Assembly: GCF_026151205.1 (NCBI RefSeq) | Contig: NC_087077.1 | Span: 7,307,983 to 7,371,982, forward strand | DNA from: Bolinopsis microptera | Taxonomy: Eukaryota; Ctenophora; Tentaculata; Lobata; Bolinopsidae | Direction of reading: 5' to 3' | Length of the DNA stretch: 64,000 bases | Shown here: one piece after another, positions 1-64,000 of the stretch | Position numbering within the stretch: the stretch's first letter is position 1 | Layout of the letters: each line of letters starts with the position of its first letter | Translations under genes and position numbers: made by a program | Notes under the pieces: model-generated | The model's input: the letters and a program-made list of their open reading frames with translations, nothing else | What the model was told of the DNA's origin: nothing | Databases searched by the model: none

Positions 1-2608
1 AACTGACTAATTGGTTTCTGGGAAACAATTTCATCCAATCTGTCAAATTTGTGTTCAGAAAATTTCATATTTGAAAATGGGACAGGATTTTGAAAATTCA
101 ACTTTTTGTTTTGTTAAGCTTTTTGTTCTGGGCTTCCTCCGACCGAAATCAAACTTCCAGCACCTCAATCGTGTCATTTGGCATCTACAGTTGACTTACT
201 AATTGGTTGCAGGTGAAAAAATCAGTAAAAACTGTAAAATTTCGGTCCTGGAAATTTCATCTTCAAAAACTGAAAATGGGACAGAGATTGGGACAATGTG
301 ATTTTACAATTTTATTCGGGATTTTGACTCCCAGTACCTCAATTTGGTTTCATAACATCATCAATTAACTGACTAATTGGTTTCTGGGAAACAATTTCAT
401 CCAATCTGTCAAATTTGTGTTCAGAAAATTTCATATTTGAAAATGGGACAGGATTTCGAAAATTCAACTTTTTGTTTTGTTAAGCTTTTTGCTCTGGGCT
501 CCCTCCGACCGAAATAAAACTTACAGCACCTTAATCGTGTCATTTGGCATCTACAGTTGACTTACTAATTGGTTGCAGATGAAAAAATCAGTCAAAACTG
601 TAAAATTCTGGTCCTTGAAATTTCATCTTCAAAAACTGAAAATGGGACAGAGATTGGGACAATATGATTTTACAATTTTGTTCGGGATTTTGACTCCCAG
701 TACCTCAATTTGGTTTCATAACATCATCAATTAACTGACTAATTGGTTTCTGGGAAACAATTTCATCCAATCTGTCAAATTTGTGTTGAACAGAAAATTT
801 CATATTTGAAAATGGGACAGGATTTTGAAAATTCAACTTTTTGTTTTGTTAAGCTTTTTGTTCTGGGCTTCCTCCGACCGAAATCAAACTTCCAGCACCT
901 TAATCGTGTCATTTGGCATCTCAAGTTGACTTACTAATTGGTTGCAGGTGAAAAAATCAGTCAAAACCTGTAAAATTTCGTTCCTGGAAATTTCATCTTC
1001 AAAAACTGAAAATGGGACAGAGATTGGGACAATATGATTTTACAATTTTGTTCGGGATTTTGACTCCCAGTACTTCAATTTGGTTTCATAACATCATCAA
1101 TTAACTGACTAATTGGTTTCTGGGAAACAATTTCATCCAATCTGTCAAATTTGTGTTCAGAAAATTTCATATTTGAAAATGGGACAGGATTTTGAAAATT
1201 CAACTTTTTGTTTTGTTAAGCTTTTTGTTCTGGGCTTCCTCCGACCGAAATCAAACTTCCAGCACCTCAATCGTGTCATTTGTCATCTCAAGTTGACTTA
1301 CTAATTGGTTGCAGGTGAAAAAATCAGTCAAAACTGTAAAATTTCGGTCCCGGAAATTTCATCTTCAATAACTGAAAATGGGACAGAGATTGGGACAATA
1401 TGATTTTACAATTTTATTCGGGATTTTGACTCCCAGTACCTCAATTTGGTTTCGACTAACATCATCAATTAACTGACTAATTGGTTTCTGGGAAACAATT
1501 TCATCCAATCTGTCAAATTTGTGTTCAGAAAATTTCATATTTGAAAATGGGACAGGATTTTGAAAATTCAACTTTTTGTTTTGTTAAGCTTTTTGTTCTG
1601 GGCTTCCTCCGACCGAAATCAAACTTCCAGCACCTCAATCGTGTCATTTGGTATCTACAGTTGACTTACTAATTGGTTGCAGGTGAAAAAATCAGTCAAA
1701 ACCGTAAAATTTCGGTTCTGGAAATTTCATCTTCAAAAACTGAAAATGGGACAGAGATTGAGACAATATGATTTTACAATTTTATTCGGGATTTTGACTC
1801 CCATTACCTCAATTTGGTTTCATAACATCATCAATTAACTGACTAATATGTTTCTGGGAAACAATTTTATCCAATCTGTCAAATTTGTGTTCAGAAAATT
1901 TCATATTTGAAAATGGGACAGGATTTTGAAAATTCAACTTTTTGTTTTGTTAAGCTTTTTGTTCTGCGCTTCCTCGGACCGAAATCAAACTTCCAGCACC
2001 TCAATCGTGTCATTTGGCATCTACAGTTGACTTACTAATTGGTTGCAGGTGAAAAAATCAGTCAAAACTGTAAATTTCGGTCCTGGAAATTTCATCTTCA
2101 ATAACTGAAAATGGGACAGAGATTGGGACAATATGATTTTACAATTTTATTCGGGATTTTGACTCCCAGTACCTCAATTTGGTTTCGAATAACATCATCA
2201 ATTAACTGACTAATTGGTTTCTGGGAAACAATTTCATCCAATCTGTCAAATTTGTGTTCAGAAAATTTCATATTTGAAAATGGGACAGGATTTTGAAAAT
2301 TCAATTTTTTGTTTTGTTAAGCTTTTTGCTTTGGGCTTCCTCCGACCGAAATCAAACTTCCAGCACCTCAATCGTGTCATTTGGCATCTTTAGTTGACTT
2401 ACTAATTGGTTGCAGGTGAAAAAATCAGTCAAAACTGTAAAATTTCGGTCCTGGAAATTTCATCTTCAAAAACTGAAAATGGGACAGAGATTGGGACAAT
2501 ATGATTTTACAATTTTGTTCGGGATTTTGACTCCCAGTACCTCAATTCGGTTTCATAACATCATCAATTAACTGTCTAATTGGTTTCTGGGAAACAATTT
2601 CATCCAAA
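1..2608. repeat. Satellite array, ~367-bp dimeric unit, about 7 copies
   Basis: The block beginning AACTGACTAATTGGTTTCTG recurs at 1, 367, 733, 1103, 1471, 1837, 2204 and 2570, so the unit is 366-370 bp. The array runs off the left edge and stops abruptly near 2608 in the middle of a unit. Each unit consists of two diverged halves of about 183 bp. Both halves start with ACTAATTGGTT, share AAATTTCAT and GAAAATGGGACAG at corresponding places, and end in a CAGxACCTCAAT block. The ~63-residue open frames in the units are conserved only because the DNA repeats. They start with TTG and match no protein I know, so I do not annotate them as genes. Confidence 0.95.
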
Positions 2609-2779
2609 CTAACTATTAGATCGAAGTATCGGGAAGAGTAATATTTCTAATGAAAGTTAGAGAGATTGTTCACATGAAATTGAAAGATTGAAAATTTAGA
2701 GGGAGCAAAGGTGTCTAGAGTAAGATAAGATTTTCATGGACTGGTAGTTCAAATCGAAAATTTTTTAATTAAGTTACAG

Positions 2780-2814
<35 letters not shown>

Positions 2815-3454
2815 GAGGCTGGGCCAAGATAGCCCACGAGAGGATAGCATTGAGATGCTCTGCCTACCTCTGGGGTGTGGCAGTTACAGTAGCTGCAAAA
2901 AGCACAAAGGCAGAGATGAGAAAGCTGAAAAAATAGAAGAACATAAAATTTAAGATATGAAAGGTAAAAAATGTCTACTATTTAATTCTAGAGCCTACGC
3001 AATATGAATAGGCAAATTATATAGTTCTAGACTTTACTTTTTATTTAGATAGGCACTCTGTCATCGCCATAGGAACTTTTTTCGTTAATTCTTTTTTAAA
3101 ACCAAGCCGATTTTCATTAACTGAGGTATACTTTTCTTATTTTTAAACAGCATGAGCAAGTTTTATATATTGATAAAATGTTACAATTTATATGGACACG
3201 TTCATTTAAGTTTGAGGATATTAGTAAACCAAAATAATAGCGTTTTTGACGATAGTGGCTTAATTTTAACATCTATTAATCTAGCGTGTTCAGAAGTTCT
3301 GAACATTAGCCACGTGACCCATACTCCCATATGCACTACTCAGAAATAAAATGTATTGTTGTTAGGAAGGTGCTTGGCCGGATATCATAACAATGATTTC
3401 GGCTCATCATGATAGCATGAACAATGAAACGTCGAGAAAAGTGTTTTCCAGGAA
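2609..3454. other. Non-coding stretch with a poly(T) run and an adjoining unique block
   Basis: I see no gene here. A T run of about 27 bases (2785-2811) is followed by a GC-richer block (2812-2883) containing GGCTGGGCCAAGATAGCCC. On the minus strand this reads as a block followed by poly(A), which would fit the 3' end of a retroposed sequence. No target-site duplication or pol III box was recognised, so the retroposon reading is only a suggestion. Confidence 0.4.
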
Positions 3455-3616
3455 AAAATGTCAAGGGGGAGGAGGGGGGTCAGTCCATGATTACTTAATA
3501 TTGCTGTCCTAAGAGGAGGGGGGGTTGGGTCTTGATTACGGTTGATTGGTTGATTACGGAGGGGGGGAGGGGGAAAAATTGCTAAAATATTGATTACGTA
3601 ATATGTGAACGACCCC
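3455..3616 (+). mobile_element. Partial copy of a short inverted-repeat element (MITE family A)
   Basis: The right end carries TGATTACGTAATATGTGAAC followed by GACCCC. The inner sequence has repeated GATTACGGTTGATT and long G runs. The reverse complement of 13670-13750 carries the same series of blocks in the same order, so both belong to one family. No matching left terminal repeat is visible here, so the copy is taken as truncated. The 80-codon minus-strand open frame over this region is low-complexity repeat sequence. Confidence 0.6.
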
Positions 3617-4024
3617 ATATGTATCATTCTATCACATTCCCGATTGAATACGTATAGCTATTACATAAAAATGTCAAATAGATAATCTATCAAACAGATT
3701 ACAAATTATTTTAAATAAATAGCGATATAATTATAAATGGAATTACATCCAGATTGGAGTATAGCTGTTCTTCTTGTAATCCAAGTGTACGTTACTCAGC
3801 CATTTTTGTAAAAAAAATATAGTTCGCCTATATAACGCTCAGTGTATTATTTTAATGAAATATTAATTAAATGGCACCAAATCATTCCCGATTTAAAGTT
3901 TCAATATAAAAGCTACCTATATAATGTTTAAAAAGGGAAATAAATTATTACAAATATTCATGCTCCAATTTCGACCAATCAAATCAATTTAATAATCAAC
4001 GAATTAAATAAAGAGATACAGCAG

Positions 4025-5323
4025 TTAATGTTCAAACAGAAATTTTCTATCCTGAAAATATCTGGCTAGCATGATATTATACGGCTCATAAAAATTCCTT
4101 AATTTCTGCCGTGTCTGCTTCAACATATCACCTTTAAGTACATCACCGTTATGCCTTGTATTCTCTATCTTACTTTGCTCTAAAAACGCATTTAACTCAC
4201 CAACGTCCACTTGAACCTCGAGAAACTCAAACACTCTCTCCAGTGTTCCAGCCATGTTCCGACTGTACTCTTCCAAAGTTATCACTAGAAGATAATCTCC
4301 GAAGTTTTCACTCCAGTCTTGCAAAAAACAAATGTACAAACCTAGGCTCAGCTGGGTCTGTACACTGTTCTCCGTGCTAAAACTACAGTGTCTCAGATCA
4401 CGAGTTTTAAGGCAGGACTGGAACCTATTCATTTCAACCTTCACGTGTTTGTCGAAAGTGTCCGGAGTCCTCTTCTCCCCTCTATCAAAGTACAGATAAT
4501 CTGACCAGAGTCGTTCAACAGGATCACGGACCATGGCGATTACCTTAGCTTGTGGGGAGACAAAATGTATGATATCAGCGTTAGTGTACGGAGGGTTAGT
4601 GGCCCAGGGGTACCTTGTCTCCCACTCCCTATGATCCGAAAGCAGGATAGGTGTCCCATCTAATATGATCGCTCCGTGATTATCCTTCATCTCAATGTTC
4701 GTCATTCTCCCTGTAAAACTGTCAAATGTTTCCTTGTTTCTGTGTCCAGGCAGATACAACCCTGCTTTCCTCCCCACTCTACTCCTCGACCAGTACATAT
4801 TTTCCTTTCCCGTTGGAGGCTTTAATATATTCGGGTGCCATTCTAATTTTGCGAATAGGTCTGTTGTTCCGCACTTCGGCATACCGGCTATGTACGCACC
4901 AGGAAGGCACCTTAAAGTTTCTGTTTTACCATTCCAACAGAAACTCTTGTAATCAGAGAGAAAACCAGTGTCTGGTAAAAGGGATATAATATCGTCTGAT
5001 TCCTTTATCATTGCTGGTAAATACTTCTTGTGACGTTCCAGTTTTAAGATAGGAAGGTCTGTGAGTTTTGGCTCCACGACATTTTCTGATGATGAGTTTG
5101 ATGTTTTCTGATTAGACTGAAGTTTAGGTGTCTGTTTCATAACGTTCAAATCGGACGTTACATCATCGAGCTGACCTCGCTTCTCTGAAGATGAATCTAA
5201 AACGGTGATATATTGTGGGTTATCTGAGGATATAGATCGTGGTGTACCTTCTATTGCATTGTGCCTCAGCACAATGCATGAGAGGATAACAACTAAAACT
5301 ATGATTATGATTCCACCGCGTAC
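4025..5323 (-). CDS. Carbohydrate sulfotransferase, CHST15 (GalNAc4S-6ST)-like, terminal exon
   Basis: Likely a Golgi type II membrane enzyme that transfers sulfate from PAPS to a glycosaminoglycan-type sugar. Counting from the GTG codon at 5272, residues 131-138 carry the 5'-phosphosulfate loop (MPKCGTTD), and residues 249-262 carry the 3'-phosphate site (RDPVERLWSDYLYF). The PKCGTTD form and overall length (~430 residues) fit the CHST15 group better than HNK-1 or heparan sulfotransferases. The frame stays open upstream of 5272 through a hydrophobic run (GGIIIIVLVVILSCIVL), the expected signal anchor. It reaches an AG acceptor (CAG at 5326-5324, preceded by a T-rich tract), with an in-frame stop just beyond. 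I therefore place the exon start at 5323 in phase 0. The initiator ATG must lie in an upstream exon that I could not identify. A low-complexity stem (about residues 10-75) follows the anchor. The exact sugar specificity cannot be read from sequence. Confidence 0.88.
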   Translation of the reverse strand, partial: VRGGIIIIVLVVILSCIVLRHNAIEGTPRSISSDNPQYITVLDSSSEKRGQLDDVTSDLNVMKQTPKLQSNQKTSNSSSENVVEPKLTDLPILKLERHKKYLPAMIKESDDIISLLPDTGFLSDYKSFCWNGKTETLRCLPGAYIAGMPKCGTTDLFAKLEWHPNILKPPTGKENMYWSRSRVGRKAGLYLPGHRNKETFDSFTGRMTNIEMKDNHGAIILDGTPILLSDHREWETRYPWATNPPYTNADIIHFVSPQAKVIAMVRDPVERLWSDYLYFDRGEKRTPDTFDKHVKVEMNRFQSCLKTRDLRHCSFSTENSVQTQLSLGLYICFLQDWSENFGDYLLVITLEEYSRNMAGTLERVFEFLEVQVDVGELNAFLEQSKIENTRHNGDVLKGDMLKQTRQKLRNFYEPYNIMLARYFQDRKFLFEH

Positions 5324-6615
5324 CTGAAATTGAATACATCAGACAACCTTAATCAGTAAACTCATGATGGTTATTAGTTATTACTAATACTATCCTTGAA
5401 ACAAAATACCAATTATCCACTAGAGAAGATAATTTTAAGATTTTATGTTAAGCAAAACCTTGCATTTCAACAAGTAGTTTGGCGAAATCAAAATTAGGAT
5501 AGAAATATACTGATCACTTTGCAAATCAATTAACAGATATTAACATGAGGCGACTGCAACTAAAAATGCAAAAAAGAATCGAGCGAATGAGAAAAACATG
5601 AATATGTACTTATTAAAACAGCAATTGATAATTAAATTAAACTAAATCATGTTATTATTTATATGAGTATCAAGTTATATGTAGCATATTACTTAGTTAC
5701 ATTAATAACTTACACAATATGTTGATATCATGCGTACATCTGTAGCCAGCAGCGTTAGTTGTGTGCAGCTACCTAGTTGTGCTGCTGCAATATCATGTCA
5801 TTCTGAGAGTGAGAGTCGAGAGATTGCTTTGTTTAATATAAATAGTACCTAGGCAATTTGACGCGTGGTTGACGCACGTAAACTTTTAGATTGCAAAGAT
5901 CATTAACTAACAGTAGCTGAGTAGCAGACCTACTTTCAACTAAATAAATGGCCCCTCAACTAAATAAATTGTCATTTCCCATGTTTAAGCAATGAGCCTG
6001 TACTTTCATCTAAGCATATATAAAACGGACGAAAAGCTTAAATTGGGTTATGTGACAATCATGTTTTTAGATCAAAACATCAAAAAGTTCAGAAATATCA
6101 AAAGCTGTAGCAACTAACAACTCAAATTCGTCGAACAACAGGGATGTTCTTATCTGCACTAAGTTTTACGTTTTCGTCTTTAGAGGAAACAGTATGAGTA
6201 ATGGCCCAAAAACCAAAAAGCTATTATTATTTATACGTTAACGTATATCTGGAAATTTAAGGACTGATTAAATAAAAGTGCACAAGAACAAATCAACTGA
6301 TAAAACTATCAAAAGTATCGCAAATAACGCATGATCCTTGGAGAGCATACCTGCTAACCAGAATTTATGTACGAGGAACAGTTCGTGTAATATAACACAT
6401 ATTGATCATTGCCATAACAACGGGGATCATATTACTTTAACAAACGGCCAACTCCTTACCCTGTAATAAAACATGACCAGTTAATAATAGTATTCCTTGA
6501 AAAACTAGATGTTGTTCACCGCACTTCGCTCTATTTTGAATATCAAGTACCCAGGAGTTACAATGGAGTTTTGAGCTTTAGTTATTTGTTTTAAGGAAAA
6601 CACTACCAGGTATTT
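5324..6615. other. Presumed upstream intron/5' region of the sulfotransferase gene
   Basis: No long open frame is present. The splice acceptor at 5324-5326 (minus strand) shows that at least one more exon lies to the right of the sulfotransferase exon, but no short first exon with ATG plus donor stands out. Nothing else recognisable was seen. Confidence 0.4.
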
Positions 6616-7412
6616 TCAATAATGCCTGTGTTAAGACCTTTTTTTCAAACTTTGAAGCAAAGTCTTTAAATTTATGACCGTTTTGAAATCCTTTTATCAA
6701 ACTTTGAAGGCTCATCATCTGTTTGATTGTGAACAATGGCAAATGGAGCGGACCACGGGACCATATGTCACGTGGAAAGACTCAAACACACGTGACGCCG
6801 ATGCCTGCAGATTGTTTCATGTTCAGCGCCAACAGATTTTTTAGAAGTGCATGTTTCAACTTGATATTTTTTTGCGAACTAAAATGTCGTCCAAAAAACT
6901 TACAATCATTGCAACAGCAATAATAAGCCTCCTCTCTGTCGTATACACTTTGAAGAGAAACCACAACTGTGTCACATAACACAACTGTGTCACATAACAC
7001 ACAACGTGGCATGTATCCGCTGTTCAACGAAACATGCAAGTTCAAGAAATTAGAAATAGATTGCTTTCTGCTGCGTCACACAAACATGTATAAAGACTTC
7101 TTGCCAAATATAGCACAACTGCCAGCTATAGTTCTAAAGCTATTATACCGAAACCGTCATTGTAAGATGGCTTTTATGCCAAACAAGCGTTCAAGCGTTG
7201 TCAAGCTCAAACAAATTATCGTCACGCACCACCTCAGATAACAGTAGAATAATGTGGGTAATTTTGGGGTTACGTCAATGACACTCAATGTGAAGTGGTT
7301 CATGTGTTAAGTATAATATCATTTTACATACTCGTAAACATATTGTAACCATTAAGCAGGCTTGTTCACTATTGAGGTGTGATGGTTTTGTGACTACTCT
7401 CTACAGCATACG
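6616..7412 (+). pseudogene. Decayed tandem copy of the PAN-domain gene
   Basis: Positions 6616-7010 match 7824-8180 closely: the 5' flank, the ATG and the first 31 codons. Positions 7275-7412 match the 3' flank of the intact gene (9690-9828). The coding body between is missing. The ATG at 6884 opens a frame identical at most residues to the intact gene (MSSKK.TIIATAIISLL), but it stops at a TAA at 6977-6979. At that point a GTGTCACATAACACAACT block is duplicated. The retained ends with a lost middle point to duplication of a whole gene followed by internal deletion. The sequence at 7011-7265 is not similar to the intact gene, and its origin is unknown. Confidence 0.8.
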
Positions 7413-7510
7413 TATAACATATCATGTATAATCTATATTAATAATCCCAAAAATTGTGTGAGTTCGTGCGTGCGTTTGCAATTTTCAAACTATCAAGAAA
7501 ACGATAAGAG

Positions 7511-7585
7511 AATATTCCGGTTATGTTGGTGGCTCATAGTATGGGTAATCCTTATATCGTCAACTTCCTTACTAGGCAGGATCAG
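7511..7585 (+). pseudogene. Possible exon fragment of an LCAT/lysosomal phospholipase A2-like hydrolase
   Basis: A 25-codon frame reads around VMLVAHSMGNPYIVNFL, which resembles the nucleophile elbow (A-H-S-M-G-N) of the LCAT/PLA2G15 alpha/beta hydrolase family. It is preceded by possible AG acceptors at 7507-7510 and followed by CAG|GTTAGA, a plausible donor at 7585. An in-frame TAA lies just upstream. No neighbouring exon of such an enzyme was found within the window, so this is either an isolated exon remnant or a short chance match. It lies between the two copies of the PAN-domain gene. Confidence 0.35.
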
Positions 7586-8077
7586 GTTAGATATATCTAT
7601 ATCAACTGTGGAGTCTGCAGTCTTTTCAGCCATGCCTTTTTTGAGATAGCTTGGGATGAACGGATTTATGATATCTTGAATAAACGAATCCTCTTTTTTA
7701 GGATCTGTATAGAAGTTAAATATAATGTGATTGTTGAAAAATGAACCGGACCACCACATATTGCCTAGAGAGTTGTCAGGTGCACTGTCAGGCGCGTCCT
7801 TTATATTATTTTAAATACAGGTATTTTTAATAATGCCTGTGTTAAAACCTTTTTGTCAAACTTTGTAGCAAAGTCTTTAAATTTATGACCGTTTTGAAAT
7901 CCTTTTATCAAACTTTGAAGGCTCATCATCTGTTTGATTGTAAACAATGAAAAATGGAGCGGACCATGTCACGTGGAAAGACTCAAACACACATGACACA
8001 GATGCCTGCAAATTGTTTAGCGCCAACAGATTTTTTAGAAGCGCATTTTTCAACTTGATATTTTTTTGCGAACAAAA

Positions 8078-9280
8078 ATGTCGTCCAAAAAACATACAAT
8101 CATTGCAACAGCAATAATTAGCCTCCTCTCTGTCGTATACACTTTGAAGAGAAATCACAACTGTGTCACACACAACGTTGTCATAAAGTCGGAGCCGTTC
8201 CTGCAGTTTAATGTTACTCCTGGTAACGAATGCCGGGAATACTGCAAGTATGAAAAGAAATGTGAGACGTTCTCGTTCAACCTAGATCGGCCGTCTGAGT
8301 GCTCTTTGTACCGGGAAGAGGGGAGCAGCCTGATCTACGAGACTGACAACGCATCCCATTTTATATTCAGGGTGAAAGACTGTGATGATCCGCTTCCAGA
8401 GTTGTCCGAGATAAACATGACCAAACAGGACAGGTTAAACGCAAAAAAGTCCTTCGTGGTTTTCCAGAGGAGCGATATATTCAGGTGTGTGGAGGTAAAC
8501 TTCACGGAAACCGAGCGATCCTCGTCCCTGGGATATCAGCTGTTCTGGACTTCAGCCTGCGAGACAGCCCAGCAGTGGGAAATTATCCCGGTCGAAGAGA
8601 AAAACATTTCAGGGTGTGCTGTGGTAAAGGTGAAGATGGACAAAGGGAACATGTGCTTCTCAGCCATAAAGCCAGATATGAGCATAACTCATTCGATCTT
8701 CGGTACAGTATCCTTACAGGCTTGTGCAAATGGTAGTGAGAATGGAGGTGACCTCAGTCAGGAGCTTCTGATGTGCCAAGAACTGGAGGGTCCATGGTCA
8801 CTCAGGCAGTATCCTAACTTTCTTACTCTCACTCTACCCATCATTACTTCCCTCAACTGGCTGAGCAGAATAACATTGTCCTCCATCGATATTGTAACTG
8901 GCAAGGAGCTTGAAATGCTTCAAAATGTCCCTTGTAAGGAGATCAGTGTGACAGAAGGGAGTATTTTGCATGAGGAGAAAGTTCCATTTTTCCTACCAGG
9001 AGAGACCATCACAGTTACTTGCAACAAAGGGTTTGGGATGAAGGTCTCCCCAGGAAAATACGATCAAGAATTTACGACAAATTGCTCAGGTTCCAGGATC
9101 CCGTTAGTGTGCCAGTCACTGCTAGGAGAATTTTATGTGTCACTGGCACAGACTTCTCCAAATTTGGTACAGAATAATGTCAGTCAGGTTCAGATGGATT
9201 CAAAAAGCTCTGAAAGTTCTATGACCGTAGAATTGTTGTTGCTCCTGGCATGTCTTTCCACCTCTCTGATGAGTCTTTGA
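8078..9280 (+). CDS. Secreted or GPI-anchored protein with PAN/apple-like and sushi-like segments
   Basis: A single uninterrupted frame of 400 codons; I chose the ATG at 8078 because the upstream extension has only a TTG. Residues 7-22 are hydrophobic (TIIATAIISLLSVVYT) and form a signal peptide or anchor. Cysteines at 29, 52, 56, 62 and 75 and a VKDCDD segment near 110 match the spacing of a PAN/apple fold (CREYCKYEKKCETFSF). A middle region of about 170 residues is unrecognised. Near residues 285-350, a stretch with ITVTCNKGFGM and a later NCSGS...VCQ resembles a sushi/CCP module. The C-terminus is a serine-rich stretch followed by a hydrophobic tail (VELLLLLACLSTSLMSL) with no basic end, typical of a GPI signal. 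Several N-x-S/T sites support an extracellular location. The lack of introns may reflect an ancestral retrocopy. The function is unknown. Confidence 0.75.
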   Translation: MSSKKHTIIATAIISLLSVVYTLKRNHNCVTHNVVIKSEPFLQFNVTPGNECREYCKYEKKCETFSFNLDRPSECSLYREEGSSLIYETDNASHFIFRVKDCDDPLPELSEINMTKQDRLNAKKSFVVFQRSDIFRCVEVNFTETERSSSLGYQLFWTSACETAQQWEIIPVEEKNISGCAVVKVKMDKGNMCFSAIKPDMSITHSIFGTVSLQACANGSENGGDLSQELLMCQELEGPWSLRQYPNFLTLTLPIITSLNWLSRITLSSIDIVTGKELEMLQNVPCKEISVTEGSILHEEKVPFFLPGETITVTCNKGFGMKVSPGKYDQEFTTNCSGSRIPLVCQSLLGEFYVSLAQTSPNLVQNNVSQVQMDSKSSESSMTVELLLLLACLSTSLMSL

Positions 9281-9689
9281 TAACGATGGTCAAGAACAAA
9301 ATGTGTTACTCAAGTGGGTATATTTTAGCTCGTTTTCAAAATGGGTTATATACCGTAATCTTTAAACTCTATTTTGATACCGATTTAATTATTTTTGAAT
9401 GCTATTTTGTTACGAAAATTATGTTAATTTCGCATTTACTAGAAGGACTATATATTTTTTAATGCTTTTAAGACGCTTTAACTTCGAACGTTTAATCAAA
9501 TTTTATTGGAACTTTTTCTTAACTGAGTTGGTGATCGGTGGGTAATATATATAGTATAAAATTGCTTAAGTTTGGTGCTTATCTTTAATTCACTTTTGTT
9601 TAATATTTCAACTGTTGTTTGTGAATCACCTAAGTGCATGTGGGTTCTTCTCGTATTATCAAACACAAAATTGATATGGCTCATTTGAA

Positions 9690-9828
9690 GTTACATTAAT
9701 GTGAAGTAGGTCATGTTTTGAGTATAATATAATTTTACATGCTCGTAAATAAATTGTAACCAATCAGCAGGCTAGTTCACTATTATGGTGTTGGTTTTGA
9801 CACTTTTCTCTACAGCAGACGTGTAATT
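9690..9828 (+). repeat. 3' flank of the PAN-domain gene, duplicated at 7275-7412
   Basis: Shared blocks include TATTGTAACCA-like sequence, AGCAGGCT.GTTCACTATT and CTCTACAGCA in the same order and spacing as at 7275-7412. This marks the right boundary of the unit that was tandemly duplicated together with the gene. Confidence 0.75.
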
Positions 9829-12800
9829 TGGGGAGAGTTAGAAAACCAATTAGGCAAACAAGAAGAATTATCAGTAATTAAGTGATAGGAAGCTGGAATC
9901 TGATTTTGTTGTGCGACTGATTTGAAACTAATTATCTATGGCTTGTATTTCTTCCAGCTACGATGTCGACAATATATTATAACGATTTTTTCACAATATT
10001 CGATATTGTAACAAAATATCAGGCGTTTTACAAGACGTACATATTGCGATTCATAACGAGAATTTTATCATATCCAGGTTTCGAATACAAGAGTGGAAAA
10101 AAAACGAAACACAGTCTTTACTACATCTCTCTTAGGCGGCTAAGGGTGGAGTGATAGAACGTAAGATATTGAAAAGATATGACTAAATAATCTACACAAT
10201 ACGGTGCCCATATCTGAGTGGCTCTCCTAAAAAATAATTTCTCCTCTTCGGAGCAGAAAGTTTAAAACAAACACGGGTCTTAAGAAATCAAAAAATAAGT
10301 TAAAGTGATATCTTCAGATCAACGGGTTAGATTTTATTCGAATTTAAGAATATGGCATATTATTCATTTAAAGGGAATCGCTAATGTAAGTGTAATTTTA
10401 GCGGGAATAAAAAGTAAATGAATTACCCAGTGCTCAAGTTCGGCCACTTGAAAACAAGTTCCATTGTAGTATCAGCTGATAAACTAATGGCCGATTGGCG
10501 AATATCTAAGTTTGGTACTGAATGACAACAAGCGAATTCAGTATTGAAAATGGATATTATTTTGCATTTACATTCAGGAAGCAAAAAACAATTTCTCCAT
10601 ACTGTGAAACACTATTTAAATTAAGGGCTAGATGATTCTGTAAGAGTGTCGAATTTGTGATTTGTTATTAGATTGTAAATACCGATGATAATTATGACGA
10701 GAAAATAGTCGACTTTCCAGCGAAGAGTAACTAAGCACGCTCGCAATTTACTTATCTGAGAACTATTTATTTTAATCGAGGGAACGTCCCTACAATCGCC
10801 GGTCAAAGGTACAGTCAGACGACGGAAAATATGAAAGTACCGTATAGTCGACTGTCGATCTAAGTTAAACTGTTACAAAGTAAGAAATGTATAAGCATGC
10901 AAATGTATAATATATCAAAATTGCATTTAGAGTATTGAAAGACACACAGTTTATACCAAGTTTGTAATCATAATTGATTAAAGTAAAAATGTGCGGAACA
11001 CGCTGGGTTGTGTGAGAAACGGCCGTTAGAGACTACCCCTTAATAGTTAATAGCGGTTGCTATGGTGACCATGGTAACGTTAAAACTTGAAAAGTCACCA
11101 AAAACGAGTACCAATAACGTTTTACAGATAATAAGAATGAAGTTTAGACAAATGGATAAAAAGTTATCCAAAAAGTACAGCCTCGCAAGACTTTTGAAAC
11201 ACCAGCTGTACAATGAATAATATTCCACATATCCAGAATATGTGGTATTTATAGATATTGAAAACTGATAGTGCGATTAAGAGGGAAGAGAGGCAATAAG
11301 CTAGTATTAGTAAGTATGGTGCCATAATGTTGCGTATATCGGGTATTGTAAATTAAATTTTCAAGTTTTAAGTAGGTGCAGGTCGTTTCATTTCCAGGGA
11401 TAGCAACTTTATTTTGTTTAAATAAATTGTGTATAGTTATACTGCTCAAAAGCCCCTATGGGTGGCCTTCGGGTCTTTCAATCAGTTAGGAACAAAAGGA
11501 ACCCTAGATTATCAATTGTATGCGCGGTTTTGTGGCCTGACTTTGAGAAATATTTTATCCCAAAAACCCAGTCATAAAAAGTACAAGAAGAAGTACACGT
11601 ACAGAAGTGGAAAAAAAGTGGCAGTTAACAACCAATGTGAAGATTTTGGGCGGTGAATCACGATCATACCGTGACGAGCAGAACAATGGATCAAAATTAT
11701 TGTGGTAACATTTAACAATAGACCATTGTTAAATTTAAATTATACAAACCGAATTCCTTAAGCTAATATTAAACTATTTTTAGGAATCTGTGACATTGTT
11801 GGGCTCATTTTTCTATTGTGAGGCAATTATAAATGATCAGATCAAGCGATCTATTCACCGTCATTATTCGTCAAAGTTCTTTCAATGGATTATGCAAGAC
11901 GACGAAAAATAGAGATGAAAATTTGCAAACATTTAAGCATGTAAACTTGTATTCTGGGATATCTTACAAGTTCTAAATACAATTCGTTACTCACTTTAGA
12001 AGTGTTTCAAATAGAGCAAGCATCAAGCATGCACGTTATACATCAAGTACAAAGTATCTTAGTATCTGATGAAATTGCGTTCTAAAAAACTACAACTTTT
12101 TGTTTTATGTTTTGCTTTTCTGTTGAACCTTCTATGACTATAATATGTAATTAGTGCGCCGCTAAAAATTGCAAAACTGATTTAATTCGAGACTTATCTC
12201 CACTGTTAAACCAGACTGAATAAAACACTAGTGTAACGTGAACTATAATAAATAATAAATAGTCAGCGTGGTAAATGGTAAAGTAATTATGGCGTTGGGG
12301 TGATTAGAGCGAGACAATATACCTGTATTAAACACACTGTTACGAGCATGGCGCTGACAAAAATAAACGTTCTAAAACAATATTAACTTTATTAAACTTA
12401 TGGCAACATATGATGCACAAACATACACAAAACATAAGTTCAAAAAATTACAAGTTAAAACATGATCGATATTCGATTCAATATGATTACAATTAGTCGG
12501 AGAACAAGTTGAATTACAATTAATAATGTAAATTTTAAAACATTGATCATGCCAAGATAGGTTAGAAGAAGAAATACAACAAATCACCAGATGCAGAGAA
12601 TCCCTTGTTGGCCGATGGTAAAGGAGAGGGGGGGGTGCAAATGGCGAAATCCTGTGGCGATTAAGAGGAGACGAGGGGTGTTGTGGCGATGAAGCAGAGA
12701 GAATCGTGTTACTGGGACGTTCACCACAAAATATAAACGCAGCAGTTGGTAAAAACTTTTCCATAATCTGTCATCGTCCGGTCCATTAAACGTGAGCCAG

Positions 12801-13666
12801 ATTCAACTTTTAAAGATAGTATACATATACTTTTTAACAACTAACAACTGATGTATTGTAAATTTTAGAAGTTGATGGCATGCAAACATAAGTAAAAAGA
12901 AAAACATGTAACCAGAAGCCAAGTTAAGAACGAGTCTTGATAAAGTGAACAAATTTAACAGGCTGTAAGAATCTCCTGTTGCTCAAATTTTTGTTGAGTA
13001 GAGGAGGGAATCAAAAAAACGGTTGGCCGAGAGAGACATAACTCAAAATACATAACTAAACTTGAGACAGGATCAAATTTCAAAATTAGCGAGTGAGAGC
13101 CACACGTCCTAATTTCAACACTATAAATGTTTTAATGCTTCTCACCGCTCACCCTAATGTTAAAGAAGGGAGAGTCGAGTTCTAACAGTATTTTGCCTTC
13201 CTCTGCTATATATTATAGTAGGTATATCACTATGAGGAGAATACACTAACAGACAAAGGTGTTCAAAAATAGTTTTGGCCGTACTGTAACTGCTGCATAT
13301 AGACTAACTCGAAAAATAAGACTGAACCCCTCCCCAAGTCCCAACTTTATCTGGCACAACCGGCCACTAAAGTCCGATGTGTATACCAATTACAATGCTA
13401 ACATTCTTCAACTTCCCTTACCTTAGCATCTTAGGTATGGTGCTGGTGGAGTGAGAGGCTCATTGTGCCGGCCAGTGGCAACTTCCCTCGCCTTCCAATT
13501 AGATTCTTAATTCCGAGTAAAATATCAGACAAGACAGCTGGCTAACCCTGCAGTCAAGCCATTCGCCGAAAGACTATATTTCTCTACAATTCATGGACTG
13601 CCAAAAATTGGCACAATGAAATTTGCTGCAATGCATTTACCTAAAGCAACAGATAAAGTCATATAA
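9829..13666. other. Long intergenic stretch without a recognisable gene
   Basis: Only short AT-rich open frames are present. The longest (minus strand, 12372-12764) is proline/serine-rich over a C-rich tract and has no family features. No RNA gene or terminal inverted repeat was recognised here. Confidence 0.5.
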
Positions 13667-13973
13667 TTAGGGGTTGTTCACATATTACGTAATCAATATT
13701 TTAGCAATCCCCCCGCCCCCTCCGTAATCAACCGTAATCAAGACCCCCCTCAGTGGCGTAACGTTGCCTGTTGGCGCCCCCCGCCCCCCCCCCCGCCGAA
13801 AAAAGCGCCCCCCTGTTGGTGCCCCCTCCCTTTTTGGTGCCCCTCCCTAAAATTGAACAAATTAGGTGATTTTAAGTTTTCGAAATTGTCCCACACTCAA
13901 ACGACGATTCGGTGCCCCCCCCCCCCCCCCCCCCCCCCTCGGCTGATTACGTAATATGTGAACGACCCCTTAA
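13667..13973. mobile_element. MITE family A, with a possible second insertion inside
   Basis: Terminal inverted repeats: the left end GGGGTTGTTCACATATTACG and the right end CGTAATATGTGAACGACCCC differ at one position. The right end is flanked by TTAA (13970-13973) and the left by TTAG (13667-13670), so a TTAA target with one mutation is likely (piggyBac-like target choice). The middle (from CAGTGGCGTAACG at about 13751) is not shared with the copy at 3455-3616 and looks like a further C-rich insertion. It ends in a C run of about 26 bases near 13914-13939. Confidence 0.7.
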
Positions 13974-14010
13974 GGTAAATACGGAGAAAATAATGATGTT
14001 GACCCCAACA

Positions 14011-15058
14011 TGGGGACACGTTTTTGCTAGTAGTTTGCGACATTATTTTACGGGTATCGAATCTCGCGACTTCAACGAAGTCCTGGGGACACGTTTTCAA
14101 TAATTGATAATATTTTCAGCCCCTATCGTTTTAAGCATCGTTAGGGCTTTCCCAGAAACTAACTCTCATCATCCTAGGATAATCGTGTGTCGCACAGCAC
14201 CTCTTTCAGTAACGAGAGTAGTCGCATGCAGTCCAGAATGACGTGTACGTTTCGGTCACCTGTGGAAAAAGGAAGTGAGATATCAAAAATCTGAGAAAAA
14301 CCCGTTGGATAAAAGCCTTTCAGGTAGGTGCTAGTCAAGATTTCATCTCTTTAGACCTTAAGATGGCTTCTAACACCTCGTCAAAAGTTTTTAAAAGTAA
14401 ATTTTACTCGCGACTATCAAAAAACAACAAAAACGTGTCCCCAATTTGCTTTTTTGAGCGCGCCCAGATCAGCGCACCTAGCTGATCTAGCTACTATGAA
14501 CACTGAACAGGCACACAAAAATATCAGTGAATATAAGTGATTTCGGTTATTGGAGTAATTTCATCGGAGCAGTCACATTTTTGATGGTGATTAATACTTT
14601 AATAACATTCCACAACAAGGCAACCATTAACTATGTAGTGTGTACCGTGTGCAGTGTGAAGTATAATATAGAGTTGGCATGAAGTTAACAGTTTACTTAT
14701 CACGAAGTTTAATTAGAAGATAAGGAAAATATTGTATTGTTATCTGTCAAAGGAATTTAATGTATTCTAACAACTTGTTCTTATAATAACTAATCGATGA
14801 ACCACATACAGGGTCGGTGTGAGTGTAAGAATTTGTGTGAGAAGATATATAGAGGAGCAAAATTCGACATCACTGGATACGGCCATACTCGGTTGAATAC
14901 ACCCCATCTCGTTCGATCTGGGAAGTTAAGCAACTGCAGGCCGGGTTAGTACTTGGATGGGTGACCGCCTGGGAATTCCCGATGCCGTATCCTTTTGTTA
15001 TATTTTCGAAGAATTGCTTTACTGAACAGAAGAATTGTGTATGGCTTTTACAGAATTG
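14011..15058. repeat. Left outer inverted arm
   Basis: Pairs with 21221-22490 in reverse complement. The two arms have the same gene order, including the 5S gene. The main size difference is the 220-bp MITE with its 8-bp target duplication present only in the right arm. The left arm is interrupted at 15058/15059 by the nested GC-rich element. Confidence 0.9.
14875..14992 (+). rRNA. 5S ribosomal RNA gene or 5S-derived copy (left arm)
   Basis: A 118-base segment starting GGATACGGCCATAC with the conserved TTGAATACACC and CGTTCGATCTGGGAAGTTAA. The internal promoter is complete: box A region AAGTTAAGCA, then TTAGTACTTGGATGGGTGAC and CGCCTGGGAA. The 3' end GCCGTATCC pairs with the 5' end, and a TTTT pol III terminator follows at 14993-14996. 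It is oriented toward the interior of the foldback element. Whether it feeds ribosomes or acts as a transposon-borne pol III unit cannot be told from sequence. Confidence 0.93.
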
Positions 15059-16493
15059 GGCACTATCCGTCGCGGAGTAGAGTCCGCGGCGGAGCCGCCG
15101 GACTCCGAGCGGACTCCGGCGGTGCTCCGCCAAAATGTATTTACACTGGACTCGAGTACATTTTTGCGGACTCCGAGCGGAGCCGAGCGGACTCCGAGCG
15201 GACTTTAAAATCCGCCGCGGACTCCGAGCGGCTCCGCGGCGGCTCGGCGGAGTGTCCGCCGCGGACTAAGCCACTAGGCGGACTCCGGTCCGCCGCGGAC
15301 TCCGGCGGAGTGCTTGGCGGACTCCGCCGGACCTCTCCGCCAGACTTGAATCCGGCGGAGTCCGGCGGAGCTTGGACTCCGCTCGGAGTCCGCCGGACTC
15401 CAACAGAGTCCACTGACTTCCGACTTCCGACTTCCGACCCTCGGCTAAATTTGTCACGTGACATACAACATAGCCAATAGCATTTTGCGATATTGTGGTC
15501 AGATGAAAAGGTCGCTAGTGATAAACCTTAACCATTACCCTCACAGTCACAATGTCAATAGTGTACAACTCTAGTCCTAACTTTGACCCTATAATGTATA
15601 AACGTTGACCCTAACCCTCCACCAAACCGCCAGCAGCGAAATATCAATGTCATTGACTGGTCACGTGACCAAAACAATTTTTGTCATATTATCTCATATA
15701 GGGAAGCGTTTTTAGTTTTACCCTACACGTTGCATGTGGCGTCATTCGGCCGGATCCCAGCAAGCAAAAATACGTCGACCATCACAGGACGACGCCAGCA
15801 CTCTCTATGCTGGTCGAGCTCCGATCGTCCTGTGACGAAGTAAGGACGAAGCCTGAGGTCCTCAGGTAACATCGACCACCGATTGAAAATTCAGAGATTT
15901 TTTGACATAAAGGTCAAATGTAAAACTAAAATCTTGATGTTAATTGATTGACGACGCGACGTCAATTTTTGAGCACAGCGCGAGCGCATGCGGAAAAGGA
16001 CCGCGTAGCTAGTCAAGATGTTGATAAATATTTGGCTTGTGGCGCGATGTGTTGCTCTAAGTCTAACTATAGCTCTCTCGCTTGCAGTTACTGGGCCGCG
16101 CTCAGCCTGTCATTTCGCCTAATCTCTATTAAGAACATTAAAGCCTGGGGTCCTCAGGTAAGCTTGCAGTAGCGCGCGACCGCCGGAGGCGGAAATGACC
16201 TGGTTAGCTAGGTAAACGCGATGTGCATTGTAGGATGAAATCCTACTAGCTGACGCCACTCGCAGCTGTGCTACTCGCTGTACGTCAGCGATCGAAATTT
16301 ATACGCGTATTACCCGTTAAGATGTGCCACCCGACGTGCCACACAATTTTTCTCGTTGCTCGTCGCACGTCGACGAACAACGAAGCTCGTTGCGACGCGC
16401 AATGAGCTGCCAGGCTAGGACATCGTCCTGGTCCAACAAATTTTGGCGAGCGATTTTCTCCAAAAATTTAATGAGGGCGCCTACTTCCACTCT
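15059..16493. repeat. Left arm of the nested GC-rich element
   Basis: Reverse-complement counterpart of 17329-18737. The outermost part (to about 15400) is packed with overlapping CGGACTCCG, GGCGGAGTCCGCC and CGAGCGGAC words. A stretch near 16085-16165 (GCGCTCAGCCTGTCATTTCG onward) is not matched in the right arm but is related to 43690-43785, so it is probably a later insertion or conversion. The 161-codon and 107-codon open frames here are artefacts of the GC-rich palindromic words. Confidence 0.88.
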
Positions 16494-17328
16494 GATATCA
16501 GCTCATAAACTTTATTGTTTATGATAATTAAATTATATTATCAAACTACGCCAAGTTGGTACGGTGGAGTTTAGTTTATACTAGACTCTAGTGGGCGTTA
16601 TAGAAGAAACCTTACAGTTACTTAGCCGGGCTAATCTCAAGGTCGTTTCTCTCACCAGAGGCGCGGCAAAATTCACCGAGCATTAAGGAACGCGCGCTGG
16701 GTAAGAAGTAGGTAGTGCGCCATCGACAGTGAGCCGCGCGTGCCGACTGAAGGATGGTTTTTTAGCGCTAATTTCGGCCAGCACAATTTTCTTCAAACAA
16801 ATAGATATAGAGTATCCTTCCCGACCTCCAATTGCAACAAAAATTGGTAAGCTTACTCATAAACTTACAAGGAAAGTGTCCGAAAAATTTAAAGCATATC
16901 CAACCATCAGACATTATGTTACAGCTAAAAGCAGCGTATTTTGCCCCATTTTTATTACTATATCAACTCCGATATCCACCAAATTTTTTCGGACAGTTGT
17001 GAAAGCGCAATTGGAAGGTCGTCGCCAATTTCCAGAATGATCTCATTTAAGGAACTGAAGATAAATCCGAATAATACGACAAAAATGGTCAAATTTGGAC
17101 GAATTTGGTCAAATTACGCGACTTTTACTGTTTACAGCTACTTTTGCTCCAAAAGCCGCGCACCATCAAATATGGCACCTAGGCGAAACTCACTGATCTT
17201 TCCAAAAAGGTACAACAAATTTGGTATTGTGAAAATTCTCACAGTCTCTAGAAAACAGTGGTACAAAATTTTTTTAAATCCAAGCAACTTTATTTTTATC
17301 GTGCACCCCCTATAAAAAGAAACCTAGC

Positions 17329-18737
17329 CAGAGTGGAAGTCGGCGCCCTCATTAAATTTTTGGAGAAAATCGCTCGCGCTCGCCAAAATTTGTTGGACCA
17401 GGACGATGTCCTAGTCTGGCAGCTCATTGCGCGTCGCAACGAGCTTCGTTGTTCGTCGACGTGCGACGAGCAACAAGAAAAATTGCGTGGCGCGTCGGGT
17501 GGCACATCTTAACGGGTGATACGCGTATAAATTTCGATCGCTGACGTACAGCGAACATCACAGCTGCGAGTGGCGTCAGCTAGTAGTAGTAGGATTTCAT
17601 CCTACAATGCAAGGCACATCGCGTTCATTTAGCTAACCAGGTGCTTTCGCGCCGCTGCGGGCGCGCTTGTTCCACAAGTCATTTCTGGCGGTCGCACGCT
17701 ACTGCAAGCGAGAGGGCATAGTTAGAGCAACACATCGCGCCACAAGCCAAATATTTATCAACATCTTGACTAGCTACCGAGCTACGCGGTCCTTTTCCGC
17801 ATGCGCTCGCGCTGTGCTCAAAAATTGACGTCGTCAATCAATCAACATCAAGATTTTAGTTTTACATTTGACCTTTATGTCAAAAAATCTTTGAATTTTC
17901 AATCGGTGGTCGATGTTACCTGAGGACCTCAGGCTTCGTCCTTACTTCGTCACAGGACGATCGGAGCTCGAAGAGCGTAGTGAGTGCTAGCTGGCGTCGT
18001 CCTGTGATGGTCGACGTATTTTTGCTTGCTGGGATCCGGCCGAATGACGCCACATGCAACGTGTAGGGTAAAACTAAAAACGCTTCCCTATATGAGATAA
18101 TACGACAAAAATTGTTTTGGTCACGTGACCAGTCAATGACATTGATATTTCGCTGCGGACGGTTTGGTGGAGGGTTAGGGTCAACGTTTATACATTATAG
18201 GGTCAAAGTTAGGACTAGAGTTGTACACTATTGACATTGTGAGGGTAATGGTTAAGGTTATCACTAGCGACCTTTTCATCTGACCACAATATTGCAAAAT
18301 GCTATGTTGTATGTCACGTGACAAATTTAGCCGAGGGTCGGAAGTCGGAGGTCGGAAGTCAGTGGACTCTGTTGGAGTCCGGCGGACTCCGAGCGGAGTC
18401 CGCCGAGCTGGCGGAGTCCGCCAAGCTCCGCCGGACTCCGCCGGATTCAAGTCTGGCGGAGAGGTCCGGCGGAGTCCGCCAAGCACTCCGCCGGAGTCCG
18501 CGGCGGACCGGAGTCCGCCTAGTGGCTTAGTCCGCGGCGGACACTCCGCGGAGCCGCCGCGGAGCCGCTCGGAGTCCACGGCGGACTTTAAAGTCCGCTC
18601 GGAGTCCGCTCGGCTCCGCTCGGAGTCCGCCAAAATGTACTCGAGTCCAGTGTAAATACATTTTGGCGGAGCACCGCCGGAGTCCGCTCGGAGTCCGGCG
18701 GCTCCGCCGCGGACTCTACTCCGCGACGGATAGTGCC
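17329..18737. repeat. Right arm of the nested GC-rich element
   Basis: Reverse-complement counterpart of 15059-16493, with small indels. It carries a short segment near 17640-17690 (GCTTTCGCGCCGCTGCGGGC) not found in the left arm. The GC-rich terminal block lies at about 18365-18725. Confidence 0.88.
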
Positions 18738-18943
18738 CAGAATTGCAGTGATTATTAAGAATATCATTTTATCCTAAGCAATATAGTCTATGTTCAAACG
18801 GAAGGAAATATTTCCAAATGTCAGAATAACATTGCTTAGAATAGTATAGATACTAAGTTTTGTCTGAAAAGGGCTTTTTTGTTTCATTCTAAGATCTATC
18901 TTAAACATTCTGCTTAAAATTAACTAGAATGTATTTTTAAGTT

Positions 18944-20090
18944 AACTTGAAGAGTACTGCAAGGTATCCTGGAGTTACCTTGAAAAGTACTACAAGGTAT
19001 CCTGAAGTTAACTTGAAGAGTACTACAAGGTATCCTGAAGTTAACTTGAAGAGTACTGCAAGGTATCCTGAAGTTAACTTGAAGAGTACTATAACAATGC
19101 AATGTATCCTGAAGTTAACTTGAAGAGTATAACTGCAAGCTGCAAGGTATCTTGAAATTAACTTGAAGAGTACTACAATTAGGTATCCTGGAGTTAACTT
19201 AAAAGTGATACAAGGTATCCTGAAGTTAACTTAAAAAGCACTACAATGCAATGTATCCTGAAGTTAACTTGAAGAGTATAACTGCAAAGTGCAAGGTATC
19301 TTGAAATTAACTTGAAGAGTTCTGCAAGGTATCCTGTAGATAACTCGAAGAGTACTGCAAGCAATCCTGAAGTTAACTTGAAGTGTACTACAAGATATTG
19401 TGAAGTTAACTTAAAAAGTACTACAAGGTATCCTGAAGTTAACTTGAAGAGTACTACAAGGTATCCTGGAGTTATCTCGAAGAGTACTACAAGGTTTCCT
19501 GAAGTTAACGTGAAGAGTACTACGGGGTCCGGACTCTAGGGCGTAAGACTCTAGGGCGTAGGACTCTAGGGTCTTAGGGTTAGGGTTAGGGTTAGGGTTA
19601 GGGTTAGGGTTTGGGTTTGGGTTAGGGTTAGGGTTAGGACAAGGGTTAGGGTTAGGGTTAGGTTGATGGTTAGGGTTAGGGCGCCGCCCTAAAGTCTCAC
19701 GCCCTAGAGTCTTACGCCCTAGAGTCCCGGACCCGAGTACTACAAGATATCCTGAAGTTAACTTGAAGAGTACTGCAAGGTATCCTGAAGTTAACTTGAA
19801 GAGTACTACAAGGTATCCTGGAGTTAACTTAAAAAGTGATACAAGGTATCCTGAAGTTAACTTAAAAAGTACTACAATGCAATGTATCCTGAAGTTAACT
19901 TGAAGAGTATAACTGCAAGGTATCTTGAAATTAACTTGAAGAGTACTATAACAAGGTATCCTGAAGTTAACTTGAAGAGTACTACAAGGTATCCTGAAGT
20001 TAACTTGAAGAGTACTACAAGGTATCCTGAAGTTAACTTGAAGAGTACTACAAGGTATCCTGAAGTTAACTTTAAAGAGAACTACAAGTT
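18944..20090 (+). repeat. 33-bp minisatellite, left (plus-oriented) array
   Basis: The unit contains GAAGTTAACTTGAAGAGTAC followed by TACAAGGTATCCT and totals 33 bp, so every frame is open and one reads as an 11-residue repeat (YPEVNLKSTTR). The array is interrupted by the telomere-repeat MITE at 19524-19734. Some units carry indels such as TATAACTGCAAGCTGCAAGG. Flanks (18746-18943) are matched inverted at 21030-21220. The long open frames here are not genes. Confidence 0.95.
19524..19734. mobile_element. 211-bp MITE carrying TTAGGG telomere-type repeats
   Basis: Ends are inverted repeats: GGGGTCCGGACTCTAGGGCG on the left; CGCCCTAGAGTCCCGGACCC on the right (one extra base). They are followed inward by further GACTCTAGGGCG-type repeats in both arms. 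The core is about 15 mostly perfect TTAGGG units with a few variants. It is flanked by GAGTACTAC at 19515-19523 and 19735-19743. That 9-mer occurs once in an uninterrupted 33-bp unit, so this is a true 9-bp target duplication made on insertion into the minisatellite. Confidence 0.9.
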
Positions 20091-20375
20091 ACCTTCAAAT
20101 TATCCTCTATTATATACTTAATTAATCCTGTAACAACCTCTATGTTGTTGTTGTTGTGGTAGCCTGCACGCAAACTTGGATTAAATTAAGATAAAGCTGA
20201 TCTGATCCTGAAGTTAACTGACAGAAAGCATGAAGTTGACCTAAAGTTAGATATTTGTCGTCTTCCAATTATATCGGTCCCGATATATTTGAAATTTTAT
20301 CGCCTCTCGGATTTGCAGTATAACTTGCAAGTTAACTTAAGAATACATTCTAGTTAATTTTAGGATACCTTGTAC

Positions 20376-21030
20376 TTTGTAGTACTCTTCAAGGTAACTC
20401 CAGGATACCTTGTAGTACTCTTCAAGTTAACTTCAGGAAACCTTGCAGTACTCTTCAAGTTAACTTCAGGATACCTTGCAGTACTCTTCGAGTTATCTAC
20501 AGGATACCTTGCAGTACTCTTCAAGTTAACTTCAGGATATCTTGTAGTACTCTTCAAGTTAACTTCAGGATACCTTGTAGTACTATTCAAGTTAACTTCA
20601 GAATGTCTTGTAGTATTCTTCAAGGTAACTCCAGGATACCTTGCAGTACTCTTCATGTTAACTTGAGGATACCTTGCAGTACTCTTCAAGTTAACTTCAG
20701 GATACCTTGCAGTACTCTTCGAGTTATCTACAGGATACTTTGCAGTACTCTCCAAGTTAACTTCAGGATACCTTGTAGTACTCTTCGAGTTAACTTCAGG
20801 ATACCTTGCAGTACTCTTCGAGTTATCTACAGGATACTTTGCAGTACTCTCCAAGTTAACTTCAGGATACCTTGTAGTACTCTTCGAGTTAACTTCAGGA
20901 TACCTTGCAGTACTCTTCGAGTTATCTACAGGATACTTTGCAGCACTCTCCAAGTTAACTTCAGGATACCTTGTAGTACTCTTCAAGTTAACTTCAGGAT
21001 ACCTTGTAGTACTCTTCAAGTTAACTTAAA
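20376..21030 (-). repeat. 33-bp minisatellite, right (minus-oriented) array
   Basis: Same 33-bp unit as at 18944-20090 in reverse orientation (AGGATACCTTGTAGTACTCT). A higher-order pattern is visible: a ~99-bp block (three units, one containing GAGTTATCTACAGGATACTT) repeats at least three times between about 20710 and 20960. Together with the left array it makes the core of the outer palindrome. The spacer at 20091-20329 is unpaired. Confidence 0.93.
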
Positions 21031-21286
21031 AATACATTCTAGTTAATTTTAAGCAGAATGTTTAAGATAGATCTTAGAATGAAACAAAAAAGCCCTTTTC
21101 AGACAAAACTTAGTAGCTATACTATTCTAAGCAATGTTATTCTGACATTTGGAAATATTTCCTTCCGTTTGAACATAGACTATATTGCTTAGGATAAAAT
21201 GATATTCTTAATAATCACTGCAATTCTGTAAAAGCCATACACAATTCTTCTGTTCAGTAAGCAATTCTTCGAAAAATATAACAAAA

Positions 21287-21403
21287 GGATACGGCACCGG
21301 GAATTCCCAGGCGGTCACCCATCCAAGTACTAACCCGGCCTGCAGTGCTTAACTTCCCAGATCGAACGAGATGGGGTGTATTCAACCGAGTATGGCCGTA
21401 TCC
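21287..21403 (-). rRNA. 5S ribosomal RNA gene or 5S-derived copy (right arm)
   Basis: Reverse-complement copy of the left-arm 5S gene with two visible differences: one A lost just after the box A region (AAGTTAAGCACTG instead of AAGTTAAGCAACTG) and GGTGCCG for GATGCCG near the 3' end. The internal control region and TTTT terminator are kept. The lost base falls in a conserved part of the molecule, so this copy may be less functional than the left one. Transcription would run inward, toward the left-arm copy. Confidence 0.9.
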
Positions 21404-21773
21404 AGTGATGTTGAATTTTGCTCCTCTATATATCTTCTCACACAAATTCTTACACTCACACCGACCCTGTATGTGGTTCATCGATTAGTTATTATAAGAA
21501 CAAGTTGTTAGAATACATTAAATTCCTTTGACAGATAACAATACAATATTTTCCTTATCTTCTAATTAAACTTCGTGATAAGTAAACTGTTAACTTCATG
21601 CCAACTCTATATTATACTTCACACTGCACACGGTACACACTACATAGTTAATGGTTGCCTTGTTGTGGAATGTTATAAAAGTATTAATCACCATCAAAAA
21701 TGTGACTGCTCTGATGAAATTACTCCAATAACCGAAATCACTTATATTCACTGATATTTTTATGTGCCTGTTC

Positions 21774-21993
21774 TTGTCATACGTTGATTCACGATGTCAA
21801 TCCTTCGCAGCTCGGTGAGGCACAGTGGTGCATCTCGCCGAGCAACCGAAGGTTGCGAGAAGCATTATTTGATGCGCGCGCGACCCAGTAGTGCATCGCG
21901 CTACAAGTCATACGTTGTATGACCCGCCGCGCACGAAGTGCGCGGCTCCCCCTGTAGCGTCGAAACGACCGTGGGGGTCGCAACGTGATACAA
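21774..21993. mobile_element. 220-bp MITE family B in the right arm, 8-bp target duplication
   Basis: Flanked by GCCTGTTC at 21766-21773 and 21994-22001; absent from the left arm. Ends are imperfect inverted repeats TTGTCATACGTTG and TTGTATCACGTTG (read outward to inward). Inside are short GC-rich palindromes such as CCGCGCACGAAGTGCGCGG. A second family member with the same left end lies at 42522. Confidence 0.85.
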
Positions 21994-22490
21994 GCCTGTT
22001 CATAGTAGCTAGATCAGCTAGGTGCGCTGATCTGAGCGCGCTCAAAAAAGCAAATTGGGGACACGTTTTTGTTGTTTTTTGATAGTCGCGAGTAAAATTT
22101 ACTTTTTAAAAACTTTTGACGAGGTGTTAGAAGCCATCTTAAGGTCTAAAGAGATGAAATCTTGACTAGCACCTACCTGAAAGGCTTTTATCCAACGGGT
22201 TTTTCTCAGATTTTTGATATCTCACTTCCTTTTTCCACAGGTGACCGAAACGTACACGTCATTCTGGACTGCATGCGACTACTCTCGTTACTGAAAGAGG
22301 TGCTGTGCGACACACGATTATCCTAGGATGATGAGAGTTAGTTTCTGGGAAAGCCCTAACGATGCTTTAAAACGATAGGGGCTGAAAATATTATCAATTA
22401 TTGAAAACGTGTCCCCAGGACTTCGTGAAGTCGCGAGATTCGATACCCGTAAAATAATTGTCGCAAACTACTAGCAAAAACGTGTCCCCA

Positions 22491-25400
22491 CGCGCCAGGG
22501 TGTTAAATATTATTGCAAATTTATTATGCATGCAACGCAAATTGATTTATTATGCCGCGCGTAATGTTTGCGCGATGATACGCATAAAAAGAAGTTTGTC
22601 TTTCGCGTTCAAAGTTATCACAATTTGTGACCTGACAGCACGATAAAATGCCAGTCAAACGGTATGCGAGTCTAAGGTTAGAATTTTAAAAACAAAGAGG
22701 GAATGGACGTGGTTAATCTTTGAAAAATATCAAAGGTATTTTCCCAAGACAGCTGTAGATATAATAAGCCATGGCTGCTAATCGTAAGCAATGGTCGAGC
22801 ATTTTCTAGAATAATAAAAACATCCATATCCGGTGCACTGGCCAGGATGACATATACTTCGTGTCTATAAGGTTACAAGCTACAATGACGTAATGCATAG
22901 ACGTTATGCGTTTCGCAAGGACGGTCACCATTGATCTATAATGACAGAATACAATTTGTTCGCCATTTTCGCTACTGATAGTGATGGTGAATTAGAAAAA
23001 ATTGCCATTTCATTTTAATGTAATGTTGAAAATAGCTATTTGGAATACAGCCCCAAACTTGAAAAAGATTGCAAGCAGGTTTAAAGATAGGAAAACTAAA
23101 CTGAAGTGGGGTGGCTACTCAGCAAAGTTATTGTTGGCAAGCAAAGGAAGAGGAGGCTGGGGAGACAATTTGTATGAGATTTAGACTTGATTATTTTGCA
23201 GTTTTCTTATTCTACTTTAGCTTACAGTAAATTTATAGTGACAAGAGACAAGAGAGCTGCATCAAACGTATTGCCAGCCAGAGTCTGAAACAGCAAGTAT
23301 CTTAAATACAGTTTTATTCCAAGAGATCAGAGATTAAAATTTAGTAGTGGGCTTAAACAGCAGGAAACAGCATTGAGAACCTTAAGTTAAATTTCTAATT
23401 GCTTAGTTGGGAAATTAGCAGGCCGTTCTAGTCTAGTAGGCCACGCTCTAAGTCTACTGTAATTTACACCTCACATACGATTCCTTTGCTGTAATGATGA
23501 TTACAGTACTTATCGACTGCAGTAACAAGCCTCGGTGAATGTTTCAACATTTGTATGAAATTTAATGAAACTAGATGAGTAAGAAACTATCGGAAGGTTT
23601 ATCCAACAATAGCAAGTTAAATAGTTTTTCAAAACCGAGCTTAAGTACTCATAAATTTCACAGCAAAGCGAAATGCAAAGTTAAATGTTGGACGTACGTA
23701 TTTATATATAAATAAAATTTGACAAGTAGCTTGTTCAGCATGTACATTGTACATTTTCATGTAGGATTGCAGGGTCAGCAGAATTATACTATACAAACAT
23801 TTTAAAGCTATGGTGTTTAGTGCCCTATTATGGTGTCTACTCATCTATTATTAAATAGCCAAGTATGAAAGGTAACATAATAGCAACATGGTAGTAAATA
23901 TGATACATAGTTAATTTGTCTTATATTTATCTTATATTCGTCTATTTGAGATGCTCAAACCCCATCTTTACGTACTGCAACAGCTCATAAAATGTGGAAT
24001 ATGACATAAAGGAATAATGCATCTGAGTAGCTAGGGCAAATTTTTTGATTTTGCCATTCACACCCTTTTGTAAAAAGGCAATAATGAAAGGTTACGAATG
24101 GACGTTTTTGCAAAAAACGTGGATTTTGGAGATTGCGGTAGGTGGTTTTAGATTTCGTGTTCGTTCGTCACACTTTACCATGGCAAATAGACAACTAGAC
24201 GCACAAGGGTTGTTTGCGGAGATGTGATGTACATTAAAGACAATAGCCTATAGTCAGCATGCATGCGCGGCACAAGTGTATAAGTATTTCAATGTATTAG
24301 GCTATAAGCCCAATTTGTATGTGATACGCGTAGTGAAACATTTTAATTATTATTATCACTTCGAGATGGCCAGGCCTACTCTCATAGCCTCATGGCAATT
24401 GATCGGTGTAGTTGGTGTTGTACACACTGCACTGATAACGATATCACGTTGTACGTGTAATGTAAATATAGTGTGGATAAATGCGAATATATATTCTAAA
24501 TAACTGATAAATGATACGCGTAGTGTACTGAATACTGATGTGTACAATTATAAAACATGAGTATAGTTCACTTTTTGGTTACAATTTCTTGAATTACAGA
24601 TAAAAGCTAAGTTCTACGGCTATTGAATTGAGTCACAAGTTTTCCCTATTAAAGCGTATAATGTTCGTGTTATGAAGTGAGCTGATTAGAGCTTGTAGTG
24701 AATGGAAATCTAGCGTCCGCCACAACGAAACAACGGACGCAATTCTTGTTAGGTCAAGTGTATTTTGATAGTTTAAACACAATGTACTACACAATGTACT
24801 ATATATACAATGTACTACAATTTGACTCGACCCAAATGTTCTATTAAAACCTACAAAGTGTAAAAATAAACATTCTTTCGAACGCCAAAAAATAACATAA
24901 TTTTTATCTAATAAGGAGTATTTCTCGAGTAAGTGATGATAGTAAATGATACCAGAAAGAAATATATAAATCGGGCACCTTATGTCTGAGTTGTAATCCC
25001 AAACGTTCGGATAGTGGGCCCCAAAAGTAGTATAATTAGCTGCAACTATGACACTATTTGATAAATCCTGTATTGTCGAAGAAAATGTCAATAATGTGAG
25101 TTGTGTGAGACGAAATTATTTATAGCTACAGATTGTTGCTTCCAGATGGTGGGCGATAGCTGGTTTCATGGCTCACTAAACAACATTAAATTGTAGCATA
25201 TCATATTATTCTTAAGAAAGAAGTTTAGAATGACCTAGTGACCTCAGTCTCTACTGATTACAACCAGAAAGAACAGTAATCGTGGAAAACATCCAGAACT
25301 TTCCCAGCCGGAGAAACACACTGTGAACATGTCTGAACATGTATGGCGTGCTATTTAGCTTAGATAATAGAGTATCGGTACTTAACAGATCCTTCGGCCA

Positions 25401-26822
25401 TCAAACGTGAACTATGGATAAATAACAATACAAATATGCAATGATAAAACAGTCATTTTAAAGATTCATTGTGACTCTCAGTTTGACCACTACATATTGA
25501 GTCAGCAAGCCATAAGCTCAAGCAGTATAATTAGTACATAACAGTGATGATAACAAGCTTCAAAGTACACATGGAAACGTAATTAATCTCGACAGCCAAC
25601 ATACAGTATAACAGAGAGAGGGATAAATCTGTTACACCATTCAATATGGGTAATTAGTAATTACAACTCATAGGTCTGCATAGGCTTATGAGGTTCAAAT
25701 AAATTCTCTGATGCATAAAAGGTTATACTCAGACTAAACTTATGTAACTTATGTAAATTATGATATTAATTGTGTTAGATGACGTTCTCTAGGATGTATT
25801 ATCATAATAAGTACAATTGAAAAAAAAGGTATAGAAAAGTTAGGTAAGACTGTCAGATGGATTATGTATGTCAAATAAAAGCCATTATATTGTACAATAC
25901 AGTTAAGCTTTTATACCTATTTTGAATTCAGTTAATGAACTAATGAACTCTGTTCTCATCAACCATGATTCATGACTTGCTCTTTATCTATAAATTTATT
26001 GACTTATTACCTATTACCCTGGCCCTGAACTCTGATTATGCCAATTAGTTTAGTCATTATGCGTATGTAAGTATTTATCCCCAATTGATAATGTACTTCC
26101 ATATGAATCCCAGCGATAAACATAAGGCTTAATGAATTCCTGTTGTCTCTTTCTGGTAAGCTCCTTCTAATTTGGAAAATATTTCGTTTAGAAATAATGA
26201 GACGACCAAATGCAGAACTAATCTATCGAATTATAATTATATCCACATAGACTCCACACTCAAAACAAGATGTGACATCCTCGGGCAAACATCCTCAAAT
26301 TATTTGTCATTATTGTAACGGTATATTAGAACCAGACAGAAACAAAGTGTGAAGGGCCTGATCGGAACCCCTCGGTTTCAGTTCCTTGTTTGACACTGCC
26401 GTACAGCGATTAGGACATTCACCGAGTTCGCCAAGGCTGGGCACATAGCTCACTCCACAAGATGCTCTGTCATATTATAGTGTTGAAAGTATTAAAACTC
26501 TAATCCTTCTAATAATGATCCTTCTAATTCTCTGTAGTGTCAGGACTTTGCTCTGGGGTGTTCAGAAGATCTTATGGGCATGTTAACTCCTATAAAAACT
26601 CGGCAGTATCCAAGAAGCTCGACCCAGTCCGTGCACCAGTTTGCAGAATACTTATTTCATGATGGTTCATGGTAAGCAGATCATATGAATAGTATCTTGG
26701 ATGCAATTAGTTACGACTAGCATTAATTAAAATACTGGTATATCCTGCTATGCATACGACCTATATGACCATTTTATAATTTATTCCTCCTCAATTTGTC
26801 CCCTCCATATGTAAAAGCCAAA
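22491..26822. other. Gene-poor stretch, nothing recognised
   Basis: AT-rich sequence with only short open frames. The longest (minus strand, 24633-25091, 152 codons) begins with TTG and has no family features. No RNA gene or clear element ends were seen. Confidence 0.5.
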
Positions 26823-27161
26823 AGGGTAAGGGTAAGGGTAAGGGTAAGGGTAAGGGTAAGGTAATGGTAAGGGTAAGGGTAAGGGTAAGGGTAAGGGTAA
26901 GGGTAAGGGTAAGGGTAATGGTAAGGGTAAGGCTAAGGGTAAGGGTAAGGGTAAGGGTAAGGGTAAGGGTAAGGGTAAGGGTAAGGGTAAGGGTATGTGT
27001 AAGGGTAAGGGTAAGGGTAAGGGTAAGGGTAAGGGTAAGGGTAAGGGTAAGGGTAAGGGTAAGGGTAAGGGTAAGGGTAAGGGTAAGGGTAAGGGTAAGG
27101 GTAAGGGTAAGGGTAAGGGTAAGGGTAAGGGTAAGGGTAAGGGTAAGGGTAAGGGTAAGGG
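26823..27161. repeat. GGGTAA hexamer array, about 56 units
   Basis: Nearly perfect tandem GGGTAA with a few variants (GGTAAT, GGCTAA, GGTATGTGT). It differs from the metazoan telomere hexamer TTAGGG, whose rotations give GGGTTA rather than GGGTAA. The open frames over it (PLPLPL, RVRVRV, YPYPYP) are repeat artefacts. Confidence 0.97.
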
Positions 27162-27362
27162 CACAACGTAAGGCTTGAAATCTTCATATAATCATCATAG
27201 TTGTAATTGTAACAAAAGCAAAATTTGATCAGTCAAAATTCCTAGCACTATTTTAGGAATTATCTCTGGTGTACGACAGGGTAATGTCAGCTAGTATTCT
27301 CATGAACCTCTGATCGAAGAGAATATTGCGTTGAAGATCTACACCAACTCAAAGAAGATCTG

Positions 27363-27602
27363 ATGAGGAGTGGCCACAAGGAAGATATGCTGGAGGAAAT
27401 GGAACCGAAAGCTGTCCTTCGAGCAATAGAGAACGAACTCTATAGTGACAGCAAGACCCCGAAAGCGAAAACGGACAAGGTTGTTTTCTCGGTCAAGTTC
27501 TTCGAGGAAGTGAGTGAGTTCAGAAAACTGAGAGGATCTCTTCGAGAGGACATTGAACACCTCTGTGGAGAGTTGGAATACATGCAGCCACCTCTAGCTT
27601 GA
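27363..27602 (+). other. Unrecognised 79-codon open frame next to the LINE fragment
   Basis: Starts with ATG and reads a charged, soluble-looking sequence (EEMEPKAVLRAIENELYSD at about residues 11-29). It ends where the reverse-transcriptase frame begins in another frame. It could be a frameshifted upstream part of the same retroelement or an unrelated exon; I do not recognise it. Confidence 0.25.
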
Positions 27603-27997
27603 AAAATGGGAGGGCTAATGGTCCCGATGAAATACCCAACGAGCTAATTAAGTACTCTAATAGTACAGTTCATGAACATTATGCTGGAATCATCAACAGT
27701 TGTTTCGAGACACATACTTTCCCCATTTCCATTGGAGAGGCTACTATAACACCCTTACAGAAGCCTAAAAAACATATTGGTCCTCTGAAGAATTTACGTC
27801 CACTCACCTTGTCCAATGCAGCCAGAAAAATTCTGTCTATGGCTACTCTTAAAAGGATAGAAGAAAAAGTGAACGCCTTCACTGGTCCATGGCAGTGTGC
27901 ATATAAACGTGCTCGTTCTTGTGCTGATATTGTTTAGTGTCAGCGAGTTCTACTGTCAGTTGTCCAAAGGAAGAATTCTCATTATCGCTAATGTCCC
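27585..27997 (+). pseudogene. RTE-like LINE reverse transcriptase, N-terminal fragment
   Basis: The frame reads LKNGRANGPDEIPNELIKYS, then ITPLQKPKKHIGPLKNLRPL and ACADI-type sequence (QCAYKRARSCADIV), the first conserved blocks of non-LTR reverse transcriptases. A stop interrupts it at 27937. Similarity continues briefly (QRVLLSVVQRKNSHYR) to about 27997 and then ends before the motif A aspartate. The missing part is picked up at 31683 on the same strand. Confidence 0.82.
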
Positions 27998-30778
27998 CTC
28001 CATTATCATTATTGATATCCCACTCAGTTAAACAAAAATTCAGCTAAACAAAAATTCAATTTTATGCCATTTATTACAGAGTAAACAAGTTAACAATAAA
28101 TCAATTTGATATTTAAAGGAATCCTAATTCAATGTGTAGTATGGTTGTCACTCTTTAAATAGATTAGATATAGGTTGACGGGGCAAAGGAGTGTGCGTGC
28201 TGTTCGCTATTGCTCACACCAAACGGCAACCTAGTAAATGTTTTGTATGGACACCGGTCTCCATCACGATACAAAATTAGGATTGTAGAATTTATTGTAT
28301 AACTTTTAGCGCAGTGAAGGGAGCGGTGTGGTGCATTAATAGAGTGACAGCCTACTGATTTAGAGTTGTTTTTAAGTGAGCATAATGGGTATATTTTTGG
28401 ACCTAAAGGCTTTACTATGGCAACTTTAAAATTGGTTCTTTTAATCATTTATTAAATATCACTTTAAAAATATATAAATCGGGAATCTGTTCACACTGTG
28501 AACCAGTCCTATATAAAAAACCCTCTTAAATTAAATACTAAAAACGTCTCAATAATGGAAATAGTCATACAATTAAGAAATTTACCAAATTCTTAATATC
28601 TACCTTAAGAGAAAAATACCTACCTAAGTCAATGTCTACCTGTAATACACTAAATATTAGGTTAAATACATAGGTGGTGGAGTCAGCACACATTTACCAA
28701 AATCAAAATTTTTTAATAGGAGGAACCTATGGGCCGAGAACACTTTACACTGGATTAAATTTGTTGAAGGGGATTGTTTTCAAATGACAGCTGCATTATG
28801 TCATAATCACTTGAAGTCCATGCTGAATCATTATAAGCATGTTGCAGCTTTAGAAGTGCCTTTTTCAGGCGACTTTTAGCAAGGCTAATCTTGCTGCTGA
28901 CCGTCAAATTCGAAGTCGTATTGTTGTCTTAACAAGACTTTCATTTTGTCCGCTAGTGGGGCTACTGCTCTGAAGGTCAGCCGGAGCTTGATTTCCTGCC
29001 CACCGCTTGGTATTGGGGAACGTCTTGGCTGTGCATCTTCAACTGCTCTAGTAATCAATCCACCGTGGACAATGAAATAGTGGCACAGTTTACTCACTTC
29101 TAGCGGGATGTGGCCACAAGTTACTTTAACGGGAAAAACTCCCATTTTCTTTAGTCTACACACTGCACACGAGAAGCGATCAATCTTTAGCGACTCAGCT
29201 GATGTCTCTCGCTCCACTGTTACTTAGCGGGTGAAACTCTTAAAATATTTGTTTCAAAGGACCGTCGACGAGTCCAACTCGGCGCGCGTCCTGGTAGGTT
29301 ATAAAGTTACAATGCACTGTTACACGCTCTTCAGGTTCCGCCTTTGTCCAGTCAGTAGCTTTGTAAACACTATCATTTCATTACCCAGCGTGATTTACCG
29401 CGCCAGATTAATGAAATGACGCCGCGCTATATCCGTGAACCTACCGTCACTTATATCTTATATTTTATATTTTGTATCTCTTACTACGTAACACGAAATT
29501 AAGTTGTATCACACTCCCGGTTTTGGACCCCAATGTTAACCTTGCAGCAACTGTGTCAGCCCAATATACTCTAGAAGTATGATCACACTTATTTTAATGA
29601 ACAAAAGACCCATAATTAATATAATCAGATACTCGTCAACAGCAGCAGTTTCCGTCCGTGTGATGTGTTGTCCTCCTCCTTTCTGTGTCCCCGTCGTTTT
29701 GTTTTGTGAAATGTATTGTAGTAGTGTTTTAATATTTAAATCGAACGCAACTCAATAGTTAATAATAACAAACACAAATACTATTTCAAATAATTGATTA
29801 ATATCGATTTATACGAACCAAACATTAATTATTTCTTAATAACCTTTTATATATGTGTTAAACGATCCAGGGCATATCTAAAATTCGATAATGAACTTCA
29901 TATATTATTAGTGCCGCGTGCTGATAAATATTCTGGGAATCAATCCACCCAATCGTGGCGATAACATATTTTTGTGCTTGGCCGGTTTTAGGTTTGAGTT
30001 TGTGCTCCAAAAGTGGTAAATCGGGTGCTAGTAAAGCTCTTGCAGGCAACTGGCTCCTTTTGCCAACTGCTTTTGGTTTAAGCGCTGACTCACATTTGGA
30101 ACTGGCACTGGTATAATTGTAATATCCTACGAAGTCAGCATGCTATATTATTTTGCAAAACTCGTTTAATATCTTGACAATATTTAAAGTTTATGGATTT
30201 AGGTTTAGGCGCGGCGCACCGCTTATATGTTATAGCTCATTCAGCTTCTGTTTTCAGCGATGTGTTGCTACACACTGTATAGCATGTGGATCAAGCGCGG
30301 TGCCGCGCCTAAGCAGCAAAAGAGTTATTTATTTTAAAATTTATTTTTGTATCTCAAAAATGATGTAAAGTTTTTAATATGACGTAGAATTAAAGCTATT
30401 TCCGTACAGCCTAAGTGCTAAGCATGCTCGTTAGAAAAACTATGAACAATGAACATAACATGCTAGCTTTCTTTATTTTTGTAAGTCGCGTCGGCTGACA
30501 TCTTGGGTTGTACTGGATGTAACAAGTTTATTATCGGATGTCTACTTATATTTATTATGATATCATTATTCATTGTAATGGCAATAAAATTTAAATTTTG
30601 TTTTACAAAAAAAAAAAAAAAAACATGAAATCCTCGAGATGCGATCGCAGCCGCAAATTCCAGGGAAAGATTAGACTTGGGCGTTGTTTTTTTAACTATC
30701 CCTTGTTTAGAACTTTGATTTAATAACAAAAAATACTATTAGCTTCCTCCCTGTGACCACGGGTTTTCTAGTATTATA
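27998..30778. other. Non-LINE block separating the two reverse-transcriptase fragments
   Basis: Contains a possible remnant at 28885-29217 (listed separately), an A run of about 18 bases near 30606-30622, and a GC-rich word GAGTCCAACTCGGCGCGCGT near 29268 that recurs near 35654. Otherwise no gene is seen. With the MITE at 30779-31551 it makes up about 3.7 kb lying between two parts of one LINE coding region. Confidence 0.5.
28885..29217 (-). pseudogene. Open frame with a weak HIRAN-like signature
   Basis: A 110-codon frame bounded upstream by TAA and lacking an ATG near its start (the first candidate is GTG). The segment CGHIPLEVSKLCHYFIVHGG followed by RRSPIPSGGQEIKLRLTF resembles, from memory of the family only, HIRAN-type modules in short open frames of invertebrate genomes. 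There is no helicase or nuclease partner next to it. It may be a gene remnant or part of a mobile element; the family call is tentative. Confidence 0.3.
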
Positions 30779-31551
30779 CAGGGTGGGCCAAAAGTCAGTA
30801 CCCATACGTTGGCCTTTATAGCTCAGTCACTGAGTGCCCAATTGAAATAATTCTTTCTGGTATAACTTAGTACCACCACTGGTTCGAGGAATTTGTCAAA
30901 TCGAAAAATATTCGTGTTCATTTTTTTCAAATGAAGATTCATTTTCGCATTTCTTTGATAATTTGGATAGTCGGATCGAGCTAAATTTTATTGAATTGTT
31001 TTTGGCCATTCGAATTACGTCTGTCCTGAAAAAATTAGATTTATAGCTTCTCAGATGACCGAGATACGAAGCATAACAAGTTTATTTAATTCATAACGTG
31101 TGATCAGGTGATTGGCTTACCTAATCACGTGATAAGGTGACCCCGTTAACTACCACGTTAAACTTTATGGGGATCGTTAAGGCTGCCCAATTAAGGTGTC
31201 ATGTCACGGTGTCACATAATCACCCAATCAATTTTGCTAACGAGATACACAAATCGCTTGATAACTTCGTCATTTCTAATCCGTTTCACATCATTTTTTC
31301 AGATCAGATGCAAAATATAATAATCTACTGTCTCAAAAATAATTAGGCGTCCAACATGTTCAGAGAGAACAATATAGGTGTTTTAATATTGAATGGGCGT
31401 GGTCTAAAATATTCGAATTTTCAAATTTTGGCGTCGGAATCCTCGAACAAGTAGGTACAGTATGCCATCTGAAAAGCAAAAACTCTCAATTATAAAAGGC
31501 GGCGGAGGTATAAGACCCTAACGTATGGGTACTGACTTTTGGCCCAGCCTG
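30779..31551. mobile_element. 773-bp mariner-type MITE with TA target duplication
   Basis: Inverted ends match over about 32 bases with one mismatch: CAGGGTGGGCCAAAAGTCAG on the left, and CTGACTTTTGGCCCAGCCTG on the right. Both continue inward with the complementary TACCCATACGTT / AACGTATGGGTA. TA flanks both ends (30777-30778 and 31552-31553). No transposase is encoded; the inner open frame at 31137-31346 has no family features. Confidence 0.92.
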
Positions 31552-31682
31552 TATAATACATATAGATCTTAGGGGAGATTAAAATAAAGGCAGTGTGAAA
31601 ATTACTGTTCGATAGTTGTTTGAATTTTATGTTATGCCACTATTATCGAATAACTATCGTAACCATGCATCTTCAGATCTCA

Positions 31683-32530
31683 CCTTCCCGACATCCTGGC
31701 TTCCTACGGCTTTCCTAAAAAATTGATAAAAGCCATTATGTCACTCTACATCAACACTAAGGCTAAAATCATGACCCCTGAAGGTATAACCTTAGAATTC
31801 ATTACCAACCTCGGAATTCTCCAGGGCGATGTTCTTGCGCCTCTCATTTTTATCATCGTCCTGGATTTCATACTTATAGACTGGCAATAGGGCCACGTGA
31901 TGGGTTTAAAGTTGGCAGTAACTACATTGCTGATTTGGACTTCGCCGATGACCTAGCAACAATTACTGACAGCTCCAGCGAAAATGGCCGCAGCCCTGAC
32001 ATAGCAGCCCGTTATGGTCTCCTTATTAACATCGAAAAGACCAAATACATGTCCTACAACATCCTGCGACCTGTCAACTCAGACATATTAGATTTCCACA
32101 CTTGAAATCTAATATGTCTAGGAAGATCAAGACTAAGATTTTTCGAACTGCAGTAGAACCTGTTCTGCTGTATGGCGCCGAAACCTGGACTCTTAAAAAG
32201 GCTGATATTAGAGCACTAGACGGTGTTTATACTAGAATGCTACAAAGGGTCTTTGGTATCTCATGGAAATCACATACACCTAACTCCGTTCTTTACGGAA
32301 AGATTCCATCGGTGACAGATACTATAAAGACACGAAGACTTCGTTTTGCAGGACATGTCTACTGTCTACTGCAGGACCAACCTGCTCAACAACTCCTTTT
32401 TTGGCAACCATCCTATGGCCAGCGTTATCGAGGACAACCACATAAGACCTTCTTGGACGTTCTACTTGAAGACACTGGAATGGAACCTGACCAGCTGCGT
32501 TTGCTCATGTGTGATAGAGATAAATGGAGA
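31683..32530 (+). pseudogene. RTE-like LINE reverse transcriptase, catalytic and C-terminal fragment
   Basis: Reads ILASYGFPKKLIKAIMSLY and GILQGDVLAPLIF (the conserved QG loop). A frameshift near 31880 is followed by YIADLDFADDLATITDS, the catalytic -ADD- motif. After a stop at 32103-32105 the frame at 32102-32581 gives LLYGAETWTLKKADIRALDG and DRDKWRRK, the C-terminal hallmark of RTE-type elements. True similarity ends near WRRK (about 32530); the rest of that frame (KQQFFKKTTILF) is read through the tail of the oppositely oriented LINE at 32536. Several frameshifts and stops make it dead. Confidence 0.85.
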
Positions 32531-32535
32531 AGAAA

Positions 32536-34608
32536 ACAACAATTTTTTAAGAAAACAACAATTTTATTTAGTATCAATTAAAGCAGACAAAAATATATTT
32601 CATATATATATAACTAGCACGAACTTTAGATCAGATATCTTAGGGGACTTGGAGTAGCAAGAGATTGACTAAAAGGTATATAACTTTTACAAAGATACGT
32701 CGAGAAGAATCCAGGGTGATACAGGATCGGAGAGTGCAGACCAAAAGTTTACGCACCCACCTTTGCCTCCTGAGTTCTTGGTTGGGTAGAAATTTATGCA
32801 AACTTAGTCGTTTATACTCCAAGTCCCTTTCTTAAAAGAAGTAGTATTAACTATGTCTAGAGTTAGCTTCGTTCAATAATAACAATATCAATATAATCAA
32901 TATCAATACCAGATAAACCTACCGAATAAATTATTAAATATCAATTAATTCATTCCGATAAAAAATTTTATAAATTTAGATATTTAACTTATCTAAAAAC
33001 ATTACAACAAATGTTTAAAAAGCGCCCAAAATCGATTTGAAAGATTTTCTGTCTATAGTACAATCATGATAGTAATAGTAAGTGTGTGCCGCTGCAATTA
33101 GATTTGATTACTGCAATTTAAAATTGTTTGGAGTCCAAGTATCTTTTAAGTCAGCTGCCTGTGCTTGTATTAATAGTGCTTTGGTTCTCAGTTTTATCAA
33201 ACTAATGGACGTTTCTAAGCAATTGCTTGAAGTTAAAATTTTTTTATGAACAGCGTTCCAAAGCTTGGCTGCATTAAACAAAAAGGTATTTGATTTATTT
33301 AGGAGAATAACCATTAGACTCGTTGCACGGTTTGAAATGTTGATAGCCTCATAAAGGGAGTATGGGCAGTGGTACTTGATAATCTTAGAGAATTCTAAAA
33401 TACAGTGATATTTGTACAAGTTTTGAGCTGTAAGAATTTTTAATTTATTAAAAATGGGTTTTGTATGCTCCTTTTCAAAGTGTTTATGGTCTAGTTTTTG
33501 CATACCGTATGGTCTAGTACGTGCACATGTTGATTGTTTATCTAAATATGAGTCAAGGTCGCCAAAAAGGATCCTTATACAGTGCTTCTGTGTGATGAAA
33601 AGACTATCATTGGACCGTTCTTTGAGGACAACACCCCAAACACTTATACCATAACTGAGATGTGATTCAAAAAGAGCATTATATATTTTCAAATATAGTT
33701 CAGAAGGTATCGAGTGCCGAATTCTGCAGATTGCACCAGTCATAGATCGCAGTTTTTTACGGATGTAGTGCATGTGGGCAATCCAGTTTAGCTTACTATC
33801 TATAACAACACCTAAGAATTTGGTATCCTTGACTTTAGTAATAACCTTACCATTGATGAATATTGATCTAGATTCATCTAGCAGGATAGCAAATGGTCTG
33901 GTCCGTGCACAGGTGTCATCATATTCAGAGGCAGGTTTAAAATGTATGTAGCAGCATTTGGACATGTTGATATGAAGTAGATTACATTTCATGTAAATCG
34001 AGACATGTTTAAGTACTAAGTTGGCTTTTTTGTATGTTGCTTCTCTAGATGGTCCTGATATGAAGATATTAGTGTCATCAGCATAAAGTACAAATTTCAC
34101 CTCACTGTCTGAAAAGCAGTTTACTATGTCGTTCATATACAATAGGAAGAGTAACGGCCCTAGAATTGACCCTTGTGGTACTCCAAATTTCACGTCCATT
34201 GTTTCTGATGGTACATCGTTATACATAACATACTGCTTTCTGTTAGTCAAATAGCTTTTTAGTAAGGTAAGTGCTGTGCCCCTAATACCGTAGGAATTTA
34301 ATTTGCATAAAAGAATATCGTGATCAAGGGTGTCGAAGGCTTTGCTCAAGTCAATGAATATCCCTAGGACATGTTTATTGCTTGCCAGAGACTTAGTAAC
34401 GGAGTCTATAGATTTGTGTAGAGCATGGGTGGTAGAATGGCCTTTTCTAAATCCAAACTGTGAGTCTGTTAGTACACCTTTAGATGTGAAGAAATTATAG
34501 AGGCGTTTATAAATGACCTTCTCGAAGATCTTTCCAAATAAAGGTAATATTGATACAGGCCGAGAAGTGTTGACACGAAACTCGTTCCAGATTTCATCTG
34601 GATCGACT
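32536..34608 (-). pseudogene. CR1/Jockey-type LINE, 5'-truncated, with 3' UTR
   Basis: Coding on the minus strand is open from 34608 to 33108. It starts before the annotated-looking start at 34349: WNEFRVNTSRPVSILPLFGK, then DSQFGFRKGHST, then FIDLSKAFDTLDHDILLCKL (motif A), GVPQGSILGPLLFLLYMND (motif B) and VLYADDTNIF (motif C). The C-terminal part is the thumb/connection region. An in-frame stop at about 34606-34608 and loss of similarity beyond mark the truncation. The 3' UTR runs to 32536 and ends in repeats of a unit like AAATTGTTGTTTTCTT. The same 3' UTR and tail occur at 44473. No endonuclease domain is present. Confidence 0.88.
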
Positions 34609-34862
34609 TAGGCAGGTAGGCATCGTAACCATCTACATAAATTTGTGTTGTATGTTTAATAAGTGTATTATTGTGGATTCTGGCGGGGAGGTGAAGTAAT
34701 CAATCCATGCAATTATTCCACATATGGGATGATTACCTCCCACCAAAATCAACATCTGTATACCACGTCATAATCCGTTTAGTACATTGTTTATTTTACA
34801 ATTATAAACTAATTGATGTTTTAACAATTTAAGCAATCAACAATTTATGATGACATTGACTA

Positions 34863-35400
34863 GTTGTGGAACACAACAAGAATATTGAGAATAATCTTGT
34901 GCGAGGGTAGGGACCGGACCCAGATGTCGTTTCTAACCCAAATAAACTTTAAGGAGGCTTCTCATCAGTAGCCGCACCTATTACCATCCAATCCTTCTAG
35001 AGTTTATCACAAGTAGCACCCACCTTGAAGATCTTTGACACCCAGACACACCCCATTGGCGAACAAACTTTGGATATAATCTTACATGCTCCCGAGCGAA
35101 GGAAACCCTGGTTTATGGTCTTTCTCATCGTCACCAGCACTTTCACTAGAGTCAACACCGCTTTCACTGTAGTCATCAGCCCAATCACTGAAGTGTACAG
35201 AAGTACAGTTGTGGAACACAACAAGTACAAGAAAATTGAGAATAATCTTAAGGGTAGGGACCCAGATATTGTTTCTAACCGAAATAAACTTTAATGAGGC
35301 TTTTCATCAGTAGCCGCACCTCCTTACTCGGTTTCTAAACTGGAATTCTATGGGCTTCCAGACGGCCAGACCGAGTATTACCATCCCATCCTTCTAGTGT
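34863..35400. repeat. Imperfect tandem duplication, ~345-bp spacing
   Basis: GTTGTGGAACACAACAAG, TTGAGAATAATCTT, GGGTAGGGAC and CATCAGTAGCCGCACCT occur in the same order at about 34863-34980 and 35210-35325. CCATCC.ATCCTTCTAG ends both copies. No gene was identified; the 77- to 89-codon open frames across it are not convincing. Confidence 0.6.
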
Positions 35401-35534
35401 GTACAAATATTGAAGAATTTGTACACTTAACGACAAATATAAATTTAATTTGACCACCCATGATCCCCTCTACATGACAGTCTACACTCTACAAGCATTT
35501 GTTTCCAGGATCATATCCAATGAAAAATTGTAGC

Positions 35535-35660
35535 GCAATGCGTTACTGTGCCGCGCCGCGCAGTCAATTATGCTTCTCGCAACGGCGCTAGATCGGCAAA
35601 ATGCGCTACTGTGCCTCGCCGAGCTCGTAAAATTGAAAATATTTACCGTCGGCGAGTCCA
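35535..35660 (-). repeat. Dispersed GC-rich repeat shared with MITE family B
   Basis: On the minus strand it reads GAGCTCGGCGAGGCACAGTA, then GTTGCGAGAAGCATAATTGA and GCATTGCGCTACAA. The order and spacing are those of 21808-21905 inside MITE B (CAGCTCGGTGAGGCACAGTG, GTTGCGAGAAGCATTATTTG, GCATCGCGCTACAA). It is GC-rich against an AT-rich background and is probably a diverged internal fragment of that family. Confidence 0.65.
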
Positions 35661-35730
35661 ACTCGGCGCGCGTCCGATCCTGGTTCATAGTTGATGGTTC
35701 AAGCATCGCACGACAACTAATTTCACTTAT

Positions 35731-35845
35731 ATTACTGAATATTACTGAATATTACTGAATATTACTGAATATTACTGAATATTACTGAATATTACTGAAT
35801 ATTACTGAATTTTACTGAATATTACTGAATATTACTGAATATTAT
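35731..35845. repeat. 10-bp minisatellite ATTACTGAAT, array 1 (about 11 copies)
   Basis: Near-perfect tandem ATTACTGAAT with one ATTT variant. It sits directly left of the first cloverleaf-like module. The same 10-mer forms arrays at 38201-38622 and 42219-42520. Confidence 0.97.
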
Positions 35846-35852
35846 ACATTTA

Positions 35853-36015
35853 TCACATGCCTTCTCATGCGATATCAAAACTTTCGCCCACGAGGCTTGC
35901 CGAGTTAGCGAAAGTTTCAATATTTCCCGAGGCTTGCCGAGGGTTATATCGACATTTTCAATCACGAGGCTTGCCGAGTTTTGAAAATGTTGATATCGCA
36001 TGAGAAGGCATGTGA
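35853..36015. other. 163-bp cloverleaf-like inverted-repeat module, copy 1
   Basis: The outer 26 bases (TCACATGCCTTCTCATGCGA onward) are exactly complementary to the last 26 (35990-36015). Inside are three further hairpins, each with a loop containing CGAGGCTTGCCGAG: stems AACTTTCGC/GCGAAAGTT, a weaker AATAT-type stem ending CCC/GGG, and CATTTTCAA/TTGAAAATG. The predicted fold is a closing stem with three arms. Confidence 0.85.
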
Positions 36016-36023
36016 TTAATGTT

Positions 36024-38200
36024 TTATCACACTTTCTTTGGAGCCAAATTTGGCCGGGAAAGCAGAATTTGATCAAACGTTAGTTATAAATCTCACCAAA
36101 GCAAAACTAGACATGTTGAACTTATTTATGTTCATAATGTCCAAGCTATATATAGCTCTCGATAAGTTAGTATTTCAGATATCGAAGATACAATACGTAA
36201 AATTAGGATCTCACGTTCCCACATTTATGACACAGTGAATGCTGTATGCCGCGCCCAATTTGCTTTTTATTGATACGTATAAGTGCATCGAATATCAATA
36301 TATTCACGCCTATGGGTCTTGTACTTATTGCATTCTAGAATATTCCACCACGAGCGCGTATTTTAATCATAAATTATTTCCTGCATATCAATCGATGTGA
36401 GGTGATTCTTATACTTTATTTCTATTAGATATATTTTGAGTCATTAAAACTGAAGATGTATAATGTATAGAACATCTGTTTTAGTGTTGATTACATCCTA
36501 GTCCTTATCATGTAATACTAATCTGCGATAAGGTGATAGTATTTCCTGGTTGTTATATTTGAATTGGGCTGTGGCGCCATGATTGTCTATTCATAAGTCC
36601 AAATTTTCAACTGTTCATGTTGTACTTGTACTACACGCCCTAATTCATATATCAACAATATTATCGCCCGTCTTGATTGTCTGTTATTTCAGAATGATTT
36701 ATCACTGGAACTTGTAATCATTGACTTTTATTGAATTTTATCGAGTATTATAATAGTCTGCTTATATTCATCTTGCCATTATTTGCTTCACTAGAAATTA
36801 TCAGAACAGCCGTAATATAATGTATCTCTTCAATACAACTCTAGATTGTTTTAATATCAGACATCCGTACTCTTTAGTATTGTTTATGAAAGTAACTCTT
36901 GACTTAATAGCCCGATAATCGGCCTGGTAATACCATTTTAGAACGCACTTCACCAGCCTTTTATAACCACCCTGGTCATTGCCAGGCAGTTCACCCGTAC
37001 TGTTAGCAATATTGAATTGGTCTAAAGAATGGCAGCATATCAATCATCGGACCTAAATTTGCCCCAGCGACCAGACCAATTTATAACCGGATTATAGCGG
37101 ATTAAGTTACGCCATTCGTCCCTTGATATCTTTATATACATAATAAATTTTATAGAATGTTTTTATTGCACTAACTAAACTTCAGTTAAAACTGGTGCAG
37201 GGATAGAATTTTCGCTCTTTATTGTACAGAATTTATAAGTCTCTTTATATATCAGCCACGAATTCCGCAAGCCATTCTAGGGGAAGCCGGTTTGGAAAAG
37301 CCTAGTATAATTTCTGCACAATTTCTATATGGAATATGGCTCACAGAAGGGATCAGAGGGGGTTAAAAGTGAGGTCTGAAATGGCTGAAATGTGGCTAAA
37401 TTAATATGCGAATGATCCCATATCGTAATGTATCACAATTTATTACGTTATGATTTGCTGACCAGCCCTTTATCAATTCTTGACAATAATTTTCTTTCAA
37501 ATATAACTACTTGACACCAAGATTATTGTTTTGTGTGTTTTTTTCCTTCGAATAGATCAAACATCGTTTCTGTGTTTACTACTTTTGAGGGTGACTGTAG
37601 TTTGTTATGATACTTCCTTTTTAATTTCAAGTAAGCGATTAAGGAAATTAATGAGCCTGATTGATTGTATCGCTGACAAGTACCAAAACTTTGTGCAACT
37701 TTCAAGTCTGCTTGTAAACTTTGATCTCGTTTTCAGTAACCTTAAGTCGCTTGAAACTCGTACAGACCAGGGAGTTTTTACTTTGTTTCATCATCCGAAG
37801 CCTAATTAGGTTTTGAACTATGAAGTGCAGTAAAAAAGCAACAGCTTGAAAAAGTTTTACAACAAAAAATTGTATTTTGCTTAACACATCTCAAACGCAA
37901 GGAAATGTTTTTAAAACAAGGTATAAATATATATTTTTCCTAAATCTGGAAAGTTTATCTGGTCATTGCATTTACGGTCACAGACTACTTCAGGTTGTTG
38001 ATTTAAATCTTTATTTAAATCAGTACCTCACAGTAGTAGAACAGTTGTTGAGAGTGGGCTCCTTGTTCCTATGGGAATATCGGACTCTCTCTGAGCAAGT
38101 GATTGATATTTCATGCCCCCGGGTGAGAGCCAGTGCTCCCCATCGGGGCATGTAATATCAATTCTGCTTTCCTGCCAAATTTGGCTCGAAAGTGTGATAA
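36024..38200. mobile_element. TIR-bounded non-coding element X, copy 1 (2.2 kb)
   Basis: The left end TTATCACACTTTC followed by GAGCCAAATTTGGC and GGAAAGCAGAATT is repeated inverted at the right end (AATTCTGCTTTCC, GCCAAATTTGGCTC, GAAAGTGTGATAA ending 38200). Near the right end a hairpin is formed by CATGCCCC and GGGGCATG around GTGAGAGCCAGTGCTCCCCA. The interior has only short open frames without family features. The element is bounded on both sides by the 10-bp minisatellite (plus the cloverleaf on the left). A Helitron-like or other non-autonomous origin is possible but unproven. Confidence 0.75.
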
Positions 38201-38622
38201 TACTGAATATTACTGAATATTACTGAATATTACTGAATATTACTGAATATTACTGAATATTACTGAATATTACTGAATATTACTGAATATTACTGAATAT
38301 TACTGAATATTACTGAATATTACTGAATATTACTGAATATTACTGAATATTACTGAATATTACTGAATATTACTGAATATTACTGAATATTACTGAATAT
38401 TACTGAATATTACTGAATATTACTGAATATTACTGAATATTACTGAATATTACTGAATATTACTGAATATTACTGAATATTACTGAATATTACTGAATAT
38501 TACTGAATATTACTGAATATTACTGAATATTACTGAATATTACTGAATATTACTGAATATTACTGAATATTACTGAATATTACTGAATATTACTGAATAT
38601 TACTGAATATTACTGAATATTA
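38201..38622. repeat. 10-bp minisatellite, array 2 (about 42 copies)
   Basis: Perfect TACTGAATAT units directly following the right end of element X copy 1 and leading into the second cloverleaf-like module. Confidence 0.98.
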
Positions 38623-38630
38623 TACATTTA

Positions 38631-38793
38631 TCACATGCCTTCTCATGCGATATCAAAACTTTCGCCCACGAGGCTTGCCGAGTTAGCGAAAGTTTCGATA
38701 TTTCCCGAGGCTTGCCGAGGGTTATATCGACATTTTCAATCACGAGGCTTGCCGAGTTTTGAAAATGTTGATATCGCATGAGAAGGCATGTGA
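38631..38793. other. 163-bp cloverleaf-like inverted-repeat module, copy 2
   Basis: Same as 35853-36015 with one visible substitution: TTTCGATATTT for TTTCAATATTT. That base improves the middle arm (TCGATAT against ATATCGA). It is again placed between the 10-bp array and element X. Confidence 0.85.
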
Positions 38794-38801
38794 TTAATGT
38801 T

Positions 38802-41800
38802 TTATCACACTTTCTTTGGAGCCAAATTTGGCCGGGAAAGCAGAATTTGATCAAACGTTAGTTATTATGTATGTATATGTATATGTATAGTTCTCGATGA
38901 GTTAGTATTTCAGATATCGAAGATACAATACGTACAATTAGGATCTCACGTGCTCACATGTTTATGACACAGTGAATGCTGTATGCCGCGCTGAATTTGC
39001 TTTGTACTGCTACCTAGTGCATGCAATATTAATGTGTTTTCCGCCTATGGGTCTTGTACTTATGAGTCTAGAATATTCCGCGGCGAGCGCATTTGATACG
39101 TAATTTCATCCTGCAAATCAATTGATGTGAGGTGATTCTAATACTTTATTTCTATTAGATACTTTTAGAGTCATTAAAACTGTAGATGCAGTATAATGTA
39201 TAGAACATCCGTTTAAGTGTTGATTATACATCACAGTCCTTATCGTATAATCTGTATCTGCGATAAGGTGAAAGAATTTCCTGGTTGTTAAATTTGAATA
39301 AAGCTGTGGCGCCATGATTGTCTATTTATCAGTCCACATTATACACTGCACACCCTAATTTACACCAACAATATTATCGTCCGTCTTGATTCTTGATTGT
39401 CTGTTATTTCAGAATGATTTAATCAATGCAACTTGTGATCGTTGACTTAAAATTTTATCAAGTATTCTGCTTAGTTCTTAGTCAGTATACATCTTTACTT
39501 GCCATTATTTGCCATTATTTGGAGCCAAACTTGGCCTGGAAAGCAGAATTTGATCAAACGTTAGTTATAAATCTCACCAAAGCAAAACTAGACATGTCGA
39601 ACTTATTTATGTTTATAATGTCCAAGCTATATATAGCTCTCGATAAGTTAGTATTTCAGATATTGAAGATACAATACGTGAAATTAGAATCTCGCGTTTC
39701 ACATTTATGACACAGTGAATGCTGTGTGCCGCGCTGAATTTGCTTTGTACTGCTACCTAGTGCATGCAATATTAATGTGTTTTCCGCCTATGGGTCTTGT
39801 ACTTATGAGTCTAGAATATTCCGCGGCGAGCGCGTTTGATACGTAATTTCATCCTGCAAATCAATTGATGTGAGGTGATTCTAATACTTTATTTCTATTA
39901 GATATTTTTAGAGTCATTAAAACTATAGATGCAGTATTATGTATAGAACATCCGTTTAAGTGTTGATTATACATCACAGTTCTTATCGTATAATCTGTAT
40001 CTACGATGAGGTGAAAGAATTTCCTAGTTCTTGTATTTGAATAGAGCTGTGGGGTCATAATTAGTGTCTATTTATCAGTCCACATTATACACTACACTCC
40101 CTAATTTACATCAACAATATTATCGTCCGTCTTGATTCTTGATTGTCTGTTATTTCAGAATGATTTAATCAATGCAACTTGTAATCGTTGACTTAGAATT
40201 TTATCAAGTATTAACTGCTTAGTTCTTAGTCAGTATTCATCTTTACTTGCCATTATTTGCCATTATCTGCTTCGAGCTAGAAATTATCTGAACTGGAAAT
40301 TATCAGAACATTTGTAATATTCAAATGTATCTCTTCAACATTTTAGAACGCAGTACTCCATCAGCCTATAACCACCCTGGTCATGGCCAGGTAGTTCACC
40401 CGTACTGTTACCAATATTGAATTGGTCTAATGAATGGCAGCACATTAATCATCTGACCTGTTTGCGCCAGTGCCCAGACTAATTTATAACCAGATTAGCT
40501 GATTAAGTCACGTCATTCGTCCCTTGGTATATTTATATAAATAATATATTTTATAGGATGTTTTTATTGCACTTATTTGCACTAACTAAAATTCAGTTAA
40601 AACTAGTCCTGGGATAGAATTTCCGCTCTTTACTGTACAGAATCTACATATAAGTCTCTTTATCAGTCTGTTTATAGATCAGCTACGAATTTCGCAAGCT
40701 GATCTAGGCGTAACCGGTTTGGAAAAGCCAAGTATAATTTCTGCACAATTTCTATATGGAATATGGCTCAAAGAAGGGATCAGAGGGGGTTAAAATTGAG
40801 GTCTGAAATGGCTGAAATCTGGCTTTGTTTTGTGTGTTTTCTTCGTTCGAATTAATCAAACATCGTCTAGTGTTTGCTATTTTTTGTGAGGGTGACTGTA
40901 GTTTGTTCTGACACTTCCTTTTTTATTTCAAGTAAGCGATTAAGGAAATTAATGAGCCTGATTGATTGTATCGCTGACAATTACCAAAACTTTGTGCAAC
41001 TTTCAAGTCTGCTTGTAAACTTTGATCTCGTTTTCAGTAACCTTAAGTCGCTTGGAACTCATACAAACCAGGAAGTTTTTACTTTGTTTCATCATCCGAA
41101 GCCTAATTAGGTTTTGAACTATGAAGTGCAGTAAAAAAACAACAGCTTGAAAAAGTTTTACAACAAAAAATTGTATTTTGCTTAACACATCTCAAACGCA
41201 AGGAAATGTTTTTAAAACAAGGTATAAATATATTTTTCCTGATTCTGGAAAGATTATCTGATCATTGCATTTACGGTCATAGACTACTTCAGGTTATTGA
41301 TTTAAATCTTAATTTAAATCAGTACCTCACAGTAGTAGAACAGTTGTTGAGAGTGAGTTCCTTGTTCCTATGGGAATATCGGACTCTCTCTGAGCAACTT
41401 ATTGATATTTCATGACCCAGGGTGAGAGCCAGTGCTCCCCATCGGGGCATGTAATATCAATTCTGTTCTCTGCCTTATTAGGCTAAGAAGTACAATAGAA
41501 AGTCAACATTGGGAGGAAGTTTTACAAGACAAGGAAAGTTTTTATTTCGCTTGACGCATCTGAAACGCAAGGAAATATTTTAAGTTTTAGTATAAGAATA
41601 CATTTTGCCAACATTAACAAATTCTCTCCGACCATTGCATTTAAGGTCGTAGACTACTTCAGGTTATTGATTTAAATCATTATTTAAATCAGTACCTTAC
41701 AGTAGTAGATCAGTTGCTGAGAGCGGGCTCCTCGTTTCTATGGAGCACTCTCTGAGCACCTTATTGATATTTCATGACCCAGGGTGAGAGCCAGTGCTCC

Positions 41801-42218
41801 CCATCGGGGCATGTAATATCAATTCTGTTCTCTGCCTTATTAGGCTAAGAAGTACAATAGAAAGTCAACATTGGGAGGAAGTTTTACAAGGAAAGTTTTT
41901 ATTTCGCTTGACGCATCTGAAACGCAAGGAAATATTTTAAGTTTTAGTATAAGAATACATTTTGCCAACATTAACAAATTCTCTCCGACCATTGCATTTA
42001 AGGTCGTAGACTACTTCAGGTTATTGATTTAAATCATTATTTAAATCAGTACCTTACAGTAGTAGATCAGTTGCTGAGAGCGGGCTCCTCGTTTCTATGG
42101 AGCACTCTCTGAGCAACTTATTGATATTTCATGCCCCAGGGTAAGAGCCAGTGCTCCCCATCAGGGCATGTAATATCAATTCTGCTTTCCTGCCAAATTT
42201 GGCTCGAAAGTGTGATAA
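38802..42218. mobile_element. TIR-bounded non-coding element X, copy 2 (3.4 kb, with internal duplications)
   Basis: Same ends as copy 1. It is larger because of internal duplications. The segment starting GGAGCCAAATTTGGCC near 38818 recurs at about 39520 and runs parallel to about 40260. The segment around the GTGAGAGCCAGTGCTCCCCA hairpin is present three times (about 41423, 41783 and 42143) with ~360-bp spacing. The remaining parts run collinear with copy 1 (for example 40840-41465 with 37530-38160). No coding capacity was recognised. Confidence 0.78.
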
Positions 42219-42520
42219 TACTGAATATTACTGAATATTACTGAATATTACTGAATATTACTGAATATTACTGAATATTACTGAATATTACTGAATATTA
42301 CTGAATATTACTGAATATTACTGAATATTACTGAATATTACTGAATATTACTGAATATTACTGAATATTACTGAATATTACTGAATATTACTGAATATTA
42401 CTGAATATTACTGAATATTACTGAATATTACTGAATATTACTGAATATTACTGAATATTACTGAATATTACTGAATATTACTGAATATTACTGAATATTA
42501 CTGAATATTACTGAATATTA
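42219..42520. repeat. 10-bp minisatellite, array 3 (about 30 copies)
   Basis: Perfect TACTGAATAT units after the right end of element X copy 2. The array is cut off by the left end of MITE B (TTGTCATACG at 42522) instead of a cloverleaf module. Confidence 0.98.
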
Positions 42521-42521
42521 C

Positions 42522-43616
42522 TTGTCATACGTTGTATGACCCGCCGCGCACGAGTGCGCGGCTCCCCCTGTATCGTAGAAAATCTACAGGGGTATTGAAG
42601 CGACAGTAATAGTAGAGGCTCTTACGGGCATTGTCTGCTCGATACGTTAGGGACCCCAAATACACCTTACTAGACGTATTTTTGACCGTAGAATCGATTA
42701 AGAGTGGTTTCAAGATGATTGGACTGATTGTTCTGGGGTAAAATCGCAAAAAACCGATTTTTGGGCCAAAAATAGGCCAAAAAACCATGTTTTTTGATAT
42801 TTTGAGCAAGTTAATTTTGTTGGCATGTCGGCAAAACTTGCATAAAGATAGCTAAAAGACAGCCGCACAAGATTGTATAAAAATAAAACAAATCCCTCTA
42901 TTTGTTCTGAGGTAAAAATCCAAAAAAGTGGTAAAAATTTTGACTTTTTTGCTTGAAGTTTGAATAATTTTTTGCAGTTGTATTAAATCAACCCAAAAAT
43001 AGTCACATCGTGTTTGCCTAAATTTTTCCTTTCCGAGAAGTACCCACTTCATATACTTTATCGAAGTTTGAATATTGTCACTCCGCAAGCGTTTTTGCCA
43101 AATTTTCGACGCGCACTACGCGCAAAAGCATTTAGTTGTTATCAATTGGCACCCGCGCGTTCATCATAAATTTCAAACAGCTATAACTCAGCGAGATTAT
43201 GTCCGTTCTAGCTCATATTTTCACACTAAATAGAAAATAATGTGATCTTATTGCTGACAAAATATGAATATAATTACTCTATTTGCCTTAGAGTAATAGA
43301 CTGTCAAAGTTTAAAACGCGCATTGGTATAGCACGTGACTAATAAGGCCAAATTTATACTTCTTAACATATTATCGATCCTTAGACATCATACTATTGTG
43401 TCCAATTAGCGGTTAGGTCTCTAAACTCGTTGCAGAAAACACGTCTTTTTGCCCGTAAGAGCCTCGTCTATAAGGGTCATTGACGGATGTTACTCGTCTA
43501 AATTTCTTCGAAGTAGCGCGCGCCGCTTTCTTGTCGAAATGTGGCAAGTGCTACGAAGTAGCGCGCGCCGGGCCAAATCATTAACAATGGTTAATGGGGG
43601 TCACCACTTGATACAA
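42522..43616. mobile_element. MITE family B, larger copy with a nested element
   Basis: The left end TTGTCATACGTTGTATGACC, including the palindrome CCGCGCACGAGTGCGCGG, matches inner parts of the copy at 21774-21993; the right end is CACTTGATACAA. No matching target duplication is visible, perhaps because the left side is minisatellite. A separate inverted pair inside (42615-42629, GAGGCTCTTACGGGC; 43451-43465, GCCCGTAAGAGCCTC) marks a nested ~850-bp element. Confidence 0.65.
42615..43465. mobile_element. Nested element inside MITE B, 15-bp inverted ends
   Basis: Perfect 15-bp inverted repeats GAGGCTCTTACGGGC at the two ends. The interior is non-coding with several AAAAATxGG-rich stretches. 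No clear target duplication is visible, so the exact ends are uncertain. Confidence 0.5.
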
Positions 43617-43689
43617 GTAACATCGGTCAACATTTGATGATGATTATCTGTAAATGTTTCAATAACAAAGAAAGTCATAAGTTCGATTT

Positions 43690-43785
43690 TATTTACCTAA
43701 GGACCCCGCACGCTTTAATGTTGATAAACAACATAGAATATAGATTAGGCGGAATGACAGGCTGAGCGCGGCCCATGAGTAAGAT
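43690..43785 (-). repeat. Dispersed repeat related to a segment of the nested GC-rich element
   Basis: On the minus strand: GGCCGCGCTCAGCCTGTCAT, then CCGCCTAATCTAT, then AACATTAAAGCG, then GGGGTCCTTAGGTAA. The same blocks in the same order occur at about 16093-16165 on the plus strand. It may be the end of a separate repeat family that also entered the element at 15059-18737. Confidence 0.6.
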
Positions 43786-44472
43786 TTTATAAAACACAAT
43801 TAGCGATATTTTTGATAAATATGAAATTAATGATAAATCATAAGTTCTTTCTCTTCCTCATCGATTATTTTTACCATGTATAAGAATACAACAAATAAAA
43901 TAATTACAAATAAATGGTGTTAATTTCAGATAGAAAACAATTTTTGTAGCTATTGAGAGCGCGAGCACAGTTCAATTGTTTGAACTTGAGGTGAATCACG
44001 AATGTGAGGTAAACTAGGGTGCGCAAACGAAGTTTTATTATCCAGGCATACCAATTTTGTAAATATTTTTTATGGCCAGCTTTAGCAAACAAAAAGGGCA
44101 TCATAGCAGTTTAATCAACTACAGGTATTATAGAGACGCCATACTGCCCAGCCACGCAAAATCGTATTTCAATGAGTAAATGATTCTCACAACACAAGGA
44201 ATAATAGCAGCAAATGCCCTAACCTTTATCCACAAAGTCGGACACTTTCCTAATTCCCTGCCATGTTTTAAACGAATAATTGTCAACGTTTCGGCACACC
44301 TTAATTGTTATGGACGAGACATTACAGAAACTTCTTACATAGCTGCAATTTACAATGTTAAAATAAATTTTGTTACACAATTAGCAATTGTGTTACACAA
44401 CTAGCAATTGTGTCCTTTACCCTCTTACACAATTTGAACATTTTCATGGCTAATTCATTGAACCACGTCAGA

Positions 44473-45448
44473 TTTAAGAAAACAACAATTTAAGAAAACA
44501 ACAATTTTATTTAGTATCAATTAAAGCAAACATAAATATATTTTATATATAACTAGCAGGACCTTTTTACCAGATATCTTAGGGGACTTGGAGTAGCAAG
44601 AGAATGGATAGAAGGTATATACCTAATACAAAAATACGTCAAAAAGAATCCAGGGTGATACAGGATCGGAGAGTGCAGACCGTAAAGTTTACGCACCCAC
44701 CCTTGCCTCCTAAATTCTTGGTTGGGTAGGCATTTATGCGAACTTGGTCGTTTATACTCCAAGTCCCTTTGTTAAAAAATTAATAAAATTTATCTCAGGA
44801 GTTAACTTCATTCAACAATAATAATATCAATATCAATTTATCGCATAAATTTAACTATCGAATACAGGTTTGATTATCGAATATAGGTTCGATTATCAAA
44901 TATAGGTTCGATCTGATATAAATTTGTAAAATAAAATATTTAATTATTAAAAACATTACATCAAGTGGTTAAAAATGGATCTGAAAGCTTATCAGCTTAT
45001 AGTTCAATCATGATAGTGATATTAGGTGTGTGCTGCTGCATGTGCAATTTAATTACTGCAATTTAAAATTGGATGGAGTCCAGGTATCTTTTAAGTCAGC
45101 TGCCTGTGATTGTACTAATAGTGCTTTGGTTCTCAATTTTATCAAGTTAATGGAAGTTTCTAGGCAATTGCTTGAAGTTAAAATTTTTTTATGAACTGTG
45201 TTCCAAAGCTTGGCTGCATTAAACAAAAAGGTATTTGATTTATTTAGAAGAATAACAGTTAGACTCGTTGCACGGTTTGAAATGTTGATGGCCTCATAAA
45301 GGGAGTAGGGGCAGTGGTACTTGATAATCTTAGAGAATTCTAAAATGCAGTGATATTTGTACAAGTTTTGAGCCGTTAGAATTTTTAGTCTATTAAAAAT
45401 GGGTTTTGTATGCTCCTTTTCAAAGTGTTTATGGTCTAATTTTTGCAT
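44473..45448 (-). pseudogene. Second copy of the CR1/Jockey-type LINE 3' end
   Basis: Coding from 45448 to 45053 is nearly identical to the C-terminal 131 residues of the LINE at 33108 (starting MQKLDHKHFEKEHTKPIFN). It is followed by the same 3' UTR and the same terminal repeats (AAGAAAACAACAATT on the plus strand, twice). It is strongly 5'-truncated, as expected for target-primed integration. Junctions: 45448 against AT-rich DNA; tail at about 44473. Confidence 0.85.
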
Positions 45449-45635
45449 AATATATATTTAGTATTAAACAATTCAGTAAGTTATCTTTTCATGTAAACTA
45501 AACTTTTTTGATCAGCCGTGAGCTGAACCAGTGTTGCAAAGTAAAAATTGTGTATTTTTGTACATTTCTAGTGTAAATTAATTTATTAATTAATATCTGT
45601 ATGGGGTGGGGCAGCGAAGCAACGTATAAGCTCAT

Positions 45636-46120
45636 TATTTACTGCTCAGAAGTACTGTCTCAGAGTACTATTTGGTGATAGACTGGCGTACCTTGATAAG
45701 TTTAAGACTTGTGCACGTACTAGGCCTATAGGACACCAGAAACTAGACCAAAAATTCTTCATAAAACAGCACACCAAACCGATATTCAAGCATAATAATA
45801 TTCTAGCTGTACAAAATCTATATACATACCACAGTTACCTGGAGCTCTACAAGATAATGAAATTCCGTGCTCCAATATCCTTACATGAGGGTTACACATG
45901 TTCATCAAGGAAACCCTGCCTTCTAATCTGTCAGGCAGACCCACCTGACAATCACAACACTAGATCAACCAAAATTTTTAACATTTAAACCCAAAGTTCA
46001 GAATGACTGATTTTACTACTAGTGTAATGTGCTTGCGAGGAAAGCTAAAACGTGCGCTACTAGCTAATCAACATAACCAGGCCCTGCTTGATTGGACCGT
46101 AAAAGACTTTGACTGCACAA
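45636..46120 (+). pseudogene. Diverged LINE C-terminal fragment, opposite orientation
   Basis: Reads AQKYCLRVLFGDRLAYLDKF, CARTRPIGHQKLDQKFFIKQ, HTKPIFKHNNILAVQNLYTY, and later LRGKLKRALLANQHNQ. These are clearly homologous to the C-terminal part of the LINE at 33108-34608 but much more diverged than the 44473 copy. Stops and frameshifts are present (for example near 45989). Confidence 0.8.
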
Positions 46121-46140
46121 ATATTATTTTCCAAACATTA

Positions 46141-47666
46141 TAACTGGCTGGTCACACACATCTAAATTAAATTACCCTAGGCTACTGTTTTCCAAGTCTT
46201 GTCCTGTGAGTAAAGTATGTGTGAGAAAGTTTTAATAAAATGAATGTATATTTTTGAATTTTTAAATTTTAATTTGAGAATGAAGTATAAAGAAATTTTT
46301 AATTAGCATTGTATAGTTTAAAATATTTATAGCTTATTATAACCATTGATAAATTTAAGCCATAATCTTTCGCCTGCTCTCCAATATCCACCTTGAAGGT
46401 GCATTTTTAATCCTTGAACTACACAATATAAAATCAAACATGTTTTAGTGTAGACTTTTTGTCACAACAAGACTGCAACCTAGATAGTAAAAACTTTAAA
46501 CAGAACCCCTAATGTCTGCTAACAATTTTTCTTATAGTCCTAATTTGAGCCTTGTCTCTAAAAACTTAACTGAACTAGCGTTTTGGTGTGTGCAAAAGCT
46601 CCCAGGCACGCGCATTCCTTGCCCCGTTAGTAACCTGTCCTTCCAAAACCAAACAAGCAGTCAAGGACAAAAAGTCATACACCAAATGGGCATTATATTT
46701 TATGAATTGTTTTACATCTTTTATTCTGTAAAATGTGCTAAAATTAAATTTCTTGTTTCATTGAAATTTCTTGTTTCATTGAATTAATTTATCACTTGTA
46801 CAGCACATATCACAAATTATTTTATTATAGTAAAACCACTCTGTGAAATGGTTATTTTGACTTTAAATATTTGAACTAAATATGAATCGATTGTGGGTAT
46901 AAAATAAAATTTTGTTTTATTAAAATTTTGTTTTATTGTCGATACCGTGAGATACCTCAAATATTTTACAAAAAGAAACAGAAAATAGAGAAAATACAAT
47001 TTTGTTGAGAAAATCATCCCTCATAACTCTTCTCCTTGTGGATCAGGTTGAAGGAGACACTTGATATAGGGCGGTCCATGCCTTATTTGCCTTCCCATTA
47101 CCGCAACTATCACACTCATGATATCCATGCTCAGGTGTCCTGATGTTACATCACCTGGCTGTATTCTTCCCTTGTCTTGGTATAGCTATCAAATCAGTAA
47201 GTATCCTAACGAAACGCTTGGCCTCAGGTTCCCTGCTATCCTCAATTCGTGAAGGCATCCCCAATAATTCACTAGTCCCAGGCTCAAATCCCTGTTCCTT
47301 AAAGGTCCTATGCTATCGACCATGCAAGATTTAATGGACATTTCACTTGCATCTTTTCACAAAATTAAGATCTATAAGAACAAACAAAAAATCATTATTA
47401 CTCAACTACCAGGCCAAGGGTGAAGGTTCAACGAATGGCTGAGCTCCATTAATGTAGTAGATAACTTCTAAATAATGCATAACATTTAAAAGCATCTCAC
47501 GCTTCGTGCTCCTCAAAATGATGTGGCCTGCTCGCTCACTTTTAAACATGAATATGGAAAAATATACAAGCTTCAACAAGCTGCAACGTGTATGCTAATA
47601 CATCTTTCGTCTAAACTTTTCTTTGAAAAGTGTGCCCCCAGGGAATTATTTTAACAATTACTTGTA
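46141..47666. other. Non-coding stretch, nothing recognised
   Basis: AT-rich; the 91-codon open frame at 46512-46787 has no recognisable features. No repeats with clear ends were seen. Confidence 0.45.
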
Positions 47667-47668
47667 TA

Positions 47669-50422
47669 TGGACACGTTTTTTTTAAGTGTGGTGAGTTGC
47701 TGATTTCACCTTTTTCAAAGTAGAGTGCACAAAATGAGGAAAAAGTCGCAATGCTTTTTAAAGTGCAACCATACATTTGTACATACGATGAAGTGAAAAT
47801 ATTCAGCAGTTGTGATTTGAAAAAACGAAGTGCCAGGCTCAAGCAGAATATGACTTATGAGCAATTAAACTGAGTGCCAAAAATCAGCAAACCATTTTAA
47901 CCTCCTATTGACTAATTCCATTGATTTCGCCATATTTTGCTCAAATATTGTTCACATAACACTAGTAGATTGGAGCGAGTAACTGTTTTCAGCATTTTAG
48001 TCATTATTAGCTATTCCAGTAAGTGACAGAATCCAGCAAAAAGTCATTTTTATATGTAGTAGTAGTAGTAGTAGTAAACCCGCGATGGGGTGGCATGTGC
48101 CTCAATAAAAATATTACAATCATTTATTATTATATCAATTTATCGTTAAATATTTCAAAAATATCAATAACGTATGGTTGATCCTTCACACTTGGTAAAA
48201 TATATAAAAATAAAGTTAATCTACACTAAAGAATAAATAATCTATATTATATAAATCAACAATATTAACTCCCCATCTTCTTGTAGTCATTTATCAAAGC
48301 GGTAGAAATCCAAGTAATTTTAGTACGCGGTGCGCAAGGAATTTCGTTTTAAAAAATGTGTAGGCAAGATAAGCCTAAGTGTGGCAGTGAAAATTGAAAA
48401 ATAAGTTGCAGAATAAATTGCAGTGACTGACTGTCAAATGCATTATCGCAGTTCATTTATTTGACTGCACTAACGTTTAGGATTCTTACAGCTGTTATAT
48501 TTTGCTAATATTTTGTTTAAAAGTTGTAAAGGACAAAGTTCTTGTCCGTCCACGAAAGGTTTGAATATCTGAATACGACTGCTCTATTGATGGTTCTTGT
48601 CAAAATATTAAAAAGATCAAGGCGTGACTGTGCTATTTTCTGGATAAGATAATGTTTGGTTGTGTCTTTAAACTTATTCTTACATGTCTATGTGCGAGCC
48701 ATCAGCAAAAAGTCACACATGTATCAGCTTTAAATTTATCTTCTTTTAATTGATGAAATAAGTATCGAAATTTTAGTTCTCTTTTTCAGTCACCTTATTG
48801 ACTTTTAGATTGAAGGTGCCATTAATCAGGTAAAAGACGGCTTGAACTCTGTACTGCTTACACTCAATTATGTCCCGAGTGCCCAAATTCAGCATATCAG
48901 TCATATAGATAAATGATGTAAAAAGACAAAAATTGTCTATTTCTTGATCCATGGGTGTACAAGTGTTAGTTTAAGCATCTATTTCGAAAAGTAATGTGTT
49001 CATAAAGGGGTCAAAAACAGATAATAATATTAGAGTGCCACTAATCAGCTGTAGTGACTGCTGCAGCCAGCGTGGGAATTACCAACTATTTTAAGTCAAT
49101 ATCAGCATTATCAATCATCTCAAACCACCAAATTGTTTATGTTGCAGATACGAATCTTAGTTTAGTTATATCCTGAAAATTTAAACAACAAATGTGTCCT
49201 GAAAATCAGTAAAAAGTGACTTATTTGACAGAAATAGTCATTCTTACTGCTAAATGGCACTCCTTTTAGTTCAGAATATTGTTTGAGGGAGCGGTGTGCC
49301 TTTTTTGTTTAATGTGGCACAATTTTGTTGCACTGTGTGCCATTATTCAGCTTAAAATTACTTCTTTTTCTAGGCATATACCAATGGTAAATCACATAAA
49401 ATTTGTGCTTTGTAAGCAGTGTTGTGATAACCTGCTATAACTAACTTAAAACTGGCACAATGAACTTCAAACATCAATAGTATGTCCCAAATTTCCATGA
49501 TGAACATGATATTCTTGTCAGAAATCTACTTTATCGTGCCAATAATCAGCAAAAAGTCATTTCTATGAAGATTTTAAGCTAAAAATATTATTTTTAAAAT
49601 GACTTTTTGCTGAATTAGAACACACAATATCGTTAGATTTTGTAAAGGATTATCTTGATGAACCTGCTTATGCTGTCAGACATCAATTGTATAGTGCCAA
49701 TATTCAGCAAAGAGTCATTTCTTTCGAATTTTTAATCGTGATGAATTTGACCTAAAAATTACTTTTTACTGAAAACTGACACACTCTTAAGTTGATTTTC
49801 GAACAGAATGCTGTTGAGCAGACTTAATCTCGACAGTACGATTAAAAAACGTTCTAATTTGTTGCTGTCTAGCTACTGCAATGTGAAAAAACTAAATTGT
49901 AATTTTGTGAGTGAATTTTTACTGAATACAGGCAAACAATAGGTTTTTCCTAGGTTACATTATTACAGACCAACATTTCTTGAAAGTTGTTACAGTTCAT
50001 TCACAAGCTGATCGAAAGTATGGCCATGGGCCTTGCACAACCCCTTCAACCAAACTAGAAATTTTACCAAACAAATGACTTTTTGCTTATTTTGAGCACA
50101 GTTCAAGTATTCCTACCCCAATCCAAATATTCTTTGAATAATTCTGAGACATAATCTGAATTTTGAACAGAAAAGTCGCAAAATTCAGTTTTTTACGGGC
50201 GTTTTAAACATTATAGTCCAAAGTGCTGAAAACTGGCACTACCGTACCTTGGTACTATATTATGACATATTAACTAACTAATGGATTTTCCTTACAGGGG
50301 CAGTTAAGATTGAAGGCATTTCTGTGCAACACTTTCTAGTTACTAGTCATTTTACTTTCATTGTCAAAAGTGTCATGGCACTCAAAGTCATTTTCACCAC
50401 ACTTTAAAAAAAAACGTGTCCA
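47669..50422. mobile_element. 2.75-kb TA-flanked element with an internally reiterated motif
   Basis: The left end TGGACACGTTTTTTTTAAGT followed by GTGGTGA mirrors the right end (TCACCACACTTT, nine A, CGTGTCCA). TA flanks both sides (47667-47668 and 50423-50424). The interior has no transposase. A motif close to GTGCCAATAATCAGCAAAAA followed by GTCATTT recurs whole or in part at least a dozen times in both orientations (for example 47872, 48032, 48697, 49033, 49536, 49690; inverted near 49600, 49760, 50075). It is likely a non-autonomous Tc1/mariner-like element. Confidence 0.75.
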
Positions 50423-50611
50423 TATTATTATAATATTATTCTATAATCTCTTCAGTAAACATTAATCAGTAAACAAAGCTGGTTCCCAATCAATTTCAAA
50501 ATTGAAACAAATCTATATTTGTTTACAATTACATATTTGAGAAAATATTTCTTAAGTCAGACCTTGCTCAATATCTGAAAAGCAGAATTGCCAAGACAAG
50601 TCTATGCTTAA

Positions 50612-51344
50612 GGGGGCTGGGGGGGTCTTCATCAAAATTCTCTCGAAATTGACTTTATAGTTGTTTCTGGTAGAAGGGAATGATATCTACCAGCTGCTTT
50701 TGGTCCCATGGAAAAATATTGTTCCTAGCCGAAATTATCGCCGGTCTAAGGTCAGCGCTTATAATGTGTAATTGTATTGCGCGAGCGATTTTCAATCGCA
50801 AATTCTGAAAATCGAGTCTAAAAATCTATCTTCTCCTACATTTTTTGAGCGATCACCCTGAAACTTTCAGGATATGTTCTAGGGACCATTTAGAAGATTT
50901 GGTCGAGCCAAAATTTTCAGATAGGCCTTTAAAATTTTTTTATTCAATTTTGAAGATCTTGGACCTCGTTTTTTTACGATTTTTTCAGGTCCAAGATTTT
51001 CAAAATTGATTAAAAAATTTTTTAAGGCCTATCTCAAAATTTTGGCTCGATCAAATCTTCTAAATGGTCCCTAGAACATATCCTGAAAGTTTTAGGGTGA
51101 TTGCTCAAAAAATGTAGGAGAAGATAGATTTTTAGACTCGATTTTCAGAATTTGCGAATCTTGAAAATCGCTCGCGCAATACAATTACACATAAGCGCTG
51201 ACCTTGGACCGGCGATAATTTCGGCTAGGAACAATATTTTTCCATGGGACCAAAAGCAGCTGGTAGATATCATTCCCTTCTACCAGAAACAACTATAAAG
51301 TCAATTTCGAGAGAATTTTGATGAAGACCCCCCCCCCGGCCCCC
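50612..51344. mobile_element. 733-bp near-perfect palindrome flanked by TTAA
   Basis: The two halves are reverse complements over almost their whole length. For example, GGTCTTCATCAAAATTCTCT near 50635 is answered by AGAGAATTTTGATGAAGACC near 51310. The halves meet at a ~20-base loop between GGACCT (50961) and AGGTCC (50987). TTAA lies on both sides (50608-50611, 51345-51348), and the ends begin with runs of G/C (GGGGGCTGGGGGG). A piggyBac-type foldback MITE is the simplest reading. It lies ~340 bp upstream of the MARCH-type gene. Confidence 0.9.
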
Positions 51345-51681
51345 TTAATGTAAGCCTACAATAACTAAGCCAAGGTATTATTTGTTATAATTTTTTCTGG
51401 TTCTGGATGAAATATAGTGTGTATAGTGTGTATACAGTGCGCAACTTTTTTTAAAACTTTCTGCCTGCCAGTCTGAGGTGACTTGCAGAAAGTCCTCATA
51501 ATACTCTGTCAACCCTTGTGGGAAATTATTGGTTGCCAGTGTTCACGACTTGTCAGGGATATAATTCCCGGAAAGAATAATTATAATTCACAATGATTGG
51601 GTAAATTATTTTGTTTGACAGCTTTACTATTTCAGACAGGTGAAATGGACTAGCCTGTCGAGTCCCCTTTTCAACTGAAGA

Positions 51682-52389
51682 ATGGGAAGCTCTCCAAAAA
51701 TGCCACTTAAACAAGTCATTGTCAACCCAATTGCCGAACAGAGGAACCAATCAGCCGATATTGAGACAGGTTCTATATCAGAAATCAAGGACAACTCATC
51801 AATAAAATCTGAGAAAATATGCCGAATCTGTCATTGTGGAGTAGAAGATGAGGAATTTATCTCGCCCTGCAAATGTACTGGTTCACTTGGTTTTATACAT
51901 CAGACATGCTTGCAGTCATGGTTAAACATATCTGGGAAATCTAACAAGAAACAGTGTGAACTTTGTCACTACGATTTCAAACTACAGAGTACCCTTAAGC
52001 CATTCCACAAATGGAAGATGTTGAAACTCACTCCATATGAGAGAAAGAAAGTAATTTGTTCTATCGCATTCCATCTTCTTGCTGTTCTCTGTGTAATCTG
52101 GTCTATATGGGTGCTTATGGAAAGGCTCATCGCTGAAGCAAATCAAAATGATATTGGCTGGGCTTTTTGGACAAAAATAGGGGTGGTTTTCATAGGATTT
52201 GTGGGTGGAATTTCATTTATGTATTCTCAATGCAAAATGTATGTGACTTATTTCAATAGATGGAAAGCATCAAATCAGGTTATAGTTGTTCTTGATATGA
52301 ATCACGAATCTCCTATTCCAGATCCTCAGAGTACGAAACAGGTTGATATCTGCAATCAAGAGCAGGCCCAGATTGCAGAAGTTGGCTGA
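51682..52389 (+). CDS. MARCH1/MARCH8-type membrane RING-CH E3 ubiquitin ligase
   Basis: A 235-residue membrane E3 ligase expected in endosomal/plasma membranes, where family members ubiquitinate membrane proteins for endocytosis and lysosomal sorting. The RING-CH (C4HC3) domain has ligands C47, C50, C63, C65, H73, C76, C92 and C95 (CRICHCGVEDEEF, CKCTGSLGFIHQTCLQSW, CELCHYDF). A conserved juxtamembrane stretch (LKPFHKWKMLKLTPYERKK) follows, then TM1 (about 124-146) and TM2 (about 164-182) ending in the conserved MYSQCKMYV. The order, spacing and TM sequence match the MARCH1/8 subgroup, which is somewhat longer at both ends in vertebrates. The ATG at 51682 lies in a reasonable context. A good splice acceptor (CTATTTCAG, about 51629-51637) just upstream suggests a non-coding 5' exon. 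The whole coding region is in one exon here. The tail after TM2 is short, and no tyrosine sorting motif is obvious. Confidence 0.93.
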   Translation: MGSSPKMPLKQVIVNPIAEQRNQSADIETGSISEIKDNSSIKSEKICRICHCGVEDEEFISPCKCTGSLGFIHQTCLQSWLNISGKSNKKQCELCHYDFKLQSTLKPFHKWKMLKLTPYERKKVICSIAFHLLAVLCVIWSIWVLMERLIAEANQNDIGWAFWTKIGVVFIGFVGGISFMYSQCKMYVTYFNRWKASNQVIVVLDMNHESPIPDPQSTKQVDICNQEQAQIAEVG

Positions 52390-53760
52390 AGAACTGGGAT
52401 TCTTTTTAACTGTCGTTCAGATTTTAGTAACAGAGACATCATGCAGTGGCTGGTGTGTTTTCTGCCAGACTGTTTTTCATCCTATCACAGCGAAACAAGG
52501 AAAAGGTACCTATGATGTTACTACCTGATGTGTAATTACCTGATGCTGAAAAAGAGCACTTGAATGAATTTCTTTATGTCATATTATATTTGTACAGGGA
52601 AGCAGAAAGATGGTGTTTCTTTAAGTCGTTAATATTGGTGGGATTAGTCTGGTAACTGCTGGCAAACTTTCCAGTATTATTGTATGGAAAAAAGTACTTC
52701 CCTTAATTTGCTGTCTGTCCAGTAATAAGGATACATGCAACTATGTTCATGTTATCGTGTAAGCTCATCAAGACATGTGTAATCCATGTCAGGGAATGAC
52801 AGAGTAGAAGGTCGTGTTATATTTCTAATTTCACCACAGGAAATGTATAAGGATCGACTAAAGATTATTTTATCAAAGTAGATCCAGTGAATAAGGTCCA
52901 CATCCTGTTTCTAGACTAATTATGTTGCATATGATCAGTTAAGAGCCATGAGCCAACCTTGATGCATACATTCAACTACACAATGAAAAGGCCACAGGTA
53001 TTCAATATTCATGACCTGCCCTAACATGTATGAAAGTAAGAAGAATGAGATTAAATTGTGTGGTTAAGGTTGTAGACCTCGCTTTGTGTTTAAAGATGAA
53101 ATAGTTCTTATTTTCGTAAAGGCAGTCAACAATGATTTATTTTATTCTGGTCGGCATGTTCTAGTTATCTGAGACATGCACTTAAGCTGCCACGGGTTTT
53201 TTGGTGGTTTACAAACTTTTTAGATAAGTGTAGCTTAATTGCCAACACTCCAAACACTGCCAAAAATGCCCAAAAATTTCCACAAGTAGTGGAGAAATGC
53301 AGAAAAGTTCCTTCTTAAATTAGCTGCCGCTGCTGGGTTTTTTTCGATCATTGAACTGCCCCCAGTGTAAAATTTTCTGTTGCTCTGCTAGTTATTCGTG
53401 TAATTGCCTCTGTATATTATTTTTAGTCGTAGAAGTGACATTTATTTTTCTTCAAAATTGTAAAAATATATAGAACTTTAGAATAAAGCTTTCAGAGTGA
53501 CTATTCTGTGTACACATTTTTCAAAAAGTGACATCAATAAAAGAATTTATTTTCATCACAACCAAGTAGATTTATTTGAAGATATAGGGTAGTGTACACA
53601 CACTGTACATAAAAGAGAATTATTTTTGTAGTTGTTGTTATTTCATGTTGCTGTACTAAGCGATTAATTGATATATATTGTATGCTGGATAGAGCTTATT
53701 ATTACCGGGAAATTCAATAAAATGATTATTTACTTTCTATGAACGGAAGATATTAGACTG
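52390..53760 (+). promoter_or_regulatory. Probable 3' UTR with candidate poly(A) signals
   Basis: No further exon is seen after the stop. AATAAA hexamers occur at 53482-53487, 53536-53541 and 53716-53721. Any of them could end the ligase transcript, giving a 3' UTR of about 1.1-1.4 kb. A small open frame at 52343-52528 overlaps the stop and has no features. Confidence 0.4.
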
Positions 53761-54081
53761 TGTCGTTAGATAAATTATGATAGCCTCTATTCAAGATTTT
53801 AAATATTTTTCATTGTCAAAGCTTGTAAATATGGTTCTCTTAGTGTAAATAATGTTTATTTATTTTCGTCTCCTAATGGTAATTTTATTTGCCGATGATC
53901 AAATAAAACGCCATAAAACCCAAAAAATGTCTTTTGACAGTGTTCTTCATTAATTGTAAATTGCAAATAAACGGTAATCAAATCATATGAACTAATAATC
54001 AATCTGGTACGTACACACATTAAATCTCCAGGTGCTAATTATTTAATATCCCAATAATTGCATTGAATTCTATCATACATA

Positions 54082-54656
54082 CAGGGTGGCCCTAAAATAA
54101 CTACCCACACGCAACCCTTTAATTATTATTACTAATTATAAGTTACAGGTATTAACTTCGTGTTCAGAATTTTGGATCTTGCCCAACTCGAGGATCCAGA
54201 TTCCAGAGAATAGTGTTCCCCTGTGTCTTTACTTAAATCTGAAAATCAAGGTTAAACGACATTGAACTTAATTAATAAACCCTGGTTACTATCCGATATT
54301 AGGTTACTATAGTGGTCATGGTAACCTAATCAATCCAGAAATCACCATTAGATCTATACTATAGAGGAGGATTTGCATAATATCCTATACAGTTCACCTA
54401 CAAAAACTCCATACGAAGGTTTCACAGGTACGTTGGAGCGAAGGTTAAGAAAAGTAACGACTTTAAATCTTAAATCACGTCGTTTGTCTTATAATTTAGT
54501 GTAGAAACGATTGTTCAAAATATTAATGTCTTAATCAAGAAACGTCGTAGATAAATTGCTAGAGTTTGTACTTGACTACAATCTTCATCTCTATAGGGTA
54601 AATATCCTTGCAAATTATATCGACAGTCTTATGACTGATATTGGGGGTAGTTAAAT
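54082..54656. mobile_element. Possible degenerate mariner-type MITE
   Basis: The left end CAGGGTGGCCCTAAAATAAC, continuing TACCCACACG, resembles the left terminus of the MITE at 30779 and follows a TA. A possible degenerate right end is GGGGGTAGTTA near 54643-54653. Without a clear right terminal repeat the element call is weak. Confidence 0.35.
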
Positions 54657-57600
54657 CATCAATATATCAACTAGCATGTTTCAATGTGTGAACTGTGAAC
54701 TACAGGGCTCTTGTTTTTAACTTGCAATGTAATGTAATCACTAATCATGCTCGTACCAGTATAGAAATAGGTCCGCGACCTGAGAATAGATAATGTTTCA
54801 TAATATAAAATTTATATGCATGCGTACGAATTCAATCTTTTAATAGCACCAAAATACACATTCTAGTTTAAATATAAATTCATCATCTGTATTCTGTATC
54901 AATTTTGCTGTAACACTAGATAGCCATTAGACACACCGACCGACCAGGTCGTTTCTACACAGCTGTGGAGCAGCGGACCTAAAGAAGCTAAGTAGATATT
55001 AGTGGGTGTTACCTGCATTTAGTGCCGACAGGCTGGAGTGAGCCGTAAGATTAAACCGTAGTATAAGTCAGCTTGTACCCCTGGTCTCAACATTAAAGAA
55101 ACTCAGATCTTGACTTAACGATGTACTTTTAAAAACATACGACATGCACGTATTATAATAACTGATAATGCATGTTAATGTAAAGCTGACGATCTAGAAT
55201 TTTCGTTAGCTCATGGCTTCTTTACATCAAAACTGGCAACATTGCGCTATGATCAATCAGCTTTGTAAAGGAAATCAAGTTATTTAAAAAATTAATTTCC
55301 TGCTAAAAATAGTACCAAATAGTTTTACTTTCCTAGCGGTAAAATATGAGACGTGTCGTTAGTCCTAGTCAAGTATATTGAAACATTGGAATCAGGAAAG
55401 CTTTATTCAGTCTCAAAACATTGAATGTGAAAGTTGTTAAATCATATACAATTTGCCCCTGAGATTACACCGTCTTCTCATTTCGGGGCTGAATTTATTT
55501 CTTATCAGACGTATGGATATTATCTCTGTAGTACATTTTTATAATTCCGTACGTGAGTGAGAGTATTGCTGCTGGATACAAATACCGCAATCAGGGTCAG
55601 TTTCGATCTAGGCTGTGCATAAATACACTTTAATATTCGATAGTATTCTGGGTATATACTGATAATTTTGGGAATATTTCCATACTTCATTTCACTGATT
55701 GCAAATCGAGAGTCACCAAAATGTATATTTTACAGTAGTATACTTTACAGTCTATCTTCAAATTATGTATGAGCGGTTTAAAGAAGACTTAAAAGAAATG
55801 GTTATCAAAGAGGCCCCCCCCCCCCCCTTAAAGAGGGCCAGGGGCTATAAAAAGCGGCTATGATGAGAAATGTGAATATAAGTAACCATATAAGTAACCA
55901 TATATATCAAGTAACCATTTAAGTAACTATCTCAAAGTGACGGAGGGTTTTATACTCATTGTTAGCGTTGGACAATAATCTTCTACCTTAAAAACTAAGG
56001 TTGTTCCAATTTTGTAAAATGGTAACTTTAATTCCAGCACACAGCACAGTGAGCTCTATCATAGTATCATTTATCGTCAACTCCTAACATATTATTATGT
56101 AACTACCGTGATATCATACGACTACATAGCATGCTCGCTTTACTATAAGAAATGTAAGTATTAAGTATACTATAAGTAAAGTCTTTAGATAATATATGCA
56201 TATTATATAAAATATCAACCCTCTTCCCAATGTGAAGATTTTCCGTACAATTCTAACCACCTGCTGTACATCTTGTGCCACACCTGTAATAATTACCTTT
56301 ATATCAAATTATGTGCGCTAAATAAACTGCTGCGTTACAATATGGCTGGAGTTAAACTGTCCAGTATGATACTACATATCAGTTTTATTAAGTTTGTAGT
56401 AAGAAAATAACTTAATTCTGTAGCGTAATTCCTCGTTTTAACAATCTTATACACTATCCCTTGTCTAACTTCAACCCAAACCCTTGCCATTATACTTTAG
56501 CCCTCCTTCCTCAACCACTAAATCAAGCCTGGTTGTTCTGTGGAAAGTGCTGAAATACAAAAAGGGGGATACACAAATCTTATCAAAGATGCCATCAACC
56601 CTGATCAATTTACAGTGACCGCATTTCTCGCTAGAACAAGAAATTTCTAGATTCTTCCCTTGACTTTCAGACAAAGAATGTACTGAAAACCGGAAAATTC
56701 AGGACTGTGAGAAATATGTACAAACGTTATTAAAGTCGTTAAACCTGTTAGAGACGACGCGGACGGTTAATTAACTGTTACCCAGATCCAGAAATTTCCA
56801 GATTCATCCAAATACAAAGAACGCTGAGCGCTACATTTGATCTAGAATCCAGTTACTTTCTAAGAATTTTGCCGTTGAAGGAGCTTGAATTCGAGTAAGA
56901 ACGATTAAAAAATCTGGTTAAACCGGGTTTAACCTGGTTAAACCTGTTACAGATGCTGATTAGATGACCATGCGTGCAGATTCTGTTCCCCATATTTCTC
57001 AATTTAGGTGTAAGGTCATTTTAATTATTTGTCATTTCAAAAATGCATTGATTGCCAAGATTCCAGGAATAATATATAATGTAACCCACGCCAATCACAT
57101 CCTTATATAAATAATCTCAATACGGAAATATAACAGCCTACTTTGGCACTTAATCGGGGTGTTACCCACACCTGGTGATTCAAGTGCTCCAGCCAGCAGA
57201 ATGATATATCTTATCACGTACAACACGGCATTTACAATAATTAGACTCCCTGGATGATCACGAACGCTCTCTCTCCAAATATTTACAAACATTAGCTGGT
57301 CCGCTCTTGGGACTGATCAAATGAACACGTCGCATGTATTTACTAGCTGTGAAACCAGTGTACAGAATCGGTTTACTTCCTACAATCTCACTTCTTCCTT
57401 TTACTTCTTCCTTATAATATCTCGTCCTCGACCTCTACCTTCCTTGAACTTCTTCCGGCTTTCACAATACTTGAATTATTCTTGTGGTGGCTCATCCGGG
57501 TCACCTTCTCCTCATGCTGCATTTATTTATTTGAACACAATGCTGGTTTGAAACTTATTCAAAAAGTAGAGAAGGTATTATTTACTGTTTGGTGATACAT

Positions 57601-58611
57601 GTAAGCAAATCGTGGCGACAAAGAATGGTCACCCCGATAAAGTCACTGGGGTTCTTGAAACGTATATCCAGATCCCAGTTCAATATCTATTTAACGGAGT
57701 TTTATATTAACAGGAAACGATGCAACAGAGTCGATATATTTTAATGTTGCCATGGGGTGGCAAGTCCCCATACATCGTGGTCCGGTAGTTTTATTGCGTC
57801 CTAATATAATATGAAGAGAGTTACAAGGGTTACAAGAGTTATGAATTATAAATGATACGATAGTTAGTGAAAACAGAACCTTTATAAAAACATAATATGT
57901 AAATCGTCTTCAGCTAAATGCTCTAATGAATAAACCAAGAAGTGAAGAAGTAATAATCCCAGTTACTATTTTAGTGTGGAAAATAACCTTGTTGGAGTAC
58001 AAACCCGGACTCATATTCTGATTTCTGGTGGCCCATAAACATCTTGATTTGTAATAATTCTATTAAAAACTCAAATATTGCTAACATTTTAATAATCCTC
58101 TTAAGTAATATAATTGAACAATGCCAACATTATATGCTTTGTAATAATCGTCTAATAATAAAATGATAACAATAGTTTGCAGCAATCCTCTATAGTCTAC
58201 ACTAAACTAATACAAATCATTCCACTCTACACCACGAACCGTCTTGTCTGTGATCCAATCAATTTGTATCGGTGAGAACAATGCCTCTGTCCACGTGCTA
58301 AACCGCACCACACCATTATTTTCCCCAACAAAAGGTCCGCTGTTGGATCTTCACAAGTTTTGATAAAAGATGATTGTACAGCACTTAGTTTAGCTTGCCT
58401 CCCTTATATTTATAAGCGGATCAATAGAGATCCGCATTACTCTGCCCTATTGTAAGATACAGGGGTTATTGTATTAATAAAATAAGGCTGTGTGCGTGTA
58501 GAGCTTAACCAAATAATGAGGATTCTTTCGAGTAACTATTCAAGTAGTACTATGTAGATGGTAATACTCTTTCTTTATCGTAGACTAGCTCCTACATCTT
58601 AAAATTCCTGG
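54657..58611. other. Gene-poor stretch, nothing recognised
   Basis: Short AT-rich open frames only. A C run of 14 bases near 55815-55828 and repeated GTAACCATATA-type words near 55880-55925 are the only visible structures. No exon with convincing family features was found. Confidence 0.45.
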
Positions 58612-58675
58612 TACAGTAAAACCCCGATTGGTCGCGGTAGATCAGGGTTTACGTTAAATCGGGGTTTAATGTACA
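58612..58675. repeat. Small pogo/Tigger-like terminal hairpin
   Basis: TACAGTAAAACCCCGATTGG is followed after ~30 bases by AAATCGGGGTTTAATGTACA, the two forming an imperfect stem. The CAGTxxAACCCCGATT form resembles pogo-class terminal repeats. It is a remnant at most, since no second terminus was found at a distance. Confidence 0.4.
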
Positions 58676-58910
58676 TATTTACTGATTCGCAGCCCTCTAC
58701 TGCCCTAATTAGTAATTACTTATCACTGCCGCTGTAATTAATGAATTTGCCCAATTATGATTGAATGAATGATGATTTAGCCCGCTGAAATATTATGACG
58801 TCACATTACAGATTGTACTCTGCAGTGAGAGGTCAACAACCGGCTCCTTCAGACATCTAGCGCTTATAACATCGTCATGTTTTAAAAGGTTTTACATAAC
58901 TCGGCCCAAC

Positions 58911-59240
58911 TACCAGTACCAGTATCACAGTGATGATGGTGACCACTACCAGTGTCACAGTGAAGGTGGTGACCAGTACCAGTGTCACAGTGACGGTGGT
59001 GACCAGTACCAGTGTCACAGTGACGGTGGTGACCAGTACCAGTGTCACAGTGACGGTGGTGACCAGTACCAGTGTCACAGTGACGGTGGTGACCAGTACC
59101 AGTGTCACAGTGACGGTGGTGATCAGTACCAGTGTCACAGTGAAGGTGGTGACCAATACCAGTGTCACAGTGACGGTGATGACTAGTACCTGTGTCACAA
59201 TGATGATGGTGACCAGTACCAGTGTCACAGTGACGGTGGT
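58911..59240. repeat. 30-bp minisatellite, 11 copies
   Basis: Unit TACCAGTGTCACAGTGACGG plus TGGTGACCAG (30 bp), with a few variants (GTATCACAGTGATGATGG at the start). Because 30 is a multiple of three it gives long open frames on both strands (SVTVTVVTST-type repeats), which are not supported as genes by any other feature. Confidence 0.95.
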
Positions 59241-62120
59241 TCCTGGCTCGTCTTTAAAAAATCCAGTGTAAATTGCTTAGGTAACAAAAAAAGCATAATT
59301 ATACCGTATTGAGACATGTACACACACAGTGGGTATTATGAGGTGTGATCATAGAAGTGCAAAACTCATTATCTCAACTATGATCATAGTCTTACTGTAC
59401 TATTGTATACACTTTGGTGTATTTGATTGGATACTTCTCAGAAGATACCGGGGAAAACTTTCATCTTCATTCATTTAAATTGAATCTCATGTTTGTTTCA
59501 GTAGTAAACTTGCTGGATTACTTCAATTTTTGGGGGAAACGAATGAAAATTGTACCCTGGTTAATATCATATGGTTTGCAGCCGTCAACCGTTAAGCCAC
59601 TATAAACCCATCACCGTAAAGATTCTGGCAAATTTCTGAACTGGTAACTTCTCAGATCATGACCGGAAATAACTTTGATCTTGATTAATTGAATCCCCAG
59701 CATGCCTACTGTCCTTCATTTTTATCTCTGTTGAAGAAGCTACTCAAGACGAGTTTTGAGATCCAGAATTCTTCATTTAATTATTCTTGAGTACCCCTAT
59801 AAGTATAGAGACAATAATTCAGTGAAGCATAGACTGCTCTATCCTTAAGTATAAATGAAAACAGAATATCCCGCGATTATTATTCAGAAATTGAATAAAA
59901 CCTAAAACGAAATATGAAACTCTTTTTAAAAATGGATGGAATAAAACATAAATATAATATCCTGCAAATAGTATGATTGATTGGGGGACTGGTCCGTAGT
60001 ACCAGCCAATGTTTACTCAAAAGTAATATATAATTGAAATAAGTTAAAATATTCATCCCCGAGGGGCACGCAGATTATAATTGTGATGTTATCTATTAAA
60101 ACTATTCAATTAAACTTTATTGGTCGAGTCGACTGGCCCTGATCTGCAAGCATATTTGATATTAGTAACTTTATGATGCTGCCTCACCGCAATTAGGTGT
60201 GTTATCAGTGTAGATATGCGCTATGTGGCAGTGAAATAAGGAATGTGCTGTTAGAATGGCAGGTGGTTTGAAATGTTATCTGATTCAGATTGTTTAATTT
60301 GAGCTGTATGAGTTTGGTTTTGAGTGATTATTGACTATGTTCTTTGTGATTTACGTAATCCAGGTAGGTTTTGGAGTAAAAATGGTGGCCATTCGTCGTT
60401 GCAGCCAGCACTTTGCAAGTCTAGTAGTACTTTTTTGACGAATTCTTATATATGTTGATAGAAAATATACTGGATGGGCATGTAATGCGAGTGTTATGCT
60501 CTGAAATGGCGAGCATTGGGCCTTTATAAAAGATGCTAGATCTCAGGTCAGTCTGTGAGTAAATTGATAACCAGTCTAAGTTTTGTTCGTGTGTCGTTCC
60601 ATGTTTGGGTGTGTTAGGAGGGAAAAGTTCTGAAATCGATTTAGGTAACAAACTTACTTCGTTACTTCGTAACTTGAACGGTTAAGACCTCGTGTTCTTT
60701 ATGCACAAACAAAATTTTAAAACTCAAATCCTTCACTGAAATATGAAACTCAATATCTGTTAACCAAGTGCATGGGAAATAAGGACTCAATAAATTATCA
60801 TTCCACCACCCCAGGAATGTTTGCCACAAAATTACAACTAAGACTGGCTTCTCACTGTATAGATATAACATTGTCACTGTGACAGTAAGTACTGAATGTA
60901 CCAGGTGGCTAGTATACATGCTCAACGTACTCACCCACACACACACACACACACACATATATTATATTATATGTGTCTTATATAATATATTTGCATGCTT
61001 TAATAACTTAATATAACACGGAGTGTTCAGTGTATTGGTCGTTGTGAGAGGCTGCCAGGCTGTACATAGCGTTCACGCACATTATCTTAAAGGCTTCGTG
61101 TGCTCTAAAGTCTAACGGTAGATATTATGTAACTCTTTATTAGATACCATGAAGATTTAATAAAGATATAATGTTGTCTACTTGATTATTAATATGTCAT
61201 GTTATATAGACTTGGTTTATACCCATGTTCCTATGATATTGTATTAATTAATTAATTAAGTATCTTATCGTATGTATTGACATGATAATATCATATAGCC
61301 AACATGTGTAATGCTTGTTTGCCTCACTTGAACTTGTGTAGTTCTGGAGGTGGTGTTGTTGAAATTATATTAAAATATTTAATATAATATTATATTATTC
61401 CTATGTAAACCTGTGTAATCATGTATTATCTTGTATAATCCTGTTTATTTACAATAACAAAGAAGAAAGCAATCTCAGGAAAGATGGGGTCCCAGAGTGA
61501 TCTACATTTAGGGGCACGGTCTCTGTTCGTGAAAGGTTGCTGTGTCTAGTGTGTAAGTGTCTGTATCGCTGTGTCTGTAACGCTGCATGTCCTGTCAGAT
61601 CGAGTTGAGAGCGCGATGTGAGAGATTTGGCCTTTGGGGACTGCTATGTTGTTCCAGGAGAAGGAGTGTTTCTGCTTTCTACATTTGGTCTCCGAAAGTA
61701 GGTTTATATTTCACTTTCCTGAGGGCTTAAAGAAAAGTTAAGACCGCCATAGAATAACAATATTATGTATGTGATTGTGCCAACATAACTTATATTATTA
61801 ATAAGTATATTATTAATAAGTCTCATATTTAGAACTCAGCAATATCCACACCCAGTTTTTGTGAAGAACCTGCCAGAATAGATTGTGTATTAAATAATAA
61901 ATAGCAAACATATTATAACCTCCATCTTCTTCTTGTTTATGTCCTTTTAAAGACTTGCCTACTCATTTCTCACGGGTCCCCGTTATCTGCTAACTGTTTG
62001 GCGTATAGCGGGATTCTTGGCGCACGAAGTCGCGTAGGAGGTATTTATTCATTATTGTAATGAAGTTTAAGTACCAAGGCCACATACCTATTAGCACTTA
62101 GTTGTTGTGAAGCGAAAAAG
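59241..62120. other. Non-coding stretch with a short CA microsatellite
   Basis: The only notable structure is a CA run at about 60932-60957 followed by an AT-rich palindromic tract (TATATTATATTATATG). No gene was recognised. Confidence 0.5.
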
Positions 62121-62257
62121 TAACCTGTCAACGTGTGGTTAAAAGCGTTTACAGGTTACCTAGCAACGTGTGGTTAACATCGTTTACAGGTTACCTAGCA
62201 ACGTGTGGTTAACATCTTTTACAGGTTACCTAGCAACATGTGGTTAACAGGTTACTT
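62121..62257. repeat. 35-bp tandem repeat, about 4 copies
   Basis: Unit around CAGGTTACCTAGCAACGTGT plus GGTTAACATCGTTTA. The first and last copies are diverged (AACCTGTCAACGTG; AACATGTGGTTAACAGG). Confidence 0.88.
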
Positions 62258-62587
62258 AGCGCACGGTTAACGCTGGAACACTTGAAGCATGCAGTTGACG
62301 CATTGACCAGCAACATAAACTAGTACAGAAACTAATAAACGTATAAACAGAAACATTTAATGGTCTACGAGCTTAGAACCAACCGACCCTTGAAATAAAC
62401 TGATAAACGGAAACTAATAAACTTATAAACAGATGTAACACTTAATTATACACAGTTAACGGATGCCAGAAAAACACCTCTATCACTCCCTCTAACTCCC
62501 TCTTCCTTTCTAGTCTTACCTTCTATCGTCATTTCCCTTCCTCAATCCAAAAAAGGTTTTTACCCAGTTGCTGACTCTCGGTTTAAT

Positions 62588-62705
62588 TAAGGTAATTAAT
62601 TAATGTAATTAATTAAGGTAATTAATGAAGGTAATTAATTAAGGTAATTAATTAAGGTAATTAATTAAGGTAATTAATTAAGGTAATTAATTAAGGTAAT
62701 TAAGG
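62588..62705. repeat. 13-bp tandem repeat AAGGTAATTAATT, about 9 copies
   Basis: Tandem GGTAATTAATTAA with minor variants (ATGT, TGAA). Each unit includes the palindrome TTAATTAA or TAATTA. Confidence 0.93.
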
Positions 62706-63779
62706 CGGTTATGACAGTAAAAAGGAAGTGGTTAACTGCTAGGAATTATCTTTTCTGTGGTATGTAGCACTTTATCAAATGTCAGGTCACAGATATTACG
62801 AGGTCTTTAGCGTCTCTAGCGTCTTTAACTTGACAAGCGTATTTAAAATTGTTCAAAATAATTCAGAGTACCGCATTTTCTCGACTTCCGCTAAGACGCA
62901 TATCTCGAGCAAAGTATAATTCTTATTTTCTTGAGCTAGCATTAATTAAAATGATATGTCATTAAAACAACCGTTGAGTCGCCGAGTAATCAGATTATTT
63001 AAGAGCACGGGTACCTTCATTTGTACGGTTCGTCCTTCAGGGTCGTCATACAAACACGGTAACTCTATTGTCTGACCGGTAAATAACCCTTGATATCATG
63101 TTGCATTTCTCAATGGATACCACAAACATTATCAGCATGATATATATTAATTCAAACACACGCAATAATAATATAATAATATTATTATATAGTATGCGTT
63201 ATATCTTTTTTATCTTATAATATGTAATGTTAAATCCTCTTTTTTTCATATATATTATGGTTAAACCAGTAAAACAAGGCACCACTTTGCTACATCATTT
63301 TATTGACTTTGAAAAAAGAGCGAAATGCTCAAATGCTGTTACCTTCGATAACAGTGTTTAACTTTAATGCGATGTGCAATGTGCACACTAAATCACACTT
63401 ACTCTGCGTGTGTGTGTGTTGAGAAGGCAAACTTGCTGTCATGCAAAATGTTCACAGTCCAATGGAATTTTTCTTGAGTATGTGCGTATTTGACATTTTT
63501 CCCCTGAAACTAGCTGTGTACAGACCGTAACCAATATAAGTTGGAAGAACTATAAATGCGTGAGGAGACGATATATATATATATAATATTTTATATTATA
63601 TTGAATATCCAGCGAAAGAGTGAATCAGTTATCAAATAGTATCAGCAATGGTCATCCTTAGTCGGTAGTCCTACTTCCCGACTCTGCATCCTTGACTACC
63701 TCCAATACCGCCACTGAGTAGATAATATTATGTAATTATGAGTCTCCTTATGTGTTTAGGCCTTTGATTCTGTAAATCA
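62706..63779. other. Non-coding stretch, nothing recognised
   Basis: AT-rich with short GT (63408-63419) and TA (63570-63582) microsatellites. No gene recognised. Confidence 0.5.
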
Positions 63780-64000
63780 AGGCCTTTGATTCTGTAAATC
63801 ATGATCTTATTCTTAAGAAACTTAAACTCGTCTTTAATATCGAAGGAAGGCTACTCAAATTCCTAACCAACTATCTTAGTGAACGGGAACAATGTGTTTT
63901 AGTTGATGGTAGACATTCAGAGATCAAACCTGTTTTGTCTGGAGTTCCTCAAGGCTCCGTCCTAGGTCCCATTCTATTTGTCTTATTCATAAACGATCTT
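63780..64000 (+). pseudogene. LINE reverse transcriptase fragment running off the right edge
   Basis: Reads [20 protein letters not shown] (motif A region), [16 protein letters not shown], and [20 protein letters not shown] (motif B), typical of CR1/Jockey/I-type elements. It is not the same family member as the LINE at 33108. Just before it, GGCCTTTGATTCTGTAAATCA occurs twice in a row (63759 and 63781), the upstream copy being out of a continuing frame. The frame is open to the window end, so the state of the rest is unknown. Confidence 0.8.

Follow-up and report, generated by a model that had tools for sequence, protein, structure and literature searches.

Full-length 5S rRNA genes as cargo of a foldback DNA transposon and of a second transposon family in Bolinopsis microptera

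The analyzed 64,000-nucleotide stretch of the Bolinopsis microptera contig NC_087077.1 (positions 7,307,983 to 7,371,982; hereafter the window) contained a foldback element, designated family A, with a 5S rRNA gene in each of its inverted arms. Its features were as follows:

14011..22503, no strand: window copy of the family A foldback element, lacking its outermost 13 bp on the left and with those on the right altered
14011..14443, + strand: left outer end module (TGGGGACACGTTTTTG...CAAAAACGTGTCCCCA), present too in elements without 5S
14444..14838, + strand: left middle arm
14843..14874, + strand: upstream 5S region with TATA-like ATATAG, at the position of the upstream motif of the genome's other 5S genes
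14875..14996, + strand: 5S rRNA gene of the left arm plus its TTTT, carrying one substitution
14997..15058, + strand: left 5S tail module, first part, resuming at 18738-18899 past the nested insertion
15059..18737, no strand: a second foldback element nested here and flanked on each side by CAGAATTG (read by eye), outside family A
18940..20096, + strand: left array of 33-bp tandem repeats, limits by eye
about 19524-19737: telomere-like insertion within the left 33-bp repeat array, read by eye
20097..20316, + strand: central spacer, common to family B
20301-20316: scrap of the B end module in the central spacer, CGCCTCTCGGATTTGC
20340..21040, - strand: inverted 33-bp tandem repeats forming the right array, limits by eye
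21068..21280, - strand: right 5S tail module
21283..21403, - strand: 5S rRNA gene of the right arm plus its TTTT, carrying a one-base deletion
21774..21993, no strand: 220-bp insertion nested in the right arm and flanked on each side by GCCTGTTC (read by eye), outside family A
22057..22490, - strand: right outer end module

Both 5S genes were matched at the Rfam gathering threshold over model positions 1-120 and oriented toward each other (left, 14875-14993, + strand, 104.4 bits, E 8.3e-22; right, 21286-21403, - strand, 100.3 bits, E 9.9e-21). Compared with the genome's standard 5S, the left gene carried a single G-to-A substitution and the right a single 1-nt deletion, and TTTT directly followed each. 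The preliminary description of an inward-facing 5S gene with TTTT in each foldback arm was therefore confirmed by the Rfam matches and by the inverted arms (14505-14932 with 21346-21773 at 99%; 14129-14405 with 22095-22371 at 98%), each gene being one change off the standard. The inner arms read as 33-bp tandem repeats, and part of the left middle arm (positions 708-817 of the search query) matched 5S-less relatives at 79-85%, plus one 70-bp match at 93%. The true element end lies 13 bp beyond TGGGGACACG, which is preceded in other copies by CAACCCTGGCGCG (CAACCCCAGCGCG in L025); these outermost 13 bp were absent on the left of the window copy and present in altered form on the right, to about 22503. 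The 8.5 kb of the window element were swollen by the nested insertions at 15059-18737, 21774-21993, and about 19524-19737, and the six other family A copies that lack a long insert measured 4.2-5.1 kb.

Eight family A elements were found in the genome, and the 5S segment proved common to every copy, being present in all 16 arms, in one of them truncated and under the Rfam cut-off. The termini were CAACCC...GGGTTG, the arms were inverted rather than direct repeats, and those of the main copies were 96-99% like the window arms. Both ends were present in seven of the eight elements, six of these seven having exact 5-bp target duplications, and insertion flanks differed among elements. Exact 5-bp duplications were identified for 11/14 elements with A-type ends versus 6/182 mismatched flank pairs. 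Judged by its sequence, family A moves in as a unit, and the earlier proposal that the element could spread 5S genes held: a DNA-transposon-like foldback with 5S in its arms lies at eight places and therefore spreads them. The 433-bp outer end module was also identified in elements without 5S (5S in 0/12 such loci read, four of which showed one end only; further end matches exist), such that the 5S is carried as cargo and the ends do not require it.

An autonomous partner of family A was not found among L049, L026, L029, and L050, and no transposase could be assigned to the family. L049 encoded a reverse transcriptase, L026 contained a zinc-finger piece under the cut-off, and L050 had no frame of 90 aa. 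The end-related element L029 contained a lone hAT dimerization piece (E 4.9e-5) that could be nested, with 47 rows of weaker matches elsewhere. Family A lacked the 8-bp target duplication of hAT type, its duplications being 5 bp (11/14); hAT groups with 5-bp target duplications exist.

A second transposon family, B, was non-foldback with other ends, a single 5S per element, and 4-bp target duplications in two copies. Sequence comparison established that A and B have a cargo in common, comprising the 5S, the same tail, the 33-bp repeats, and the spacer. The B-end search gave 20 matches, including three weaker ones outside the 17 read (0-1 mismatch), and 5S followed 13 of these 17 B 5' ends; two of the 13 were interrupted and two represented one insertion duplicated together with its flank. 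A longer relative of B had gene-like open frames where B has the 5S cargo. A 16-bp scrap of the B end was kept in the centers of all eight family A elements, and B therefore probably donated the cargo to A, a direction that we infer from this scrap. The scrap was likewise kept in the 5S-less relatives X1 and L047. Five X1 frames had no credible Pfam match, and fragments of L055 and L056, which are distantly related to X1, had none either.

The tail search gave 29 matches at 28 places, and the donor locus of the cargo was not found at the 27 of these that were read, all within A or B loci; the remaining match, at C35:7410, lay about 3.4 kb past the interrupted B copy L042. When scored with a matrix built from eight other 5S gene regions of the genome, seven 32-mers upstream of 5S from A and B exceeded the whole background set of 32-mers except for 0.01-0.06% of it. 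This upstream region, resembling that of other 5S genes, favors DNA capture, with the caveat that A and B scored 4-9 bits, well below the 17-33 bits of the genome's other 5S genes. A SINE3-like origin from an RNA copy, suggested by matches that begin at +1 and stop at the terminator, was rejected since the upstream region is recognizable in both families.

The 5S was conserved between the two families at the level of their sequences: the consensus of A and that of B differed at 0/122 5S sites, 15/190 tail sites, and 3/28 upstream sites. These counts came from 29 aligned modules, of which L038 and L042 were left out as their 5S was interrupted (L042 being absent from the Rfam scan of loci), giving 16 A and 11 B modules, with window-left, L019, L025-right, L051, and L054 masked in part. 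Private events numbered 35 in the 5S and 35 in the tail, in contrast with the consensus differences (Fisher P 0.00023); some private tail changes were false due to an alignment slip in the window right arm (P 0.00006 without the window). The contrast was retained with private events of B only (19 in 5S, 15 in tail; P 0.0001) and when any single element or cluster was dropped (P at most 0.0016), and family A minus the C8 cluster gave no contrast alone (private 5S 3, tail 17; P 0.24). Outside the internal promoter boxes, 0/80 sites differed between A and B versus 6.3 expected at the tail rate; the boxes alone (0/39, 3.1 expected) offer too few sites to discriminate.

The 5S was unchanged in only 8/29 modules. 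Ten independent B insertions had changes at 22/1220 5S sites (two deletions) and at 73/3763 sites of B outer sequence, with no significant correlation between the two (rho 0.42, P 0.22). The absence of consensus differences in the 5S beside equal private events indicates that lineages that spread have largely retained the 5S and that resident copies drift. The two C8 elements, separate insertions in unrelated flanks, had two 5S changes in common, and their lineage therefore moved one or more times while carrying an imperfect 5S. The C8 pair is thus an exception to the 5S being kept in spreading lineages.

With about an even chance of being correct, the best overall explanation is that B captured a 5S gene, that A was built from a piece of B, and that a Pol III unit benefits the element. 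Family B would be a non-autonomous DNA transposon that lost its own gene, took up a host segment with the whole 5S gene, its upstream region, and its terminator, and then spread. The part of B that starts about 37 bp upstream of the 5S and takes in the 33-bp repeats, the spacer, and the first 16 bp of the B right-end module would have ended up within an unrelated long-inverted-repeat transposon with 5-bp target duplications. Inverted duplication would then have given rise to family A and its single 5S in each arm, and the element was presumably copied to at least eight places by transposase in trans. Most likely, the element benefits from having a Pol III transcription unit close to its ends, which would keep the arm open, factor-bound, accessible, and resistant to silencing, and full-length 5S RNA from the element would perhaps be tolerated or useful. 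Selection on this putative unit is the favored cause of the 5S constancy. The broader claim is put forward more tentatively, that in a class II transposon lineage a complete host 5S, both promoter and RNA body, has become working equipment favored by selection because it aids spread of the element, was passed to an unrelated family, and scatters 5S genes through the genome.

The constancy of the 5S between families while the adjoining DNA drifted suggests that the mobile DNA benefits or that the 5S stays repaired. Under the latter explanation, less probable yet a serious competitor, the 5S would be passive cargo, occasionally overwritten in source elements by host 5S genes through gene conversion with no gain to the element. 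Such repair of source copies predicts the same pattern, strong donors are present, since the array units and the majority of the dispersed genes compared have an identical 5S, and the entire 5S was unchanged between the consensus sequences beyond its promoter boxes. However, the 5S of resident B copies drifts as fast as the outer sequence, which argues that conversion is not general and would act in source copies only. Plain hitchhiking, with a 5S caught by chance and copies too young for its loss, appears rather unlikely: the main A copies are indeed young, elements that share the end module but lack 5S spread too, and the C8 lineage moved carrying its two changes, but the A and B tails differ at 15/190 sites and the 5S at none (P 0.0002), and the 5S resides in two transposon families whose ends are unrelated. 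The preliminary description had also raised convergent Pol III transcription generating double-stranded RNA of the interior; the two window genes do converge, but this suggestion is very improbable, as TTTT lies directly 3' of both (and of the other genome 5S genes compared) and B has a single 5S per element. Inversion of a 5S array piece by local duplication was ruled out: tandem arrays do occur in the genome (steps of about 850-890 bp), but the array units read (L006-L008) matched the arm only from bases 875/876 to 997/998, i.e., the 5S transcript with no spacer, and the element sits in differing flanks with target duplications. Neither of the two outcomes that the preliminary description named as refuting it was observed.

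Pol III genes drive retroelements (SINEs, Cassandra, and probably Ajax), in which the promoter makes the RNA that gets copied. A DNA transposon needs no RNA copy, and an unchanged 5S in two of them therefore needs another reason, candidates being open chromatin, targeting, a useful RNA, or repair. The A and B elements would provide a concrete vehicle for dispersing 5S genes, and natural 5S variants, such as the substitution that the two arms of L004 have in common, tag single elements for expression tests.

Among the open-access literature matches listed, a set with most subscription papers outside its scope, no 5S-carrying DNA transposon was reported. The foldback elements FB of Drosophila and TU of sea urchin have long inverted arms partly built of short tandem repeats, as does family A together with its target duplications, and we know of no 5S gene in either. 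According to published accounts, Cassandra is a non-autonomous plant TRIM, an LTR retrotransposon with 5S in both LTRs, whose 5S promoter stays in step with the host 5S while stretches beside the promoter boxes vary (PMC10853983, PMC10886601). Family A is similarly non-autonomous with 5S-derived sequence in both terminal repeats (16/16 arms, one truncated), but its arms are inverted with DNA-transposon ends instead of direct LTRs around an internal part, and the A and B consensus sequences agree across the entire 5S. The TRIMp3 elements Ajax and Helenus are described as having captured small RNA gene sequence, Ajax from 5S, with 5-bp duplications (PMC10886601); Ajax holds a partial 5S within LTRs, unlike the full-length 5S and upstream region of the LTR-free A and B. 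SINE3 carries a 5S-derived promoter head at the 5' end of a reverse-transcribed RNA (PMC10886601), whereas the 5S of A and B lies internally, hundreds of bp inside DNA-transposon ends. Dada DNA transposons insert into snRNA and tRNA genes, the U6 and U1 families having no terminal inverted repeats (PMC3706591); A and B are likewise tied to a small RNA gene, but carry it within the element, between flanks that differ.

An Rfam search at gathering thresholds upheld the proposal in the preliminary description that 5S rRNA genes lie within the inverted arms of the foldback element (family A). The two genes face inward from arms of 98-99% identity, each with one change relative to the genome's standard 5S and TTTT directly after it. 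The copy has also received nested insertions, and a small inverted-end element with long C runs (GGGGTTGTTCACATATTACGTAATC; window 13671-13970) lies directly before its left end.

Features of the family A copy (window positions)
14875-14993, + strand: left 5S rRNA gene; Rfam gathering search, whole model covered
15059-18737: second foldback, inserted within the left 5S tail; ends GGCACTATCC, flanked on each side by CAGAATTG; CTCCGCCGGA-type repeats abundant in its arms; read from sequence
near 19524-19737: telomere-like (TTAGGG)n stretch in a small inverted-end insertion, within the 33-bp repeats; read from sequence
21286-21403, - strand: right 5S rRNA gene; Rfam gathering search, whole model covered
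21774-21993: 220-bp inverted-end insertion, TTGTCATACGTTG...CAACGTGATACAA, GCCTGTTC on both sides; read from sequence

Across the genome (264.65 Mb, 232 contigs), 5S matches numbered at least 47, the count scored out of 7181 candidates, and these were sorted by hand into tandem arrays (23), family A or B elements (16), and dispersed single genes (eight). The window arm recurred at 96-99% over ~1050 bp in five more inward-facing 5S pairs, and its outer 860 bases matched two elements on contig C8 at 89-91%, with the match limited to 676 bases in one arm, bringing family A to eight elements and 16 arms. All 16 arms contained the 5S, including a truncated gene below the Rfam cut-off in the right arm of L025. 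Array units L006-L008 matched the arm only from bases 875/876 to 997/998, i.e., the transcript and T run, which argues against an inverted duplication of an array piece.

The true ends of family A are CAACCCTGGCGCG (CAACCCCAGCGCG in L025) followed by TGGGGACACGTTTTTG, plus the mirror image, with TTGGG at this place in one arm of L001; this pattern occurred 73 times in the genome at ≤3 mismatches and never when read backwards. Target duplications were assessed in 14 elements with two A-type ends (seven carrying 5S), leaving out the window copy (left end missing), L029 (mirror-image flanks), and L027 and L028 (one end missing). Identical 5-bp flanks were present in 11 of the 14 and in 6/7 of the 5S carriers, compared to 6/182 when left and right flanks were paired between different elements. 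The flanks indicate that family A inserts as one unit. The search for other copies of the end gave a divided answer, as the 5S was present in every A arm but was not found in 12 other loci with A-type ends (L026-L035 by Rfam and BLAST; L049 and L050 by BLAST), of which L027, L028, L030, and L031 had only one end visible. The 5S is therefore specific to a single lineage among these transposons, and the end system itself does not entail it. The flanks of L029 mirror each other, so the inverted duplication there reaches beyond the element.

A genome search with the tail, which directly follows the 5S, gave 29 matches (29/29 candidates scored) at 28 places: the 16 A arms (the window left arm being split), 11 in loci of a second family, B, and one at C35:7410. 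The outer sequence of family B differs from that of A and starts sharply at (C)ACGGCTGTTCTAGCG, while its single 5S is followed by tail, 33-bp repeats, and spacer as in A. The C5 copy, with both ends, spans 2938 bp with terminus GAACAGCCGTG and GCGC on both sides. All 17 B 5' ends found at 0-1 mismatch were read; 13 run into 5S, interrupted in two cases, and four do not. Two of the 13, L051 and L054 (C6:3.98 and 3.96 Mb), are one duplicated insertion with identical flank (180/180 bases), pointing away from each other ~15 kb apart in a large inverted duplication. One of the four 5S-less B ends belongs to X1 (C11:3870761-3875739), which has both B ends, the final 355 bp matching B at 98.6%, and GTCT as flank on either side. 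At the position of the 5S cargo, X1 has a series of open frames resembling a multi-exon gene. The frames include a CPFC motif; five of them gave no credible Pfam match, and one had 16 weaker genomic match rows. The flanks of the short B-type copy L047 differ from each other, so that the 4-bp duplication of B is based on just two copies.

Both families have the anatomy of DNA transposons without a gene of their own, and they share a cargo conserved between them. All eight A centers contain CGCCTCTCGGATTTGC, with which the B right-end module begins in X1 and L047, and then break off. This scrap of B end, together with the single 5S in B, suggests that A received the cargo from B and that a head-to-head duplication followed. 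Among the matches listed in a search of open-access literature, no report of a DNA transposon with a 5S gene appeared; those matches describe 5S in the LTRs of Cassandra, tracking host promoter changes (PMC10853983), partial 5S in the LTRs of Ajax, classed by its author as TRIMp3 (PMC10886601), insertion of Dada transposons into small RNA genes (PMC3706591), and LTR elements adjoining Pol III genes (PMC5014426).

A common upstream motif (AATATAG at ~-29, AAATTTC at ~-16) is present in the arrays and in six single 5S genes dispersed in the genome, and ATATAG lies at the same position in A and B. On a matrix built from eight 5S gene regions, seven A/B upstream regions scored 4-9 bits, exceeded by only 0.01-0.06% of 79,683 background 32-mers (the elements themselves included), and lower than the leave-one-out scores of 17-33 bits for other 5S genes. 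The motif and matrix scores lead us to read the cargo as captured DNA and not an RNA copy. The dispersed genes (L009, L012, L013, L015, L016, and L017) share the motif in differing flanks, L012 being the closest BLAST match to the A upstream region. The 5S genes L020 (C8) and L021 (C166), absent from the comparison of upstream regions, lie within a several-kb repeat (95.8% over 2.3 kb), a duplication or alternative haplotype.

Alignment of 29 cargo modules (16 A, 13 B) showed unchanged 5S in eight; before counting, the two B copies with interrupted 5S were removed and parts of the alignment were masked. The A and B consensus sequences differed at 0/122 positions in the 5S and T run, 15/190 in the tail, and 3/28 just upstream, while private substitution events numbered 35 in both 5S and tail (Fisher P 0.00023 for the contrast). 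The contrast held with B events only (5S 19, tail 15; P 0.0001) and with any single element or cluster dropped (P ≤ 0.0016) but not with A events without the C8 cluster (5S 3, tail 17; P 0.24); the tail count partly reflects an alignment slip in the window right arm, and excluding the window gave P 0.00006. Ten independent B insertions had changes at 22/1220 5S sites (two being deletions) and 73/3763 outer sites, about equal rates. From the consensus contrast and the equal change in resident copies, we conclude that the 5S was mostly retained in spreading lineages and that copies drift after insertion. This conservation extends beyond the internal promoter, as no A-B difference occurred at 80 sites outside or 39 sites inside what we take to be the internal promoter boxes (6.3 and 3.1 expected at the tail rate).

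Each family would be mobilized by a trans-acting transposase, and Pol III would transcribe the element 5S to the benefit of the element. Most economically, the arm may be kept open and constantly factor-bound; a useful full-length 5S RNA would account for retention of the non-promoter part too. The main rival to such a benefit is that host 5S genes repair the source copies. Double-stranded RNA from convergent transcription, also raised in the preliminary description, is disfavored by the terminators after the 5S genes and the lone 5S of B.

One result counts against a strict rule of intact 5S: the two C8 elements have unrelated flanks and two 5S changes in common, so an imperfect 5S accompanied at least one move of this lineage. 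The longer C8 foldback (L023/L024) contains an insert with a GIY-YIG domain, of the kind found in Penelope-like elements.
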